Source: Bacillota bacterium (GTDB taxonomy: Bacteria > Bacillota > UBA4882 > UBA10575). From it: a stretch of DNA of 64,000 nt. This document shows positions 1-64,000 of the stretch, in pieces. Position numbers and translations under genes: made by a program. The stretch is taken from contig DUOH01000034.1 of NCBI GenBank assembly GCA_012838955.1, positions 1-64,000 on the forward strand, given 5' to 3'. Below the pieces are notes generated by a model. It searched no databases. It was not told the origin of the DNA and saw only the letters and a program-made list of their open reading frames with translations. Position 1 is the first letter of the stretch. Each line of letters begins with the position of its first letter.

Positions 1-30
1 ATTATATCATTATATTGAGCTCAGTTATAA

Positions 31-56
31 CCGCGGCTTTTGCCGCGGGTTTTTGT
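31..56 (+). terminator. Intrinsic terminator at the left edge
   Basis: A GC-only 7-bp stem (CCGCGGC with GCCGCGG) closes a TTTT loop and is followed by GTTTTTG. It probably ends a gene lying to the left of the window. Confidence 0.7.
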
Positions 57-59
57 TAT

Positions 60-300
60 ATTCGGGATAGACGGAGCAGAGCGCCTTCATTATAGGAGTA
101 CAACGTCTACGGATAATAAGAGAAAGGCAAATCTGTAATATTCAGTAGGGAGCTGCGCCGCTTTTGCCTGGGGTAATACTACGTGAATACTATGTGGCGC
201 AGCAGACGCTATATACAAGCGGCGGTGGAGAAAGAAACGGTAGACAAAAGCATTCAATAAACACCGAGCATAGTGTAAAATTGTTGTAGGATAAAAAAAC
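60..300. other. Non-coding stretch, nothing recognised
   Basis: No convincing ORF with a ribosome binding site is seen. The 70-codon minus-strand reading frame has no family resemblance and no start signal. The stretch may be decayed mobile-element or intergenic DNA beside the transposase remnant. Confidence 0.4.
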
Positions 301-362
301 AAGAGATCATCTTTTGGTAAAATAGAATTAGCAACACCCTAAATACCAAAGGAGGATCTCTT
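301..362 (+). promoter_or_regulatory. Inverted repeat masking the transposase ribosome binding site
   Basis: The segments 301-318 and 345-362 are inverted repeats, 18 bp with two mismatches. The right arm contains the AGGAGG ribosome binding site of the GTG start at 363. In a transcript entering from outside, the arms would pair and hide that site. This arrangement is expected of a transposase protected from read-through expression. The pairing is read directly; the role is inferred. Confidence 0.5.
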
Positions 363-599
363 GTGAATACTATTTTGCACCAAATCTGCGAAAAATTCAT
401 TGGTGAAGTTACTGGTTTTTTTAGCCAGGATAAGGTGCTGGCATTAGAAGAGATAGAAACAACTTTAAAGAAAGAGACGAATACTTTTATTCTGGAAATG
501 GTAAAAGCTTATCTGGAACAATTAGATCAAGCCATTATCAGCGATAAGGCTGAACGAGCAACAAGACGCGCAGTTTGGCGCGGCGCGGTACTATGCTAA
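363..599 (+). pseudogene. ISLre2-family (UPF0236) transposase, N-terminal fragment
   Basis: The first roughly 65 residues (MNTILHQICEKFIGEV..., then an acidic helix ending LEQLDQAIISDKAER) resemble the N-terminus of ISLre2-family transposases, which normally run to about 400-500 residues. Here the frame changes to low-complexity Arg/Ala codons and stops after 78 codons, so the catalytic part is gone. The GTG start follows an AGGAGG site held in an inverted repeat. It lies directly upstream of tlyA and marks an old insertion or recombination point that has probably cut tlyA off from its usual isoprenoid/exonuclease VII neighbours. Family recognition is from memory of the N-terminal pattern, hence moderate confidence. 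Confidence 0.6.
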
Positions 600-667
600 T
601 TCTATACGCTGTACTGTACAGGTATAAGAGTATGAATGCTCAGCAACGAGGAGGAGGGGCTAAGAAG

Positions 668-1459
668 ATGCAAAGATTGGATCTTACCCTCTGCGAACGG
701 GGTTTAGCGGAGAGTAGGGAGAAGGCTAAAGCCTTAATTATGGCTGGAGAAGTTGTGGTCAACGGAAAAGTCATTGACAAGGCGGGAACACGTGTCTCAC
801 CTACCGCCGCCATTGAAGTGAGAGGAAAGCTTCCTTATGTAAGCCGGGGCGGGCTTAAACTGGCCCGGGCTTTGGAAGTGTTTCCGGTGGAGGTCAGGGA
901 TCGGGTGTGTTTGGACGCTGGCGCTTCGACCGGAGGGTTTACCGATTGTTTGCTGCAGAAGGGAGCCCAGAAGGTGATCGCGGTTGATGTGGGCTATGGC
1001 CAGTTTGCCTGGAAATTGCGGCAGGATCCCCGGGTAATATTGATGGAAAAGACAAATGTACGCTATCTCACACAGGAACAGCTGCCGGAGTTGCCTTCTC
1101 TAATTACTGCCGATCTGTCCTTCATTTCTTTGGAGAAAGTCCTTATTCCATTGGTGGGCTTACTGACTGCAGACGGAGAAATCATCTGTTTGGTCAAACC
1201 TCAGTTCGAGGCGGGACGGGATAAAGTAGGGAAGAAGGGCGTAGTCAGAGAAGCCGGTGTGCATCTGGAAGTCCTGGAGAGAATCATTGATCTGGGAGAG
1301 GGCCTCCGCTTGAAGCTGGGAGGGGTTACCTATTCCCCGCTCTTGGGCCCGGAAGGTAATATTGAGTTTTTAGTATATTGGCGGCGGCGAGGTGAAGAGG
1401 TTAAACGGCCGAACTTGGAAGCGCTGGTGGATCAAGCATGGCAAGAGGTAAAAGGGTGA
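668..1459 (+). CDS. tlyA: TlyA-family rRNA 2'-O-methyltransferase (hemolysin A family)
   Basis: 263 residues. An N-terminal S4 RNA-binding domain (about 1-60, with ESREKAKALIMAGEVVVNGK) is followed by an FtsJ/RrmJ-like Rossmann methyltransferase with the SAM loop LDAGASTGGFTDCLL near residue 83. TlyA enzymes methylate the 2'-OH of cytidines in 16S and/or 23S rRNA. The frame is open from 575, but the ATG at 668 is chosen because GAGGAGGGG precedes it and the S4 domain starts there. In related clostridia tlyA sits between dxs and nadK/argR/recN; neither flank is present here. A transposase remnant lies upstream and about 700 bp of non-coding DNA downstream. Confidence 0.93.
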   Translation: MQRLDLTLCERGLAESREKAKALIMAGEVVVNGKVIDKAGTRVSPTAAIEVRGKLPYVSRGGLKLARALEVFPVEVRDRVCLDAGASTGGFTDCLLQKGAQKVIAVDVGYGQFAWKLRQDPRVILMEKTNVRYLTQEQLPELPSLITADLSFISLEKVLIPLVGLLTADGEIICLVKPQFEAGRDKVGKKGVVREAGVHLEVLERIIDLGEGLRLKLGGVTYSPLLGPEGNIEFLVYWRRRGEEVKRPNLEALVDQAWQEVKG

Positions 1460-1508
1460 CTTTTCTAAGGAATCTGCAGTGCCATAAATTCAGTACAAAA
1501 AGACGAAA

Positions 1509-1531
1509 GCCTCTGCTTAATCGGCAGAGGC
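1509..1531 (-). terminator. Hairpin after tlyA
   Basis: A perfect 8-bp stem GCCTCTGC / GCAGAGGC with a 7-nt loop. There is no T run on the plus side. Read on the minus strand it is followed by TTTCGTCTTTTT, so it may be a weak minus-strand or bidirectional terminator. Confidence 0.4.
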
Positions 1532-1559
1532 ACTAACAAAGGAGGAAAAAAGGAGGGGT

Positions 1560-1870
1560 GACAAGATTAATATACCCCAAGTGTTTTAACACCGGGTTAC
1601 AGTCAGATAAACGTTTGGCAACACTTAATTCGTTCTTTCTGCGGATTCTGCGGTAAGCGGCTGTCAACCGATAAACTTATACCGTGGGCCGCTTAATTCT
1701 TTACAAGCCGTTGCTCTTAGTATAGCAGGTTTTATTTAACAATTCGTAAAAGAAGTAAAGATCTAAGAAAGCACGGGTCAAAATGGTGTTAAAATGATGG
1801 GGGGGGACAAGCATGTGCTCCGGAGTCCGGTAGAAGGTTAAATTTATATTAAATTCGTGGTTTTAACCTT
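1560..1870. other. Gene-free region upstream of the oad promoter
   Basis: No ORF with a ribosome binding site is seen. Two weak inverted repeats are present: AAGCGGC (1655-1661) with GCCGCTT (1688-1694), and the short palindrome CCGGAGTCCGG near 1820. A G-run of eight lies near 1800. No known element is recognised. Confidence 0.4.
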
Positions 1871-1877
1871 TGTTTTC

Positions 1878-1906
1878 TTGACCTTTCCTTGACTTTTTAG
1901 TATATT
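1878..1906 (+). promoter_or_regulatory. Sigma-A-type promoter of the oad operon
   Basis: TTGACC (1878-1883), a 17-bp spacer and TATATT (1901-1906) give a good vegetative promoter. The expected start near 1913 leaves a leader of about 250 nt before oadG. Confidence 0.6.
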
Positions 1907-1912
1907 CTATGG

Positions 1913-2110
1913 CATAGAGGGGGAAAATTGTTCTTTTTCCATCTATCTGTAGATTTATCTGCAGATTCCAGGTAATCCTGGGTTTTTGACAGACTATACA
2001 TCATGAGATGACACTAGGTTTAAGGAAGTCCAGGATAAAAGGGGTGGAAGGCCTTCTCCGACCGGTGGGTCGGTTTTTTCTTGAACCTGATCTGTCACCC
2101 GTTCAGGGGA
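1913..2110 (+). promoter_or_regulatory. oad leader with two terminator-like hairpins (candidate attenuator or riboswitch)
   Basis: After the predicted start, the leader holds a GGAAAA/TTTTTCC hairpin, an ATCTGTAGAT/ATCTGCAGAT repeat, CCAGG-TAAT-CCTGG followed by GTTTTT (1968-1987), and CCGACC-GGTG-GGTCGG followed by six Ts (2058-2079). The TCCAGGA segment at 2029-2035 can pair with TCCTGG at 1976-1981 as an alternative. Terminators placed between promoter and gene suggest conditional read-through. The GGGTGG near 2042 is not followed by the T-box ACCGCG. No riboswitch class is recognised. Confidence 0.5.
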
Positions 2111-2160
2111 GGTGAAAAATTCAGCTTTTTTGCGCAGAATACTGAGGAGGAGGTATAAAG

Positions 2161-2448
2161 GTGAGTAGTAATTTTGTCACAGGGCTCCAACTGTTGGTCA
2201 CTGGTATGCTGGTTGTATTTGTCGTATTAGTGCTCTTAATGTATATTATGAAGATCATGAGCGCCATAGTAAATAGAGCGAAATCCCATGCAAATCAAGA
2301 TGATAAGCAACCGCTCCAAGGTGTTCAGGTTGTTTCTACCGCTTCTACAAGTGAAGAAGAGCTGGCAGCGGTAGTGGCCGTGATGGCCAAGGTTTTGCCA
2401 AAGAAAGGAACCCCAGCACATTTAAGCATTGTAGAAGTCAAAAATTAA
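2161..2448 (+). CDS. oadG: Na+-translocating decarboxylase, gamma subunit (OadG)
   Basis: 95 residues, GTG start behind GAGGAGGAGG. One N-terminal membrane helix (about 8-32, GLQLLVTGMLVVFVVLVLLMYIM) is followed by a polar Lys/Gln-rich segment and a short conserved C-terminal part (EEELAAVVAVMAKVLPKK). This is the usual layout of the small gamma subunit, which anchors and assembles the alpha and beta subunits of the Na+-pumping decarboxylase. First gene of a four-gene operon with short gaps. The gamma subunit is poorly conserved, so the call rests partly on its neighbours. Confidence 0.88.
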   Translation: MSSNFVTGLQLLVTGMLVVFVVLVLLMYIMKIMSAIVNRAKSHANQDDKQPLQGVQVVSTASTSEEELAAVVAVMAKVLPKKGTPAHLSIVEVKN

Positions 2449-2464
2449 TTTAGGAGGCATTATT

Positions 2465-2839
2465 ATGCAATATTTTAAAGTTACGGTTAATGGTAAAACT
2501 TTTGATGTAAACGTGGAAGAGATCCAAAACGGGGCCGTTCCGGCTTCTCCTGCTCCGGCGGTACAAGCGTCACCCGCTCCTGCGGCTGTACAGACGGCTC
2601 CGGTGGCGGTCGGCGCTGGAGAGGAACCGATCAAAGCGCCTTTGGCCGGGACAGTCATGGCGATTAAGGTGAAACCCGGCGAAGAAGTAAAAGAGGGACA
2701 GGTTCTCCTTACCTTAGAGGCGTTGAAGATGGAGAATGAGATCGTGGCTCCCCAGGCCGGTGTAGTAAAGGATGTGTATACTCAATCCGGCGCCACTGTA
2801 AACGTGGGAGATATTTTACTGACCCTCCGGTCATTATAA
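2465..2839 (+). CDS. Biotin carboxyl carrier subunit of the Na+-pumping decarboxylase
   Basis: 124 residues. A short N-terminal beta segment leads into an Ala/Pro-rich linker (about 25-50), then a biotinyl domain (about 54-124) with the motif EALKMEN; Lys88 is the expected biotinylation site. The domain carries the carboxyl group from the carboxyltransferase (alpha) to the membrane beta subunit. In many oxaloacetate decarboxylases it is fused to the C-terminus of alpha; here it is a separate gene and alpha lacks it, as in methylmalonyl-CoA and glutaconyl-CoA decarboxylases. Ribosome binding site TAGGAGG, 16 nt after oadG. Confidence 0.92.
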
Positions 2840-2852
2840 AGGAGGGTTAAGT

Positions 2853-3983
2853 ATGCTAGAGAGCATTCAGGAACTCATTACCACTACTGGATTTTCCTTT
2901 TTAACATGGCAACAGGGGCTCATGATTCTGGTTTCTTTTGTCCTCATTTATTTGGCTATTGTCAAAGAGTATGAGCCCTTATTGTTACTGCCCATCGCCT
3001 TTGGGGTGCTCCTGACCAATCTGCCTTTAGCCGGATTGATGGCAGAACCCGAAGATGGGAAAGTTGGAGGATTAATTTATTACCTGTATCAAGGGGTAAA
3101 ATTAGGTATTTATCCGCCTTTGATCTTCTTGGGAGTCGGAGCGATGACCGACTTCGGCCCGTTGATCGCCAACCCCAAGAGTATTCTGTTGGGGGCCGCC
3201 GCGCAGTTGGGTATCTTCATCGCTTTTCTCGGCGCTATCTTATTAGGTTTTGATCTTAAAGAAGCCGCGTCCATCGGGATCATTGGCGGGGCTGACGGCC
3301 CGACTGCCATCTTCTTAACCAGCAGACTGGCGCCGCATTTACTGGGGGCGATTGCCATCGCTGCTTATTCCTATATGGCTTTGATCCCTATTATTCAGCC
3401 TCCCATTATGAGGTTGCTGACTACGAAGAAAGAACGGCAGGTGGTCATGGAACAATTGCGTCCGGTCTCCAAAGCGGAGAAGATCCTCTTCCCGATTATT
3501 GTGACAGTGGTTGGGACCTTGATTTTACCTGATGCCGGACCTTTATTGGGTTCCTTGATGTTCGGAAACCTGTTGCGGGAGTCCGGAGTGACGGAACGGC
3601 TGAATAAAACCGCGCAGAATGAGATGATTAATATTATCACTATATTCTTGGGGTTGTCCGTGGGGGCTACTGCCAAGGCCGAAGTATTTCTAACCCCGCA
3701 AACGTTAGGCATACTGCTGATGGGCTTGTTTGCCTTCGCCTTCAGTACTGTCGGCGGAGTGCTTTTTGGAAAGCTCATGTGCAAGCTCTCCGGAGGAAAG
3801 ATTAACCCCTTGATCGGGGCAGCCGGAGTCTCAGCCGTGCCGATGGCCGCCCGGGTAGTGCAGAAGGTTGGCGCGGAAGAAAAGCCAGGCAACTACTTGC
3901 TGATGCATGCCATGGGCCCCAATGTGGCTGGAGTAATCGGTTCCGCAGTAGCCGCCGGTGTGCTCTTAGCTCGTTTGGGTTAA
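2853..3983 (+). CDS. oadB: Na+-translocating decarboxylase, beta subunit (OadB)
   Basis: 376 residues with about nine or ten membrane segments. The family signature [13 protein letters not shown] lies near residue 145, with a conserved [18 protein letters not shown] stretch near 250 and an [13 protein letters not shown] stretch near 330. OadB decarboxylates carboxybiotin and couples this to export of about two Na+ ions. It follows the biotin carrier by 13 nt with an AAGGAGG site, so it is translated as part of the same operon. It would generate the Na+ gradient during oxaloacetate or dicarboxylate fermentation. Confidence 0.95.
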
Positions 3984-4036
3984 GTGTAGCCTGGTTCTAG
4001 ATACACTGAAGACCTTATATAGAGAGGATGAAGATT

Positions 4037-5374
4037 TTGGCACATCGTGTTGGGATAACAGAGACTATTTTCCGCGATGCTCATCAGTCTCTCTGGGCGA
4101 CCAGAATGAAGACCGAGCATATGATGGCAATAGCTGAGGCTATTGATGAAGTCGGTTTCCACTCCTTGGAGGCCTGGGGAGGAGCGACTTTCGATAGCTG
4201 TTTACGGTTTTTAAAAGAAGATCCCTGGGTTCGTTTGCGTAAATTACGAGCTGTGATCCGGAAGACTCCTCTCCAGATGCTACTGAGAGGACAGAATATT
4301 CTGGGTTACCGGCATTACCCTGATGATGTGGTCAGTGAATTCTGTAAGCGGGCAGTTGATAACGGAATCAGTATTATCAGGATCTTCGACGCTTTGAATG
4401 ACATCCGCAATATGGAACTGGCGATCAAAGTTTCGAAAGAGGCAGGCGCCCATGTGCAGGGAGCCATCTCCTATACGGTGAGCCCCGTTCATGATATTGA
4501 TGCCTATGTTAAATTAGCCAAAGAACTGGCTCAATTGGATTGCGATTCCATCTGTATCAAGGATATGGCCGGTCTGTTAAAACCCTATGTCGCCTATGAC
4601 TTGGTGAAGAGAATCAAAGAAGAAACCAAACTACCGGTACAGCTGCATTGTCATTACACCAGCGGTATGGCGTCCATGACCTATTTAAAGGCCATTGAGG
4701 CCGGAGTGGATGTAGTGGATACCGCCATGTCCGCGTTGGCTATGGGTACTTCTCAGCCACCTACCGAGTCCTTGATCGCGGCCCTACAGGATACTCCTTA
4801 TGACACCGGTTTGGATCTGGAGAAGATCGCTCCGATTAACCAGCACTTTAAGAACGTGCGGCAGGAGTATGAAGCCACTCCCGCTCCGCGCGAGGTGGAT
4901 ACCGCAGTGCTTTCCTATCAGATTCCGGGCGGAATGATCTCCAATCTCCGCAGCCAGTTGGCTGGGCAGAACGCTTCCGACCGCTATGAGGAGGTTCTGG
5001 CTGAAGTACCAAGGACCAGAGCGGAACTGGGTTATCCCCCGCTGGTTACTCCCACCAGCCAAATGGTGGGGACGCAAGCTGTGCTTAACGTCCTGACCGG
5101 GAAGAGGTACAGCGTGGTGCCGAAGGAGATCAAAGATTATGTAAAAGGTTATTACGGACGCCCGCCAGCACCTTTTGATCCGGAGATCAAGAAGATGATT
5201 ATTGGTGATGAAGAACCCATTACCTGCCGGCCGGCGGATGAATTAGAACCCTTGCTGGAGAAGGCGAGAAAAGAGATTATGCCCTACTACCAGCAGGAGG
5301 AGGATGTTCTCTCCTATGTGCTCTTCCCGGAAGTGGCGATGGAGTTCTTTAAGCACCGTGCTGCCAAAGAATAA
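4037..5374 (+). CDS. oadA: Oxaloacetate decarboxylase alpha subunit (carboxyltransferase, PycB-like)
   Basis: About 445 residues. TIM-barrel carboxyltransferase with ITETIFRDAHQSL at the N-terminus, the metal/lysine region SICIKDMAGLLKP, and LHCHYTSG and AMGTSQPPTES further on, then the conserved PYC/OADA C-terminal domain. It transfers the carboxyl group of oxaloacetate to biotin on the carrier. The biotin domain is absent from its C-terminus and is encoded at 2465. An in-frame ATG at 4028 touches GAGAGG directly; the TTG at 4037 has a normal 9-nt spacing from it and is preferred. A PycB role in pyruvate carboxylation is an alternative, but oadG and oadB next door argue for the pump. Confidence 0.93.
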   Translation: MAHRVGITETIFRDAHQSLWATRMKTEHMMAIAEAIDEVGFHSLEAWGGATFDSCLRFLKEDPWVRLRKLRAVIRKTPLQMLLRGQNILGYRHYPDDVVSEFCKRAVDNGISIIRIFDALNDIRNMELAIKVSKEAGAHVQGAISYTVSPVHDIDAYVKLAKELAQLDCDSICIKDMAGLLKPYVAYDLVKRIKEETKLPVQLHCHYTSGMASMTYLKAIEAGVDVVDTAMSALAMGTSQPPTESLIAALQDTPYDTGLDLEKIAPINQHFKNVRQEYEATPAPREVDTAVLSYQIPGGMISNLRSQLAGQNASDRYEEVLAEVPRTRAELGYPPLVTPTSQMVGTQAVLNVLTGKRYSVVPKEIKDYVKGYYGRPPAPFDPEIKKMIIGDEEPITCRPADELEPLLEKARKEIMPYYQQEEDVLSYVLFPEVAMEFFKHRAAKE

Positions 5375-5383
5375 ATTGATGAG

Positions 5384-5409
5384 GCCTCCCCAAAAAGGGG
5401 AGGCTTTTT
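5384..5409 (+). terminator. Terminator of the oad operon
   Basis: GCCTCCCC - AAAAA - GGGGAGGC followed by TTTTT, starting 10 nt after the oadA stop. Strong rho-independent terminator. Confidence 0.92.
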
Positions 5410-5452
5410 ATCAGCTTTTAAAGGCGGAGGAGGACTTTTTTAACCGGCCATT

Positions 5453-5479
5453 GCAGGGGAGGACTTTTTTTTGTAGAAT
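5453..5479 (+). promoter_or_regulatory. Sigma-H-like promoter upstream of alaS
   Basis: GCAGGGGAG, an 11-nt T-rich spacer and GTAGAAT resemble the sigma-H pattern RnAGGAwww - 11/12 nt - RnnGAAT, with AGGG for AGGA. A partial copy (GGAGGACTTTTTT) lies about 30 nt upstream. The alaS leader would be about 220 nt. It contains a CCCGC/GCGGG hairpin near 5568-5588 but no T-box sequence. Confidence 0.4.
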
Positions 5480-5705
5480 AGAGGTATTGATTTTCCGGAG
5501 CTTAACTTCGGTCTCTACGCCACGGATTACCCCGCGCGATTCAATATGCTGCTCCCTTGGGAAAGCTCCCGCTCTTTTCCAGGCGGGCTTTATTTGTCGG
5601 GAGCGCCGTTTGGGGCTGTTCGTTTCTTTATATAGGTTTAAATTACATAACTACGGTGGTGTGGTCAATAATTTACATTGATAGTAAGAAAAGGAGCGAT
5701 CTAGG

Positions 5706-8330
5706 ATGAAGACCGCCAGAGAGATTCGTCAGGAGTTTCTGGATTTTTTTGCGGAGCGAGGGCATACGATTGTGCCCAGCGCCCCTTTAATACCAAAAGA
5801 CGATCCGACCCTCTTATTCACCAATGCCGGGATGAATCAGTTCAAGGATGTATTTTTGGGGACGGGGTCCCGTCCGTATGTACGGGCGGCGGACTCGCAG
5901 AAGGTGATTCGGGTCAGCGGTAAACATAATGACCTGGATGAAGTGGGGCGGGACACTTACCATCATACTTTCTTTGAAATGCTGGGTAATTGGTCTTTTG
6001 GTGATTATTACAAAAAAGAGGCCATTTCCTGGGCTTGGGAACTCTTGACCAAAGTTTGGGGACTCCCCAAAGACAAGCTCTATGCCACGGTACATCATAC
6101 TGATGACGAGGCTGCGAAGTTATGGCCGGAAGTGACTGAAATCGCGCCTGAACGGGTGCTGCGTTTCGGTGATGATGACAACTTTTGGGAGATGGGTGAT
6201 ACCGGTCCTTGCGGTCCGTGTACAGAGATTCATATTGATTTAGGTCCGGAACAGTGCGATAAAAAACACGTGCCCGGGCATGAATGTGCGGTGAACGGGG
6301 ACTGCGCCCGCTATATCGAACTCTGGAACCTGGTCTTTATTCAATATGAGCGGCAACCCGACGGTACACTGGTGGAGCTTCCCGCCAAACATGTGGATAC
6401 CGGGATGGGGTTTGAACGGATTGTCGCCGTGCTCCAGGGGAAAAGCTCCAACTATGATACGGATTTATTTGTGCCGCTGCTGCGGAAGATCTCCGAATTG
6501 ACCGGAGCCGATGATGAAAAACCGGAACACAGTGTTGCGATGCGGGTAATCGCCGATCACTTGCGGTCCTTGACTTTTGCCATAGCGGACGGCGCTTTAC
6601 CGTCCAACGAAGGCCGGGGCTATGTTCTCCGCCGTATACTGCGGAGAGCGGCCCGGTTTGCCCGTAACCTTGGAGTGCGGGAACCTTTATTGTATAAGTT
6701 GGTTCCTACCTTGGTGGAGATGATGGGCGATACCTATCCTGAGTTGAAGGAGCAGGAGACCCATTGCCAACAGGTGATCTTGGCGGAAGAGGAGTCCTTC
6801 GGCCGGACTCTGGATAAAGGACTGGAGCTTTTTGTGGAGCTGACGGAGGGGTTGAAAAAAGAGGGGAAAACCGTGATTCCCGGAGCTGAAGCCTTCCGCC
6901 TATATGATACTTATGGCTTCCCCTTGGATCTGACACAGTTGATGGCGGAGGAACTGGGGATGACGGTTGAAGTTGATCACTTCAACAGGTTGATGGAGGA
7001 GCAACGGGAGCGGGCCCGGGCCAGCGGCAAGTTTGCCCTGGCGGAAAAGGGCCGGGACTGGAAGGTTCTTTCCGACACAGCCCATTCTCAGTTTCTGGGC
7101 TATGAATACTTGCGTTCCACCGCCAAACTATGTCAATGGAACGAGGATGAGCACTATTATAAACTGGTTTTTGACCGGACCCCGTTCTATGCCGAATCCG
7201 GCGGACAGGTGGGGGATACCGGTCTGTTACGGGCGGATGGGGAAGAATTCCCTGTCGTAAATACAGTTAAGGATCAGGACCGCATTATTCACCTGGTGCC
7301 AAAGGAAAAGGCTTTTCCTATTGAGGCCAGAGACTTCCAGCTGGAGGTGGATCACAGCCGGCGAAGATGGACGGCGGCCAACCACACGGCTACTCATTTA
7401 CTCCAAGCTGTGCTCAGGAAGAACTTCGGCGCTCATTTACATCAAGCGGGTTCCCTGGTGGCCCCGGATCGCTTGCGCTTTGATTTTACCCACTATGAGC
7501 GGCTAACCGCCGATCAGTTGGAAAAGGTGGAGACGGAGATGAATGAGTTAATCGCCGCCGCTCTTCCGGTCTGGACGGAATGGATGGATTATTCCAGCGC
7601 GCTGGAGCGGGGCGCGATAGCTTTTTTTGGTGAAAAATACGGTGACCTGGTCAGAGTAGTGCAGGTCGGCGAAGAAACCCTGGAACTTTGCGGGGGCACT
7701 CATGCGCGAAACAGCGCCGAACTGCTCTGTTTCCGTATACTATCAGAGGGAAGTGTAGCCACTGGAGTACGGAGAATCGAGGCGGTTACCGGAAAAAGCG
7801 CTCTGGAGCTGATGCAGAAAGAAAGGGGAGTTCTACGGGAAGCAGCGGAGGTTTTACGGGTGGAGCCCGAGGCTGTCGGGAAGAAACTCGCTGAAGTGAT
7901 GGAGGAACAAGCTAAATTAAGGAAAGCCCAGGAGGAACTGGAGAGAGAAAAAGCCCTGGCCGCCGGGGATCAGGCCTTGGACAACCTGAAAGAAGCGGGG
8001 GGAGTCCGCTATCTGGTGGCGCGGGTCGACGGTTTACCTATGGATCTGCTCAGAGAGAATGTGGATCGGTACAAGAGCAAACTACAGTCTTGTGTGGTGC
8101 TCCTCGGGGCGGTACATGAAGATAAGGTGTCTTTTGTGGCCGGAGTAACTCCGGATTTGACCAAGACGATCAAAGCCGGGGAACTCGTGAAGTCCGTGGC
8201 AGCGGTAGCGGGCGGCGGCGGCGGCGGGCGTCCGGATCTGGCCCAGGCAGGCGGAAAGCATCCTGAGAAGATCGACGAAGCCCTGAAAGCAGGGGAAAAC
8301 CTAATTATTAGCGCTTTATCCGCCCGCTAG
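5706..8330 (+). CDS. alaS: Alanyl-tRNA synthetase
   Basis: 874 residues, normal full length. The N-terminal class II catalytic core begins TAREIRQEFLDFFAERGH and has FTNAGMNQFKD and the motif 3 region. An editing domain contains HTATHLL and CGGTHARN, the zinc-binding sites that clear Ser-tRNA(Ala) and Gly-tRNA(Ala). A coiled-coil C-terminal domain follows, with the oligo-Gly stretch GGGGGGRPDLAQAGG. The ATG follows AAGGAGCG. It is monocistronic, with a terminator about 90 nt after the stop. Charging of tRNA(Ala) is an essential cytoplasmic step. Confidence 0.98.
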   Translation: MKTAREIRQEFLDFFAERGHTIVPSAPLIPKDDPTLLFTNAGMNQFKDVFLGTGSRPYVRAADSQKVIRVSGKHNDLDEVGRDTYHHTFFEMLGNWSFGDYYKKEAISWAWELLTKVWGLPKDKLYATVHHTDDEAAKLWPEVTEIAPERVLRFGDDDNFWEMGDTGPCGPCTEIHIDLGPEQCDKKHVPGHECAVNGDCARYIELWNLVFIQYERQPDGTLVELPAKHVDTGMGFERIVAVLQGKSSNYDTDLFVPLLRKISELTGADDEKPEHSVAMRVIADHLRSLTFAIADGALPSNEGRGYVLRRILRRAARFARNLGVREPLLYKLVPTLVEMMGDTYPELKEQETHCQQVILAEEESFGRTLDKGLELFVELTEGLKKEGKTVIPGAEAFRLYDTYGFPLDLTQLMAEELGMTVEVDHFNRLMEEQRERARASGKFALAEKGRDWKVLSDTAHSQFLGYEYLRSTAKLCQWNEDEHYYKLVFDRTPFYAESGGQVGDTGLLRADGEEFPVVNTVKDQDRIIHLVPKEKAFPIEARDFQLEVDHSRRRWTAANHTATHLLQAVLRKNFGAHLHQAGSLVAPDRLRFDFTHYERLTADQLEKVETEMNELIAAALPVWTEWMDYSSALERGAIAFFGEKYGDLVRVVQVGEETLELCGGTHARNSAELLCFRILSEGSVATGVRRIEAVTGKSALELMQKERGVLREAAEVLRVEPEAVGKKLAEVMEEQAKLRKAQEELEREKALAAGDQALDNLKEAGGVRYLVARVDGLPMDLLRENVDRYKSKLQSCVVLLGAVHEDKVSFVAGVTPDLTKTIKAGELVKSVAAVAGGGGGGRPDLAQAGGKHPEKIDEALKAGENLIISALSAR

Positions 8331-8417
8331 AAAGGACGTACTGAAAAAAGACCTCTGGAGCTTTAGTGGGATAAAACTCAGACTTATGCTTATAAGATTC
8401 AAAGCATGTCAGGAAAA

Positions 8418-8453
8418 GTGTGGTGAGCAGGAATGTCTTCACCACGCTTTTTT
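8418..8453 (+). terminator. Terminator downstream of alaS
   Basis: GTGTGGTGA pairs with TCACCACGC (one G-T pair), followed by six Ts. Confidence 0.85.
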
Positions 8454-8609
8454 ATTACAGAACCATTCTTCGTCAGTGGCAAGCCCTTCTACTAGGATGT
8501 AGAATTTACCAGAGCGCCCATTGTATCTTCTGGATCAGGATTGAAATAATAAGAAAGAGACGGCGCCAGGTTGATGAAAGTGTCGCTCGATGAAGGAGGG
8601 AGGATATAA

Positions 8610-8897
8610 ATGCAACAGCAACAACAAGGGATGTCACAAACGCCCCAACAGTCGCAACTCGGTAGTCAAAACGTTGGGCTGATGGCCAATCCGCCGCAGG
8701 TAATTACCGATAAAGACCACTTGTATTTGAAAGACGCCCTTTCCTGGGAGTTATTGGCGATGAAGAAGTGTCATCATTACGCGCAGATGTGCCAGGATCA
8801 AGAGGTGCGAGGGGTGATTGACCGCATTGGACAGATGCACCAAAATCATTATCAAAGGCTTTTGAGTGAGGTAAATCCGGCTAAAACTTTATACTAA
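8610..8897 (+). CDS. CotF-like spore coat protein, small ferritin-like fold
   Basis: 95 residues. A Gln-rich N-terminus (first 22 residues) precedes a helical region with DKDHLYLKDALSWELLAMKKCHHYA and MHQNHYQRLLSEV. The pattern of two long helices with spaced His/Glu matches small spore-coat-type proteins found in pairs with CotF in clostridia. The start follows AAGGAGGG. It is 14 nt upstream of a CotF-domain gene and likely co-transcribed with it in the mother cell. No forespore or mother-cell sigma promoter could be assigned with confidence. Confidence 0.7.
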   Translation: MQQQQQGMSQTPQQSQLGSQNVGLMANPPQVITDKDHLYLKDALSWELLAMKKCHHYAQMCQDQEVRGVIDRIGQMHQNHYQRLLSEVNPAKTLY

Positions 8898-8911
8898 AGG
8901 GAGAGGATAAT

Positions 8912-9259
8912 TTGAGTCCACAACAAAACCCGGGTATAATAAGGAATCCGTCCACAAGTGTGCCCACAGTAAAGGGGCCGGAGATGAATGACAGGGACTT
9001 ACTAAATGACATTCTGGCCACTGAGAAGTATATAACAGATAATTTCAATGTTTTTACCCGTGAGGCCAGCCACGAACAGTTGCACCAAGTGACTATGGGA
9101 ATCCTAAACGAAAGCCATCAGGCGGCCCGGGACGCTTATGATATTATGTTTAAAAAGGGCTGGTATACATTGACTTCCGCCCAGGGACAAGCGCTCCAGC
9201 AACTCCAGGAACAATTCGGCAGTTATGCGACACAGTTTCCTTACGGAAACGTCCACTAA
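8912..9259 (+). CDS. Spore coat protein, CotF family
   Basis: 115 residues, TTG start 5 nt after GGGAGAGG. After a disordered N-terminal 25 residues comes the CotF domain: MNDRDLLNDILATEKYITDN, a long helix, and ESHQAARDAYDIMFKKGWYT. The C-terminus carries a Gln-rich helix. CotF-type proteins are deposited in the spore coat. Paired with the preceding gene and followed by a terminator at 9281, so the two form a complete operon. Confidence 0.85.
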   Translation: MSPQQNPGIIRNPSTSVPTVKGPEMNDRDLLNDILATEKYITDNFNVFTREASHEQLHQVTMGILNESHQAARDAYDIMFKKGWYTLTSAQGQALQQLQEQFGSYATQFPYGNVH

Positions 9260-9280
9260 TCAAAGAGTAAGACCGCAAGG

Positions 9281-9319
9281 GCCTGTGCAGTGACTTTCAG
9301 TCATATTGCATAGGCTTTT
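9281..9319 (+). terminator. Terminator of the coat gene pair
   Basis: GCCTGTGCA and TGCATAGGC form a 9-bp stem (one G-T pair), with an inner TGAC/GTCA-type extension, then TTTTC. Confidence 0.75.
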
Positions 9320-9461
9320 CTGTTTATCCCAGCTTTTCTTTACAATTAGGTTAAAGGCCTATATTATAAGGCGGTTGAGATAATTACCATCAAAATGCCA
9401 GGATTTTTGTATAAAACGTAGATAATGGCGGATAATACCAACAGATGAATATTTATCAATC

Positions 9462-9490
9462 TTGCATAAGAACTTGACTTTAGCTAAAAT
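9462..9490 (+). promoter_or_regulatory. groESL promoter
   Basis: TTGCAT (9462-9467), exactly 17 bp, then TAAAAT (9485-9490). The predicted start falls just before the CIRCE operator, so a bound repressor would block initiation. Confidence 0.75.
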
Positions 9491-9499
9491 ACTTATGAA

Positions 9500-9526
9500 T
9501 TAGCACTCAGCGTAAGTGAGTGCTAA
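9500..9526 (+). promoter_or_regulatory. CIRCE operator (HrcA binding site)
   Basis: TTAGCACTC - 9 nt - GAGTGCTAA, a perfect match to the CIRCE consensus. HrcA repression with heat-shock release is therefore expected for groES-groEL. hrcA itself is not in the window. Confidence 0.98.
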
Positions 9527-9553
9527 CAACCAGTGAGAGGAGGGCAGGTAACC

Positions 9554-9844
9554 ATGAACATCAAACCATTAGGTGAACGCGTTGTGATTAAGGTTTTAGA
9601 GAGCGAAGAAAAGACCAAGAGCGGTATTGTCTTACCGGATACAGCCAAAGAAAAACCGCAAATGGGTAAGGTTTTAGCTGTCGGAACCGGGAAGACCTTA
9701 GATAACGGGCAGAAAGTCGCTTTGGAGGTCAAGGAAGGCGATACTGTTTTGTTTGCCAAATACGCCGGCACTGAGGTTAAACTTGACGGTGAAGAGTATA
9801 TGGTCTTGAAGGAAAGCGATATTTTAGCGGTTGTCAACAGCTAA
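9554..9844 (+). CDS. groS: Co-chaperonin GroES
   Basis: 96 residues ([16 protein letters not shown]..., mobile loop [19 protein letters not shown]-terminal ESDILAVV). It forms the heptameric lid of GroEL. The frame is open from 9533, but the ATG at 9554 has AGGAGGG about 9 nt upstream and gives the family's standard N-terminus. Under CIRCE control with groEL 47 nt downstream. Confidence 0.98.
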
Positions 9845-9870
9845 GCGCATACGCGCTACGGCATGTGTGA

Positions 9871-11514
<1,644 letters not shown>

Positions 11515-11539
11515 TAAAAGAAAAAAACTGGTAAGATGA

Positions 11540-11568
11540 GAGGCGGTTTGAGCAGACCGCCTCTTTTC
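11540..11568 (+). terminator. Terminator of groESL
   Basis: GAGGCGGT - 8 nt - ACCGCCTC followed by TTTTCC, 25 nt after groEL. Confidence 0.88.
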
Positions 11569-11641
11569 CATAGAAACGGTGCGGTAGAGTTACGCCTGTG
11601 GCACAGTGGGTAAACTTTAGTCAAGTCTTAAAACAGATGGA

Positions 11642-11691
11642 AAATCCTTTCCGGCTTGACATAATTTTATACATGGTCGCGGAAAGGATTT
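11642..11691 (+). repeat. 12-bp perfect inverted repeat around a TTGACA element
   Basis: AAATCCTTTCCG (11642-11653) and CGGAAAGGATTT (11680-11691) are exact inverted repeats with a 26-nt centre. The centre contains TTGACA and TTTTATACAT. It could be an operator pair over a promoter of the downstream secreted-protein gene, or an RNA hairpin. No T run follows, so it is not a terminator. Confidence 0.5.
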
Positions 11692-11800
11692 AAAGATTTT
11701 CTCCAGAAATACTATGCTGTACTAGACTGGTCTCAGAACAAGAGAGGGTCGCGTACGCGCGTGAGAAATATAATTGTTGATGGTCGGCGGAGGGATGAAA

Positions 11801-12484
11801 ATGAAGAAACAAATCTGTTTCAATCTGATTCTGGCGGTGGTTGCCGTAAGTTTATTGGCCACACAGGCCCCGGCGTTTGCTGTGTCACCCGATACTTTAG
11901 ATCTGGAACTTTCTTATTCGTCAGTAGAAAAGGCGGAGTTCACCGGAGAGTATTGGTTTGTTGATCAATTCGGCGCAGGCCTTTATTATGAGGATGAACG
12001 CTACTATACCTCATTCTTATTCCAACCGGTTAAGGACTTGAAGATAAAAGTCGGCTATGATCTGACCGCCGAGAGTTACTGGGCGGGACTGGACCACCGC
12101 GGAAGAATCGGTGAAAACTTAGTGGTGGATTCGGAGGTTAAGCGGTTCTGGCCAGACAGTGGGAGAAAAGGCGATGCGGACTATTGGGAGTATAAAACCC
12201 AACTGGATATTGGCATTGGGGGGAGGAATATTATTTCTCCCGGTGTTGAAGGGTATTATTCCCCGGAGAAGAAGCCGGATCCGGAATTCTTTATCCATTT
12301 TGACATTAATTGGGGATTAGGTAAGGGATTTAACTTGAAGTTTGAGCCTCATGTCCTGGTGGTAGGTGATTTTGAGCACCGGATCACTTTGAGCAAGGAC
12401 TTTGAGAATGATCTCTCCGCCGGAATATTTGCCGGACAGGATCGAGAAGGGGAATGGGAGTTTGGGGCCGTGTTTTCTTACTAA
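11801..12484 (+). CDS. Secreted protein, predicted beta-barrel with outer-membrane-type C-terminus
   Basis: 227 residues, family not recognised. A clear signal peptide (MKKQICFNLILAVVAVSLLA..., cleavage likely after AFA near residue 26) is followed by alternating polar/hydrophobic stretches typical of amphipathic beta strands (LDLELSYSS, TGEYWFV, LKIKVGYDL, GFNLKFEPHVLVV). The last ten residues (EWEFGAVFSY) have hydrophobic or aromatic residues at positions -1, -3, -5, -7 and -9, the pattern used for outer-membrane barrel insertion. The ATG at 11801 is 6 nt after GGAGGG. Just upstream of a GerMN gene. Alternative: a secreted beta-rich wall or spore protein. Confidence 0.7.
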   Translation: MKKQICFNLILAVVAVSLLATQAPAFAVSPDTLDLELSYSSVEKAEFTGEYWFVDQFGAGLYYEDERYYTSFLFQPVKDLKIKVGYDLTAESYWAGLDHRGRIGENLVVDSEVKRFWPDSGRKGDADYWEYKTQLDIGIGGRNIISPGVEGYYSPEKKPDPEFFIHFDINWGLGKGFNLKFEPHVLVVGDFEHRITLSKDFENDLSAGIFAGQDREGEWEFGAVFSY

Positions 12485-12504
12485 TTTCAATGAGGTGTAA
12501 TTGA

Positions 12505-13116
12505 TTGAAACAGATCACCAACTTAAGCAAGGAAGCCTTTCGCCTGGCGCTCATCTGGGTAGCCATTGGGTTAGTGGCAGGTTTGACTGTCGGAGGCCTA
12601 TGGGCTCACCGTTATTACCGTCAAGCCAAGAAGTATAACAGCCGTTTAGTGACGACCAAGGCTCAACTTGAGGGATTACAGGAGAAGGAATCCCACCTGG
12701 CGGTCTTATACTTTATCAAGGAGACCGGCGCCGAGTCATACCTGGTGCCGGAACGTCGAAAGATACCTTATAACGGTAACCCCCAGTTGGCCGCGGTGCA
12801 AGAGCTCTTCAATGGACCAGAGAGTCCGGATTTACAGGCTGTTTTCTCCAGAAAAACCAAGGTGTTGAAGTTGGAGATCCAGGATGGACTGGCCACTATT
12901 GACTTGAATAAAGAGGCGACCAAGTCCTCCAGAGGGGCCTGGGGTGAGGCATTAACAGTCTCCGCCTTAGTTAATACGCTAACCAAGTTTCCTGAGGTAG
13001 ATCAAGTCCGGATCCTGATCGAAGGGAAAGAAGTTGAGACTCTCTCCGGGCATGTGGATTTAAGTCGGCCCCTGCGTAGAAACGAGCAAGTAATTAGATT
13101 ACCGGATGGACGTTGA
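12505..13116 (+). CDS. Membrane-anchored GerMN-domain protein (GerM-like sporulation/germination)
   Basis: 203 residues, TTG start 7 nt after GAGGTG. One N-terminal membrane helix (about 16-36) is followed by a short coiled coil and a GerMN domain (about 65-195: LAVLYFIKETGAESYLVPERRKI, AVQELFNGPES, LATIDLNKEA, ALTVSALVNTLTKFPEVDQVRILIEGKEVETLSGHVDLSRPL). GerM in Bacillus has two such domains and acts in sporulation and germination at the cell wall; this protein has one. Follows the barrel-like gene by 20 nt, so they may be co-transcribed. Confidence 0.85.
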   Translation: MKQITNLSKEAFRLALIWVAIGLVAGLTVGGLWAHRYYRQAKKYNSRLVTTKAQLEGLQEKESHLAVLYFIKETGAESYLVPERRKIPYNGNPQLAAVQELFNGPESPDLQAVFSRKTKVLKLEIQDGLATIDLNKEATKSSRGAWGEALTVSALVNTLTKFPEVDQVRILIEGKEVETLSGHVDLSRPLRRNEQVIRLPDGR

Positions 13117-13154
13117 TCATCATCGGACTTCCAATATAAGGTAGGTTCATAAAG

Positions 13155-13184
13155 AAGCTGTTCCTTTGTGGGGACAGCTTTTTT
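13155..13184 (+). terminator. Terminator after the GerMN gene
   Basis: AAGCTGTTCC pairs with GGGGACAGCTT (one G-T pair) and is followed by TTTTTT. Confidence 0.85.
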
Positions 13185-13258
13185 CTATCAACTAGAATAT
13201 CACGATCAGTTCAAGTTCTTCATAAGCTATAAACAGAGAATTAAGTGGGGTTGATTTT

Positions 13259-13417
13259 TTGAAGGTAGAAGAAATTGATCTGATGGCCAATCGGTTGTAT
13301 AAAGTCTTCGGGCGGAGGATAGGATTGAACCTCAGTAAGATCAGAAAATGCGTTTCCGCTATAGTCAATCTTGATGATGAGGAAATCACAGCCAAACTCA
13401 GAGAGAAGCTTTTGTAA
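13259..13417 (+). CDS. Small hypothetical protein, 52 residues
   Basis: A short frame with TTG start 8 nt after GTGGGG: MKVEEIDLMANRLYKVFGRR, then a basic helix (LNLSKIRKCVSAIVN) and an acidic C-terminal helix (LDDEEITAKLREKLL). It lies between a terminator (13155) and the next small gene, 38 nt away. It is predicted to be a soluble, all-helical cytoplasmic protein. No family is recognised and no function is proposed. The protein-like composition, ribosome binding site and position in a mini-operon support it as real. Confidence 0.5.
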   Translation: MKVEEIDLMANRLYKVFGRRIGLNLSKIRKCVSAIVNLDDEEITAKLREKLL

Positions 13418-13455
13418 GGCCTCTGCCTGTGAAGTTACGTTGGGGAGGTGGACTC

Positions 13456-13677
13456 ATGGAAAAGGTACGGGTGTCAGGTGACTTGTGTGAACTGTTGAAG
13501 GAGTTAACAGACGATCATGTAATTATTATCTTTAAATCAGGAAGAAGTGAGCGGGTATTCATCAAAAAGGTGGCCGGAAATGTTGTCGTAGGCAAGCTTG
13601 GGAATAACCAGTTTGTTTTCATTAATTGTGATTGTATCTGCGCTGTGATCGCCAGTTGCGAAGAGATTTTGGATTGA
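13456..13677 (+). CDS. Small hypothetical protein, possible Sm-like beta fold
   Basis: 73 residues, ATG 5 nt after GGAGGTG. A short N-terminal helix (LCELLKELTDD) precedes about five predicted short strands (HVIIIFKSG, SERVFIKKVAG, NVVVGKLG, NQFVFINCDCICAVIAS), as in small Sm-like or DUF2642-type spore and surface proteins. Two cysteines in NCDCIC could bind metal or oxidise. It ends a two-gene unit closed by the terminator at 13713. The fold is a guess from strand spacing; no homolog is recognised. Confidence 0.6.
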   Translation: MEKVRVSGDLCELLKELTDDHVIIIFKSGRSERVFIKKVAGNVVVGKLGNNQFVFINCDCICAVIASCEEILD

Positions 13678-13712
13678 GGAAAGGGTGCGACTAGGTTAAG
13701 CAGAGAAAAACC

Positions 13713-13739
13713 ACTGTCCCTCGCGGGGACAGTTTTTTT
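13713..13739 (+). terminator. Terminator after the small gene pair
   Basis: ACTGTCCC - TCGCG - GGGACAGT followed by seven Ts. Confidence 0.92.
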
Positions 13740-13817
13740 ATGGCTATATTACGCCCCAAACCCGCATAGAAATTTGGAGATGAGTATCTGTATGAGCTTG
13801 GTAAGGGGCGTGGACAG

Positions 13818-15029
13818 ATGAGAACCATTTATTATCTTTCTAAACGAAGACTGATCCTGATTCTAGTGGCATTAGTTCTTCTGATCTCATTGGTAAAAGG
13901 CATATATTTCGGGAGATACCTACCGGCCGGATCAGACTACAAGAAGATTGAGAGTTATCCCACTTTGATTTATCTTCCGGAATATACCTCCGGGCCGCCG
14001 ATAGAGGCCAGCGCCGCCGTTTTAGTGGAGGCGGTCAGCGGGATGATTCTGTACGCTAAAAATGAACACAGCAGACGGGCGCCGGCTAGTACCACCAAGA
14101 TATTAACAGCAGTAGTCACCCTGGAGGTAGGAGATCTCCGGGAGGTGGTGACTGTCAGCAGACAAGCGGCAGCCACCGGTGGTTCCAGCCTTTGGCTGAA
14201 GACGGGGGACCGGATGCTCTTGAGTGAACTGCTAAAGGGCACCTTACTGCGGTCGGGGAATGACGGCTGTGTGGCGATTGCCCAGCATATAGCAGGCACG
14301 GAGAAGGCCTTTGTGGAGTTGATGAATAGGAAGGCTAAGGAAATCGGGGCTTTAAACACTAATTTTCGGAACACCCATGGTTTACGGGCTCCTTCCCACT
14401 ATACCACCGCCTTTGATCTGGCCCAGATTACCAGATATGCCATGCATAATCCGGAGTTTGCCAAAATCGTCTCTACTAAGGAGGAGATGATAGAATGGCA
14501 TGAAGGAAAAAGAACGGCTGTTGTCCGTAATACCAATAAATTGCTATGGTCTTTTGCGGGCGCTGATGGAGTAAAAACCGGGACAACGAATGAGGCCGGC
14601 CATTGTCTGGTCGCTTCAGCTACCAGGGACGGGCGAAAATTCATCGCCGTTGTGTTGAATAGTCCGAACCGCTGGAGTGAGGCAAGCAGGCTGCTGGAGT
14701 ACGGCTTCAACCATTTTTCTCTGCACTTATTGGCCAAGGCGGATCAACCTGTAACGCAGATTCGGATTCCCACCGGGTATCCAGCGCAGGTACAGGTTTA
14801 TCCAAGGGAGAACCTGATGGCTGTTCTCCCCGTAGGGAAAGAAGGGTTTGCTCAAAGGACCGTTTCACTGGATCCGCAGATAATTGTTCCTCCGGTTCGG
14901 CCGGGCACGGTTGTAGGAAAGGTATCCTTCTGCTATAAAGGGGAAGAAGTGGATGCCGTGGATTTGCTGATTTTAGACTGGATCGAGAAGGATACTTGGT
15001 GGCATAGGCTTTGGAGGAGAGCAAGATGA
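13818..15029 (+). CDS. dacF: D-alanyl-D-alanine carboxypeptidase (PBP5/DacF family)
   Basis: 403 residues. An N-terminal membrane/signal helix (10-28) precedes the penicillin-binding fold with all three active-site motifs: S91-T-T-K, S-G-N-D near 149, and KTGTT near 253. A C-terminal beta-rich domain (about 300-395) follows; a C-terminal amphipathic anchor is not obvious. The enzyme trims the terminal D-Ala of peptidoglycan pentapeptides outside the membrane. In sporeformers this family includes vegetative DacA and sporulation DacF/DacB; which one this is cannot be settled from sequence. Its stop overlaps the next start (ATGA at 15026). Confidence 0.93.
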   Translation: MRTIYYLSKRRLILILVALVLLISLVKGIYFGRYLPAGSDYKKIESYPTLIYLPEYTSGPPIEASAAVLVEAVSGMILYAKNEHSRRAPASTTKILTAVVTLEVGDLREVVTVSRQAAATGGSSLWLKTGDRMLLSELLKGTLLRSGNDGCVAIAQHIAGTEKAFVELMNRKAKEIGALNTNFRNTHGLRAPSHYTTAFDLAQITRYAMHNPEFAKIVSTKEEMIEWHEGKRTAVVRNTNKLLWSFAGADGVKTGTTNEAGHCLVASATRDGRKFIAVVLNSPNRWSEASRLLEYGFNHFSLHLLAKADQPVTQIRIPTGYPAQVQVYPRENLMAVLPVGKEGFAQRTVSLDPQIIVPPVRPGTVVGKVSFCYKGEEVDAVDLLILDWIEKDTWWHRLWRRAR

Positions 15030-16090
15030 AAAGGCTGTGGAGGGCGGCAGGGGTTGCCGCCGTCTATATTGGCACAGTGATCGGAGCAGGGTTTGCTTCG
15101 GGACGGGAAATATGGGAGTTTTTTTCCCGATATGGACGGCAGGGAAGACATGGGATCCTGCTCTCTGCTCTATTCCTGGTTTACCTTGGAGTAAAGGCGA
15201 TGTTATGGGGGCAAAGGATGGAGGCCCGGTCTTACCGGGATTTTTTATTCATGGTCGCAGGCCCCCGCCTGGGGAGGCTGGGCGAGTGGTTAATGACCCT
15301 TTTTTTGCTGGTTTTAACCGGTATTATGCTGGCCGGCGCCGGAGCAGTCACCGTGCAACAGGGTATCCCTTGGGCGGTAGGCTGTTGGGGAACAGTGTTC
15401 TTGGCCGTACTTGTCTTGAAGAGGCGCTTGTCCGGAATCAAAGGAGTCAATATGGCGGTCATTCCCTTGCTCTTTTTGGTCGGCATTATGCTGCAGATTA
15501 AGGAAACGTCCGGTATTTTATGGGAACAAAAACCGGATTCCTCCGGAGCGTGGTGGATCTTATCAGCCTGTCAATATAGTGGGTATAATCTTTTTTTAGC
15601 CCTGCCGGTGCTGGTCACCATGTATCAATTGGAGAAGGATCCAGCTGTTTTAAGGTGGGGAGGAGTACTGGGCGGCATTGGTTTAGGCGCGTTGGCTTTC
15701 CTTTTTCACCAGGCGATCTCAGGGATGGACGGATTCAGATGGGAATTGCCTTTAATGATGATCATTAAAGGATGGGGGCAGGTGTGGGGATGGATCTATG
15801 CTTTTGTCCTTTGGGGGGAGTTGTTCAGCACTCTGCTGGCTCATGCCTTTGGTTTGGCCACCAGGTTGGGATGGGTCAATCAAAGGTGGTATGTCTGGCA
15901 ATTGACTCTCTTATTAGCTGGAACCGTTCTCATTTCTAGAGTGGGTTTTGCCGACTTGATCCGTCTTGTCTACCCGGTCTTTGGATTATTCTCCATCCTG
16001 ATGCTGATCCCATTAGCGCTGAAGCCGTTGCCGGTACAAAACAGTAAATCCGGGAAAAGTAGTAGAAAACACCGGATAATTACAGAGTGA
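15026..16090 (+). CDS. YkvI-family integral membrane transporter (APC superfamily)
   Basis: 354 residues with about ten membrane helices. The N-terminal AAGVAAVYIGTVIGAGFASG is the hallmark of the YkvI family, related to amino acid/APC transporters; the substrate is unknown. The ATG at 15026 overlaps the dacF stop and follows GGAGG by 8 nt, so the pair is translationally coupled. The C-terminus is a basic cytoplasmic tail. The coupling suggests a role at the cell envelope. Confidence 0.85.
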   Translation: MKRLWRAAGVAAVYIGTVIGAGFASGREIWEFFSRYGRQGRHGILLSALFLVYLGVKAMLWGQRMEARSYRDFLFMVAGPRLGRLGEWLMTLFLLVLTGIMLAGAGAVTVQQGIPWAVGCWGTVFLAVLVLKRRLSGIKGVNMAVIPLLFLVGIMLQIKETSGILWEQKPDSSGAWWILSACQYSGYNLFLALPVLVTMYQLEKDPAVLRWGGVLGGIGLGALAFLFHQAISGMDGFRWELPLMMIIKGWGQVWGWIYAFVLWGELFSTLLAHAFGLATRLGWVNQRWYVWQLTLLLAGTVLISRVGFADLIRLVYPVFGLFSILMLIPLALKPLPVQNSKSGKSSRKHRIITE

Positions 16091-16093
16091 TTT

Positions 16094-16127
16094 ATCGACA
16101 AGAAATTATTGGCATATCTGGTATAAT
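16094..16127 (+). promoter_or_regulatory. Spo0A-type promoter of spoIIE
   Basis: TATAAT at 16122-16127 has no usual -35 at 17 bp. Instead ATCGACA (16094-16100; 6 of 7 to the 0A-box sequence TTCGACA) lies 21 bp upstream. In Bacillus, spoIIE and spoIIG have sigma-A promoters with 21-22-bp spacers activated by Spo0A~P at such a box. The match in layout is seen; regulation is inferred. Confidence 0.6.
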
Positions 16128-16225
16128 TAGAAATATATGTGTTTGTACACGTGTGCTGCCTTGTCCGTGCCGGGCTTTTCTGTCCGGAAAAGCAGGTATG
16201 TGTGGAATTAGATGGAGGTGAGACC

Positions 16226-18769
16226 TTGAGCAGGCAAACTGGTCTGGCGGTAGCTGACCCACTTGAACATCTGGCCGAAACGAGAAAAAAAGGAAGTCAA
16301 GGGAGGAAGGAAGAGACTGCTGCTGATTCTTCTTCCACCAGTGTAAATATAGAAGCTGCCGGGGGGAGTAGAAGAGCCAAGTCCTTCAAAAAGTACGCCA
16401 GTACAAAGTATAAACTGAAACAACTTGTTCGGGGTGTAATCCGTAGCGGGTTCGGAATTCTTTTTGGGTATTTCCTGGCAAAACTAGGCTTCTTTGGGCT
16501 CCTTTATCCGTTTGGCCCAGCTTATGCCGGTGTGTGGAGCGGTTCACCTTTACCGGTTGGTTTTTTATTTATCCTCTCTACTCTAATTGGCCTAGGGACA
16601 GAGTTTTCCGGGACTTTTTTCTGGGCCAGGCTGGGCACATTCCTTTTCTTATTTTACTTGGGCAAGGTAATGAGCAGAAAGTTTACTCCGGCCAGCTATG
16701 GTTTGCTTGCCCTCTTCCTCTGTGGTCTAATCGGCTTCTGGCGTATACTTGGCTTTACGGACAAGCCCTTCCTCCTTCTCCACCTGGAGGTTGCTCTGGC
16801 GGTCGGCTTTTACTTTCTCCTCAAACCGGGTCTGCTTCGCCTCTTTTTCCGGCAAAAAGGATTCCCAGTACAGAAGGTCAGGTATTCGCTAGGGTTATTG
16901 GCGGTCGTTACCTATCTCACCTTTGCGCCTGTAGCCAACTTATTGGCCGGGGGATTTGTCAATTTTTCCCTGGTGTTTGCTTTGTCAATTATCTTGCTTC
17001 TGACCATGTATTGTGGGACTGGCGCCGGTTCCGTCATGACCGCGGCTTTTACCTTGGGAGCGGTGGTGGGCCGAATTTTCGCTCCGTGGGAGGTTATGTT
17101 GATGACAGGAACCGGATTGCTTGGCGGTTTGGTGGAAGAGATCAAGGTACGCCACTGCGGCGGGAAGATCGGATATATTCTGGGTTTCGTAGGGAATTTG
17201 TTCTTGGTCTATGTGATCTGGCCGGAGAGTCGGCTGCCCGCGACGGTTTGCTCCTCCCTGTTGGCGTTGGGAGTTACGGCCTTGGTCCCACGGACGGCAA
17301 GCGTCAAGTTCTGTCAGGCAGTTCTGGAAATAGAGGAGTTTGGGTTATTTGGGAAGAAAGCGGAGAACGTGCGAAAATCACTTTTTCTACGGTTACACGG
17401 GATTTCTGAATTTTTCTTGGAAATTTCCAGAATATTTCGGGAAGAACCTCGCCAACCGGAGGAGAAAACCGCTGTTGGCTCACTGATGGAAGAGATTACC
17501 CGGGAATGCTGTGTGGAATGCCGATCATTTCCAGAATGTTGGCGGGAGTCATTTTATTCCACTTACAAAGAAGTGTTTGATTTAATCACTCTTGCGGATC
17601 TGCAGGGTGGCGCTAGGAAAGACCAGCTCCAGGGGAGGCTAGGCGAAAAGTGCTCCCGGCGTGAGCAGCTGCTCTCAGTGGTCAACCATAAGACGGAACG
17701 CTATAAAGTGGAGTTTTTGTGGAGGAGAAAGTTTGAGGAGGCTAAAGGGTTCCTCTCCACTCAATTAACAGGAGTCTCCCGCCTGATTAGCCGATTGATT
17801 CAGCAAATAAATATGGATCTGGGAGATCAGATCGGAGTTGAAGAGGAGTTGTTCACTGATTTAAGGCGCATGGGTTTTTCCGTCAGTGAAGTTTCCGTCA
17901 CTTGTCTGAGCCGAAATAATATAGAGATTGAGGTGACGAAGAAGAGCTGTGCGGCCAAGGAGGAGTGCCGTTTGCTGGTGGCGCCGGTTGTGGCGCAGTT
18001 GCTTACCGGGGGTTTTTCCGTTAAGAATCGTCAGTGCAGATTCGGTGAAGGCGGGGATTGCCGCTTTACTCTCTGGAAATCCCCCTGTTTCAGTGTGCGT
18101 TCTATGGCCGGGGCCATTCCTAAAACTGGTAATGAATTGTGCGGAGACAGCCATCGATTGATTGTTTCTAATGACGGATATACAGCGGCCATCCTAAGTG
18201 ATGGTATGGGAGCTGGAGAGGAAGCCGCCAAATTAAGTAAGATGACCATCTCTCTGCTGGAGCGTTTAATGGCAACCGGGCTGGATAAGAAGGTATCCTT
18301 ACAATTAGTCAATTCCCTTCTTTTGCTTCGCAGTACGGATGAGAACTTTGCCACTTTAGATTTGTTTGTTTTAGATCATTATACAGGGGAGGGGGAGTTT
18401 ATTAAGATTGGGTCCGCGCCCACCTATCTGAAGAGAGGAAAGGATATTGATGTGATCCGTTCGACTTCTTTGCCGGTGGGTATCTTACATGAGGTGGAAC
18501 CGGAGTGTTTCAGGTATTCTTTACAGGACGGAGATTATATAGTTTTGATTACGGACGGGTTTTTGGGGTTCAACAAAGATAAAGAGGGTGACTGGATTTT
18601 AAAGGCGTTGAAAAAAGCGGATAATATCGGGCCTGAAGCATTATGCGGCTATCTTTTGGAATTGGCGTGTATGGAAGCGGGGAGTACTATTGAAGATGAT
18701 ATGAGTATCATGGTTTTACAAATAATAAACGAGGATAATTCGACAAAACCACGAAACTCTTTTATATAA
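16226..18769 (+). CDS. spoIIE: Stage II sporulation protein E (SpoIIE phosphatase)
   Basis: 847 residues from the TTG at 16226, which follows GGAGGTG by 5 nt; the frame is open further upstream. A hydrophilic basic N-terminus of about 70 residues precedes about ten membrane helices (about 70-350), a cytoplasmic regulatory region with a Cys cluster (REC CVECRSFPEC), and a C-terminal PP2C domain with ILSDGMGAGEEAAK near 655 and VLITDGFLGF near 775. SpoIIE sits at the polar septum and dephosphorylates SpoIIAA to release sigma-F in the forespore. Length and order match the family. First of the spoIIE-tilS-ftsH block. Confidence 0.97.
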   Translation: MSRQTGLAVADPLEHLAETRKKGSQGRKEETAADSSSTSVNIEAAGGSRRAKSFKKYASTKYKLKQLVRGVIRSGFGILFGYFLAKLGFFGLLYPFGPAYAGVWSGSPLPVGFLFILSTLIGLGTEFSGTFFWARLGTFLFLFYLGKVMSRKFTPASYGLLALFLCGLIGFWRILGFTDKPFLLLHLEVALAVGFYFLLKPGLLRLFFRQKGFPVQKVRYSLGLLAVVTYLTFAPVANLLAGGFVNFSLVFALSIILLLTMYCGTGAGSVMTAAFTLGAVVGRIFAPWEVMLMTGTGLLGGLVEEIKVRHCGGKIGYILGFVGNLFLVYVIWPESRLPATVCSSLLALGVTALVPRTASVKFCQAVLEIEEFGLFGKKAENVRKSLFLRLHGISEFFLEISRIFREEPRQPEEKTAVGSLMEEITRECCVECRSFPECWRESFYSTYKEVFDLITLADLQGGARKDQLQGRLGEKCSRREQLLSVVNHKTERYKVEFLWRRKFEEAKGFLSTQLTGVSRLISRLIQQINMDLGDQIGVEEELFTDLRRMGFSVSEVSVTCLSRNNIEIEVTKKSCAAKEECRLLVAPVVAQLLTGGFSVKNRQCRFGEGGDCRFTLWKSPCFSVRSMAGAIPKTGNELCGDSHRLIVSNDGYTAAILSDGMGAGEEAAKLSKMTISLLERLMATGLDKKVSLQLVNSLLLLRSTDENFATLDLFVLDHYTGEGEFIKIGSAPTYLKRGKDIDVIRSTSLPVGILHEVEPECFRYSLQDGDYIVLITDGFLGFNKDKEGDWILKALKKADNIGPEALCGYLLELACMEAGSTIEDDMSIMVLQIINEDNSTKPRNSFI

Positions 18770-18814
18770 GAAACGTTATTAATAAAAGTGGTGCGCAAGG
18801 CAATGGAGAAAATG

Positions 18815-20302
18815 ATGGAAAACTTTGAGGAGAAGGTCTTATCCACAGTACGAAAGTATAAAATGCTGGATCCGCAAGACAAGGTTTTGGTGGCTGTCTC
18901 CGGCGGGGTCGATTCCCTGACCTTACTTGCAGTTTTACAAAAAATTCCTTTTGATTTGGATTTAGCGGTCTTTCACTTGAATCATGGTTTACGACCGGAA
19001 GCCAAGAAAGATGCGGAACTGGTCGCGGAGATCTGCCGGAAGTGGTCCATTCCCTATCGCATAATCGAGGCCAATGTGCAGGAGACTAAAGGGACGGATT
19101 GCATCCAGGCGGCTGCCAGGAATGTGCGGTATAGACTACTGGAGGAGGTCGCCGCTGAACAGGGAGCGACCAGGATCGCCTTGGGTCATCAAGCCGATGA
19201 TCAAGTGGAGACTATGATGATGAGGTTCATAAACGGCGCCGGACCGGAAGGAATGGCGGGGATCCCTCCGGTCCGGGGCAGGTATATTCGGCCTTTAATT
19301 GAGGTGAACAGAGCAGAGATTTTGGAGTATGCCAGGCACAGCCGGTTGGTTTGGGCGGAGGATGCCTCGAACCAAAAAATCGATTACTTCCGAAATAAAA
19401 TTCGCCATTGTCTGCTTCCGCTTTTGGAAAGGGAGTATCAACCACAGTTAAGAACGAGGTTAATGGCAACGGCTTCTCTATTTCAGGAGTGGGAAGAGTA
19501 TCTACAAACTCAAGTCGCGCGTGTGCTAACTGGCTGGCAGTTGGAAAGCCCGGCGCGCCTAAGTAAGCAGGCACAGATGGGCTTGGGTGGGTTGTCTCCG
19601 TATGATTACAGCGAATCAGGATCTCCCGTAGAACTAAGACACTGGGAAGAACCGAGTTTTTCGGAAGAGATCAGGATACCGGTGGCACAATGGTCAATCC
19701 TGCCTCCCGCATTAAAACGGGCCGTCTTCAGAGGGGTGGTCTTTAAAATCCAACCCGGGCTGCGGTTGGAATTTAAGCATTCCGAGCTGTTTCTCGATTT
19801 GTTATCCGGAGCAAACGGCCGGAGGATTTTTCTCCCCGGAGATTTGGAGGTCAGGAAAGAGCAAGACCAGATCATCATTAGGCCGGTAAAGCAAGAGGTG
19901 GCTGGGGGTTTCTTTTTACCTTTAAATATTCCCGGTTGCACCGAGCTTCCCTTTGGCCAGGGCTTGATTATGGTAAGCCAAGGGAAGAAGGACCTTCTCC
20001 CCAAAAATTGGCGGGAAGTCTCCCCAGCGGAGGCCTTTTTTGATTATGACCGGGTTCAGCTACCTCTCTATCTCAGACCACGTAAAGTGGGTGAGCGTTT
20101 TGCGCCTTTAGGATTGGCAGGCACTAAAAAACTGAAGGATTTTTTCTCAGATTTTAAAGTGCCCCAGGAGGAGCGGGACAGAATTCCACTGGTGGTTGAT
20201 GCGGAGGATCGGGTGCTCTGGGTGGTTGGGATGCGCCCCAGCAAGATAGGGCAGATCTCCGAACGCACGAAGCATGTCTTATACCTGAAATATACCAGGT
20301 AA
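18815..20302 (+). CDS. tilS: tRNA(Ile)-lysidine synthase TilS
   Basis: About 495 residues. The N-terminal PP-loop ATPase domain has SGGVDSLTLLAVL near residue 28, HLNHGLR and LGHQADDQVETMMMR, followed by the TilS substrate domains and C-terminal KLKDFFSDFKVP motif. It attaches lysine to C34 of tRNA(Ile2) so the CAU anticodon reads AUA. Several starts are possible (GTG 18788, ATG 18803, 18812, 18815); 18815 has GGAG at 6 nt and matches the usual family N-terminus. Just downstream of spoIIE, as in most sporeformers, but hpt is missing after it. Confidence 0.95.
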   Translation: MENFEEKVLSTVRKYKMLDPQDKVLVAVSGGVDSLTLLAVLQKIPFDLDLAVFHLNHGLRPEAKKDAELVAEICRKWSIPYRIIEANVQETKGTDCIQAAARNVRYRLLEEVAAEQGATRIALGHQADDQVETMMMRFINGAGPEGMAGIPPVRGRYIRPLIEVNRAEILEYARHSRLVWAEDASNQKIDYFRNKIRHCLLPLLEREYQPQLRTRLMATASLFQEWEEYLQTQVARVLTGWQLESPARLSKQAQMGLGGLSPYDYSESGSPVELRHWEEPSFSEEIRIPVAQWSILPPALKRAVFRGVVFKIQPGLRLEFKHSELFLDLLSGANGRRIFLPGDLEVRKEQDQIIIRPVKQEVAGGFFLPLNIPGCTELPFGQGLIMVSQGKKDLLPKNWREVSPAEAFFDYDRVQLPLYLRPRKVGERFAPLGLAGTKKLKDFFSDFKVPQEERDRIPLVVDAEDRVLWVVGMRPSKIGQISERTKHVLYLKYTR

Positions 20303-20320
20303 CACAGGACAAGAGTAATG

Positions 20321-20349
20321 TTGTGGAAAGCCTATGAGTGTGGTATAAT
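20321..20349 (+). promoter_or_regulatory. ftsH promoter
   Basis: TTGTGG (20321-20326), 17-bp spacer, TATAAT (20344-20349). Vegetative sigma-A type. Confidence 0.72.
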
Positions 20350-20390
20350 TTATTCTATGGCATTTTTGCCCTCGAGAGGAGGTTCATTAT

Positions 20391-22265
20391 TTGCGGTTTT
20401 TTAGGGAGTTAAGTTTTTATTTACTTCTTGCAACAATAGCATTAGTCGTACTATGGCGGGCTGTGGCCGCCCCGCAGAATGTTCAAGAATTGAGATGGGA
20501 TCAATTCCTACAAAAAATAGAGAATAATGAAGTTATTGACGTGAAGATAAATACAGAAGGACGAATTGAGGGGTTTTTGAAGGGAAAAGACGGCGACAAG
20601 AAGATTCCTTTTGTTTCGCAGGGGCCAAGCCCTACCCTCTCTCCCGAGGTTTATGAGGAACTCTTGAAGGAGATGAAGATTCCGCGAGAATATACTCAGA
20701 AGACCGAATCCTGGTGGGCGGTGTATTTACCATATTTGTTACCGGTATTGCTCATGATGGGTCTCTGGTTCTTTTTAATTAATCAGATGCAGAATTCCGG
20801 AAATAAGGCGATGTCGTTCGGGAAAAGTCGGGCGAAGCTGTACTCTGAAGAGCGGACCAAGGTTACCTTTGATGATGTGGCTGGCGCTGATGAAGCCAAA
20901 GAGGAACTTGTGGAGATTGTGGAGTTTCTAAAGCAACCGAGACAGTTTACTGAGTTGGGTGCGAGGATTCCCAAGGGTGTGCTCCTGGTGGGCCCGCCAG
21001 GAACCGGTAAGACGCTATTATCCAAGGCAGTGGCGGGGGAAGCAGGTGTTCCTTTCTTTAGCATCAGTGGATCTGATTTTGTAGAGATGTTTGTAGGAGT
21101 GGGCGCCTCCCGGGTACGGGATCTGTTTGATACCGCGAAGAAGCACGCCCCTTGTATAGTGTTTATAGATGAAATTGACGCTGTGGGACGGCAGCGGGGC
21201 GCCGGGTTGGGCGGAGGTCATGATGAAAGAGAGCAGACCCTTAATCAACTTCTGGTAGAGATGGATGGGTTCGAACCCAACTCCGGTATTATTATCTTGG
21301 CCGCTACTAACCGGCCGGATGTGTTGGATCCTGCCCTTTTGCGGCCCGGTCGTTTTGACCGGCAAGTGACTTTAGATATCCCAGATATTAAAGGGCGGGA
21401 GGATATTTTGAAGGTTCACGCCAAAGGAAAACCTTTAGGTCCTGATGTGGATCTTAAGGTACTGGCGCGCCGTACTCCGGGTTTTACCGGAGCTGATTTG
21501 GCTAATACGCTAAATGAAGCCGCTCTGTTGGCAGCGAGAAAAAACCAGAAGCAAATCACCAGGAAAGACTGTGAGGAGGCTGTGGAACGGGTAATTGCCG
21601 GCCCGGAACGAAAAAGCCGGATTATGAGTGAGAAGGAAAAGCAACTCACCGCTTATCATGAAGCAGGCCATGCCCTGGTCGGACACTACCTGCCAACAGT
21701 GGACCCCATTCACAAGGTCTCTATTATTCCCCGGGGACGGGCAGGGGGATACACTTTGGCCTTGCCACTGGAGGATAAATATTATGCGACCCGCACCCAA
21801 CTGTTGGAGAATGTCACGTTTATGCTTGGCGGACGGGTGGCGGAAGCCATCGCGCTGGGGGAGATTAGCACCGGCGCTGGTAATGATCTGGAACGCGCGA
21901 CTAAGCTGGTGCGCAAGATGGTCACTGAATACGGGATGAGTGACGAACTGGGGCCGATGACTTTTGGTCACGGCCACGAGGAACAGGTGTTTTTAGGGCG
22001 TGACATCTCTCGTGATCGCAACTATAGTGAACGAGTGGCCGCTGAGATTGATGCGGAGATGAAAAGAATTATTGAAGACGCCTATCATGAGGCGGAAGAG
22101 ATTGTACAAGAGCATAGAAAGGAACTTGATGCTATAGTCGAAGCTCTTTTGGAAAAAGAGACTCTGGAAGCAGAGGACTTTGAAAGACTGCTGGATTCTT
22201 TCAAACATGACACTGCCTCCGGTACGACACACCATGCGCTTGCCGATGGAGAAGGAAAACTGTGA
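20391..22265 (+). CDS. ftsH: ATP-dependent zinc metalloprotease FtsH
   Basis: 624 residues, TTG start 8 nt after GAGGAGG. Two membrane helices (about 5-24 and 108-130) flank a small extracytoplasmic domain. The AAA+ domain follows with GPPGTGKT near 202, [10 protein letters not shown], and the second region of homology with [17 protein letters not shown]. The M41 protease domain has the zinc site HEAGH near 424. The hexamer degrades membrane proteins and unstable regulators at the membrane. It follows tilS as expected but has its own promoter. Confidence 0.98.
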
Positions 22266-22275
22266 ATGGTCAATG

Positions 22276-22299
22276 GGGAGAGTCATGCTCTCCCTCTTT
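22276..22299 (+). terminator. Terminator of ftsH
   Basis: GGGAGAG - TCATG - CTCTCCC followed by TCTTTTC, 11 nt after the stop. Confidence 0.82.
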
Positions 22300-22525
22300 T
22301 CGCATTTGGGCGTCTTCTCGCAGCCTATTAACAGTGGGGAGTTAGATTTTACAGAGTTAGCCTTTACTTTGGGGCTAAAGATTAGATCCGGGCTTTTCTT
22401 CCCATGCTCAGCTTGTAGTTTCTTCACGGGCCTTGGCTTTGCTTTGATACAGTCTTTACCATGTCGCCTGTGGGCTAGGTTAGACATGAAATGAAATATT
22501 TTAAGGCGGGAAGGGGCATTATATT

Positions 22526-23419
22526 ATGGAATTATGGACAAGTGCTTATACCGACAGGCCTACTTCTTGGCAGAAATTTTTACTTATCTTCTCCCTCATT
22601 ATATTTCTTGGGTTATGCCTCGTATATATGGGTTTTTTACAGGTGTATCGTATTTCCAGTGATATTATGAAACAGCCTATGAATATCTTAGTAATGGGTG
22701 TTGACGCAGAAAAGATTAGTGACAGTGGTGTAAGAGAAAGGCCTCGTACGGACACAATGCTTTTCATTGCAGTTCGCCCTCAGCAAAGAAAGGTAGGCGT
22801 CTTTTCCATCCCCAGAGACAGTTTGGTTGAGATACCGGGCTACGGAATAGACCGGATTAATATGGCCTATGTCTACGGAGGGTATGAATTAACAAAACAA
22901 GCAGTTGAAGAGGTAATGGGAGTCTCCATTCAACGTTATGTATTGATTAATTTCGAAGGCTTTAAGGAGCTCGTGGATTTGGTAGGCGGAGTGGAGATTG
23001 AGGTGGATAAAAGAATGCTCTACACAGACCACAGCGCCGGATTGGAGATTGACCTGCAGCCGGGTACACAGACCCTGAACGGAGAAGAAGCTCTGGGCTA
23101 TGTCCGGTTTCGCAGGGACCCGTTGGGTGATATCACTCGTGTCGGCAGGCAACAAGTCTTCCTACTGACCTTGGCCGAGAAGATCATGGCGCAGAGCCGG
23201 GCTCTCATCTTTAAACTCCCGTCCTTTTATCGGATTGGACGTGAACACTTACAGACAGATCTATCCTTTATGGATATAATTGCCTTATACCGTCTGTCAA
23301 GACGGTTAAATCTTCAGACAGACTTGATTACTTCGACACTTCCGGGAGAGTTTTCCGGGCCGTTCTGGAGTTTGTCTACGGAGAAGATCGGGCGGATGCT
23401 GCAAGAGTTTATGCGTTAA
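22526..23419 (+). CDS. LytR-CpsA-Psr (LCP) family cell-wall polymer ligase
   Basis: 297 residues. One membrane helix (about 18-42) then the LCP domain: NILVMGVDAEK, RTDTMLFIAV, VGVFSIPRDSLVEIPGYG, RINMAYVYGG, and the Arg-rich pocket GYVRFRRDPLGDITRVGRQQ. LCP enzymes transfer undecaprenyl-linked glycopolymers (teichoic acid or capsule) to peptidoglycan outside the membrane. All the usual catalytic Asp/Arg positions seem present. No polymer synthesis genes are nearby. comB follows after about 100 nt. Confidence 0.93.
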   Translation: MELWTSAYTDRPTSWQKFLLIFSLIIFLGLCLVYMGFLQVYRISSDIMKQPMNILVMGVDAEKISDSGVRERPRTDTMLFIAVRPQQRKVGVFSIPRDSLVEIPGYGIDRINMAYVYGGYELTKQAVEEVMGVSIQRYVLINFEGFKELVDLVGGVEIEVDKRMLYTDHSAGLEIDLQPGTQTLNGEEALGYVRFRRDPLGDITRVGRQQVFLLTLAEKIMAQSRALIFKLPSFYRIGREHLQTDLSFMDIIALYRLSRRLNLQTDLITSTLPGEFSGPFWSLSTEKIGRMLQEFMR

Positions 23420-23516
23420 AGGTGTGGACCAACCGGTTTCCAAGACGACTTGGCAACAAAAGAAGGGCCTGCACAGGAAGGGAATTTACCGGTCAGGCCT
23501 TGGGAGAGATGATGTT

Positions 23517-24254
23517 ATGAAGATAGATGTGGTATTGAGTGCCGGGATGAAAGCGAAACACGATTTTTCCGGGCAAATCGTTGTGGTGATCGATGTTTTA
23601 CGGGCCACCAGTACAATTTTGACGGCTTTAACCAATGGGTGCCTAGAGGTGATTCCTGTTCAGAAGGTAGCGGACGCCTTAGCTCTGGCCGAAAGGGTTG
23701 GGCGCGACCAGTTTTTATTGGGAGGAGAAAGAAAGGGGATACCCATTCCCGGCTTTGACCTTGGTAATTCTCCGTTGGAGTATACGAGGGAGCGGGTAGA
23801 GGGGAAAAAGGTGATCCTCTGTACCACTAATGGCACAAAGGCGCTGAACGAGACGAAGGGCGCGGCTGAGGTAATCATCGGTAGTTTTTTGAATATCACG
23901 CGTGTGGCTTCTTATCTCAAGGAGACAGAGAAAGACATTACTCTGTTTTGTTCAGGACAAGACGGAGGATTAGCCATTGAGGATCTGTTATGCGCCGGGC
24001 AGATCATAAAGAAGCTTCTTTTTATCACTAAGAACGCTACAATACCGGAGTTGACCGATGCTGGCAGGGTGGCGCTGATTACCTATAAGCACTTAGCCAA
24101 CAAAAACAAAGGTCCGATCATCGCCATGGCCCAGTCTGGGCATGGACAGTATTTAGCGTCTATTGGCTTTAACGATGATTTATTACACTGTAGCCAGGTT
24201 GATGCGCTACCTAATTTAGCGGAGTACAAAAACGGTAGTGTGGTCTTGAAGTAG
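23517..24254 (+). CDS. comB: 2-phosphosulfolactate phosphatase family protein (ComB)
   Basis: 245 residues from the ATG at 23517, 8 nt after GGGAGAG; the frame is open to 23424. Motifs VVIDVLRATSTILTAL, GGERKGIPIPGFDLGNSPLEY and ILCTTNGTKAL are typical of ComB. In methanogens ComB dephosphorylates 2-phosphosulfolactate in coenzyme M synthesis; bacterial copies are widespread and their role (sulfolactate formation or another phosphatase) is unclear. No comA or comC is in the window. It ends at a bidirectional terminator. Confidence 0.9.
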   Translation: MKIDVVLSAGMKAKHDFSGQIVVVIDVLRATSTILTALTNGCLEVIPVQKVADALALAERVGRDQFLLGGERKGIPIPGFDLGNSPLEYTRERVEGKKVILCTTNGTKALNETKGAAEVIIGSFLNITRVASYLKETEKDITLFCSGQDGGLAIEDLLCAGQIIKKLLFITKNATIPELTDAGRVALITYKHLANKNKGPIIAMAQSGHGQYLASIGFNDDLLHCSQVDALPNLAEYKNGSVVLK

Positions 24255-24314
24255 CTGACTCGTATTTTGTAGATTTTGTAGATAATGAAATAACCGTTTT
24301 GTGCTGTAAAAGAA

Positions 24315-24366
24315 AAGCGGTCGTATGCTGTTTCTCCGGTAATAAACAGTGTACAACCGCTTTCTT
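24315..24366. terminator. Bidirectional terminator between comB and the UPF0210 gene
   Basis: A long stem, about 19 bp with three mismatches or G-T pairs, joins 24315-24333 and 24344-24362. T runs lie on both outer sides (TTCTTTGG on plus, TTCTTTT on minus). It serves two convergent genes. Confidence 0.85.
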
Positions 24367-24388
24367 TGGTACAGGCCTTAGGTTTTTA

Positions 24389-25750
24389 CTAATTGGTTAG
24401 AGCACGTATAGGAGCTGGAATTTGTCCGCCGCGGCGGACAAATTCTTGTGATCCGTAGGTGTTGACCGCCATAATTGGAGCTTCCCCCAAGAGACCGCCA
24501 AAAGAGACTTTTTCCCCTACACCTCTGCCGGGGACAGGGATGATTCGGACAGCGGTTGTTTTATTATTTATTACCCCAATCGCCATTTCGTCCGCGATGA
24601 TTCCGGCGATGGTTTCCACAGGGGTATCACCGGGAACAGCAATCATGTCCAGACCTACGGAGCAGACAGCGGTCATGGCTTCGAGTTTAGTCAGGGAGAG
24701 GGCGCCGGCCTCTACTGCTTCGATCATGCCCGCATCCTCGCTGACGGGGATGAAGGCGCCACTGAGCCCGCCGACGTAGGAGGAGGCCATGGCCCCTCCT
24801 TTTTTCACCGCATCATTCAACATGGCCAGAGCGGCGGTGGTGCCATGAGTTCCACACTTTTCAAGCCCCATTGCTTCGAGGATATTCGCTACACTGTCAC
24901 CAGGGGCCGGAGTCGGCGCCAGGGATAGATCAACGATGCCAAAGGGGAGCTCCAGTTCGGTCGAGACCTTTCTTCCGATCAACTCCCCAACCCTGGTAAT
25001 CTTAAAGACAGTCTTTTTGATCTCCTCTGCCAGAGCCCCCAGATCAAGCCCAGGGAAACGTTGGATAGTCGCTCTGACCACTCCCGGGCCGCTGATTCCA
25101 ATATTGATTGTTGCCTCCGCTTCACCTATGCCGTGGAAGGCCCCGGCCATAAAGGGGTTGTCTTCGGGGGCATTGGCAAAGACCACTAGTTTGGCGCAGG
25201 CGATCCCCGCAGCACGGGCGGAGAGGGCGGCGGCTTTTTTAATGGCGGCGGCCGCTAGATTAATGGCATCCATATTGATTCCGGCCTTGGTGGAGGCTAC
25301 GTTTAGGGAAGCACAGACTTTGTTGGTAGAGGATAAGGCCTCCGGCAGAACAGAAAAGAGCGCACGGTCACTGTTGGTGAACCCCTTCTGTACCAATGCG
25401 GAGAAGCCGCCGATAAAATCAATACCAAGTTCGTCAGCGGCTTTATCTAATGTTTCGGCGATGAGCAAAAAGCCTTCCGGAGAAAATCTCCGGTTCAACA
25501 GAGAGATGGGAGTAACGGCCACTCTGGTGTTGATAATCGGCACTCCATAGAGTCGTTCCATCTTTTTAACGGTTGGGACCAGCTTTTTTCCGGTGGAGAG
25601 AATTTTCTTATAAATATTGTCGGCAGTGACTTTCGGATCCGCATCCCCGCAATCGAGGAGGGAGATTCCAAGGGTAACCGTGCGAATATCAAAATGCAAG
25701 TGATTGATCATGTTAATGGTTTCCAGAATTTCTTCGGGACTAAACCCCAT
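24389..25750 (-). CDS. PFL family protein (UPF0210)
   Basis: 453 residues, full family length. Conserved segments: [55 protein letters not shown] and [42 protein letters not shown]. Despite the name and a distant pyruvate-formate-lyase-like fold, no glycyl-radical catalysis is established and the biochemical role is unknown. The family is almost always next to an ACT-domain UPF0237 gene, as here, which suggests small-molecule control. Ribosome binding site AGAGGTGG. Confidence 0.93.
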
Positions 25751-25802
25751 TCATGCCACCTCTTATCTATATTATGGAGACAGTATGTTGTTGCTTACCA
25801 AA

Positions 25803-25833
25803 AGAAAAGTAGCCGCGCGTTTTACGCGCGACT
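25803..25833 (-). terminator. GC-rich hairpin between UPF0237 and UPF0210
   Basis: On the minus strand GTCGCGCGT - AAA - ACGCGCGGC is followed by TACTTTTCTTTT. It touches the UPF0237 stop codon and precedes UPF0210, so it may dampen read-through and set the ratio of the two products. Confidence 0.55.
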
Positions 25834-26101
25834 ATATGCGGTGCATGTAGCGGTAGATGTCTTCATGCTGGATGGTGATTTGAATTCCCATCCTTTCTCC
25901 GGCGGCTAATAATTTTTCCCGTAATACGGTCAAGTCGGTTTCAACAGGCAAATTAATCAGGATAATCATGGCGAAGATCCCTTGCATCAGAGTTTGTGTA
26001 ATATCAACAATATTACAGTTACTAGCCGCTAAAATCTTGGTGACTTCCGCGACAATTCCGACTTGATCATAACCCATGACGGTGATTACAGCTCTTTCCA
26101 A
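25832..26101 (-). CDS. ACT domain-containing protein (UPF0237)
   Basis: 89 residues forming a single ACT domain: AVITVMGYDQVGIVAEVTKIL, then NCNIVDITQTLMQGIFAMIILINLP. ACT domains bind amino acids or other small ligands as dimers. The gene starts at TTG behind GGAGGAGTAAG. It precedes the UPF0210 gene in an operon seen in many Bacillota and archaea, so a regulatory or sensor partnership is likely. Its ligand is unknown. Confidence 0.93.
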   Translation of the reverse strand: MERAVITVMGYDQVGIVAEVTKILAASNCNIVDITQTLMQGIFAMIILINLPVETDLTVLREKLLAAGERMGIQITIQHEDIYRYMHRI

Positions 26102-26162
26102 TCTTACTCCTCCAATAGCTCTTCAGTTTTCAAAAATGTTTTTAGGATCAAAGCAACAGTGA

Positions 26163-27785
26163 TCAGTCGAGATTATTATATACAATGATCCGATTTCTTC
26201 CACTTTCTTTGGCTCGGTATAAAGCTTCATCGGCTTTTTGCAGGACTTCTTCGGTAGTCTTGGCGTGTTTCGGAATGGAGGCGATTCCACCGCTAATCGT
26301 AATGGAGAAGGTTCTTCCCTCCTTATCCGTGAACTCCAGGGAGGCAATTTGCTGGCGAATCCGCTCCGCAACTTCCTTAAGCTGGTTTAGATCGGTATTT
26401 CTAGAGAGAAGGAGGAACTCTTCTCCGCCGTAACGGATGGCCACTGAATTCTCATCCGTATTTTTCTGCAGAATAGAGGCGACGATTTTGAGGACATCAT
26501 CACCGACCAGGTGGCCACGGACGTCGTTTACTTGTTTGAAGTGATCGATATCAAAGATTAAACTGCTAAAGCTTAAGGGCTTTTGCTTCTTTATACTCTC
26601 CTCCTTGATGTTTTCCAGATAATTATTGAAATAAGTTCGATTGTATAAACCGGTTAATTGATCGTGCAAGGCCATGTCTGCTGTGGCCTGGTGAAGTTTG
26701 ATGTTCTCCAAAGCCAAACTGAGTTGGTTACCGATGATCTGTAATAACTCCCGCTGGTCATTTTTGAAGACATTTGCTTGGAAATGGGAGACGACTAAGA
26801 TTCCGATCTTCACCTCTTTGGTATACAAAGGGATACAAAGAATGGAGTTAATACCGTATTGTTGTAAAAGTTGGATATCAGCGGAGGAGGCCGATTCCCA
26901 GCCTAAGAGGGACTGTTCTGTTAAGGCTTTATGAGGTAACCATTTCGGCGTCTGTATGATTTGGAGTAAAGAAGTAAAGTCTTTCACTCCGGAATACGCC
27001 AATACTTTTAGAGATTGATCTTCCGCCAGTCCAAAGATGGCAGTGAAGGCGCTGCCTAAAACGCCCTGCACAATATCGGTGATTTTGGTTAGAAGTTTTG
27101 ATTCATACAGTTCATGGTGGATATATTGTTGGATCAAACTCAAGGTATAAGAAGCGGCATACTTCTCTTCCAAAGAGGCGTTTACCTTGTTTAGCGCTTT
27201 GAGATGATCTTCCTTTTCGTGGAGGACGGCCCGCATTGATTTGATAAATTGGTGATCCTGTTTGGATAATAAATGGGTCAAAGTTGCTGTAAAAAGTAGA
27301 GCGGAGTAAGTGAAGAACAAGGCGCATAGCACATAGCTGTTCTTTGTATAACTGAATAGAGAGGGATCTTTTTCCCATAAGAGTAGAAGGTTAAGGGAGA
27401 ATCCGATAATAGATAAGGCGGTCGCGAGGCTAACTTCACCGGGGACAATTTCCCGGACGGTAATGAAGATACAGATCAGATAGAAGGGAAACACAAAACT
27501 AAGGGGGCTTGCTGTTAAGTAGTAGGCCAGAGAGACCGCACCGACGTCGACCAGACTAAAGACCCAAAAATAGCGCTGAGTGATACTGAAGTCTTTCTTA
27601 TATAATATAATCTTACATAACAACCCCAGGAGATTAAAGAGGAAGAATGCAAAGTACAGATTATGATCTAAGATAAAATCAATGCCCAACAGTATTACAC
27701 TACTAATGGTCAGAATAATAGTCAAGACAGTATGGAAATACAGATTAACACGTAAACGCAGCTGAATTCTTTCTTCAATATCCAT
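26163..27785 (-). CDS. Membrane diguanylate cyclase with GAF domain
   Basis: 540 residues. Six or so N-terminal membrane helices (about 15-185) form a sensor module without a recognised family name, then a GAF domain (about 215-365), then a GGDEF domain (about 375-540) with RYGGEEFLLL. The active site looks intact, so synthesis of cyclic di-GMP from GTP is expected. The inhibitory RxxD site five residues before GGEEF is replaced (DENS), so product inhibition at the I-site is unlikely. It is separated from the UPF0237 gene by about 60 nt and may be in the same transcript. Confidence 0.92.
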   Translation of the reverse strand: MDIEERIQLRLRVNLYFHTVLTIILTISSVILLGIDFILDHNLYFAFFLFNLLGLLCKIILYKKDFSITQRYFWVFSLVDVGAVSLAYYLTASPLSFVFPFYLICIFITVREIVPGEVSLATALSIIGFSLNLLLLWEKDPSLFSYTKNSYVLCALFFTYSALLFTATLTHLLSKQDHQFIKSMRAVLHEKEDHLKALNKVNASLEEKYAASYTLSLIQQYIHHELYESKLLTKITDIVQGVLGSAFTAIFGLAEDQSLKVLAYSGVKDFTSLLQIIQTPKWLPHKALTEQSLLGWESASSADIQLLQQYGINSILCIPLYTKEVKIGILVVSHFQANVFKNDQRELLQIIGNQLSLALENIKLHQATADMALHDQLTGLYNRTYFNNYLENIKEESIKKQKPLSFSSLIFDIDHFKQVNDVRGHLVGDDVLKIVASILQKNTDENSVAIRYGGEEFLLLSRNTDLNQLKEVAERIRQQIASLEFTDKEGRTFSITISGGIASIPKHAKTTEEVLQKADEALYRAKESGRNRIIVYNNLD

Positions 27786-28075
27786 AACTTCACCCGTTCT
27801 TTCACCAGATTGGCTTGTGAGATAATGATTAAAATATTATTTCGGCGAAACCGTGTCAGTTCCTCTATTTTTCAGTGAAAATCCGCTAAAATCTATTAAT
27901 ATCAGGTGTTCTATTTGTAACTGTTTTATTAAATTTCTTTGCTCGCTTTTCCGCCCTGATTTGCCGGTCGATACTGGCGGACGTGTCGACGCTGTACAGA
28001 TTCGGTGGTTATGCTCAAAACACCATTTTTCAGTAGGATATCGCCTTAATGTGCAGAAATATTTAAGGAGGTGAG
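27786..28075. other. Divergent intergenic region
   Basis: About 290 nt between the cyclase and the kinase-like gene. It holds a small GCCGGTCGATACTGGC hairpin near 27962 and the AAGGAGGTGA site of the next gene. The long minus-strand frame crossing it lacks family resemblance and overlaps the kinase-like gene, so it is not called. Confidence 0.4.
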
Positions 28076-29488
28076 GTGAGAGAGTTGGGGTACACGATAA
28101 TCGGAGCGAAAGAAACAGCAGACGGTAGACGGCTCTACCTGGGGAAAGCTGAAGATGGTAGTCAAACGTTGCTGGAGGCGTTGAATTTAACCGTTTCCGG
28201 GCGCGAAGTTTCTTTGCTACGGGATTTACGTAATGCCATACAAGCGTTACCCGCGCCGGGAGAGGTTCCGGGGCCAGCCGGGGAAGTAGTAATGTATCAA
28301 GAATTGCTAAGAATAGAGGGAGAGCTCTACTTACAACTTCCTTATGACGAAAGAATCTGGGATAATTGGGAGAATAATGGAGTGGTTGGACTTTCCCCAC
28401 AGCAAGTGGTGACTGCGGCTGAGGCTATGTTGACGGTGCTCGACAGATTAAAAAATCAGGAGGAATTGGATTTTACGGGTTTTACCCCACAGGATCTGGT
28501 TTTATTGGGACCGGAAGAGTGGGCTGTCTTCGATCCCAGGGTACGGACGTTACTTGTGCCGTACAGGGCTGAAGACAGACAAAGGAGGTATTTTTTCCCG
28601 CCGGAGATCATCAAGGGCGAGCGCTGGACGGAAGATTCCCATATTTACACGATAGGTTTGACTCTTTATCTATTAGGGACAGGGGTTTTCCCCTATCCGT
28701 TGGACGGAGAGGAAAAGACGGTAACCGCCATTATGCGGGAAAAACCGTTGGATCCCAGGTATCACCGGCCGGAAATCAGTGAGTCTTTGGCCCGGTTTAT
28801 CTTGACTGTTTTGCACAAAGAAGCTAAAGAGCGGCTGGGATTGGCGTCGGCAATTGAATTCATCAGGAAGATTAAAGAGACAGGAGATAGGGCTACTCCT
28901 GAGGAGGAGGCGCGTCTGCGGGAAGAGGCCGGGGTCAAGTTGAGACAGGCGGAGCGGAGACGGCGGGCTTACTGGTGGTGGCAACGGACAAAAATACCGG
29001 CGCTGGTTGGCGCCTTTGTCTTAGTATTTTTATTTGCCGTAACTAGAGGAGGTTACCAAGAAATAATTACTCCTCAGACCAAACCCGAAGAGGTGGTTGG
29101 TTATTTCTATGAAGCTATCTCAGAATTGGATGACCTGAAACTCCAAGAAACTTTGGATAAAGCGGCAAAGCGCGCCGGGGGTAAGGAATTCGATAATATG
29201 GTGGTTAATTTAAAAGTAATTCATAAAATGAGATTGGCGTACGAGGGAGACCGCACCCCTGCTCTAATCGTAGACAATCTAAAATTGACCAGAGAAACCG
29301 CAGGCACTGTTGAAAACCCGGTGTTTGAGGGAGAGTACACTTTGAAGATCTTGGAAGGCGACCGTTATTTAGTGCAAGAGAGGAGAGATCGGATTATCTT
29401 GGGGCGAGTGAAGGATGAGTGGCGCATCATTGCTCTGGATTCGCAGGTGGTGGCGGAGCGGATAGAGGCGGTTCCGCTCAAACCTTGA
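28076..29488 (+). CDS. Membrane pseudokinase (degenerate Ser/Thr kinase-like protein)
   Basis: 470 residues, GTG start after AAGGAGGTGA. Residues about 1-270 follow a protein-kinase plan: weak N-lobe, then FTPQDLVLLGPEEWAVFDPR where active kinases have HRDLKPxN and DFG, then PPEIIKGERWTEDSHIYTIG and LYLLGTGVFPYP, which match the APE and D-x-Y-x-x-G C-lobe motifs. The catalytic Asp of HRD, the DFG motif and a clear Gly loop are absent. A basic linker leads to a membrane helix (about 307-325) and an outside domain (about 340-470) resembling an NTF2-like or TcaA-like fold. Probably a non-catalytic scaffold or sensor. It could partner the kinase at 51742. Confidence 0.72.
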   Translation: MRELGYTIIGAKETADGRRLYLGKAEDGSQTLLEALNLTVSGREVSLLRDLRNAIQALPAPGEVPGPAGEVVMYQELLRIEGELYLQLPYDERIWDNWENNGVVGLSPQQVVTAAEAMLTVLDRLKNQEELDFTGFTPQDLVLLGPEEWAVFDPRVRTLLVPYRAEDRQRRYFFPPEIIKGERWTEDSHIYTIGLTLYLLGTGVFPYPLDGEEKTVTAIMREKPLDPRYHRPEISESLARFILTVLHKEAKERLGLASAIEFIRKIKETGDRATPEEEARLREEAGVKLRQAERRRRAYWWWQRTKIPALVGAFVLVFLFAVTRGGYQEIITPQTKPEEVVGYFYEAISELDDLKLQETLDKAAKRAGGKEFDNMVVNLKVIHKMRLAYEGDRTPALIVDNLKLTRETAGTVENPVFEGEYTLKILEGDRYLVQERRDRIILGRVKDEWRIIALDSQVVAERIEAVPLKP

Positions 29489-29579
29489 CAGAAGATTTGT
29501 TCTGGTTTAATATTCTATATATCTAAAATAGGAAAAACTCTCCTTTTAATCTCCGGATATCTAAACATGTCTCGTAGAT

Positions 29580-29623
29580 CTCTTCGCGCTCACCTCTTTT
29601 TTGCTAGAAGTGAGCGCGAAGAG
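29580..29623 (+). other. Perfect 14-bp stem-loop upstream of hpt
   Basis: CTCTTCGCGCTCAC (29580-29593) and GTGAGCGCGAAGAG (29610-29623) pair perfectly around a 16-nt loop containing six Ts. There is no T run after the stem, so it is not an ordinary terminator. It could block a processing nuclease or act in the 5' region of the hpt mRNA. Confidence 0.6.
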
Positions 29624-29729
29624 GCTTAAACGGTGAAATAATAGAGGACAACGACAGTGTTTTAGAGTGAGTTAAGCATTACCTGTTTGAGCTGGCGGAA
29701 CGGAGAAACTTTTGGCAAGGAGGATCACA

Positions 29730-30269
29730 GTGCAGGAGATACAAGAAGTATTACTGACTCCGGAGAAGATAGCAGCGAGGGTTAAAGAATTGGGCGCGGA
29801 GATTACCAGAGATTATCAGGATACCGGAAAAGGTCTGATTCTCATTGGGATCCTAAAGGGGGCCCTGCCTTTTCTAGCTGATTTAATCAGGGAGATTAAG
29901 ACGCCTCTCCGTTATGATCTGATGGCGGTCTCCAGTTATGGAGTGTCAACAAAGTCCTCGGGTATAGTGCGGATTATTAAGGATATTGATCTCAGCATTG
30001 AGGGTGAAGATGTCCTGATTGTCGAGGATATAATTGACACCGGTCTCACTCTGAAGTATTTGGTGGAGACATTGAAGTCGCGGCGGCCGCATAGTGTGCG
30101 AACAATAACCTTATTAGACAAACCCTCACGCCGGGTTGCTGAAATAAGTCCTGATTATAATGGATTTATAATTCCCGATCGCTTTGTTGTCGGGTATGGG
30201 TTGGACTATGCCGAGCGTTTTCGGCAATTACCGATGATTGCCGTACTCAAACCGGAAGTATATTCATAA
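29730..30269 (+). CDS. hpt: Hypoxanthine phosphoribosyltransferase
   Basis: 179 residues. PRPP loop [17 protein letters not shown], flexible loop [13 protein letters not shown] and C-terminal [16 protein letters not shown] identify hypoxanthine(-guanine) phosphoribosyltransferase, which makes IMP/GMP from salvaged bases. The frame is open from 29712, but the GTG at 29730 lies 6 nt after AAGGAGG and is preferred. In most sporeformers hpt sits between tilS and ftsH; here it has moved next to guaA and a purine permease, giving a purine-salvage cluster. Confidence 0.96.
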
Positions 30270-30288
30270 ACAAGTAAACTGCATAAAG

Positions 30289-30314
30289 CCACAGTCAGAC
30301 ATAACTGTGGTTTT
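30289..30314 (+). terminator. Terminator between hpt and guaA
   Basis: CCACAGT - 8 nt - ACTGTGG followed by TTTTCGCTCTTTT. Confidence 0.82.
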
Positions 30315-30360
30315 CGCTCTTTTCCCTAAGGGAAAGAGTAGGAAGACACGAGGTGAAATT

Positions 30361-31902
30361 ATGGAGAGTTCGGAAAGAATTTTGGTATTGGATTTTGGTT
30401 CGCAGTACAGCCGATTAATTGCCCGCCGGGTGCGGGAGGCCAAGGTTTTCAGTGAGATTTTACCTTATAATACACCAGTGGAGAAGATTAAGGAGTTGGC
30501 GCCGAAAGGAATCATCCTCTCCGGAGGACCCGCCAGTGTCTATGGGGATGACGCCCCCAGATGCGCAAAGGAAGTTTTTGAATTAGGCCTTCCGATCTTA
30601 GGTATCTGTTACGGGATGCAGCTTACTACTTTGCTGTTAGACGGTGAAGTGGTTCCGGCGGAACGCCGGGAATATGGCCGGGCTCTCTTGCAGATCACTG
30701 ATGATCATCCTATTTTTACAGGTCTTCCCGCCTGTATTGAGGTGTGGATGAGCCATGGAGACCGGGTGGCTCAGGTTCCTCCGGGTTTTAAGGTGATAGC
30801 CTCCACTGATCACACACAGGCAGCCGCCATGGCCGACGATGAGCGAAGGATTTACGGTATTCAGTTTCACCCAGAGGTTGCCCATACTCCCTTGGGTTTT
30901 GAATTACTGAAGAATTTTGTTTATACGATCTGCCAATGTCAACCCGCGTGGACGCCCGGCTCTTTTATTACCCGAAATCTTGCGGAGATTAGGAAGACTG
31001 TGGGCAACAGAAAAGCTTTGTGCGCTTTGAGCGGCGGGGTGGATTCTACTGTGGCTGCGGTCTTGGTTCACCAAGCCATCGGTGACAACCTGATTTGTGT
31101 CTTTGTTGACAACGGGCTCTTGCGGAAGGACGAGGCGCGGAAGGTCAGTAGTTTATTGCGGGAAAAATTTCATCTAAACCTGGTTACTGTGGACGCGACC
31201 GAGCGTTTTCTGTCGAAGCTGGCCGGGGTGACTGATCCGGAAGAAAAGCGGAAGATCATCGGACACGAGTTTATCAACGTGTTTGAGGAAGAAGCGGCTA
31301 AACTTGGAGATATTGACTTTCTGGTGCAGGGAACTTTATATCCGGACGTTATTGAGAGTGTCTCCGAGAACGGACCTGCGGCCAAGATTAAAAGTCATCA
31401 CAATGTAGGCGGACTTCCGGAACATCTCCGGTTTAAACTGCTTGAGCCCTTTAGGTTGCTCTTTAAAGATGAAGTTAGAATGATCGGAACCGAACTGGGC
31501 CTGCCGGAAGAGGTGATTTGGAGGCAGCCTTTCCCCGGTCCGGGGTTGGCCGTGCGGGTGATTGGTGCGATTACCGAGGAAAAACTGGCTGTACTTCGTG
31601 AAGCTGATCGGATTGTGACGGAAGAGATTGAGCAAGCGGGGTATTACCGAAAACTTTGGCAGTCTTTTGCGGTTTTAACCGACACTCAAAGCGTTGGCGT
31701 GATGGGTGACGAGCGAACCTATGATTATGTAGTGGCTGTGCGCGCTGTCAGCAGCGAAGATGCGATGACCGCCGACTGGGCCAGACTGCCATATGATTTA
31801 TTGGACCGGATTTCCCGGCGGATTATTAATGAGGTCTCCGGGGTGAATCGGGTGGTGTATGACATCACTTCGAAACCACCGGGAACCATAGAGTGGGAGT
31901 AA
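30361..31902 (+). CDS. guaA: GMP synthase (glutamine-hydrolysing)
   Basis: 513 residues. The N-terminal class I glutamine amidotransferase has nucleophile Cys in GICYGMQ near residue 82 and the His-Glu of FHPEVAHT. The ATP pyrophosphatase domain has LSGGVDST near 224, and the C-terminal dimerisation domain has [14 protein letters not shown] and ends [10 protein letters not shown]. It converts XMP to GMP. The ATG at 30361 follows GAGGTGA; the longer open frame upstream crosses the terminator and is rejected. No purine riboswitch is visible upstream. Confidence 0.98.
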
Positions 31903-31959
31903 GCCGGCGGGAATCATGGCCGGTGAGTATAGACCAATGTCAAGCGGGGAGGGGTCAAA

Positions 31960-33291
31960 GTGTTGGAAAAGGTGTTTAAGCTTAAGGAGAATAACACCAA
32001 TCTCCACACGGAACTGCTGGCCGGTTTAACGACCTTTATGACCATGGCCTATATTATTGTGCTTAATCCGGAGCTCATCAAAGGGATTGGCGAGGCTCTG
32101 CCCGGAAAGGGAATGCCGGTGGACGGCGTGATGATCGCCACCATTCTCTCGGCAGCGACCGCTACTTTACTCATGGGCTTTCTAGCCAATTATCCGTTTG
32201 CTCTGGCTCCGGGAATGGGGCTGAGCGCTTATTTCACCTATTCCGTAGTTTTGCAGATGGGATATAGCTGGCAAGTAGCTTTGGGCGCGGTGTTCATCTC
32301 CGGAGTAGTCTTCTTTATTTTGACCCTCGCCAGGATTAGGGAGATGATTATTGATTCCGTTCCCCACGCCATTCGTCAAGCTATTACCGCCGGGATCGGC
32401 CTGTTCATCGCCTTGATCGGTCTGAAAAACGCTGGGATTATTGTGGCGGGCGGGGAATCCACCTTTATAGCTTTGGGGGACTTATCCAAGGGTTCAACCT
32501 TGTTGGCTATGATCGGCCTGCTTATTACCGGGGTTTTGGTTGCTTTAAAGGTAAAGGGCGGGATTTTAATCGGGATTATTCTCACTTCGCTCATCGGGGT
32601 CCTACCCTTTTTCAACATTACACAAGCGCCGTCCGGGGTTATTGCCATGCCGGACTGGAGTGAGTTTGGGAAAGTCTTTATGAAGCCGGATATTATGGGC
32701 GCCTTAAATATTGGTTTTTTGAATATTATTTTTTCCTTTCTGTTTGTAGCTATGTTTGATACAGCCGGCACTCTGATCGGAATCTCCGAGAAGGCTGGGT
32801 TTATGCAGAATGGGCGCTTGGAGCGGGCAACCCCCGCTTTGCTTTCAGATGCAGCCGGCGTGATAATCGGCGCCGGATTCGGCGCGCCACCGGTCACCAC
32901 CTATGTAGAATCCGCCGTTGGGGTGGCGTATGGTGGACGGACAGGGCTAACTGCAGTAACTGTGGCGGTCTTATTCCTTCTTTCTCTGTTCTTTACGCCT
33001 TTAATTCGAGTTGTTCCTCAGGCTGCCACGGCCCCGGCTTTGGTGGTGGTAGGATCGATGATGGTTGTTAACATTACCAAGATTGATTGGGATGATTTCA
33101 CTGAAGCCTTACCGGCTTTTATGGCTATTATCATCATGCCTATAACTTTTTCCATTGCCAATGGCATTGCTGTGGCCTACATACTATATCCCCTGCTCAG
33201 GCTCTTTACCGGAGGAGGCCGGAGCGTGCCTATTTTAGCGTATATCCTCTGTATCCTCTTTATTCTTAAGTTTCTTTATGTCGGAGTATAG
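31960..33291 (+). CDS. pbuG: Guanine/hypoxanthine permease (AzgA/PbuG family, NCS2)
   Basis: 443 residues, about 12-14 membrane segments. Family signatures: NTNLHTELLAGLTTFMTMAYI at the N-terminus, ALAPGMGLSAYFTY, FDTAGTLIG, and GAPPVTTYVESAVGVAYGGRTGLTA. These are proton-coupled importers of hypoxanthine, guanine or adenine. GTG start after GGGGAGGGG, 57 nt downstream of guaA. With hpt and guaA it forms an import-and-salvage unit. Confidence 0.93.
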   Translation: MLEKVFKLKENNTNLHTELLAGLTTFMTMAYIIVLNPELIKGIGEALPGKGMPVDGVMIATILSAATATLLMGFLANYPFALAPGMGLSAYFTYSVVLQMGYSWQVALGAVFISGVVFFILTLARIREMIIDSVPHAIRQAITAGIGLFIALIGLKNAGIIVAGGESTFIALGDLSKGSTLLAMIGLLITGVLVALKVKGGILIGIILTSLIGVLPFFNITQAPSGVIAMPDWSEFGKVFMKPDIMGALNIGFLNIIFSFLFVAMFDTAGTLIGISEKAGFMQNGRLERATPALLSDAAGVIIGAGFGAPPVTTYVESAVGVAYGGRTGLTAVTVAVLFLLSLFFTPLIRVVPQAATAPALVVVGSMMVVNITKIDWDDFTEALPAFMAIIIMPITFSIANGIAVAYILYPLLRLFTGGGRSVPILAYILCILFILKFLYVGV

Positions 33292-33344
33292 GGACGGGCT
33301 CGCCATCCGTCTCAACAGGTTAGGCTGTGGATTGGATCTGGACG

Positions 33345-33371
33345 GAGCGCCCCGGGAAGGGACGCTCTTTT
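33345..33371 (+). terminator. Terminator after the purine permease
   Basis: GAGCG-CCC and GGG-A-CGCTC pair with one mismatch and are followed by TTTTATC. It ends 19 nt before hisZ. Confidence 0.65.
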
Positions 33372-33389
33372 ATCAATCGGAGGTGAGTC

Positions 33390-34643
33390 ATGGTGGCAAG
33401 AAAGCTTTTAACCACACCCAAGGGAGTGCGGGATATCCTGCCCCTGGAGGCCGTCTGGAGGAGGGAACTGGAAGCTCGAATTAACAAAGTTTTTGTGGGT
33501 TACGGTTATAGGGAAGTGGTGACCCCTACCATTGAGCGTCTGGAGGTCTTTAGTAAAGGCAGTGAATTGGATGAAAAGATGTATAAGTTTGTAGACAGAG
33601 ACGGTGAGATCCTGGCGCTGAGGACGGATATGACTACACCCATTGCCAGGGTAGTATGTGGGCGGCTGCCGGAGGAGAAACCTCCGATCCGTCTGTGTTA
33701 CTTTGGTAACCTCTTTCGGTATGACGATCCGCAGGCCGGGCGGAAACGGGAATTCTATCAAGCCGGGGTAGAGATGATTGGGGATGCTTCACCGGAGGCT
33801 GATGCGGAGGTCATAGCCATCGCTTACCATTCGTTACAGGCTGCGGGGGTAGAGGATTTCCGCATTGATCTGGGGCATGTTGGATATGTCCACGGTTTAC
33901 TGGCGGAAGCCGCTCTGAATGAAGCTAGTAAAGATCGGATCAGAGAGTGTCTGATGCATAAAGATTTGGTCGGGTTGGAGGAGACCGTCCGCGCGTACCA
34001 GGCAGAGTTGGGCCGGGATTTGATGGAGATCTTTCTGCGACTTCCTACTTTGCGTGGGGGGATGGAAGTTTTACAGCAGGCAGGGGCATTGACCAAGAAT
34101 CCCCTGGCCCGGCAAGCGCTGGAGAATATGGCGGAGATCTTTACGGTGTTGAAGTGGTACGGCATTGATGACTCCATAACCATTGATCTGTCCATGATCA
34201 AAAAGATGGACTATTATACCGGAATGATCATGGAGGGTTATTCGAAAGAATTAGGTTATGATCTCTGCTCCGGAGGGCGATACAATAATTTGCTGGCTAC
34301 TTTTGGTTCGGATCTACCTGCCACCGGATTTGCGCTGGGTTTAGATCGAGTGCTTTTGGTCATGGAACGCCAAAAGTGCTCTAGTTTAACCAAGCAATCG
34401 ATCTTTCGGTTCTGTTCCCCCGGTGGCTGGAACGCCCGGAGAATTCAATGGATTATGCAGCGGAGAACAGAAGGCCTTAACCTGGAGACCTTGAACGATC
34501 TGCACGTAAACCCGGAAGCATTGCGGAATGTTTTTGTGTTCGTCGATGATGAACGGCTCATCTGGTACGGGGAGAAGGGAAAAGAAGAATTTGATCTGGA
34601 AGGTGCGGTTTCATTTATGACCATGCATTCTCTGGAAGGTTAA
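33390..34643 (+). CDS. hisZ: ATP phosphoribosyltransferase regulatory subunit HisZ
   Basis: 417 residues. The N-terminal class II synthetase-like core has TPKGVRDILPLEAVWRR, ALRTDMTTPIARV, RLCYFGNLFRYDDPQAGRKREFYQAGVEMIG, and MDYYTGMIMEGY with SGGRYNNLL. It resembles HisRS but lacks a full anticodon-binding domain, as HisZ does. HisZ activates the short form of HisG, first enzyme of histidine synthesis. No hisG, hisD or other his operon gene is adjacent; a histidinol-phosphatase lies at 40981. A HisRS paralogue is the alternative. Start ATG after GGAGGTGAG. Confidence 0.9.
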   Translation: MVARKLLTTPKGVRDILPLEAVWRRELEARINKVFVGYGYREVVTPTIERLEVFSKGSELDEKMYKFVDRDGEILALRTDMTTPIARVVCGRLPEEKPPIRLCYFGNLFRYDDPQAGRKREFYQAGVEMIGDASPEADAEVIAIAYHSLQAAGVEDFRIDLGHVGYVHGLLAEAALNEASKDRIRECLMHKDLVGLEETVRAYQAELGRDLMEIFLRLPTLRGGMEVLQQAGALTKNPLARQALENMAEIFTVLKWYGIDDSITIDLSMIKKMDYYTGMIMEGYSKELGYDLCSGGRYNNLLATFGSDLPATGFALGLDRVLLVMERQKCSSLTKQSIFRFCSPGGWNARRIQWIMQRRTEGLNLETLNDLHVNPEALRNVFVFVDDERLIWYGEKGKEEFDLEGAVSFMTMHSLEG

Positions 34644-34663
34644 ATCTTGATCAATGATACAGG

Positions 34664-34719
34664 TGGCCATTGGTGGCCAATGTTTCGATTCAGTTTGAAT
34701 CTTCCCGATTTAACCGGGA
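34664..34719 (+). repeat. Cluster of three short hairpins after hisZ
   Basis: In tandem: TGGCCA-TTGG-TGGCCA (34664-34679), GATTCA-GTT-TGAATC (34687-34701) and TCCCG-7 nt-CGGGA (34703-34719). No T run follows. It may be a structured 3' end of hisZ mRNA or an unassigned RNA element. Confidence 0.5.
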
Positions 34720-34851
34720 GGTCACTAGGTTGGCGCTGTCCGGCCGGCGTGCACTCCTCTAAAGGGTAATGGAATGATTGGATAACCATTGGGATAAGCT
34801 ATTTAAGGCGAAACGTCCAAAATTTTGTCCAATTATGAAAGGGGATTAATC

Positions 34852-35190
34852 ATGCAGGCAAAGCCGAGGGAAGAAGTGGTGACCGGGATTTACTTGGAGC
34901 CGGTGCCGATTACCGTAGGGGACGAGGTAAAGATTGAGTATAGAGGTGAATTAGCTAAGAATAACGCGGACCAGATTTATCTCCATATCGGTTTTGGGCA
35001 TCAGAAGTGGCATGATGTTCAGGATATAGCTATGCAGAAGACGGGAGATAGAAGGTGGATGGCAACTTTGAGAATCACGGACAACTCCTGCTTTAACTTT
35101 TGTTTTCATGACAGCGCCATGAATTGGGATAATAATAACGGACGGGACTGGACTTATGAGATTCATGAAGGTCACCCGGTTCGTCATTAA
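34852..35190 (+). CDS. Stand-alone CBM25 (starch/glycogen-binding) protein
   Basis: 112 residues, ATG 7 nt after AAAGGGG. The whole protein is one carbohydrate-binding module of family 25: VTGIYLEPVPITVGDEVKIEYRG, DQIYLHIGFGHQKWHDVQDI, then FNFCFHDSAMNWDNNNGRDW. The Trp residues and NNNGRDW are the usual sugar-contacting features. There is no signal peptide and no catalytic domain, so it is probably a cytoplasmic glycogen/alpha-glucan-binding protein. Its neighbours do not point to glycogen metabolism. Confidence 0.85.
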   Translation: MQAKPREEVVTGIYLEPVPITVGDEVKIEYRGELAKNNADQIYLHIGFGHQKWHDVQDIAMQKTGDRRWMATLRITDNSCFNFCFHDSAMNWDNNNGRDWTYEIHEGHPVRH

Positions 35191-35232
35191 GCCGAGTCTG
35201 CTACGGGATTAGTTGTGCACAGATTACATGTT

Positions 35233-35318
35233 GTTTGGCTCTTCACGTAGCTACGGGAAGAGGCAAACAAATCAAGTCCTCATATTGAGTACTCGTATTG
35301 AGTACCCAATATGAGGAC
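35233..35318 (+). repeat. Two long stem-loops downstream of the CBM25 gene
   Basis: GTTTGGCTCTTC (35233-35244) pairs with GAAGAGGCAAAC (35257-35268) with one mismatch. GTCCTCATATTG (35276-35287) pairs perfectly with CAATATGAGGAC (35307-35318). The second loop carries a direct repeat ATTGAGTAC separated by TCGT. They precede a true terminator at 35345. Confidence 0.65.
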
Positions 35319-35344
35319 AGAGTATAGTTTCTTTACTATTATTC

Positions 35345-35365
35345 GCCCTACTGAGGGCTTTTTTT
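35345..35365 (+). terminator. Terminator upstream of the receiver-domain gene
   Basis: GCCCT - ACTG - AGGGC followed by seven Ts. It closes the transcript that contains the CBM25 gene and the stem-loops. Confidence 0.88.
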
Positions 35366-35470
35366 GTACGGCCTCCAGTTTTACCCGAATGGGATAAGGG
35401 GTACTCTTTTCCAGCTGTAGAAAGTCTAGGTTTTGTGGGCCGGGAAACTACTATAGGTTGGGTGAAGGAG

Positions 35471-35497
35471 GAAGGAGATCAGATAATATTGTAGAAT
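35471..35497 (+). promoter_or_regulatory. Sigma-H-type promoter of the receiver-domain gene
   Basis: GAAGGAGAT, exactly 11 nt, GTAGAAT. This fits the sigma-H pattern RnAGGAwww - 11/12 nt - RnnGAAT at all but one position. It suggests expression at the onset of stationary phase or sporulation. Confidence 0.6.
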
Positions 35498-35540
35498 AAA
35501 AAAATAGTGTTAATAAATTTGCTTGAGAGGAGGGGGAAAG

Positions 35541-35912
35541 TTGGCGAAAATATTAATTGTTGATGATTCTCCGCTCTTCAGGGTCTTATTAAAAGAGGTG
35601 CTAGTGACAAACGGACATGTCACTTTTGAGGCTGGTACTGTCGAGGAAGCGCTGGAGGTCTTTGAGGAAGTCTCCCCGGATTTGGTCTTTAAAGATTTAA
35701 TCATGGAAGACAACGATCCCCTGGCTCTCATCGTTAAGTTTAAATCTCTTGATCCCACTGTTAAAATAGTGGTGGTCAGTACGGAAACTCAGAAAAACCT
35801 GATCTATCAAGCAATTAAAGCCGGGGCGAAGGATTTTTTGATAAAACCCTTTAAAACGACAGAAGTGACGATGACCGTCAACAGGTTGCTCGGAGGAAAT
35901 ATCCGCAGCTAG
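35541..35912 (+). CDS. Single-domain response regulator (CheY/Spo0F-like receiver)
   Basis: 123 residues, TTG start after GAGGAGGGGG. One receiver domain: acidic pair in ILIVDDSPLFR, phospho-acceptor Asp in LVFKDLIMED near residue 53, the switch Ser/Thr in VVVSTET, and Lys in FLIKPFK. The usual D-x-x-MP-x-M-x-G segment is changed to KDLIMEDNDP, which is unusual and could alter phosphotransfer. The AIKAGAKDFLIKPF stretch resembles CheY. No kinase or output domain is adjacent. The sigma-H-like promoter makes a Spo0F-like phosphorelay role conceivable. Confidence 0.9.
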   Translation: MAKILIVDDSPLFRVLLKEVLVTNGHVTFEAGTVEEALEVFEEVSPDLVFKDLIMEDNDPLALIVKFKSLDPTVKIVVVSTETQKNLIYQAIKAGAKDFLIKPFKTTEVTMTVNRLLGGNIRS

Positions 35913-36071
35913 TACCGGGATACCAGATATTTTCTGGAGGAATTGGACAACAAATACCGAACTTCTAGAGAGCGGTAGGGGCGCCAGTTTTACGTAGTTT
36001 ACAATTAAGCATTTACCTTCATACCAAACAATGCACTCTTCAATCCAGCACAAAAAGGAGTAATTACCACC

Positions 36072-36773
36072 ATGCGTAAACATCCGATTCGATTTTTTTT
36101 ATTTATTATACTCATCCAAGTTCTGCTGGTCTTCTCCCTCCATGCCATAGCCAGATCCGCAGATTTGCCTTGTTCAACTCCGGAGACGGCGTACTTTTCT
36201 CTGGCGGATATTGATCAAGACTCCATCCCCGATCATCTGACCTATACTCTACAGCTAGCTCGTGCTTCGACTGAGGGGCGGTTTTGGTTGTGTGGTGAAC
36301 TACAGGCGCTGATTAATGGGGGATGGCAGCCCATAGCGTATACAGGATGTTACTTTCCTGATACCAGCCGGGTGGAGAAGCCCGCTACCCAAAACTCAAC
36401 TACTGCAACATTGTATTTTTATGGCGGTGAAATAAAACGGCTCAAAGTAAACGGGCCTTTCCGGTTATTGGTCAAGATGAAAGGTGTAGGCGTAGAAGAA
36501 AAAGAGACAATTGCCTTTTCACCAGCGTATAAGCATTCGGAGTTTGAAGAGTCTAATCTCGTCTGGGTGCAGGGGAGAAAAGAAAAGATCGCAACCGTGG
36601 TGGAGACCGTTAAAAGTTGGGCGTTAGAGCAAAACCTCTCCTTAGGCACTTTAGCCGAAGTAACTTATAATTTTGACCGGTGGCGTTTGGATTACCAAGG
36701 CACATCCACGGTAAAGGCCAAAAGGATCTGGGTGGATCCCGGAGGGGAGATTAGTTGGGTTAATATAGAATAA
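36072..36773 (+). CDS. Secreted hypothetical protein with a calcium-loop-like motif
   Basis: 233 residues. Signal peptide (MRKHPIRFFLFIILIQVLLV..., cleavage near ARSA). A DIDQDSIPDHLTYTLQL segment near residue 48 resembles FG-GAP/dockerin-type Asp-rich calcium loops. The middle part is beta-rich. The C-terminal 60 residues (VVETVKSWALEQN..., DRWRLDYQGTSTVKAKRIWVDPGGEISWVNI) look like a small PepSY-type alpha/beta unit. AAAGGAG lies about 13 nt upstream of the ATG. No family or function is assigned. It is expressed between the receiver gene and rarA, perhaps independently. Confidence 0.65.
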   Translation: MRKHPIRFFLFIILIQVLLVFSLHAIARSADLPCSTPETAYFSLADIDQDSIPDHLTYTLQLARASTEGRFWLCGELQALINGGWQPIAYTGCYFPDTSRVEKPATQNSTTATLYFYGGEIKRLKVNGPFRLLVKMKGVGVEEKETIAFSPAYKHSEFEESNLVWVQGRKEKIATVVETVKSWALEQNLSLGTLAEVTYNFDRWRLDYQGTSTVKAKRIWVDPGGEISWVNIE

Positions 36774-36868
36774 TGGCGTAATGCGCGGACGAGCGCGCAT
36801 CCATGCGCGCATGAATGATTCCGGGGGTGATCCCGGATTTATTTATGTATGAACGGAGGGTGAGTAAG

Positions 36869-38191
36869 ATGGATCTGTTTAGCGCAGCCAGTGAAAGTCT
36901 ACGGCAGAAAGAAGCTCCTTTGGCCGCCAGGATGCGACCAGAGAACCTGGAAGAGTTTTGTGGGCAAGAAGAGATAGTGGGCCCCGGTAGATTACTGCGT
37001 AGATCGATTCAGGCCGACCGGTTGAGTTCAATGATCTTCTATGGACCGGCCGGGACTGGAAAGACGACACTTGCGCTATTGGTAGCTAAATATACAAAGG
37101 CGCATTTTGAGAAGGTGAATGCGGTCACCTCGGGGGTTTCGGAGGTCAGAAGGATAATTCAAGAGGCTAAAGAGCGTAGGATCTATCACCAACAAAAGAC
37201 CGTAGTTTTTATTGATGAGATTCATCGCTTTAACAAAAGTCAGCAGGATGCTTTATTACCGGCGGTGGAAGATGGCGACATCTTGTTAATCGGCGCCACC
37301 ACGGAAAACCCTTATTATCAGGTGAATGCTCCGTTGCTGTCCAGATGTCGGATTTTTAGGCTGTCGCCTCTGACCAAGAGCGATATGAGCCGAATAATCA
37401 AGCGAGCGTTGGAGGATAAGGGCAAAGGGTTGGGAGAATATAAGGTCCGGGTGGCGCCGGAAGCCCTGGAGCACCTGATCAGCGTGGCAGATGGCGACGC
37501 CAGAGTTGCTTTGAACGGGTTAGAGGTAGCGGTTCTATCAACTGAACCGGCAGCAGACGGAGTGCGGTACATTACACCGGAGATTATCGAGGAATCCGTG
37601 CAACAAAGAATTCTCAGATATGATAAGGACGGAGAGGGTCATTACGATACAATCTCGGCGTTTATCAAGTCAATCCGGGGCTCGGATCCTGATGCCGCAG
37701 TCTTTTACTTGGCCCGGATGATTGCAGCCGGAGAAGATCCGCGTTTTATCGCCAGAAGAATGATGGTTCATGCGGCCGAAGATATAGGACTCGCCGATCC
37801 TAGGGCTTTACTTGTGGCAGTCTCCGCCGCGCAGGCCCTAGAGATGGTGGGTCTGCCGGAAGCACGAATTCCTTTGGCGGAGGCTGCGATCTATCTGGCA
37901 ACAGCGCCGAAGTCCAATTCCGTAGTGGTAGCGATCGATCAAGCCATGCAAGATGTGAAAAATTTGGAAACAGGAAGTATCCCCCTGCATCTGCGTGACG
38001 CTTCGCATCCGGGGTCGGAAAAAATGGGTTATGGGGTGGGCTACAAGTATCCCCATGACTATCCCGGGCATTATGTTCAGCAGCAATACCTTCCGGACAA
38101 AGTAAAAGAGAGAAAGTATTACTCCGCCGGAGACTTGGGATATGAAGCGGAAGTAAAAAACAGAATGGAGGAGTTAAAAAAAGCGGATTGA
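36869..38191 (+). CDS. rarA: Replication-associated recombination protein A (RarA/MgsA AAA ATPase)
   Basis: 440 residues from the ATG at 36869 after GGAGGGTGAG. The AAA+ core has ARMRPENLEEFCGQEEIVG, Walker A YGPAGTGKTT near 57, Walker B FIDEIHRFNKSQQDALLPA, sensor 1 GATTENP, and the C-terminal tetramerisation domain with KSIRGSDPDAAVFYLARM and GYKYPHDYPGHYV. RarA acts at stalled replication forks. A GCGCGCAT/ATGCGCGC palindrome lies upstream near 36793. Confidence 0.96.
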   Translation: MDLFSAASESLRQKEAPLAARMRPENLEEFCGQEEIVGPGRLLRRSIQADRLSSMIFYGPAGTGKTTLALLVAKYTKAHFEKVNAVTSGVSEVRRIIQEAKERRIYHQQKTVVFIDEIHRFNKSQQDALLPAVEDGDILLIGATTENPYYQVNAPLLSRCRIFRLSPLTKSDMSRIIKRALEDKGKGLGEYKVRVAPEALEHLISVADGDARVALNGLEVAVLSTEPAADGVRYITPEIIEESVQQRILRYDKDGEGHYDTISAFIKSIRGSDPDAAVFYLARMIAAGEDPRFIARRMMVHAAEDIGLADPRALLVAVSAAQALEMVGLPEARIPLAEAAIYLATAPKSNSVVVAIDQAMQDVKNLETGSIPLHLRDASHPGSEKMGYGVGYKYPHDYPGHYVQQQYLPDKVKERKYYSAGDLGYEAEVKNRMEELKKAD

Positions 38192-38229
38192 TATTTATCC
38201 AATATTCATGTATAATCATGAATATATTT
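38188..38229 (+). promoter_or_regulatory. argF promoter overlapped by an ARG-box-like operator
   Basis: TTGATA (38188-38193), 17 bp, TATAAT (38211-38216). The -10 is the centre of an inverted repeat, AATATTCATG and CATGAATAT, and CATGAATATATTTATT resembles the ArgR/AhrC box. Arginine-dependent repression of argF is expected. argR is not in the window. Confidence 0.7.
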
Positions 38230-38296
38230 ATTTGCCGATCAGGATCGACTTGGTATAACCCACTACCGGGAAATAAAGACTAAGGGGGATTTTTTG

Positions 38297-39226
38297 ATGG
38301 AGAGCTTAAGGGGTAGGGACTTTATCTCCCTGAAGGATTTCAGCCCAGAAGAACTGTGGTATCTGCTGGAAACAGCCAAGAATCTAAAGGTTCAGCGGAA
38401 GCGGGGAGTAGATACCCCTCATCTAAAAGGGAAGACCTTGGGAATGATCTTTACCAAGGCTTCAACCAGAACACGGGTGTCTTTTGAGGTCGGAATGTAT
38501 CAGTTGGGAGGGTATGCCCTCTTTTTGAGCGCAGAGGCGACACAGATTAAGCGCGGTGAGCCGATTGCAGATACAGCCAGGGTACTGAGCCGGTATTTGG
38601 ACGGGATTATGATTCGTACCTTTAAACACCAGGATGTTCTGGATTTGGCGGCGGAGGCCGACATTCCAGTCATTAACGGTCTCACCGATCTACTCCATCC
38701 TTGTCAGGCGTTGGCGGATATGTTGACGGTTTATGAGAAGAAAGGTAAGCTTAGGGGGGTAAAGATCGCCTATATCGGAGATGGGAACAACGTAGCGCAT
38801 TCCCTACTTTATGCTGCGGCTAAGTTTGGCATGGAGATCACGGTGGCCTCCCCTTCCCACTATCTGCCCGCAGAAGAAGTGGTCAAGGAGGCCCGAATGA
38901 TTGCCGCCCAGACGCAAGGAGAAATTGTGATTACTAGTGACCCGCAGCGAGCGGCGAAAGATGCAGAAGTGATCTATACGGATGTTTGGGCTTCGATGGG
39001 GCAAGAGACTGAGCGGGAAGAGAGGATCAAGGCTTTTCAGGGCTATCAAGTAAATACGGACTTATTAAAAGTGGCTGCGCCAGGAGCTATAATTATGCAT
39101 TGTTTACCTGCTCACCGGGGTGAAGAAATCACAGAGGAGGTTTTTGAAGGAGAGCAATCCGTCGTTTTTGACCAGGCGGAGAATAGGTTGCATCTGCAGA
39201 AAGCCATCCTTGCTTCAATCTTATAG
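38297..39226 (+). CDS. argF: Ornithine carbamoyltransferase
   Basis: 309 residues, ATG 8 nt after AAGGGGG. Carbamoyl-phosphate site STRTRVSFE near 56, HPCQ near 135, and the ornithine/catalytic segment HCLPAHRGEEI near 268. It forms citrulline from ornithine and carbamoyl phosphate in arginine synthesis; the ARG-box-like operator favours a biosynthetic rather than a catabolic role. It is monocistronic, converging on fabH with only 18 nt between stops. Confidence 0.96.
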   Translation: MESLRGRDFISLKDFSPEELWYLLETAKNLKVQRKRGVDTPHLKGKTLGMIFTKASTRTRVSFEVGMYQLGGYALFLSAEATQIKRGEPIADTARVLSRYLDGIMIRTFKHQDVLDLAAEADIPVINGLTDLLHPCQALADMLTVYEKKGKLRGVKIAYIGDGNNVAHSLLYAAAKFGMEITVASPSHYLPAEEVVKEARMIAAQTQGEIVITSDPQRAAKDAEVIYTDVWASMGQETEREERIKAFQGYQVNTDLLKVAAPGAIIMHCLPAHRGEEITEEVFEGEQSVVFDQAENRLHLQKAILASIL

Positions 39227-39244
39227 GTACCGAAGGGGGCAGCC

Positions 39245-40177
39245 TTACCACCTGATGGCGGCTGCTCCCCAACTTAGTCCACCTCCGAAACCGATTAAGA
39301 ATAGATAATCACCCTTTTGAAAGAGGTTCTTTTCCCAAGCTTCCTTGAGGGCTAAGCCAATAGAGGCCGAGGAGGTATTTCCGTATTTTTCGATATTAAT
39401 TACGAAGTTCTCCAAGGGGATCCCTTTATCCTTAGCTACGGATTCCATCATCCGCTTATTGGCTTGATGAGGAAGGATGAAGAATCTTTCTCCCGCCTTC
39501 CACCCTATCTTTTTCTTTAGGGAATCAATCAACTCTCCCATTTTTTGCACGGCGAATTTGAAGACTTGTTTTCCTGCTTGTCGAAAGTAAAAATCCTGTT
39601 CCGGGCCGCCCATAATAATACAGTCACTGCCGGTAGCGTCAGTGCCCAATTCGATAGTTAAGATTTCGTGTTCGGGATGGTCACTACTGAGCAGCAGAGC
39701 TGAAGCGCCGTCTCCAAACAGGATACAACTGGTGCGATCTTGATAATCCACGAAATAGGACATTCTTTCACCTGCGGTCACCAGTGCGGTTGTGATATTC
39801 CCAGTCATCATCATACTGTGGGCTACAGCCATGGAGTAGATCAGCCCGGAACAGGCAGCATTCAGATCAAAGGCAGGAATGCCGATCAGTCCCAAGCGGT
39901 TTGCTACGGTGCTGGCTTGATAAGGGAATCTATACTCGTTAGTTGAGGTTGAAGAGATTATAAGTTTGGGATGGGTATGGAAACCAGAGAGACAGTCTTG
40001 AGCGGCGCGGGTCGCCAGGTCAGAACAGAGCATGTTCTTGGCGATTCTTCGTTCCTGAATTCCTGTACGAGTAGTGATCCATTCGTCTGTGGTATCTATC
40101 ATTTTTTCCAAGTCCGTATTGGTGAGTTTTTCTTCAGGCAGATAGGCTCCTACGGATAGTAATCCGATTTTCTTCAT
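39245..40177 (-). CDS. fabH: 3-oxoacyl-ACP synthase III (FabH-type)
   Basis: 310 residues, thiolase fold. Catalytic Cys109 in AACSGL, His in LPHQANKRM and Asn in EKYGNTSSAS complete the triad; GFGGGLSWGAAAIRW ends the protein. FabH condenses acetyl-CoA or branched acyl-CoA with malonyl-ACP to start fatty acid synthesis. It overlaps fapR by 4 nt and is therefore translationally coupled. plsX, fabD, fabG and acpP, common in this operon, are missing here. Confidence 0.94.
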   Translation of the reverse strand: MKKIGLLSVGAYLPEEKLTNTDLEKMIDTTDEWITTRTGIQERRIAKNMLCSDLATRAAQDCLSGFHTHPKLIISSTSTNEYRFPYQASTVANRLGLIGIPAFDLNAACSGLIYSMAVAHSMMMTGNITTALVTAGERMSYFVDYQDRTSCILFGDGASALLLSSDHPEHEILTIELGTDATGSDCIIMGGPEQDFYFRQAGKQVFKFAVQKMGELIDSLKKKIGWKAGERFFILPHQANKRMMESVAKDKGIPLENFVINIEKYGNTSSASIGLALKEAWEKNLFQKGDYLFLIGFGGGLSWGAAAIRW

Positions 40178-40794
40178 TCTTCTCCCCCTTGCAGTTCAGT
40201 GGATTTCAAAATCTGCAGTTTGCCGGCCATGTTAAAGTCAAGGCAGTAGACTTCGAACATGCCCTGAAAGACCAGTCCTCTTTTGGTTTTCATGATAATC
40301 TCCACTTCTTTTTTCCTTCCTTTGCTCTTTACAACTCTCGCTTTGGCCAAAACGCGCTCGCCCACGCGTACCGGGGCGGTGAATCTGATCTGGGCTGCGC
40401 CGGTGAGGGCGACGTCCGCATCAACAATGGTATTGGCCAAGGAGTTTGCCTGAGCAAAGAGGACATGTCCGCGAACAATCTTAGTTTGTCCTATACCCAT
40501 CTCCTCCGTGGTATCCAGCAGTGATAAACCTTCTCGATCAAGGTCCACTTCGAGCAGCTCGCCGATTTGTTCGGCGGCGTTCAAGGTTTTGGCTTGGCCA
40601 AAGAGGGTGACAGCCACATCTTTTGTTCGCTTTCTCACTTCCGGAATGCCGATTTTTTTCCGGTCAGCGCGGATTGTGTGGATACTGACCTCAAAAAAAG
40701 AGGCAAGTTCTTCATCGGTGATGAAAGGATTCTCTTCAATTTTTTCTTTCATCTTCCGGTGCCGGTTCAGCATAGTGAGGGTTTTTTCGGTCAC
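40174..40794 (-). CDS. fapR: Transcription factor FapR (malonyl-CoA-responsive lipid repressor)
   Basis: 206 residues, GTG start after AAGGTGA. The N-terminal DeoR-like helix-turn-helix (about 15-60: TDEELASFFEVSIHTIRADRKKIGIPEVR) joins a hot-dog thioesterase-like ligand domain (about 100-206: RGHVLFAQANSLANTIVDADVALTGAAQIRFTAPVRVGERVLAKARVV). FapR represses lipid synthesis genes and is released by malonyl-CoA. It sits first in the operon behind its own predicted operator, which implies autoregulation and control of fabH. Confidence 0.95.
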   Translation of the reverse strand: MTEKTLTMLNRHRKMKEKIEENPFITDEELASFFEVSIHTIRADRKKIGIPEVRKRTKDVAVTLFGQAKTLNAAEQIGELLEVDLDREGLSLLDTTEEMGIGQTKIVRGHVLFAQANSLANTIVDADVALTGAAQIRFTAPVRVGERVLAKARVVKSKGRKKEVEIIMKTKRGLVFQGMFEVYCLDFNMAGKLQILKSTELQGGEE

Positions 40795-40819
40795 TATATC
40801 ACCTTCTCATATCACCTAA

Positions 40820-40865
40820 TAATATGACCTAGTAATATTATAATTGATCGAAAAAAAATGATCAA
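40820..40865 (-). promoter_or_regulatory. fapR-fabH promoter with FapR operator
   Basis: On the minus strand TTGATC (40860-40865), 17 bp, TATAAT (40837-40842). Overlapping the -10 is a near-perfect 21-bp palindrome (40820-40840) with core GACCTAGT, close to the Bacillus FapR site core TACCTAGT. A bound repressor would block the polymerase. Confidence 0.75.
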
Positions 40866-40924
40866 TACTATTTATGGACGTTCCTTGCAGAGCAGGCCGG
40901 TCAAGTAAGATCCTGATCCATGAT

Positions 40925-40956
40925 AAAAAAAACAGCGCGGCGGATAACGCACGCGC
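40925..40956 (-). terminator. Terminator of hisK
   Basis: On the minus strand GCGCG-T-GCG and CGC-CGCGC form a stem around TTATC, followed by TG and eight Ts. Confidence 0.82.
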
Positions 40957-40980
40957 AGAAAATCAAGAGAACAAAAGGTC

Positions 40981-41772
40981 TTATGCGGTGAACGAGAGTG
41001 CGCCCACTTTTAAGCGGTACTTCTCGGCCAAAGCATAGGCATCCGAGGTATTAGCCAAGATATCTTCCGGAGCATGGGCATCTGAATTAATGATGACCAG
41101 AATGTCATAACCGGTAGCCAACTCCCAAAATGGTTCCAGAGGATAGACGCAACGCTGTTTGTCCTCAACATTGATCATGGGTTGACGAAAACCATTGCCG
41201 TTGATCTCCAGGGGGATACTCAGTGCACTTGCTGCTTGTAAAATCGCGTGGGAACATGCGATGGTGTTTTCATCCCAAGGCAGGTAAGAATGGCCGAAGA
41301 GATCGGGATGGGCGACAAAAGTGAAGAGTCCGGAAGCCATGGCGGCGATTAGATGGTCTGTGTAGGCAAAGAGTTCCTTCTTCCCCTTGATGTAGCTATG
41401 GGCGCCAATCCATGAGCCGTCGCAAGGGAAGAAATGGCCGGCGGCGATTAGGTAATCCAAACCCCATTTTCCCAGAAGCTCTTCCTGGTAAAAACTTCGA
41501 TACTCGTCAGCGTATTCACATTCCATTCCTTTTAGGATAGTGAGTTCGTGTTCAGACTGGTATTTTTTTTGCGCTTCTTCAATAGCAAGAACATAAGACT
41601 CGAGCTCCGAAAGGTCCATCCGGATATGCGGCCATTTTCCATCCGGAAGGGGGGTATGGTCGGAGAAACCAAGAACGGAAACGTTTTTTTTGATTGCCGC
41701 TTCAACATAATCAACTATGTCTCCGGTGGCATGTTTACATCTGAAGGTATGGATATGATAGTCTGTGTACAT
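40981..41772 (-). CDS. hisK: Histidinol-phosphatase, PHP family (HisK/HisJ type)
   Basis: 263 residues. PHP metal motifs: DYHIHTFRCKHATG at the N-terminus, GFSDHTPLP, GMECEYADE, AAGHFF and VAHPDLFGH, and INSDAHAPEDI near the C-terminus. It dephosphorylates histidinol phosphate in histidine synthesis. ATG after AAAGGGG. It is monocistronic with its own terminator, and three tandem 20-bp repeats lie 50-110 nt upstream. Other PHP phosphoesterase substrates cannot be excluded. Confidence 0.9.
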   Translation of the reverse strand: MYTDYHIHTFRCKHATGDIVDYVEAAIKKNVSVLGFSDHTPLPDGKWPHIRMDLSELESYVLAIEEAQKKYQSEHELTILKGMECEYADEYRSFYQEELLGKWGLDYLIAAGHFFPCDGSWIGAHSYIKGKKELFAYTDHLIAAMASGLFTFVAHPDLFGHSYLPWDENTIACSHAILQAASALSIPLEINGNGFRQPMINVEDKQRCVYPLEPFWELATGYDILVIINSDAHAPEDILANTSDAYALAEKYRLKVGALSFTA

Positions 41773-41824
41773 AAATTCGGCCCCTTTGTTAGAAAATCAT
41801 CTTCATAACTATAATATAACGCTG

Positions 41825-41884
41825 AATATAGTGTTAAGGATATCAATATACTGTTAAATATATCAATATCTTGTTAAGTATATT
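41825..41884. repeat. Three tandem 20-bp direct repeats (iterons) upstream of hisK
   Basis: Copies at 41825-41844, 41845-41864 and 41865-41884 share the pattern AATATnnTGTTAAGnATATC. A 20-bp period places each copy on the same face of the helix, as expected for an array of repressor sites. The third copy runs into TGTTA - 9 nt - TAACA. The surrounding 417 nt (41773-42189) is AT-rich and otherwise has no gene. Confidence 0.7.
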
Positions 41885-42189
41885 ATAACACTTTTATTTG
41901 TTTGCTTAACCATCTCCCTAACTGTACTGCCTCTTGCTTTCGTAGATGACTAATTGCTTTACGCTAGGAAGATTCGGAGATATATACTTCCCCAAATTTC
42001 ATTTTGGTAAGTAATTAACGGGATTAACAACCATATTCAGGTTGGAAGCTGTAAAATCTCTTGTTTTTAATCTATATGATACTTAACAATTAAAGGAAAT
42101 TGAATTCAATTAACGAAATAAATCAGGTAAATATAAATTAAACCTGGATTTTTAGGCCTATTTTATGAAAAGTTTAAGGAGAGATTTTT

Positions 42190-43458
42190 GTGAACAAATC
42201 TACTGGGATAAAACCCAAGCGAACCGTATCCAAGAACACAACGGAAAAAAGAGGATCACTGAGCAAATTTACCTTGGCCGTCCTCGTCTGTCTTATCTTG
42301 GTCACTACCTTAACCGGTTGTGTCCCCAAAGCCCCTCATGAACATTATGTTGCTGCCCTAAAAAAAGTAAACGATCTGGACTACCTGGATTTTGAGGCCA
42401 AGGCGTCCATGCTTATCCAGTCGGACCTTCCAGAAAACCAGGGAATTTATCAGATCTTAAGTCGAGTTTCCTTTGAAGTAGCTGTAAAGTTGGATAAAGA
42501 AGACCATCAAGTTCTCTTTGATTTTAACCTCCTTTATAAAGGAGCAAAATGCGGAAATCTGACTTTATACTGCGATCTGGAGAAAATAGCAGCCCAATCG
42601 GTCTTCTTGGGGCCAAAGATTTTTTACTTTGAATGGAAAGATCTGCAACCGTTAGTACAAAAGTATTTTGATCTTCAATTGCAAATTGCTGATTATTTCC
42701 CTCTGTTGCTCGAAACCGACGAAAAAATGTGGGAAGAAGTGGAGTTGGCGATTTATGATTTTTACGCCGACTATTACCAGGACAAAATCACCGTCGGCGA
42801 CGAGCAGGTAAAATTAGCCGTCATTGAAAACGGTCAAGAAAAAACTCTTATCTGTAAAGAATTGCTTCTGCAGATGGATAGCGATGCTTTTTCCCAGGAA
42901 GAGACAAGTCGCTTGCTACAAGGCCTTTTCGGTAATCCCGCAGTCAGGACTTTATTCAAAGATAAAATCACTCAGTTTATTACCATTGCCAAGAACAACG
43001 GCGACTTGGCGACTTGGCCGATTACCGAAGAAGAACTAATCGCCTTCCGTAATAATATTGATGTCCAAATCGATTATTATATAACTCGGATGGGGACGGT
43101 AATAGCGGATACCACACCGACTACTTCCCCTACTTCCATTACGAGGATGGAGGGGAAAATCCTCATCGACCAGAAGGGCTTATGGCGCAGTATGTTAGCA
43201 GACCAAACCATGCACATTACCAACCCCGACACAGGGGAAGTGTCCCAGTTTACGATGAAGATCGAGCAAAACCTGGTGAATCCAGGGCAAAAGCCGACCT
43301 TTCCTGATTTTCTTCCCGCAGCAATGGTCAACGTCGGCCAAACCTCCGCCGAGGAGTGGGCGGCTTTAGGGCAAGAAATTTACTTTAACCTATTTGCTCA
43401 AGCCATGGTTAACCCCTTCATCCAAGATATTATACAGCTTGGTACAGAAACAGAATAA
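42190..43458 (+). CDS. Hypothetical lipoprotein
   Basis: 422 residues, GTG start after AAGGAGAG. A long basic N-region leads to a hydrophobic helix and a lipobox LTGC near residue 51, so a membrane-anchored lipoprotein is expected. The mature part (about 52-422) is mixed alpha/beta with no recognised family. EVAVKLDKEDHQVLFDFNLLYKG and RMEGKILIDQKGLWRSMLADQTMHITNPDTGEV suggest repeated beta-sandwich units like LolA/YceI-type lipid-binding folds, but this is weak. It ends at a bidirectional terminator. Confidence 0.7.
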   Translation: MNKSTGIKPKRTVSKNTTEKRGSLSKFTLAVLVCLILVTTLTGCVPKAPHEHYVAALKKVNDLDYLDFEAKASMLIQSDLPENQGIYQILSRVSFEVAVKLDKEDHQVLFDFNLLYKGAKCGNLTLYCDLEKIAAQSVFLGPKIFYFEWKDLQPLVQKYFDLQLQIADYFPLLLETDEKMWEEVELAIYDFYADYYQDKITVGDEQVKLAVIENGQEKTLICKELLLQMDSDAFSQEETSRLLQGLFGNPAVRTLFKDKITQFITIAKNNGDLATWPITEEELIAFRNNIDVQIDYYITRMGTVIADTTPTTSPTSITRMEGKILIDQKGLWRSMLADQTMHITNPDTGEVSQFTMKIEQNLVNPGQKPTFPDFLPAAMVNVGQTSAEEWAALGQEIYFNLFAQAMVNPFIQDIIQLGTETE

Positions 43459-43507
43459 TATCTGGCCATCATCAATTAACCACATCCTATAATCTCAAGT
43501 TAATAAA

Positions 43508-43541
43508 AGAACCGCCTGCTGATGGGGAGCGGTTCTTTTTT
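43508..43541. terminator. Bidirectional terminator between lipoprotein and GPH symporter
   Basis: AGAACCGC - 13 nt - GCGGTTCT. TTTTTT follows on the plus strand and TTTTATT on the minus strand, serving both converging units. Confidence 0.88.
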
Positions 43542-43705
43542 CGCTCATGTCTTGATCTGCCAGGCTTATCTCGGTTTCCAGACAAGCGCCCCCTTGGGCA
43601 TTGCTGCCGCAGGGAATAAAGCTGCAGTCCGATCTTGGTTTCCATCCTCCACAACATTCCTTTTTTATTTTACATCCACCACATTAGGCCTCTTGGCGGT
43701 GACTT

Positions 43706-45091
43706 TCAATCGTCAACAAAGGTCTCACGTTCTTTCAGCTTCAAGTCACCTCGCGCCGCCAAGTCGGCCAGCATCCGGTCGAACAGTTCTTTATCGATTT
43801 TAAACTTGAAAAGGTAGATGAGATAACCGGTGACAATAAAGAGGAGCGGTAGGATGAGCATGGCGGATTTCATGAGGAGGAGTCCCCTTGCTGTGACCTC
43901 TTCGGGGGTGGCCGCCGCATTAATTCCGGAGATCACCGTTGTGGCCATTACGATCCCATTGGCCAGCGCAGCGCCGATCTTATTAATAAAGGGCTGCATC
44001 GAAAAGGTAATGCTCTCATTTCGGCGTCCCAATTTCCATTGGCCGTACTCGACGGTATCCGCCAGGAACATCAGCATTAATAGTTGGATGAAGGCTTCCC
44101 CGATAAAGATTAGGACACCGGCCGGTCCGATAAACCCCATTTTCTCCGGGGCGAAGAAAAAGATCAGATAGCCCAGGACCACCAGGATGGTAGAGAGGGT
44201 ATACAGCTGTTTTCTGGTATATTTCTTGGAGAAGAGATTAAAAATGGACAAGGCTAAAAGCTGGGAAACACCAAGGATCCCGGAGAAGACCGCATACATG
44301 TTTTCGTCTTTGTAGGCGTATTTAAAATAGTAAACCCCGAAACTGGTGGTGGTACAGTAGCCAATCATAAAAAGGGCCATGGCCAGCGCAGTGTAGAGGA
44401 GTTGGTCATTGTGAAAGATGACGGCGAACAATTCTTTCAGGGAAGTTCTCTCTTCTGTTTTGTACAGGTCCCGCTTTTCCTTCACTCCAAGTAAGGTGAA
44501 TAGCAAAAAGACCCAGGTGAGTAAGGCAACGATGATCGAAAAGATAAACCAAGCGTTTTTATTACCGCCCAGGGCGTAGGTGGCGGGGATGATCCCGACT
44601 ACCACCAGATACATGCCGATATTGGCACAGATCCGGGCAAAGGCGCCAGTCTTCTCCCGTTCCTTCTGGTTGATGGTGAGGGCGGGTAGCATTGACCAGT
44701 AAGCAATATCATTGGCGCCGTAGGCCAAATCCCACAAGAGATAAAAAAGGCCAAAGGTCAGCACAAAAGCTGGGCCGGTCAGACCCAGATCGGTAAAGAG
44801 TAAGACGGTTAGGATTCCGCCGATCACGCCACCAATGGCGATCCAGGGTTTGAATTTGCCATACCGGGATTGGGTGTTGTCAACCAGATAACCCATAAAG
44901 GGATCGTTCACCGCATCAAAGATGCGTAAAGCAGTAAAAACGCCGGTCAGCCACCACATGGTGGCATCGGAAAGATTAAGGATTTCCGTAAGGTAAAAGA
45001 CAAGATACATACTGACCAGGGCATAGAGCATATCCCGGCCGACGGTCCCAAGACCAAAGAAATAACGGTTGGCTTTGGTTTGTTTACTCAT
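43706..45091 (-). CDS. GPH-family sugar:cation symporter (MelB-like MFS)
   Basis: 461 residues, about 12 membrane helices. N-terminal RYFFGLGTVGRDMLYALVSMYLVFYLTEIL and DAVNDPFMGYLVDNTQSRYGKFKPWI are the family signature: NDP and RYGKFKPW carry the cation and sugar-contact residues. EYGQWKLGRRNESITFSMQPFINK lies in the C-terminal half. Substrates are galactosides, xylosides or glucuronides coupled to Na+ or H+. It overlaps the alpha-galactosidase by 8 nt behind GAGGAGGGG, so melibiose or raffinose-type alpha-galactosides are the likely substrate. Confidence 0.93.
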   Translation of the reverse strand: MSKQTKANRYFFGLGTVGRDMLYALVSMYLVFYLTEILNLSDATMWWLTGVFTALRIFDAVNDPFMGYLVDNTQSRYGKFKPWIAIGGVIGGILTVLLFTDLGLTGPAFVLTFGLFYLLWDLAYGANDIAYWSMLPALTINQKEREKTGAFARICANIGMYLVVVGIIPATYALGGNKNAWFIFSIIVALLTWVFLLFTLLGVKEKRDLYKTEERTSLKELFAVIFHNDQLLYTALAMALFMIGYCTTTSFGVYYFKYAYKDENMYAVFSGILGVSQLLALSIFNLFSKKYTRKQLYTLSTILVVLGYLIFFFAPEKMGFIGPAGVLIFIGEAFIQLLMLMFLADTVEYGQWKLGRRNESITFSMQPFINKIGAALANGIVMATTVISGINAAATPEEVTARGLLLMKSAMLILPLLFIVTGYLIYLFKFKIDKELFDRMLADLAARGDLKLKERETFVDD

Positions 45092-47429
45092 CGTTCCCCT
45101 CCTCTGTGTTTACTCTTTCAACAATGTAGAGATTTGAACCGAAATCACCCAGCAGCCGGACGTTTTCGTTATAGGCGGTCCCGGTGAATTGGTTGTTGAG
45201 GGGGATGCCGACCCTAAGGGCGGTAGCGGAACATCTATACTCTTCAACGCAATCAGCCAGACTGTAGTAGCGATTGGCCTGGTGCAGTAAGAAGCCTTCG
45301 GGGTTCAACGTCACCGGCGAAATATGGTTGACCAGACCGCCAAAGCGGGCCAGATATAAGCGCTGGGGCCTGGTCTGCACCACGTATTCTCCGGCGTTCA
45401 GTCCCGTGAGCCGCAGCCAATCATCGGTCTCGGCGGGAGAGACCAGTGTTTGGAAGAAGCCGACCACCGCCGAGTTTCTGTCCGCACTGACACATTGCCA
45501 GAGTACCTTGTTATCCTTCGTCGTAGATAACCGGGAAAAGGTGCCATACTGAAAGACTCGCCGGTACTTTTTATAGAAAGTAATCTGTTCCTTAACCTCT
45601 TTTTTCTCCTCAGGGGTCAGGAACCGAAGATCAAGCTCATACCCGAAACAGCCGAAACAGGCCACGTTAAAACGGGTGGAGAGCGGGGTGATTCGCAACG
45701 TTTGCTGGCTGGGTGACTGGGAGACATGGGCCCCCATGGTCGACAACGGATAGAAGTAGGAGAGCCCGGTTTGAATCTTTAGCCGTGCAACCGGGTCCGT
45801 ATTATCTGAGGTCCAAATCTGCGGACTAAAGCAGAGCATACCCAAGTCAAAACGGTTTCCCCCGCTGGAGCAGCTTTCTAACAGAACCTCCGGCCGGGGA
45901 CGGAAGATCCGGGAGAGCACCTCATAAAGGCCGATGATATAACGGTGGTAGAACTCTCCCTGGTGCTGAAGGGCTGGCGAGTAGCCCTCTGCAATGTGAC
46001 GGTTCATATCCCACTTGACGTAAGTAACCTTTGCTTCATCAAGAACTCGGCTGACCTGCTCAACGATGTAATCCCGAACTTCTTTTTGACAGAGATCCAG
46101 CACCAGCTGGTTCCGGCCGAGGATCGGCTTTTTCACCGGATGCCGGACGGCGTATGCGGGGTGTTCCCGGAAGAGGTTACTGTCTAGGTTGACCATCTCC
46201 GGCTCCACCCAAATTCCGAACTCAAGACGAAGGTCGCGTACTTGATCGGCAAAGGCCTTCAGTCCGCGGGGGAACTTTTTCCGGTTGACGGTATAATCAC
46301 CCAGACCGGCTTCGTCGTTGTTACGCTGGCCGAACCAGCCGTCATCTAGGACAAACAGTTCGATCCCCAGTTCCTTGGCTTTCTTGGCCAATTGGATGAG
46401 TTTGCCCTCGTCATAGTCAAAGTAATATGCTTCCCAGCTGTTGATTAAGATGGGACGTTCCCGCTTTTGCCAGTGGCCCCGGACGATATGTTCGTTAACA
46501 AAAGAATGCATGTTCCGGCTCATGCCATTAAAGCCCTGACTGCTGAAGGTCATCACAGCTTCGGGGGTCTCAAAGCTTTCTCCCTGCTCCAGAGTCCACT
46601 CAAAGCAGTGGGGATTGATCCCCGCGGCAACCCGGACAATGTCGCGTCGGCTCTTCTCAATGTAACTGGCATGGTTTCCGCTGTAGACCAGGTTAAAACC
46701 ATAGACCTTGCCGTTTTCTTCGGTGGTGGCCGCTGCTGCCAGCATGAAAGCGGGATTATGCCGGTTGCTGCTGGCGCCGGTGTTTGAGGCATTGGTGACC
46801 ATCCCGTACTCCACCGACCGAGCATGTAGATGGGCTTCTTTGATCCAATCGCCATCCAGCGTATACAGGTAAAAATTCTCATCGGGCAAGTCCACCATCA
46901 TGCTCATTATCCTGCGGATCACCAGCGGATCCTGGCTTCCATTGGTCAAGACCGCTCGGCGAGTAATAACGTTTACTTTAGCAAAGACGGTATAGTAGAG
47001 AGAAAGCGTGACGCTGGCGGTGGTATCCTGTAACGTAATCACCAGCGTCTGGTCGCCTCCGTGTGCCGACGGTAAGGTGCTCATCGGGACCGAACCGTCG
47101 ATCATCTGGTGGGACTCATAGACAAAATCACTGACAAAGGTACCATCGGGCATTTTCAGCTCGGTCGGACTCTGTCGGTAGTCGCCTCGTCCATTATCGG
47201 ACCATTCGAGGTACATCTGGTCCAAGCAGTACAATTCATCGGACTCGTCATAAGCCACGCTGTTCCCCAGGGGAGCGTTATTTTTTTGCGCCAGAACCCG
47301 GACATCCTCACCGGGCGCCAGTAGCGGCCCGTAAAAGATGTGCTCCAAATGGCCGAATTTAGTGACTCTGAACAGATAAGTAGTTGCCACCGTATCTAAC
47401 CGGAAGACATTATCTTGCGCCACAATCAA
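45084..47429 (-). CDS. Alpha-galactosidase, GH36
   Basis: 781 residues, slightly long for the family (about 730). N-terminal beta-sandwich, then a TIM barrel: WEAYYFDYDEGKL, FVLDDGWFGQRNNDEAGLGDY, GIWVEPEMVN, nucleophile Asp in YVKWDMNRH, acid/base Asp in SDNTDPVARL, and a C-terminal beta domain. It releases terminal alpha-1,6-galactose from melibiose, raffinose or galactomannan. No signal peptide, so it acts in the cytoplasm on imported sugar. TTG start at 47429, 7 nt after AGGAGGG. Confidence 0.95.
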   Translation of the reverse strand: MIVAQDNVFRLDTVATTYLFRVTKFGHLEHIFYGPLLAPGEDVRVLAQKNNAPLGNSVAYDESDELYCLDQMYLEWSDNGRGDYRQSPTELKMPDGTFVSDFVYESHQMIDGSVPMSTLPSAHGGDQTLVITLQDTTASVTLSLYYTVFAKVNVITRRAVLTNGSQDPLVIRRIMSMMVDLPDENFYLYTLDGDWIKEAHLHARSVEYGMVTNASNTGASSNRHNPAFMLAAAATTEENGKVYGFNLVYSGNHASYIEKSRRDIVRVAAGINPHCFEWTLEQGESFETPEAVMTFSSQGFNGMSRNMHSFVNEHIVRGHWQKRERPILINSWEAYYFDYDEGKLIQLAKKAKELGIELFVLDDGWFGQRNNDEAGLGDYTVNRKKFPRGLKAFADQVRDLRLEFGIWVEPEMVNLDSNLFREHPAYAVRHPVKKPILGRNQLVLDLCQKEVRDYIVEQVSRVLDEAKVTYVKWDMNRHIAEGYSPALQHQGEFYHRYIIGLYEVLSRIFRPRPEVLLESCSSGGNRFDLGMLCFSPQIWTSDNTDPVARLKIQTGLSYFYPLSTMGAHVSQSPSQQTLRITPLSTRFNVACFGCFGYELDLRFLTPEEKKEVKEQITFYKKYRRVFQYGTFSRLSTTKDNKVLWQCVSADRNSAVVGFFQTLVSPAETDDWLRLTGLNAGEYVVQTRPQRLYLARFGGLVNHISPVTLNPEGFLLHQANRYYSLADCVEEYRCSATALRVGIPLNNQFTGTAYNENVRLLGDFGSNLYIVERVNTEEGNDE

Positions 47430-47517
47430 TAGTCATCCCTCCTTTCTTTTCCGCTCCTGATTTAGTTAATAAGGAATACTTCGTCCTCTCCGTCGGCGGC
47501 TCGGAACACCGTGAAGC

Positions 47518-48801
47518 TCAATAAGGATATTTTTCTGCTCCGACGTATTCATCATAGAGTTCCTGGCTTACCCCGCCTTCCTTGATTATTGCGGCGAAGA
47601 AAGTTCCCGACTTTTTGACGGTCCGTTGCTGGGTGGGATAATCTACGTGTACAAGACCGAAACGGGCGCTTTCTCCTTCGCTCCACTCAAAATTATCACA
47701 AAAGCACCAGTGATAATAACGTTCAATGGGCAATGCGGACTCGCAAACCGCCTTTAGGTGGTCATAAAGGTAACGGCACCGGAAAGCATCCTGATTGTCA
47801 CAGGTTCCATTTTCAGTGATATAAATCGGCCGCGCAAGCAGGCCATAGAGTTTTTCTGCACACCGGATCAAGCCCTCCGGATATATTTCCCAGCCCAAAT
47901 CGTTTTTGGGCGCTCCGGCCCGTACCCCGTCGTTAAATTGGGAGATCGTGGAACGGGTATAATAATTAAGTCCAATAAAATCAGCATATTCTCCCCGCTC
48001 AACTCGGGCCGGCGCTTTGAGGGGCCAGATAAATTTCCCGAAGAAAATAGCTTGAGTAATTAAACCCTGGAAAAAGTAGTCCAAAAGCTTAGCATAGATC
48101 CGGTGGCGTAAATTCTTTGGGTTTGCCGGGTCAAAGACCCGTAAATGATGGGCCAAACTGACCTTGGTATTTTGGTAGCCCATTTCCCGGCGGATCTTGT
48201 GGATCAGTTCATAGGACCGGATATGGCAATAGGCCAGATTTGCCATGATCGTCAACGCCTTGGAAAAGGATTTTTTGCCGGGAGGCCAGTCCCCAAAGTA
48301 ATAAGAATTAGTGGCGTAGACATTGGGCTCATTGATGGTGATATACTCGGCAACCAGATCTCCAAAGGAGCGGACCACAAGCTCCGTAAAGTCCAAGAAA
48401 TACCGGAGATTCTCTTTCTTTAAAAAACCGCCTCTTTCCTCAAACCACATAGGATTGGTAAAATGGTGAATGGTAAGCAGTAGTTTGATGCCTTTTTTCC
48501 GAAGGTAAGTTATTTCTTCGCGATAATGGGCGATAGCCGCTTCATCCACCCGCTCGGGGGTGGGACAGATCCGGGCCCATTCGATCCCGAACCTGTAGAC
48601 TTGTAGGCCTAAATCCGCCATCAAATCGGCGTCTTCCCGCCAACGGTGGTAATGATCGGTAGCCCGGGCTGGGTCGGAACCGTCTTTGATCCAACCGCAG
48701 CGGTACCAGTCATTCCAGTTGTGGTCTAACTCACCGCCTTCGATCTGAGTGGCGGACGTGGCCGCGCCTAACAAAAGACCTGGTTTTAGCTGGAAACTCA
48801 T
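47518..48801 (-). CDS. Glycoside hydrolase family 1 (beta-glucosidase/beta-galactosidase)
   Basis: 427 residues from the ATG at 48801, which follows GGAGGGG; the frame is open to 48873. GH1 TIM barrel: LLLGAATSATQIEGG, RFGIEWARICPTPE, acid/base Glu in TINEPN, nucleophile Glu in YITENG, and HWCFCDNFEWSEG. It is slightly short for GH1 (about 450). It removes beta-linked glucose or galactose, possibly a broad-specificity enzyme. First gene of the minus-strand GH1-GH36-GPH operon. No transcription factor gene is attached. Confidence 0.92.
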   Translation of the reverse strand: MSFQLKPGLLLGAATSATQIEGGELDHNWNDWYRCGWIKDGSDPARATDHYHRWREDADLMADLGLQVYRFGIEWARICPTPERVDEAAIAHYREEITYLRKKGIKLLLTIHHFTNPMWFEERGGFLKKENLRYFLDFTELVVRSFGDLVAEYITINEPNVYATNSYYFGDWPPGKKSFSKALTIMANLAYCHIRSYELIHKIRREMGYQNTKVSLAHHLRVFDPANPKNLRHRIYAKLLDYFFQGLITQAIFFGKFIWPLKAPARVERGEYADFIGLNYYTRSTISQFNDGVRAGAPKNDLGWEIYPEGLIRCAEKLYGLLARPIYITENGTCDNQDAFRCRYLYDHLKAVCESALPIERYYHWCFCDNFEWSEGESARFGLVHVDYPTQQRTVKKSGTFFAAIIKEGGVSQELYDEYVGAEKYPY

Positions 48802-48890
48802 GATTTCCCCTCCCGAAAAGTTCTTTATTTTTGTGGCCGGTTTCAGCCGGGGCTCGGATGACGTAATTCCCATCCATATTTGTGGAGTTC

Positions 48891-48909
48891 ATTAATGATA
48901 ATCATTAAT
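48891..48909. promoter_or_regulatory. 19-bp perfect palindrome, Fur-box-like
   Basis: ATTAATGAT-A-ATCATTAAT is a perfect palindrome, followed by GATAAT (48910-48915), so the motif ATTAATGATAAT occurs twice head to tail. Fifteen of 19 positions match the classical Fur box GATAATGATAATCATTATC. It lies about 90 bp upstream of the GH1 start, in the divergent region with the SYLF gene. Which gene it controls is not clear. Confidence 0.55.
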
Positions 48910-48915
48910 GATAAT

Positions 48916-49255
48916 TAACAATTTATTCATATATAAAGAATAACATTCTAAAGATGAAACCCGCAAGCCTTTCCGGGAAATTAGAAGCGGCCGACCGGTT
49001 AAGTAATAGATCACATATGTCGTCGGTTTTGCCGACAGTACGCAAAGGCTGCTTGAGCAGTGTGCGCCAACTAATTTTGCCTACTGCCTTTTCGTAAAAG
49101 GAAAAAGGATTAGGGCGATCCGTGCCGAATTTGGCATACATATATTATTACTGAAGTATTATTACTGAAGGAGCTTGGCAGATAGCCAGAGCGTAATAGG
49201 ACGGCGCAATTATGCCGGCCGGAGTAATCAATAAAACCGCTGAGAGGTGACGTCG
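48916..49255 (+). other. Long leader of the SYLF gene with hairpins and a tandem repeat
   Basis: No supported gene. The 72-codon minus-strand frame (48923-49141) and a 46-codon plus-strand frame lack ribosome binding sites. Several small hairpins are present (GTCGG-TTTTG-CCGAC near 49020, CTGC-TTGA-GCAG near 49050). TATTATTACTGAAG is repeated exactly in tandem at 49143-49156 and 49157-49170. Confidence 0.45.
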
Positions 49256-49963
49256 TTGAGAAAAGGATTAGTATTTGGTTTGCTCCTCTGCATACTGATC
49301 TGGGGAGCGGGGACTCCGGTGACGACTGCGGCCAAGAACCCCAACGAAATAGTTGAAGGGGTAATTGAAGTATTACAGAAGATGGCGGAGGAAGACGATG
49401 CGGAGAATTTGGGCAGGTTATTGAAGAAAGCGGAAGGAGTAGCTGTCTTCCCTTCGGTAATTAAAGCCGGTTTAGTCTTGGGCGGACGGCACGGGCGTGG
49501 GGTCTTGCTAAAAAGAGACCGCGCAGTCACAGGCGCTTGGTTTGGCCCGCATTTTGTCACCATCTCCGGGGCTTCATGGGGATTACAGGCTGGGGTGCAA
49601 TCTACCGCCTTGGTGATGGTAATTATGAATGAGCGCGGTATGAAAGGCTTTACTGGTGATAAGTTTACCTTAGGCGGAGATGTGAGCGTCGCCGCCGGCC
49701 CGGTGGGACGGCAGACCGGTGTAGGAACAGATGGCAGTTTTACCGCTGAGATTTTTACTTATTCCATGAGTAAAGGGGTCTTTGCCGGACTGTCCTTGGA
49801 AGGCTCGGTAATCAGTAGTGATAATGAACGAAACGAGGAGTTCTGGGGCGGGGAGGTTTCCATTGAAAGTATTCTAAAGCGCAAATCCGGGGATCCACAG
49901 GTGCAGTCGTTGATTGAGGCCATAAATGACTTGGTTGTTAAGGATAAAGCAACTTCCTTATAG
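49256..49963 (+). CDS. Secreted SYLF-domain (Ysc84-type) lipid-binding protein
   Basis: 235 residues, TTG start 5 nt after GAGAGGTGA. A signal peptide (first about 24 residues) precedes the SYLF domain: helical part (IVEGVIEVLQKMAEEDD...LLKKAEGVAVFPSVIKAGLVLGG), then RGVLLKRD, PHFVTISGASWGLQAGVQST and VSVAAGPVGRQTGVGTD, ending in SKGVFAGLSLEGS. SYLF domains bind phosphoinositides in eukaryotes; the bacterial exported forms have no settled role. No partner gene is adjacent. Confidence 0.9.
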   Translation: MRKGLVFGLLLCILIWGAGTPVTTAAKNPNEIVEGVIEVLQKMAEEDDAENLGRLLKKAEGVAVFPSVIKAGLVLGGRHGRGVLLKRDRAVTGAWFGPHFVTISGASWGLQAGVQSTALVMVIMNERGMKGFTGDKFTLGGDVSVAAGPVGRQTGVGTDGSFTAEIFTYSMSKGVFAGLSLEGSVISSDNERNEEFWGGEVSIESILKRKSGDPQVQSLIEAINDLVVKDKATSL

Positions 49964-50054
49964 AGTATGATCAACTGTAGATAATCGGCAATAATATAAA
50001 CGGTCTTCCGATAAGGGCCAAATATGGGAAGCAATAATACAGGCAGGTGAAGTT

Positions 50055-50291
50055 ATGGAGCTCCGGAAAGTAATTACCCGGCTAAATTTTTTATACCATA
50101 AACGGACCACTACCGGCTTGAGCGAGGAGGAGCAGGCAGAAGAAAGTAGGTTGCGGCGGGAGTATATAGAGACGATCAAGGGTAATCTTCGCCAGCAGCT
50201 TGACCAGATTAAGATCGTAGAACCTGCAAAACCCGGTCGGTCCGGCTGTTGCTGCGGTCATGATCATAGCAGTTGTGAGGAAAGGCATTGA
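50055..50291 (+). CDS. UPF0291 (DUF896, YnzC-type) protein with Cys/His-rich tail
   Basis: 78 residues. The first 60 match the family (ITRLNFLYHKRTTTGLSEEEQAEESRLRREYIETIKGNLRQQLDQIKIVEP), a helical hairpin that Bacillus encodes near the SOS gene yneA. A 16-residue extension SGCCCGHDHSSCEERH follows, which most family members lack. With four Cys and three His it could bind a metal ion such as zinc. AGGCAGGTGA is the ribosome binding site. Function of the family is unknown. Confidence 0.9.
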   Translation: MELRKVITRLNFLYHKRTTTGLSEEEQAEESRLRREYIETIKGNLRQQLDQIKIVEPAKPGRSGCCCGHDHSSCEERH

Positions 50292-50317
50292 AGCTTCCGC
50301 GCGTACAGGGGATGGAA

Positions 50318-50677
50318 TCAATCAAAGGCAGCGTTAATTTCGTTGTTTTCGTTGTAGATTCTGATGGTATGAAGCTCAAGGAGGTTGAGGGCTTCCCAGC
50401 TGATCGAGTTTCCGTCTTCATCCACGATTAAAAGGTCCCAGCTTTCTATGTTAGCATAATCAAAGGTGATTTTTAGGTGTTCGCCATGGGATAGAATATC
50501 TTCTTCCAGAATGTCCTCTTCCCAGTCATTGGAGGAAGAGGGAGAGATGTATATCTCATAGATATCGAGACTGCTCTCATTGATTAAGGTAAAACTGTGG
50601 GAGGTGGCCAGCGCCGGACCGCAGGCGACCATCAGGAGCACGAGGGCAAAGAGGATGCCAGCAGATAGTCGTTTCAA
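50318..50677 (-). CDS. Small secreted protein, 119 residues
   Basis: Signal peptide MKRLSAGILFALVLLMVACG..., with either a Cys lipobox (VACG) or signal peptidase I cleavage after ALA. The mature part reads SFTLINESSLDIYEIYISPSSSNDWEED, then an acidic Ca-type loop (DEDGNSISWEAL) and LHTIRIYNEN, a compact beta-sandwich found in scattered bacteria without a known role. AAAGGAAGGATC precedes the ATG. Monocistronic on the minus strand. Confidence 0.75.
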   Translation of the reverse strand: MKRLSAGILFALVLLMVACGPALATSHSFTLINESSLDIYEIYISPSSSNDWEEDILEEDILSHGEHLKITFDYANIESWDLLIVDEDGNSISWEALNLLELHTIRIYNENNEINAAFD

Positions 50678-50909
50678 CTTAGATCCTTCCTTTCAATAAA
50701 AATTCGGCGACTAATTAAAATGGATAGAATATTTTTAGTTAATTATACCAAAACATACGGGTCAAGGATAGTCTAGTAAGAAGTCGGGGCTTCCGGTTTT
50801 CCCTCGGGCTTTTGCAAGTTAAAACCGTCTCACCCAGCGCTGCGCAGTGTCTCGTGAGCGCTTTTTTCTGCAGCTGGTGGCGGTCATCACTGGAAAGGAG
50901 TTGAATACC

Positions 50910-51398
50910 ATGGGATTGGAATTACTAAAGAAGAGAGTAAGTGTTCGTCAATACCAAGCGCGACCTGTTGAGCGGGAGAAACTGGAAGCCATCATTGATA
51001 CGGTCCGCTGGGCGCCGTCTGCCCGTAATGAGCAACCATGGGAGTTTGTAGTGATCACCGAAGAGGGAAAGAAAGCGGAAATCGCTGCGCTGACAGACTA
51101 TGGACGTTTTATAGCAGAGGCAGGCGCCTGCATTGCCGTGTTTTGTCGTGAGACCAAATATTATCTGGAGGACGGTAGCGCAGCTACGACTTATATATTG
51201 TTGGCAGCTACCGAGCTGGGGTTGGGCTCTTGCTGGATCGCTGGAGACAAAAAAGGATATACGGAAGAGATCAGAAAAGCCTTGGGGGCGCCCCCAGAGT
51301 TTAAGCTGGTTTCTTTAGTAGCCCTCGGGTATCCAGGAGAGCATCAGCCCAAACCCAAACGAGAGCTTCACACTTTGTTGCATTGGGAAAAGTTTTGA
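50910..51398 (+). CDS. Nitroreductase family protein
   Basis: 162 residues from the ATG at 50910, 9 nt after AAAGGAG; the frame is open from 50847. FMN-binding features: RVSVRQYQARPVEREKLEAI, RWAPSARNEQPWEFVVI, AAEL-type central helix (LLAATELGLGSCWIAG) and VALGYPGEHQ. These NAD(P)H-dependent flavoenzymes reduce nitro compounds, quinones or related substrates; the true substrate is not predictable. No redox partner is adjacent. Shorter than the 200-220-residue members, as in the compact subgroup. Confidence 0.92.
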   Translation: MGLELLKKRVSVRQYQARPVEREKLEAIIDTVRWAPSARNEQPWEFVVITEEGKKAEIAALTDYGRFIAEAGACIAVFCRETKYYLEDGSAATTYILLAATELGLGSCWIAGDKKGYTEEIRKALGAPPEFKLVSLVALGYPGEHQPKPKRELHTLLHWEKF

Positions 51399-51485
51399 TC
51401 TCTCCGGTTTCGGCGCAGGGTTGCGTAGAAGACCGGGTCATTTCGGGCTGGAAAGAAAGGATCTCAAAGAAATAAATAGAAATAT

Positions 51486-51550
51486 TATAGAACCAGAAGA
51501 GCGGGAGGTTCTATAGAAATCCTACGCTTTGTTGGTGTGGGAGTTTTTTT
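51486..51550 (+). terminator. Hairpin plus terminator upstream of the kinase cluster
   Basis: TATAGAACC (51486-51494) and GGTTCTATA (51507-51515) form a perfect 9-bp stem. Then TCCTACGC and GTGTGGGA (51520-51542, with G-T pairs) are followed by GTTTTTTT. The second is the likely terminator of the nitroreductase unit. Confidence 0.65.
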
Positions 51551-51684
51551 AGGTTGTCCGGCTCCAGTAAAATATCTGGTTCTCACTTACTGTAGTGAAT
51601 AATATGATTATATAATTATAATAAAGATAAAGGCGACGACAGAAGATGGATCAGCACCTTCCGGAACAGTTGCCAAGATGAGAA

Positions 51685-51715
51685 GCTGCCTAGTAAGACT
51701 CGGACAGCATTTTTT
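51685..51715 (+). promoter_or_regulatory. Terminator-like hairpin in the kinase leader
   Basis: GCTGCC and GGACAGC pair (one mismatch) and are followed by ATTTTTTC, only 27 nt before the kinase start and after AT-rich -10 candidates (TATAAT at 51611 and 51617). It may attenuate the operon. Confidence 0.4.
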
Positions 51716-51741
51716 CAGCGATGATAAGCGGGTGAAGACTG

Positions 51742-53535
51742 ATGAAAGCAGGGAAGAAAAAGAGACGGGTCCCCAAAAACCTCTGTTTGAGTTGTATGTC
51801 TGAGAAAGGGAAAGCCGATGTTTGCCCGGTGTGTGGATGGCATAAAGGGGAACAACCGGATTCTCCCTTATTTTTATTACCAGGGACAGTGCTTAATGAC
51901 AGATACCTTTTTGGGCGGGTTTTGGGGCACGGCGGTTTTGGTATTACTTATTTGGCATGGGATTTAAATCTCCACATTAAACTGGCGATCAAGGAGTATC
52001 TGCCACAGAATTTGGCCACCCGGGCGCCTGGTAGTAATGTAGTATCCGTCTTCACCGGTGAAGCGAGAAAGCACTTTGAATATGGGTTGGAAAAGTTTAT
52101 CGAGGAAGCCAGGATACTCGCGCAATTCAACGGCCATCCATGTATCGTTTCCGTACATGGCTTTTTCCGGGAGAATGAAACGGCTTATTTGATCATGGAC
52201 TACCTGGAGGGGATCACCCTCAAAGATTATGTGGAGGGAAGAGACGGTAAAATACCTGTTGAAGCAGGTTTGGAAATTATGATGCCGGTGATGGATGCCC
52301 TCCGGGAGGTGCATAATGTAGGTTTACTGCACCGGGATATTAGTCCGGAGAATATTTATATCACCAGTTCGAAACAGGTGAGACTCTTGGATTTCGGCGC
52401 GGCCAGAATGGCCGTGGGCGAACAAAGCAGGAGTCTTTCGGTGATTTTAAAACCGGGATATGCTCCGGAAGAGCAGTATCGAAACAAGGGTAATCAAGGA
52501 CCATGGACTGATGTGTACGGGGTGGCGGCCACTATTTACCGGGTGATCACAGGGAAGGTACCTGTGGAAGCCCTGGAGAGGCTCGAGAGGGATTCTTTAC
52601 AACCCCCGTCCGCCTTGGGAGTAACCATCTCTCCCGTGCTTGAGGCCGCTTTAATGAAGGCCTTATCGGTCAGGGCGAAAGATCGCTATCAATCCATCAA
52701 AGAGTTTCAAGACGAGATTGGCAAGTATCTACAGAGTAAAAAAAGTGAACAATCGAAAGATGGGAAAGAGGGGAGCAGCAACGGTGCTCCGTCCCAGGCG
52801 GTTGGTGCGGCTGGGTCCAAGGTGGCGCCAGAAGAGACCCGTTCCAGTCTTTCCGATATGTTCTTGGTTTTCAGGGTAATCATGATTCTGCTGGGTGTGA
52901 TTGGCCTGGCTTCCTGGTTCGACAATTATCAGCGGTTGACCAATTTAAAGTATCAGTACAGCAATTTGGTGGAAGACCATGCGGCGCTCAAAGAAGAATT
53001 GGCCTTGGCTAAAGAACAGTTAAGAAAGGTTACTGCCGGAAACCGCGACTCGGGGTTCTATGATCGGTATTATCAGCTTTCCAGGGATTATCATCAACTG
53101 AACAAACAATTCAAGGCAATTCAGGAAGAGTTGGCCGAGGAATGCCGGGATCTATCCATAGAGGTGGTGGGTTTTGATCTGAAAAACACCGGTAAGGGGG
53201 AGCGGCCGCTTGGCGGGGATTCGGTGATTTTCTCCGCTAATGAAATCCGGTATATCACATTTTATATAACATTGCAAAATAAGACAACAGACGTGACCAG
53301 GATTCAGGGTAGACTGGCCATCAAATATTTTAATCCCGACGGCTCTTTGCAGTGGAACAGTAAGAGCAGCCCTCCCGGGTGTACCTTATACGCTGAATTT
53401 GATCTAGCCGATCGAACTATAGTCACCGGAGGATGGGGAGACAGCAGCAAGAATATTTTTAAGGAAGGAACTAATCTGATCGAAGTCTGGTATGAGGGGC
53501 GGAAACTTGCGGAGAAAAAATTCGTGGTGTTTTGA
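51742..53535 (+). CDS. Zinc-ribbon membrane Ser/Thr protein kinase with coiled-coil ectodomain
   Basis: 597 residues. N-terminal zinc ribbon (Cys15, Cys18, Cys28, Cys31), then a full kinase domain (about 52-330): glycine loop VLGHGGFGITYLAWD, Lys in LAIKEYLP, HRDISPEN, LLDFGAAR and PGYAPEEQY. Catalytic residues are intact, so ATP-dependent Ser/Thr phosphorylation is expected. A Ser-rich linker leads to one membrane helix (about 373-392), an extracellular coiled coil (about 395-470) and a beta-rich C-terminal domain (about 475-597). First gene of a five-gene unit with two phosphatases and two FHA proteins. No PASTA repeats, so it is not a PrkC/Stk muropeptide receptor. Confidence 0.9.
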   Translation: MKAGKKKRRVPKNLCLSCMSEKGKADVCPVCGWHKGEQPDSPLFLLPGTVLNDRYLFGRVLGHGGFGITYLAWDLNLHIKLAIKEYLPQNLATRAPGSNVVSVFTGEARKHFEYGLEKFIEEARILAQFNGHPCIVSVHGFFRENETAYLIMDYLEGITLKDYVEGRDGKIPVEAGLEIMMPVMDALREVHNVGLLHRDISPENIYITSSKQVRLLDFGAARMAVGEQSRSLSVILKPGYAPEEQYRNKGNQGPWTDVYGVAATIYRVITGKVPVEALERLERDSLQPPSALGVTISPVLEAALMKALSVRAKDRYQSIKEFQDEIGKYLQSKKSEQSKDGKEGSSNGAPSQAVGAAGSKVAPEETRSSLSDMFLVFRVIMILLGVIGLASWFDNYQRLTNLKYQYSNLVEDHAALKEELALAKEQLRKVTAGNRDSGFYDRYYQLSRDYHQLNKQFKAIQEELAEECRDLSIEVVGFDLKNTGKGERPLGGDSVIFSANEIRYITFYITLQNKTTDVTRIQGRLAIKYFNPDGSLQWNSKSSPPGCTLYAEFDLADRTIVTGGWGDSSKNIFKEGTNLIEVWYEGRKLAEKKFVVF

Positions 53536-53561
53536 GCCGGTACGGAATTAGGGGTGTGAGC

Positions 53562-54428
53562 ATGAAAACTGATAAAAGGCCAACCATGGCGAAGCTTCTT
53601 TACGAGCATATCCGGCGGCTCACCCGGCAGGATCCGGCGTGCGCTAGGGAGATCAGTAGAGTTCATCCGGGAAATGCGCAGACTATCGGGGCCCGTGAGG
53701 AACAACAAGACGCCTTTGGCTTCTCCGAAATCGGGGAAGAAAAGTCGTTGAGTCAGACCGGAGTTTTAGCCGTTTTGGCGGACGGGATGGGGGGACTACA
53801 GATGGGCAGGGAGGCCGCGCATTTGGCAGTGCAAACAATGCTTAAAGAGTTTGCGGCCAGACGCGGCGCTATCGAGTTTTCCGCTGAGCCGGTCCAGCAC
53901 ACGCTGTGGCATATATTGGAGAAAGCAAATAGTGTGGTGTACGAGACCGCCCGTCAACAGGGACTAGCTCTTAAAGTCGGCACTACTTTGGCAGCGGCGG
54001 CGGTCTTACGGAACGAGTTGTTTTGGGTGTCCGTCGGTGACAGCAGGATCTATTTATATCGTGACCATGAACTTTCTCAACTAAATGTAGAACACATTTA
54101 CGGGCGGGAGTTGGATCGGAAAGCATTGCATCAGGAAATTACTTGGGAAGAAGCTCAAGCCCATCGGGATCGGGAAGCCCTCACCAGTTATGTGGGGATG
54201 CCGGAGTTGTGCGAGGTTGACCGGAATCTTAAAGGGTTGCCGCTACGCGCCGGGGACTGGATTATGCTTTGTAGTGATGGGGTGTATCGTGCGCTTTCCA
54301 TTGAGGAGATCAAAGAAGAGTTGGCCGGTGATCCGGCAGAAGCAGCGGAATCACTAATCCGGATGGTGATCGAGAAAGAGAAGGCGGGTCAGGATAACGC
54401 CACTGTGGCTATTCTCGCCTGTGAATGA
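53562..54428 (+). CDS. PP2C-family Ser/Thr phosphatase (first copy)
   Basis: 288 residues from the ATG at 53562, after GGGGTGTGAG; it starts 26 nt past the kinase stop. The N-terminal 45 residues are an extra basic segment. PP2C metal motifs are present: REEQQDAFGF (the usual NEDA is QQDA), VLADGMGG, VSVGDSRIYLY, LCSDGVYRAL and AGQDNATV. It should remove phosphate from Ser/Thr residues set by the kinase. No membrane segment. It pairs with a second, different PP2C next door. Confidence 0.92.
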   Translation: MKTDKRPTMAKLLYEHIRRLTRQDPACAREISRVHPGNAQTIGAREEQQDAFGFSEIGEEKSLSQTGVLAVLADGMGGLQMGREAAHLAVQTMLKEFAARRGAIEFSAEPVQHTLWHILEKANSVVYETARQQGLALKVGTTLAAAAVLRNELFWVSVGDSRIYLYRDHELSQLNVEHIYGRELDRKALHQEITWEEAQAHRDREALTSYVGMPELCEVDRNLKGLPLRAGDWIMLCSDGVYRALSIEEIKEELAGDPAEAAESLIRMVIEKEKAGQDNATVAILACE

Positions 54429-54471
54429 GGAGACCGGTAAGAATAATTAATGGCAAGGAAGAGGGGGTATT

Positions 54472-55209
54472 ATGAGATTTCAAACCGCGACCCTTTCCAG
54501 AAACGGCGGGCGAAGAGATAATGAGGATTACATAGTATATAAAGAAGAGGGAGGCTACACCTGTTGGGTGGTGGCAGACGGTTTAGGCGGACATCCGGGA
54601 GGGGCATTAGCCTCTCGGGTAGTGGCGGAAGAGATCGCCAAGAGGTTTTTTTCAACTAAACGGATTGATGTCGCCTCTATTCGCTTATATATGAAGACCG
54701 CCCATGAAATACTGGTACAGCAACAAGTAGCAGAGGGATCGGTCCAGTCTTACAAAACTACTGTAGTAGCGCTTTTTACAGACGGAAGGAACATGCGATG
54801 GGGACATGTGGGAGACTCCAGAATTTACCGTATTCATCGGGGCGCGGTTGTCTATCAATCCAGAGATCATAGTGTTCCCCAGATGATGGTGGAGGCTGGA
54901 GAGTTGAAGCCCGGTGAGATTCGTTTTCATGAAGATCGGAACAGGTTGTTACGGGTCTTCGGGATGCGTGGGGATCTGCAGCCGGAGGTTGATAAAGAGC
55001 TTACGTCGGCGCTGAAGGGAGACGCCTATCTACTTTGTACCGATGGTTTTTGGGAGTATGTGACTGAGACTGAGATGGAGATCGACTTTGCAAAGGCGGC
55101 TTCGCCTGAAGAGTGGCTTGCTTATATGGAAGAACGGTTATTGCAGCGCGTTCAGTTGCGAGCGAGAAGGGGGTTTGATAATTATTCGGCTATAGGAGTC
55201 TTTTGCTGA
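54472..55209 (+). CDS. PP2C-family Ser/Thr phosphatase (second copy)
   Basis: 245 residues, a minimal PP2C domain: RRDNEDYIVYKEE, VVADGLGGHPGG, HVGDSRIYRIH, LLCTDGFWEYV and FDNYSAIGVFC. All metal-binding acidic residues are present. It is clearly divergent from the 53562 gene, so the two probably act on different phosphoproteins (for example kinase and FHA ligand) rather than being a recent duplication. Ribosome binding site AGAGGGGG about 7 nt before the ATG. Part of the kinase-FHA operon. Confidence 0.92.
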   Translation: MRFQTATLSRNGGRRDNEDYIVYKEEGGYTCWVVADGLGGHPGGALASRVVAEEIAKRFFSTKRIDVASIRLYMKTAHEILVQQQVAEGSVQSYKTTVVALFTDGRNMRWGHVGDSRIYRIHRGAVVYQSRDHSVPQMMVEAGELKPGEIRFHEDRNRLLRVFGMRGDLQPEVDKELTSALKGDAYLLCTDGFWEYVTETEMEIDFAKAASPEEWLAYMEERLLQRVQLRARRGFDNYSAIGVFC

Positions 55210-55253
55210 TTGTAGAGTAAGCAGAGAAATAGAAGTATTGAGGAGGAGTTACT

Positions 55254-55793
55254 ATGGAATCTAGAAGATGTGAAAACGGGCATTATTATGATCCGGAGAA
55301 GCATAGTTCTTGTCCGCATTGCGGGGTAAACATCGACCTGGATCCAAATGAGAGTCGGGGATATACCAGATCTAATCCATCAGGATTAACAGGGGTCAGA
55401 GGAAGTAGCGGTGCGGAAGGGAAGACCATTGCCATGATCAATAAGCAACTGGGGATCGATCCGGTGGTTGGATGGCTGGTCTGTATTGAAGGCCCTGATC
55501 GAGGTAGAGATTACCGGTTGCGTAGTGAGAAGAATTTTATCGGACGTTCGGAGAAGATGGACATCTGCATCGCCGGAGACGGCTCCATCTCCCGGGAGAA
55601 TCATGCCACCGTCAGCCATAATCCGAAGAATAATTCGTTCAAAATCTACCCGGGAGAAGGCCGGGGACTGGTCTATTTAAACAACGAAGAAGTGGATACG
55701 CCCAGAGAGCTTAATCCGTATGATATTATTGAATTGGGACAGACCAAATTAGTCTTCGTGCCTTTGTGCGGTGAGGCGTTCTCATGGGATTAA
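55254..55793 (+). CDS. Zinc-ribbon FHA-domain protein
   Basis: 179 residues. N-terminal zinc-binding motif (Cys6, His10, Cys20, Cys23: CENGHYYDPEKHSSCPHCG), a flexible Ser/Gly/Thr linker (about 32-62) that could be phosphorylated, then an FHA domain (about 75-172) with NFIGRSEKMDICI, SISRENHATVSH and YLNNEEV. FHA domains bind phosphothreonine peptides, so this is a cytoplasmic reader of the adjacent kinase. It overlaps the next gene by 10 nt. GAGGAGGAG precedes the ATG. Confidence 0.92.
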   Translation: MESRRCENGHYYDPEKHSSCPHCGVNIDLDPNESRGYTRSNPSGLTGVRGSSGAEGKTIAMINKQLGIDPVVGWLVCIEGPDRGRDYRLRSEKNFIGRSEKMDICIAGDGSISRENHATVSHNPKNNSFKIYPGEGRGLVYLNNEEVDTPRELNPYDIIELGQTKLVFVPLCGEAFSWD

Positions 55794-57259
55794 TAGGCAA
55801 TAAACAAGCTGGTCTGGGCAGGCTGCTCCGGTTGGCGATCTTCTGCTGTGGCCTCTTTCTCTCTTCTACTACAGCGCTGGGGGGAGAGGCTTGTACTTTA
55901 CGTTTGCGTCAGGCCTATCCTTTGGCGGATGAGATCCAGGTTTATCTGGATATTTTGGATGAAAACGAGGATCAAATTCAAGGTTTAAGCCTGAGCGAGC
56001 TAGGGTTGACTGCAAATTTGGGACAAAAGTCCTGCCGGATTCGGGGTTTTAAGCCCTTTGTCCAGACGGATGAAGGCGTGGCTTATGTTTTTTTGGTGGA
56101 TGTCTCCAAATCCCTGACGGAAGAAGAGTTCCGCCAGATGAAAGAAGCCATGGGGATTTGGGTTGGAGCCATGACGGATAAAGATCGGGCGGCTGTAGTT
56201 ACGTTCGGTGAATCCGTGCGGGTGGTTCAGGATTACACCGGTGACCAAACGGTCTTGCGAAAAGTCATTGACCTTTTGTCTCCCAAGGATCTAAAGACTC
56301 AGTTACACCGGGGATTGGCTAAAGCCATTGAGCTGGGGAGGCGAAGCGACCCGCAACTGCCGACCAGACGGGTGGTTATCACGCTCTCCGATGGCCGTGA
56401 GGATTATACCGGCGGAATGGTCAAAGATGAGGTCTTGGCCATGCTGATGGAAGATAGAATACCCATCTATGCGCTGGGATTTTATAGACCGCCCTTATCG
56501 GCGGAGAAACAAAGATACCTGGATGTGCTTGGAGAGTTCGCTCGTAGATCCGGAGGAGATTATTGGCAAATGAATTCCACCCCGATTGTCCAGGCTTACT
56601 CCAATGTACGGAGGCGGATCTTGCAAAGCTATGTGGTAAGTGTTGCTTGCCCAGAGCAAGTAATGGATGGAAGTGTTACGCATCTTCGTCTGAATCTGAC
56701 CCAAGGAGGAAAAGTCCTTAGTGACGGAATTGACCTCCGGTTGGTCGCGGCTGCCGCCGGAGCCAGCGTTGAGCGTGGTTCCAAGGGAAAATGGGTTATC
56801 TTTGTGATTATTGGTCTGTTAATAGTCGGCTCTTTGGTGGTGGCCTTATTTAAGTATAAGGCAGCGCAGAGCAATTATCCTGTAGAAGAAGTAATAGCTG
56901 AAGCAGAGTCTGGGGCGGAGGAGGATAAACCAAGTTTACCAGGGATTAAAATCAGGCTTACTCCGACAGGGAAAAGTGAAGGAGATCAAGCCTTTGAACT
57001 GAAACTGATTGACCGGATCACCCTGGGCAGAGAAAGAGCAGAGAATGATCTGAGCTTTTCTGATCAAGAAATCTCCAGAAAACATTGTGAGTTAACGCGG
57101 GAAGAGGATCTTGTCTTCATCCGAGACTTGGCTTCCAGGAACGGAACTTATGTGAACGGGGTACCAATCAGTGGCCGCCACCGGTTGGAAAACGGAGATG
57201 TGATTGTGATTGGCCGGACGGAATTGCGTATTTCCTTCGATTCCCAACTTGTTTTCTAG
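55784..57259 (+). CDS. VWA-TM-FHA membrane protein
   Basis: 491 residues. Signal peptide or N-terminal helix (about 14-34); extracellular von Willebrand A domain (about 95-290) with a full metal site (DVSKS, Thr in DLKTQLHRG, TLSDGRED); beta-rich extension; one membrane helix (about 335-355); acidic linker; cytoplasmic FHA domain (about 395-485: ITLGRERAENDLSF, QEISRKHCEL, SRNGTYVNG). VWA domains bind protein ligands through the metal ion, FHA binds phosphothreonine. The protein can link an outside contact to inside phospho-signalling. It overlaps the FHA gene by 10 nt and ends the operon. Confidence 0.93.
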   Translation: MGLIGNKQAGLGRLLRLAIFCCGLFLSSTTALGGEACTLRLRQAYPLADEIQVYLDILDENEDQIQGLSLSELGLTANLGQKSCRIRGFKPFVQTDEGVAYVFLVDVSKSLTEEEFRQMKEAMGIWVGAMTDKDRAAVVTFGESVRVVQDYTGDQTVLRKVIDLLSPKDLKTQLHRGLAKAIELGRRSDPQLPTRRVVITLSDGREDYTGGMVKDEVLAMLMEDRIPIYALGFYRPPLSAEKQRYLDVLGEFARRSGGDYWQMNSTPIVQAYSNVRRRILQSYVVSVACPEQVMDGSVTHLRLNLTQGGKVLSDGIDLRLVAAAAGASVERGSKGKWVIFVIIGLLIVGSLVVALFKYKAAQSNYPVEEVIAEAESGAEEDKPSLPGIKIRLTPTGKSEGDQAFELKLIDRITLGRERAENDLSFSDQEISRKHCELTREEDLVFIRDLASRNGTYVNGVPISGRHRLENGDVIVIGRTELRISFDSQLVF

Positions 57260-57294
57260 TTTTTTTATAAACTTTTGAGTAGACAGGGGTATGG

Positions 57295-57322
57295 GGGCGT
57301 GTTTTCAACACGCCCTGTTTTT
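57295..57322 (+). terminator. Terminator of the kinase-phosphatase-FHA operon
   Basis: GGGCGTGTT - TTC - AACACGCCC followed by TGTTTTT. Confidence 0.9.
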
Positions 57323-57462
57323 AACTGGGATAAAAGGTGAGTGGCTGGCTGAGTTATGCTTATTTAAGGAGGATTTTTCCGGCTGAAGAAGAAAGAGAAA
57401 GGCTATAGAGGAATTTTATTATGGAAAGCATCGATCACCATCTGACGTGTGGGGGGAAGAAT

Positions 57463-58650
57463 ATGACCGAAGCAGAGCTTCATAGAGAAATAATCCGCGC
57501 CAACCATGAGCGTGAAGAGAAGACCTTATCCAAGTACGCCACCAAAAGCCAAGATGGGATCAGACTGGCGCCATGCCGGGAGAAGCTGCCTGATATGGAG
57601 AATATTCGCCCGGCTTTTTTTCATGATACGGATAAGATTATTCATTCCCGGGCGTACACTAGGTATATTGATAAAACCCAAGTATTTTCGCTTTTTGAAA
57701 ATGATCACATCACCCATCGTGTCCTGCATGTGCAGTTTGTTTCGAAGATCGCCAGGGTAATCGGGAGATGTTTGCGGCTGAATGAGGATCTGATTGAAGC
57801 CGTGGCCCTGGGACATGATCTTGGCCATACCCCTTATGGTCACGACGGAGAAAGGTATCTGAATCAATTATGTATTGAAGCGGGGATCGGATATTTTTGT
57901 CATAATGCGCAAAGTGTCCGGTTTCTGCATGAAATTGAAGGGGACGGACAGGGCCTGAACTTGACCCTTCAGGTACTGGACGGGATCTTGACTCATAACG
58001 GGGAGATCATCAATGAGCGCCTGACCCCGGTGGCGAGTAAAGGCTGGGACGAGTTTTTGGCGGAGTATAGGAGTTGTTTTGAGGTTAAAGATATAAGTAA
58101 AAAAATCTACCCGATGACCCTGGAAGGGTGTGTTGTACGGGTCTCTGATTTCATCGCCTATTTGGGAAGGGATATTGAAGACGCGATCACTGTGGGGTTA
58201 ATCTCCAGGGCGGAGCTTCCTGCGGAGATCGTTGAGGTGCTGGGGGCTACTAATGATCAGATCATTAATACCTTGGCCTTAGATGTGATCCGCAATAGTT
58301 ACGGTGAAAATTATATTGCCTTCAGCCCAGAGATTTATCACGCCTTGTTGAAGCTGAAAGAGTTCAATAAAGAGCGGATTTATGATAATCCCCGCATTAA
58401 GACTCAGGATAAGAAGATTCAGCGGATGTTTCGAATGCTTTTCACCGAATACCTGGAGGATATAAAGCACGGTGAGCGGTCCTCTCCGGTGTTCAGTTAT
58501 TACCTGGAGATGATGGAGGGTCAGCATCCACGAGACTACCCTGTGGAAAGATTGGTCGTAGACTTTATTGCCGGAATGACCGACGACTTCTTTAATGAAC
58601 AGTTCAGGAAGAAGTTTGTCCCGCAAAGCTTTGGTTTTAAACTACAGTAA
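57463..58650 (+). CDS. HD-domain dNTP triphosphohydrolase-like protein (dGTPase family)
   Basis: 395 residues from the ATG at 57463, after GGGGGGAAG; an in-frame ATG lies at 57421. HD metal site: TRYIDKTQVF, HITHRVLHVQFVSKIARVIGR, and ALGHDLGHTPYGHDGE; further KIYPMTLEGCVVRVSDFIAYLGRDIEDA. The family hydrolyses dNTPs to nucleoside and triphosphate. This short subgroup (about 400 residues) is common in clostridia. Followed by a second HD protein after 12 nt, so the two are likely co-expressed. Confidence 0.9.
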   Translation: MTEAELHREIIRANHEREEKTLSKYATKSQDGIRLAPCREKLPDMENIRPAFFHDTDKIIHSRAYTRYIDKTQVFSLFENDHITHRVLHVQFVSKIARVIGRCLRLNEDLIEAVALGHDLGHTPYGHDGERYLNQLCIEAGIGYFCHNAQSVRFLHEIEGDGQGLNLTLQVLDGILTHNGEIINERLTPVASKGWDEFLAEYRSCFEVKDISKKIYPMTLEGCVVRVSDFIAYLGRDIEDAITVGLISRAELPAEIVEVLGATNDQIINTLALDVIRNSYGENYIAFSPEIYHALLKLKEFNKERIYDNPRIKTQDKKIQRMFRMLFTEYLEDIKHGERSSPVFSYYLEMMEGQHPRDYPVERLVVDFIAGMTDDFFNEQFRKKFVPQSFGFKLQ

Positions 58651-58662
58651 AGTGAGGCGGCA

Positions 58663-59265
58663 ATGGTGGAGATCGATAAAGAACGGTTAGGGAAACAACT
58701 GCGGTTCATTGCCGAGATTGATCAAGCAAAGTCCATCTACCGTCAGACATTGTTGCTCAACGGTTCCAGACAGGAAAATGATGCGGAACACTCATGGCAT
58801 TTGGCGGTGATGGCGGCGTTGCTCTATGAGTATACGGATGATCCGGACCTGGATGTGGAAAAAACCATCAAGATGGCGCTGCTCCACGATATAGTGGAGA
58901 TCGACGCCGGGGATACTTTTTGTTATGATCCGGAGCGGGGTACGGATAAAGCGGAGAGAGAAGCCAAGGCTGCGGAGAGGATCTATAATCTACTTCCAAT
59001 GGATCAGGCTCGTCAGTTCAGAGGATTATGGCAGGAATTTGAAGAGAGAAGAACAGCGGAGGCGAGATTTGCCGCAGCCTTGGATCGTCTGCAACCCATT
59101 ATCCACAATTATCGAACGAACGGCCATTCCTGGCGTAAGCATAATATAAGAAAAGAACAGGTTATGGAGAGGATTGCTCCGATTGCCGACAGTTCCCGGG
59201 TCTTATGGGAATACGCCAAGCATTTGGTGGAAGAAGCGGTAAAAAAAGGTTTGTTACAGGAATAG
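58663..59265 (+). CDS. HD-domain protein, YfbR/HDDC2-like nucleotidase
   Basis: 200 residues. HD motif with DAEHSWHLAVMAALLYEY and MALLHDIVEIDAGDTF, then a C-terminal helical region with SSRVLWEYAKHLVEEAV. The nearest known group includes YfbR-type 5'-deoxynucleotidases and HDDC2-like proteins, which remove phosphate from deoxynucleoside monophosphates. It sits 12 nt after the dGTPase-like gene; together they could control deoxynucleotide levels. Start ATG at 58663 after GTGAGG. Confidence 0.9.
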   Translation: MVEIDKERLGKQLRFIAEIDQAKSIYRQTLLLNGSRQENDAEHSWHLAVMAALLYEYTDDPDLDVEKTIKMALLHDIVEIDAGDTFCYDPERGTDKAEREAKAAERIYNLLPMDQARQFRGLWQEFEERRTAEARFAAALDRLQPIIHNYRTNGHSWRKHNIRKEQVMERIAPIADSSRVLWEYAKHLVEEAVKKGLLQE

Positions 59266-59339
59266 GTGTCTTATTTAGTAAGTGCTGATCATAAAGCCCG
59301 CGTCTTTGACAGCTACGCGGAGGAATCAGGAGTGTGTCC

Positions 59340-59747
59340 ATGGAAACTATTGACTTGCATGGATTGACCTTGGAGGAAGCCAAGGAAAAATTGGAGAAGC
59401 GGCTACTCAGTGCAGATAAGTATGGGGCACGGGTAGTTAGGATTATTCACGGGCAAGGAAAACACAGTGAGTTTTTTCCAGTAATTAAGTCCTTTGTCCG
59501 CCGGTGGCTGGAGGAATCCGTTTTTGCGCAGGAGAGAATCGAATCGGTCTTCCGGGGTGAGGATGGTTCCCCTTATACGTCAGTAAATCCGGGAGAAACC
59601 ATAGTGGTGTTGAAAGGTGCGGGAGGACCCATCCATGAACAGAAGGTGGACTGGGAGGAAGAGGAGGAAAGGGAAGCGCGCAGACGGGCCAGGCGGGTGC
59701 AGGCGGACAAGAGGCGCGCCTCCGGAAGAAGAAGACCAAGGTACTAG
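59340..59747 (+). CDS. Smr-domain protein with basic tail
   Basis: 135 residues from the ATG at 59340 (AGGAG at 7 nt); a GTG two codons earlier is also possible. The Smr domain occupies about 1-95, with IDLHGLTLEEAKEKLEKRL and VVRIIHGQGKHS; the C-terminal 45 residues are Glu then Arg/Lys-rich. Smr domains are MutS2-associated or stand-alone nucleases acting on branched DNA or on RNA of stalled ribosomes. The basic tail suggests nucleic-acid binding. It converges with the ABC operon with a 4-nt overlap of the two stops. Confidence 0.92.
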   Translation: METIDLHGLTLEEAKEKLEKRLLSADKYGARVVRIIHGQGKHSEFFPVIKSFVRRWLEESVFAQERIESVFRGEDGSPYTSVNPGETIVVLKGAGGPIHEQKVDWEEEEEREARRRARRVQADKRRASGRRRPRY

Positions 59748-60505
59748 AGTAACCGGGGTGACCGGTTATTTTCTTCGATTAATACCTTGATCATCTCCTG
59801 CTCCATCTCGAGAAGGTCCGGATCGTCCAGGCTCCTTTCTGCTCTGGGTTTTCTGATGATAAAGTGTTCCTTGATCACAGTAGGCTTTTGGGAGAAGAAA
59901 TAGATCTCATCCGCCAGGAGTAAAGCCTCTTTCACATCATGGGTTACGCAGATCACAGTGCGGGGCTGTTTGGACCATAACTCTAAAAAATCCCGGATTA
60001 ATTGGAATTTCAGTCCCAGATCCAAAGATTTAAAAGGTTCATCCATGAGGAGAACAGGCGATGGATAGAGCAGGGCTCTAGCGATGGCCACCCGCTGACG
60101 CTGGCCACCGCTTAGTTTTTGTGGATAGTAGTTGCGGTAAGCATAAAGGTCCATACTCTTTAAATACTCTTCGATGGCCGGTCGTAGGTTCGCTTGGGGC
60201 AGTTTATCCGTAAGCACGAAGGTCAGATTATCGTAGACGGTCAGCCAATCCAGTAGGCGGGGTTCTTGAAATAAGAAACCCACTCCCTGTGTGGAGAGGC
60301 CGGTGACAGTGCCAGCATCCGGTTGCTCCAATCCTGCCAAGATGGAGAGGAAAGTAGTTTTTCCACAAGCTGAAGGACCTAAAATAGCTACGATTTTTTG
60401 GGAAGGAATAGTCATCGAGATCCCGGCGAGCACGCGAAGAGGGCCGTAGTTTTTTGTGATAGTATCCACTTTAATACCGCTGTTTTCTCCTATACCATCT
60501 TTCAT
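59744..60505 (-). CDS. NitT/TauT-family ABC transporter, ATP-binding protein
   Basis: 253 residues from the ATG at 60505, after AGGAGGAAG; the frame is open to 60532. Walker A GPSACGKTT, Q-loop FLFQEPRLLDWLTVYDN, signature LSGGQRQRVAIARALLY, Walker B VLLMDEPFKSLD, switch His in VTHDVKEALLLADE. This subfamily energises uptake of nitrate, taurine, sulfonates, thiamine precursors or similar. With the permease and binding protein upstream it completes an importer. Substrate not predictable. Confidence 0.94.
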   Translation of the reverse strand: MKDGIGENSGIKVDTITKNYGPLRVLAGISMTIPSQKIVAILGPSACGKTTFLSILAGLEQPDAGTVTGLSTQGVGFLFQEPRLLDWLTVYDNLTFVLTDKLPQANLRPAIEEYLKSMDLYAYRNYYPQKLSGGQRQRVAIARALLYPSPVLLMDEPFKSLDLGLKFQLIRDFLELWSKQPRTVICVTHDVKEALLLADEIYFFSQKPTVIKEHFIIRKPRAERSLDDPDLLEMEQEMIKVLIEENNRSPRLL

Positions 60506-60516
60506 TCTTCTTCCTC

Positions 60517-61299
60517 CTATGATTTTTGCCAAGGTAGCGCCAGATGTTTAGTTATATAATCCAGAGCCCGATCAAAGAGGTAACCCAGGAAGACAACAAC
60601 AGCGGTCCAGGCAAAAACCTCGGAAGTATTCAGAAAGGTCCGGGCGGTGTCCATTCTGGTTCCCATTCCCCAACGTGGAACAGCCATTACTTCCGCGGCG
60701 ATCATTACCTTCCAGGTGATCCCCAACCCTGCGGCGGCACCAGCAGCAAGAAAAGGCAGGATGGCCGGTAAATAGAGTTTCCGCAAAACTCGTCCGGGTT
60801 TGACCCGGAAAATTTCGGCCATTTCCAGGAGGGCGGGATCCACTTGACTGATTCCTTCCAGAACATTTTGGGTGACCAGAGGGAAGACTACAAAGAAGGT
60901 AACAAAAATGGCGACGGCGTCAGATTTGAACCAAATCAAAGCCAACAAGATGAAGGACATGGACGGGGTGCTTCTCATCGTCACTAACACCGGGCGGAAG
61001 ATCTGGTTAAAGTGGGAGTTTAACCCGGCGCATAGGCCGAAGGCCACACCGGTGAAGTAAGAAAAGAGAAACCCTACGAGCCCCCGGTGCAAAGTGGCGA
61101 AGAAATGCCGCCAAAACTCGGGAGTCTGCACTAAGTTGAGCAGGACGGCAAGAACCCTTTCCGGGGCTGGGAGGATCAGCTCCTTTCCGATCCGGAGGGC
61201 CGCCAGTTTCCAGAGGAAGAAGACGAGCAGCCAAGCTCCGCAAGGACCATAGAAGATTAAGCGTATCTTACGTACTGGTTTATTGGTAGAAGTTCGCAT
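60517..61299 (-). CDS. NitT/TauT-family ABC transporter, permease
   Basis: 260 residues from the ATG at 61299. About six membrane helices with the BPD_transp_1 coupling motif (EMAEIFRVKPGRVLRKLYLPAILPFLAAG). The start overlaps the substrate-binding protein gene by 20 nt, so the units are coupled; the ATPase follows 11 nt after its stop. Related to SsuC/TauC and HMP/thiamine precursor permeases. Confidence 0.93.
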   Translation of the reverse strand: MRTSTNKPVRKIRLIFYGPCGAWLLVFFLWKLAALRIGKELILPAPERVLAVLLNLVQTPEFWRHFFATLHRGLVGFLFSYFTGVAFGLCAGLNSHFNQIFRPVLVTMRSTPSMSFILLALIWFKSDAVAIFVTFFVVFPLVTQNVLEGISQVDPALLEMAEIFRVKPGRVLRKLYLPAILPFLAAGAAAGLGITWKVMIAAEVMAVPRWGMGTRMDTARTFLNTSEVFAWTAVVVFLGYLFDRALDYITKHLALPWQKS

Positions 61300-62251
61300 C
61301 AGGAATCCGTGCTCCGATCGAATCAGGGTTGTATTTATATAAGGCGTGTAAGAAGGCTTCAATCTCTCCTTTTACCTCAAAGGGCCTGAGGAAATCCAGA
61401 TTGCAGCGGGGAATAGCCAAGGGTCCTACTGCCGCCTGAATTGAGAGGTGTTTTTCCGCCAAGATACCGGCTTGGTCCGGGTTTTGTGTGACCCAGGCGC
61501 TGGAAGCGGCAGCCTCCCGTAAGAAGCCAGAGATAAGTTCAGGGTAGGTTTGGGCGAAGGCGGTTTTTACCACGAGACAACTTTGGGGGTAGGATCGATT
61601 TTGGTTATGTAGCTTCTTCCACTCTTCCTGGAAATTCAGGAGGATCTGGGTGGTGGTCTCCCTCAGTATCACCTGGCTTACCCAAGGTTCCGGTAGAACC
61701 CCCAATTCAACCCGGCCGGCGATCATTAATTGCGCCAATTCTACCGGGGTGGAGTAATAGACCAACTTGAGGTCGGCCTCTGGGTTCAGGCCGTTGTTTT
61801 CCAGGATGAACCGGAAGAGAAGATCCGGGGTGGCCCCTGGGGCAGCGATGGCTACTTCTTTTCCTTTCAAGTCTGTCCAAGTACGGATGGAGCGGTCCCG
61901 CCCGATCACGTAGTTCACACCCCAGTTGGTCACAGCTAACAAGCGAATAGGTATTCCCTTATTATAGAGGATGGCTGCGAGATTTGTGGGTAGGGCGGCA
62001 ATATCAGCTTCTCCGGAAACGATCTTGGCGATGATCTGATCCGGACCTTTGAGCAGGTTGTAGGAGGCGGTGACCTTTGGCGAAAAAACCGGATTGTCTT
62101 GGATCATTTTGAGCAGTGTTAACCCGGTAGGCCCCTGTAAAGCCATGATCTTGACGGTAGTTTCCCCGGGCCGGACGGCGTTCGCCGGTGACAAGGCGGA
62201 AAAGACCACCAACAAACAACAGCTCCATAAAATTAGCGTTTTTTGACTCAT
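61280..62251 (-). CDS. NitT/TauT-family ABC transporter, substrate-binding protein
   Basis: 323 residues. Signal peptide (first about 25 residues, cleavage after ANA); the Cys pair at 11-12 lies inside the hydrophobic core and is not a clear lipobox. Type II periplasmic-binding fold of the SsuA/THI5-like group: VKIMALQGPTGLTLLKMI, GEADIAALPTNLAAILYNKG, WTDLKGKEVAIAAPGATPDLLFRFIL, GVLPEPWVS. Ligand class is uncertain (nitrate, sulfonate, aliphatic amine or pyrimidine). AGGAGGAAGG precedes the ATG. Confidence 0.92.
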   Translation of the reverse strand: MSQKTLILWSCCLLVVFSALSPANAVRPGETTVKIMALQGPTGLTLLKMIQDNPVFSPKVTASYNLLKGPDQIIAKIVSGEADIAALPTNLAAILYNKGIPIRLLAVTNWGVNYVIGRDRSIRTWTDLKGKEVAIAAPGATPDLLFRFILENNGLNPEADLKLVYYSTPVELAQLMIAGRVELGVLPEPWVSQVILRETTTQILLNFQEEWKKLHNQNRSYPQSCLVVKTAFAQTYPELISGFLREAAASSAWVTQNPDQAGILAEKHLSIQAAVGPLAIPRCNLDFLRPFEVKGEIEAFLHALYKYNPDSIGARIPDANFYQ

Positions 62252-62629
62252 CTGCCTTCCTCCTCTGGACTATTGACCGATGAAAGATGCATCGTTTGAT
62301 GTCTAATTTTACCCCAAGAACCCTGTTTTTGCAAATAAAACCCTGTGGTGAGCTCAGTGTCTCTACAATGTTTTATGATAAATTTTTCTTAATTTAAGTC
62401 TAAGCTAAAGGAGATGGACGAGTTGGTGGAAAACTACTAAGGTAAATGTAATTTTCTGTTCCGTCTTTTTCGTATTTGAGGAGAGTGACTTAACCAGTAT
62501 GCTTCGGAAAAATATGATTTAACAAAAGTGGTAACTAGAGACCAGGGTGGCTCTTTATTACGCAGTCTGTCTTGGCAGGGAAAGAATAAGCGTAGGGCAT
62601 AGTTATACATGTGAGGTTGGTGATTATTC
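62252..62629. other. Divergent intergenic region between the ABC importer and sufC
   Basis: 378 nt with no supported gene. A minus-strand frame at 62437-62631 lacks family resemblance. GAGACCAGGGTGGCTC near 62539 superficially resembles a T-box core but lacks ACCGCG and a terminator. No clear promoter pair could be fixed. The sufC ribosome binding site (GAGGTTGGTGA) lies at the right end. Confidence 0.4.
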
Positions 62630-63367
62630 ATGTTGACAGTGGAAAAACTCTCTGTAAAAGCAGGGGAGCGACTGATCCTGGATGAAGTCTCCTTGACGAT
62701 TCCCGCTGGGGAGACTCATATCTTGATGGGGCCAAACGGTTCGGGAAAGAGTACTTTGTTAAGGGTAATCATGGGTTTGGGTGACTTGGAGGTGGTCTCC
62801 GGGCGCATCATTTTTCAGGGTAGAGACGTGACCAAGCTCCCCATTGATGAGCGGGCTCGGTTGGGGATAGGCTTGGCTATGCAGCACTCTCCTTCTTTGC
62901 CTGAAGTTACTTTGAAGGGTCTGGCCCAAGTCTTGGGTGACAGGTATAAAAACGACTGGCGTTCCCTGGCTACGGCGTTGAACTGCGATTACTTACTGGA
63001 ACGCGGGTTGAATGACCGGTTCTCCGGGGGAGAGTCCAAACGGGCAGAATTACTTCAATTACTGATTCAACGGCCGCAACTCTTGTTAGTTGATGAGCCT
63101 GAATCCGGTGTGGATCTGGTCAATATCGCCGTGGTCGGAAAGGCCTTACATCAACTGTTGAAACAGGGAAAGATTAAAGACCGGGAGCATTCTGGGTTGG
63201 TTATCACGCATACCGGTCATATTCTCAATTACCTAAACGCTGATCAAGGCTATGTCATGATCAACGGGAAACTGGTTTGTGAGGGTAATCCCCGTGATCT
63301 CTTTGAGGAAATCAGTAAGCATGGATTTGAGGGGTGTGTAGCATGCGCAGAGTGCAAGCGGAGATAA
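62630..63367 (+). CDS. sufC: SufC, Fe-S cluster assembly ATPase
   Basis: 245 residues. ABC ATPase: Walker A GPNGSGKSTLLR, GLAMQHSPSLPEVT in place of a standard Q-loop, signature FSGGESKRAELLQLL, Walker B LLLVDEPESGVD, His in VITHTGHIL. SGGESKR and the missing transporter partners identify SufC. The tail GCVACAECKRR adds three closely spaced Cys, unlike Bacillus SufC. It overlaps the next gene by 25 nt. It powers the SufBC scaffold for Fe-S cluster assembly. Confidence 0.94.
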   Translation: MLTVEKLSVKAGERLILDEVSLTIPAGETHILMGPNGSGKSTLLRVIMGLGDLEVVSGRIIFQGRDVTKLPIDERARLGIGLAMQHSPSLPEVTLKGLAQVLGDRYKNDWRSLATALNCDYLLERGLNDRFSGGESKRAELLQLLIQRPQLLLVDEPESGVDLVNIAVVGKALHQLLKQGKIKDREHSGLVITHTGHILNYLNADQGYVMINGKLVCEGNPRDLFEEISKHGFEGCVACAECKRR

Positions 63368-64000
63368 AAAAGGTTCAAGAACGATTAAAGGAAGCGGCGT
63401 GGGAGGCCAGGGAAAAACCTGGAGCGTACGGTGATGATTTTGATCCGGCGGTCTTTATTAATGATCATTCTGAACTGAATGGGAGGGAACGGGAGCTCTC
63501 CGCCAAACTGCGGGAAGTGGCGCTCTTGTCCGGTTTTGATCCGGAGGAGAAGCAACGTTCAGCTTCTTATCTTCAAAAAGACGCGGATGTGCTTTATGAA
63601 AAAGTAACCGGCCTCTACGATGGTCAGGTTGAGATCATGAGTATTGAGCGGGCGCTGGAAGAATATGATTGGCTTTGGGATTATTGGTGGAAGACGGTGG
63701 ATGTTGATGCCGATAAATTTACCGCCTATACGGAACTCTATCAAAAAGGGGGGTACTTCATTCGGATCTTGCCTGGCGCAAAGGTGGAGTTGCCGATTCA
63801 ATCCTGTCTGATGATGTCGGAGCAAGAAGGCAGTCAGAGGGTGCATAATATCGTCATTGCGGAAGAGGGTTCCTCAGCAGAGATCGTCAGTGGTTGCACT
63901 ACTGTACCCCAGGTGGAAACCGGTATGCATTTGGGGGTAACCGAGTTTTATGTAAAGAAAGGCGCTCATCTGTCTTTCACCATGGTTCATAACTGGGCTG
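63343..64000 (+). CDS. sufB: SufB/SufD-family Fe-S scaffold protein (partial, runs off the window)
   Basis: About 219 codons are visible, open at the right edge. N-terminal helical part (MRRVQAEIKKVQERLKEAAW...), then SAKLREVALLSGFDPEEKQRSASYLQKD, YDWLWDYWWKTVDVDADKF and the beginning of the SufB beta-helix (VELPIQSCLMM, VHNIVIAEEGSSAEIVSGCTT). The short N-terminus without the long Bacillus SufB leader, and sufC directly upstream, match the compact two-gene SUF systems of anaerobes and archaea (called SMS). The ATG at 63343 lies inside sufC after GAGGGGTGTG. SufD is the alternative. Confidence 0.88.
   Translation, partial: MRRVQAEIKKVQERLKEAAWEAREKPGAYGDDFDPAVFINDHSELNGRERELSAKLREVALLSGFDPEEKQRSASYLQKDADVLYEKVTGLYDGQVEIMSIERALEEYDWLWDYWWKTVDVDADKFTAYTELYQKGGYFIRILPGAKVELPIQSCLMMSEQEGSQRVHNIVIAEEGSSAEIVSGCTTVPQVETGMHLGVTEFYVKKGAHLSFTMVHNWA

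Follow-up and report, generated by a model that had tools for sequence, protein, structure and literature searches.

Gene layout and protein domains

Five intact open reading frames follow each other on the + strand at positions 51742-57259 of the window, the 64,000-nucleotide stretch of DNA analysed here. They encode a kinase, two PP2C phosphatases (PP2C-A and PP2C-B), a small zinc-ribbon FHA protein (ZnR-FHA) and a VWA-FHA protein. Pfam supports every named domain, in agreement with the gene set proposed in an earlier note on this DNA. The features are as follows:

51742..53535, + strand: zinc-ribbon receptor Ser/Thr kinase, 597 aa (ORF; Pkinase 3.4e-30; ribbon and catalytic residues kept in relatives)
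51784..51834, + strand: zinc ribbon of the kinase, residues 15-31 (CLSCMSEKGKADVCPVC), with all four Cys unchanged across an alignment of 11 kinases
52858..52920, + strand: kinase transmembrane helix, residues 373-393 (hydropathy)
52921..53532, + strand: predicted kinase ectodomain, a helical hairpin or coiled coil followed by a beta-sandwich-like part (low-confidence single-sequence model, pLDDT 60)
53562..54428 (alternative start TTG 53532), + strand: PP2C-A (PP2C_2 3.9e-15; family motifs)
54472..55209, + strand: PP2C-B, 245 aa (PP2C_2 8.8e-14; family motifs)
55254..55793, + strand: small soluble ZnR-FHA protein, 179 aa (FHA 2.9e-7; GarA/OdhI-like FHA fold)
55269..55322, + strand: Cys3His zinc ribbon of ZnR-FHA, residues 6-23; C6, H10, C20 and C23 kept in 86/86
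55425..55427, + strand: codon for Thr58 in the linker, a candidate phospho-switch residue; Thr in 87/88 homologues
55784..57259, + strand: VWA-FHA membrane protein, 491 aa (VWA 2.4e-14; FHA 1.2e-20)
57294..57316, + strand: hairpin resembling an intrinsic terminator, with a stem of 10 pairs and a T run (by consensus scan only)

The tight packing described earlier, with overlaps or short gaps and a shared terminator, holds with some corrections. The ZnR-FHA and VWA-FHA genes share 10 bases. The start of PP2C-A was moved, most likely to the ATG at 53562, which has AGGGG upstream and is separated from the kinase stop by 26 bases; a start at TTG 53532 would overlap the kinase stop codon. As for the terminator, the ends of the hairpin could be set, but such matches are about as frequent in shuffled sequence (7 in the region vs 5.8 +/- 2.6). 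The promoter search of the locus returned nothing above chance, and the GC content of the cassette equals that of its flanks.

The ribbon at the start of the kinase is of the Cys4 type, as had been claimed (C15-x2-C18...C28-x2-C31), and a zinc ribbon precedes 101 of 111 related kinase domains. The catalytic motifs AIKEY, HRDISPEN and DFG (DFGAAR) are present; a Ser replaces the usual lysine of HRD-x-K, likewise in most relatives. With its Lys, HRD and DFG motifs and a transmembrane helix, the protein is a Hanks-type receptor Ser/Thr kinase. Its tail has no Pfam match, hence no PASTA repeats, and reaches 164 bits with the NCBIfam PASTA kinase profile against a cut-off of 450, so that the description of a kinase lacking PASTA stands. 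No relative of the ectodomain was found in 399 genomes of the phylum. Related kinases combine a conserved kinase domain with hyper-variable tails. Over 91 tails, 59 Pfam families were counted, including MORN, FGE-sulfatase, LRR, Sel1, ankyrin, DUF5050, C-type lectin and, in 5 tails of zinc-ribbon kinases, PASTA. Hydropathy places a comparable transmembrane segment in 83 of 97 tails. The family shares the zinc ribbon, the kinase domain and one transmembrane helix, and its predicted extracellular domains are very different.

Both phosphatases contain metal-site Asp motifs. PP2C-A carries R-x2-Q-x-D, DGMGG, GDS, DG and DN, and PP2C-B carries NxD, DGLGG, GD, DG and DN, conserved in 61 aligned sequences. 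The first motif reads QQD in PP2C-A vs NED in PP2C-B, and the two proteins are only 25% identical, matching the divergent pair originally noted.

The zinc ribbon reported at the start of the small FHA protein is indeed there, in Cys3His form (C6-x3-H10...C20-P-x-C23). In the structure model, pLDDT is about 97 in the FHA part and residues 28-56 are disordered. The nearest PDB structures are GarA and OdhI (top matches 7rj3, 6i2p, 8p5x and 4qcj), which are also the best sequence match for the FHA domain, and the FHA domain of ArnA (5a8i) is among the structural matches. With the NCBIfam OdhI profile the protein scores 20.5, far below the cut-off of 200. Thr58 lies just after the modelled disordered segment, and the residue at +3 is V, I, L or M in 70 of 88 homologues. 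Linker columns 34 and 46 are gap-prone, and the window protein has Ser at 34. The conservation of Thr58 could instead be structural; the model output leaves its location unplaced. A search for FHA family members across the host genome missed the ZnR-FHA domain that hmmscan found, which makes the host FHA gene count a lower bound.

The VWA-FHA protein consists of a signal-like segment (14-33), a VWA domain with a DxSxS motif (106-110), a transmembrane segment (337-356) and an FHA domain (412-477). Its VWA domain is predicted to be extracellular and its FHA domain cytosolic, all topology calls being made by hydropathy only. A transmembrane segment separates VWA from FHA in 37/37 sequences, trypsin from FHA in 50/52 and Big_2 from FHA in 9/9. 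Cassettes contain a membrane protein of the trypsin-FHA type as often as one of the VWA-FHA type (counts made with domain-trimmed profiles, because profiles that included the FHA domain were contaminated by it). The trypsin-FHA protein is missing from this locus; when the host was searched with trypsin-FHA, the trypsin part alone matched, at two other loci.

Conservation and surroundings of the gene set

Co-occurrence was scored on the same strand in 38 genome loci, each 15 kb or longer, seeded with the ZnR-FHA protein alone. Adjacency had been set beforehand as the refuting test for the single writer, eraser and reader unit proposed in the earlier note, and the genes are not scattered. The zinc-ribbon kinase and PP2C-A each accompany the ZnR-FHA gene in 37/38 loci, PP2C-B does so in 32/38, and 34/38 also have a protein with VWA or trypsin; kinase, PP2C-A and PP2C-B occur all together in 31/38. 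The five-gene set is a conserved unit. It is not confined to Bacillota: the set was found in seven or more bacterial phyla, and the sensor domains outside the cell change from one carrier to another. Cultured carriers include Bacillus taeanensis, Blautia sp. An249 and Anoxynatronum buryatiense. Moreover, the evolutionary distances of ZnR-FHA, PP2C-A, PP2C-B and the kinase are correlated over 47 loci (r = 0.65-0.78; permutation maximum 0.29), correlations that in part reflect shared host ancestry. Orphan zinc-ribbon kinases exist (L017, L018), as does a sister cluster in which a ZnR-FHA/PP2C-A pair occurs without zinc-ribbon kinase or VWA.

The cassette is sporadic, with a kinase match in 1/16 genomes of the host family. 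The neighbouring dGTPase gene is present in 12/16 of these genomes; its surroundings differ from those in the window in the six regions read, and therefore no clean empty site can be demonstrated. No recurrent flanking partner emerged from a Pfam scan of 145 same-strand neighbours. The commonest family occurs in 4 of them, most are housekeeping genes, and no effector, nuclease, toxin or secretion family recurs. Among the 16 cassette genomes, VipB (VipB/TssC) of the type VI secretion system (T6SS) is absent from the host and 13 others, with T6SS genes in 2/16; TerD is absent from the host and 10 others and present in 5/16; EssC exceeds its cut-off in 1/16, the host not among them. With T6SS, TerD and true EssC absent from the host and no identifying conserved neighbour, the cassette is thus no labelled locus of the T6SS, Ter or T7SS kind, which supports the earlier view that it lies outside the known secretion and Ter systems.

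Proposed signalling relay and alternative explanations

We infer, as fairly probable, a stand-alone Ser/Thr phospho-signalling relay at the membrane that combines a receptor kinase, a GarA-like FHA switch and membrane-bound FHA proteins. An outside signal would alter dimerisation or clustering of the kinase, which would then phosphorylate threonines, chiefly Thr58 in the ZnR-FHA linker. Phospho-Thr58 may be bound by the protein's own FHA domain, in a GarA/OdhI-type switch, or by those of the membrane proteins, whereby a complex beneath the membrane would be assembled or released. The zinc ribbons of the kinase and ZnR-FHA probably aid their docking, and PP2C-A and PP2C-B would remove the marks. 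The relay probably ends in a change of the FHA partners exposed at the envelope (the VWA protein in this locus, trypsin, Big_2 or PrsW-type proteins in others) and probably not in transcription, as the set comes with no conserved regulator. In this way, swappable sensors outside the cell would be coupled to a cytosolic kinase of conserved type and, with it, to both phosphatases and the FHA readers. Rather unlikely is the further idea that VWA-FHA and trypsin-FHA are outputs and not sensors, internal phosphorylation read by the cytosolic FHA domain controlling outside binding or protease activity. If true, this would be bacterial inside-out signalling via a VWA/MIDAS protein, an integrin analogue, driven by receptor kinases with freely swapped sensors.

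A receptor kinase, a PP2C and an FHA protein are also the three activities of the T6SS threonine-phosphorylation pathway (PpkA, PppA, Fha), and the cassette might be a detached relative of it that switches an unrecognised contractile or secretion machine. The VI_FHA profile matches the FHA domain of VWA-FHA, below cut-off, and T6SS genes do occur in the two cassette genomes mentioned. However, given the distribution of VipB and flanks free of recurrent secretion families, this origin appears very improbable, and for the host it is largely refuted. The membership of VWA recalls instead the TerY-P triad of kinase, PP2C and VWA, and a Ter-type or anti-phage conflict system would use these proteins to regulate an effector. 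FGE-sulfatase and C-type lectin domains, found in the kinase tails, serve in other systems as variable ligand-binding domains. PADLOC returns PD-T4-6 and PDC-M21C for the kinase and PP2C-B; these hits, being to generic kinase and PP2C domains, were rejected as a defence call. Since TerD is missing from 11 of the 16 genomes, the host included, the flanks show no recurring family of effectors, nucleases or toxins, and the VWA domain of this cassette sits in a membrane-anchored protein fused to FHA, a conflict role is improbable.

Closer to housekeeping, the cassette could be a second copy of the PrkC-Stp-FHA cell-wall signalling cluster with the same role. Contig C49 of the host holds a group of PASTA kinase, PP2C and FHA genes, and a few related zinc-ribbon kinases carry PASTA tails, as given above. 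The window kinase, in contrast, lacks PASTA, reads HRDISPEN and not HRDxKPxN, and has a zinc ribbon. Cell-wall kinases are generally conserved, whereas the cassette is sporadic in the host family. A duplicated cell-wall role therefore seems to have little probability.

Relation to known systems

No description of the cassette as a unit was found among searchable open-licence PMC papers. It is apparently a widespread signalling system whose genes have been annotated one at a time. Thr58 of ZnR-FHA offers a concrete candidate residue for studying kinase-to-FHA signalling outside Actinobacteria, and membrane FHA proteins with outside VWA or protease domains raise the question of bacterial inside-out phospho-signalling.

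Several known systems resemble parts of the cassette. In the T6SS PpkA-PppA-Fha module, kinase, PP2C and FHA act together; the cassette differs by two PP2Cs, zinc ribbons, a VWA-FHA fusion in a membrane protein and a host without T6SS. Unlike TerY-P, it has a membrane VWA protein fused to FHA, an extra ZnR-FHA, a second PP2C and a host without TerD. PrkC/PknB-Stp-FHA clusters, such as that on C49, also have adjacent genes for a kinase, a PP2C and FHA readers, but with a PASTA ectodomain and without zinc-ribbon kinase or VWA-FHA. Kinase/PP2C/VWA genes associated with GAP1-N2 are described from Actinobacteria only and as linked to the GAP1-N2 GTPase, in a passage that names no FHA proteins (PMC7159879).

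The closest described plans are GarA/OdhI and the archaeal ArnA-ArnB module. The FHA fold of ZnR-FHA is closest to GarA/OdhI, which work with PknB/PknG and likewise have a conserved Thr motif N-terminal to the FHA domain. GarA and OdhI carry an ETTS motif, act on central metabolism in Actinobacteria and are not known to have a zinc ribbon. ZnR-FHA carries such a ribbon, and its OdhI profile score lies far below the cut-off. The Arn module consists of ArnA (zinc finger and FHA), ArnB (VWA), the kinases ArnC and ArnD and the phosphatase PP2A, and it represses archaellum expression (PMC6509490). It differs in its PP2A, where the cassette has PP2C, in the RanBP2-type four-Cys finger of ArnA vs Cys3His, and in ArnB, described with VWA, beta-sandwich and helix bundle and no FHA (PMC6509490), whereas the cassette VWA is FHA-fused. 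Nevertheless, in domain content (Pfam, conserved Cys/His) both pair a small zinc-finger FHA protein with a VWA protein, as parts of a network that also includes Ser/Thr kinases and a phosphatase.

Conservation of the cassette as a unit

The cassette consists of five intact ORFs arranged head to tail. Among their products, Pfam recognised one Ser/Thr kinase and two PP2C phosphatases, together with two FHA proteins, one of them small and the other with a VWA domain as well (VWA-FHA).

51742-57259, + strand: five-gene cassette
57294-57316, + strand: terminator-like hairpin, 10-pair stem followed by a T run

Matches to a hairpin with a T run are not commoner in this region than in shuffled sequence. 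The first phosphatase gene, PP2C-A, probably starts at ATG 53562, with AGGGG seven bases upstream and a 26-base gap after the kinase; the alternative start, listed as TTG 53532, would overlap the kinase stop. The small zinc-ribbon FHA protein (ZnR-FHA) and VWA-FHA are encoded by the final two genes, which share a 10-base overlap. PP2C-A and the second phosphatase, PP2C-B, are 25% identical, and their first metal motifs are QQD and NED, respectively.

The earlier note proposed that these genes form one unit, and the distribution of ZnR-FHA bears this out. One genome per species was scanned with the ZnR-FHA alignment alone, giving 80 named loci. Of these, 38 span 15 kb or more, and co-occurrence on the same strand was counted there, using only ZnR-FHA proteins that matched the scan patterns. 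The zinc-ribbon kinase and PP2C-A each accompany ZnR-FHA in 37/38 loci and PP2C-B in 32/38; another FHA protein is present in 37/38. VWA-FHA was found in 24/38 and trypsin-FHA in 26/38, and 34/38 carry one or more VWA or trypsin proteins. Moreover, the four core proteins have correlated pairwise distances over 47 loci (r = 0.65-0.78; permutation maximum 0.29), to which the common descent of the hosts contributes. With its domain content, linkage and conservation established, the five-gene set is a conserved unit.

The tree includes Bacillota, Pseudomonadota, Synergistota, Acidobacteriota, Thermodesulfobacteriota, Myxococcota and Bdellovibrionota and clusters by phylum with few exceptions; these labels are record titles, and many entries are metagenome bins. 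The cassette is accessory. Within the class, 2 of 29 genomes (one of them the window's own) contain a kinase match at E <= 1e-40, and the 15 further genomes of the host's family contain none; across the phylum, 8 of 399 genomes have a match at E <= 1e-50. The GC content is the same as in the flanks and thus gives no hint of a recent acquisition. In relatives, the genes around the neighbouring dGTPase are ordered differently, so that an empty site could not be demonstrated.

In other genomes of the class with ZnR-FHA, its gene and that of PP2C-A belong to a different, sister cluster.

L133:20-12826 (also loci L134, L135 and L136), genomes of the same order or class: sister cluster

Besides ZnR-FHA and PP2C-A, this cluster contains, in L133 and L134, DnaJ, a kinase lacking the zinc ribbon, a PP2C-B fusion (542 aa in L133) and a TM-FHA protein. 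In L133 there are also a weakly Hsp70-like protein (881 aa) and two proteins without annotation (727 and 142 aa). The cluster looks like a chaperone-linked phospho-signalling system and, as the ZnR-FHA/PP2C-A pair recurs in this differing context, the pair looks like a reusable core.

Membrane proteins and a candidate phospho-switch

The membrane topology of the cassette proteins is predicted from sequence.

Kinase residues 15-31: Cys4 ribbon
Kinase residues 373-393: TM segment
VWA-FHA residues 14-33: signal-like segment
VWA-FHA residues 106-110: DxSxS metal-site motif
VWA-FHA residues 337-356: TM segment

The kinase domain carries the motifs AIKEY, HRDISPEN and DFGAAR, and the C-terminal part is predicted to lie outside the cell. 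HRDISPEN has Ser at the position that is Lys in most Ser/Thr kinases; this is the rule for the group, as 77 of the 111 related kinase domains have HRDISPDN, HRDVSPDN or HRDISPEN. A TM-like segment follows the kinase domain in 83/97 related kinases that lie wholly within their contigs. Ribbon and kinase domain are constant, and the tails change. Indeed, the 91 scanned tails matched 59 Pfam families, including MORN, FHA, FGE-sulfatase, LRR, PASTA, Sel1, ankyrin, DUF5050, C-type lectin and beta-lactamase; some of these domains, e.g., FHA, may precede the TM segment and thus be intracellular. The window kinase's ectodomain has no relative among the 399 genomes of the phylum, and its low-confidence model suggests a helical hairpin and beta strands.

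A further kinase-like protein was observed elsewhere in the window.

28076-29488, + strand: 470-aa protein, weak C-terminal kinase-lobe match (33.8 bits)

It has one hydrophobic segment and, by eye, no HRD or DFG motif, and is a probable membrane pseudokinase.

In VWA-FHA, the FHA domain is C-terminal. The order VWA, trypsin or Big_2, then TM, then FHA holds in 96/98 FHA membrane proteins and mirrors the kinase arrangement. Some lineages add PrsW-FHA, a multi-spanning membrane-FHA protein, or MotA/ExbB-like and coiled-coil proteins. At L066:13488-14837, for instance, an FHA domain is fused to a PrsW-family intramembrane protease within the cassette. A MotA/TolQ/ExbB-like protein and a coiled-coil membrane protein are added in Acidobacteriota, Desulfamplus and one Burkholderiales bin (L064:2785-4823, L062, L069, L054, L055, L027, L030), which suggests an ion-driven partner. 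Just upstream of the cassette of genome G354 (L022:3-4024), genes resemble, by eye, small pilin or Tad-type secreted membrane proteins.

ZnR-FHA combines a Cys3His ribbon with an FHA domain, both modelled with confidence; residues 28-56 are predicted to be disordered. The best-conserved linker columns are threonines: Thr58 is kept in 87/88 homologues, column 34 is Thr in 71/82 (Ser in the window protein) and column 46 in 56/80. FHA domains are selective for the +3 residue when they bind phospho-Thr, and 70/88 homologues have V, I, L or M three positions downstream of Thr58. The closest solved structures to the model are GarA and OdhI, in which PknG phosphorylates an ETTS motif N-terminal to the FHA domain (PMC8546545). 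The analogy with this phospho-switch is suggestive and makes Thr58 a candidate phosphorylation site; its conservation may instead be structural. In the phospho-switch reading, an outside signal would cluster the kinase, Thr58 would be phosphorylated and FHA-dependent assembly would take place at the membrane. The PP2Cs would reverse phosphorylation, and the ribbons could assist docking. An envelope-localised output is favoured over a transcriptional one because no regulator recurs with the cassette; this is the weakest step.

Relation to known systems

The earlier note saw no secretion or Ter genes, and this holds: the host genome has neither VipB (T6SS) nor TerD, and any one Pfam family is found at most four times among 145 same-strand neighbours. 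The recurring families are mainly housekeeping, e.g., thymidylate kinase and HAD hydrolases. True EssC (T7SS) was found in 1/16 cassette genomes, which is not the host. The cassette is additional to the housekeeping set, since the host has a separate cluster of PASTA kinase, PP2C and FHA genes on another contig, C49.

L024:6878-10177 (contig C49): adjacent PASTA kinase, PP2C and FHA genes; flanking genes rsgA- and rlmN-like by eye

No published description of the gene set was found in the searchable literature, which omits most subscription journals. By analogy of plan, the best described counterpart comes from archaea, where a zinc-finger FHA protein (ArnA) and a VWA protein (ArnB) form a module networked with Ser/Thr kinases and a phosphatase (PMC6509490). 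For actinobacterial GAP1-N2 neighbourhoods, a zinc-ribbon kinase beside PP2C and VWA genes has been noted (PMC7159879). In view of these analogues and the literature search, the cassette is regarded as a variation on a known signalling plan rather than a categorically new system.
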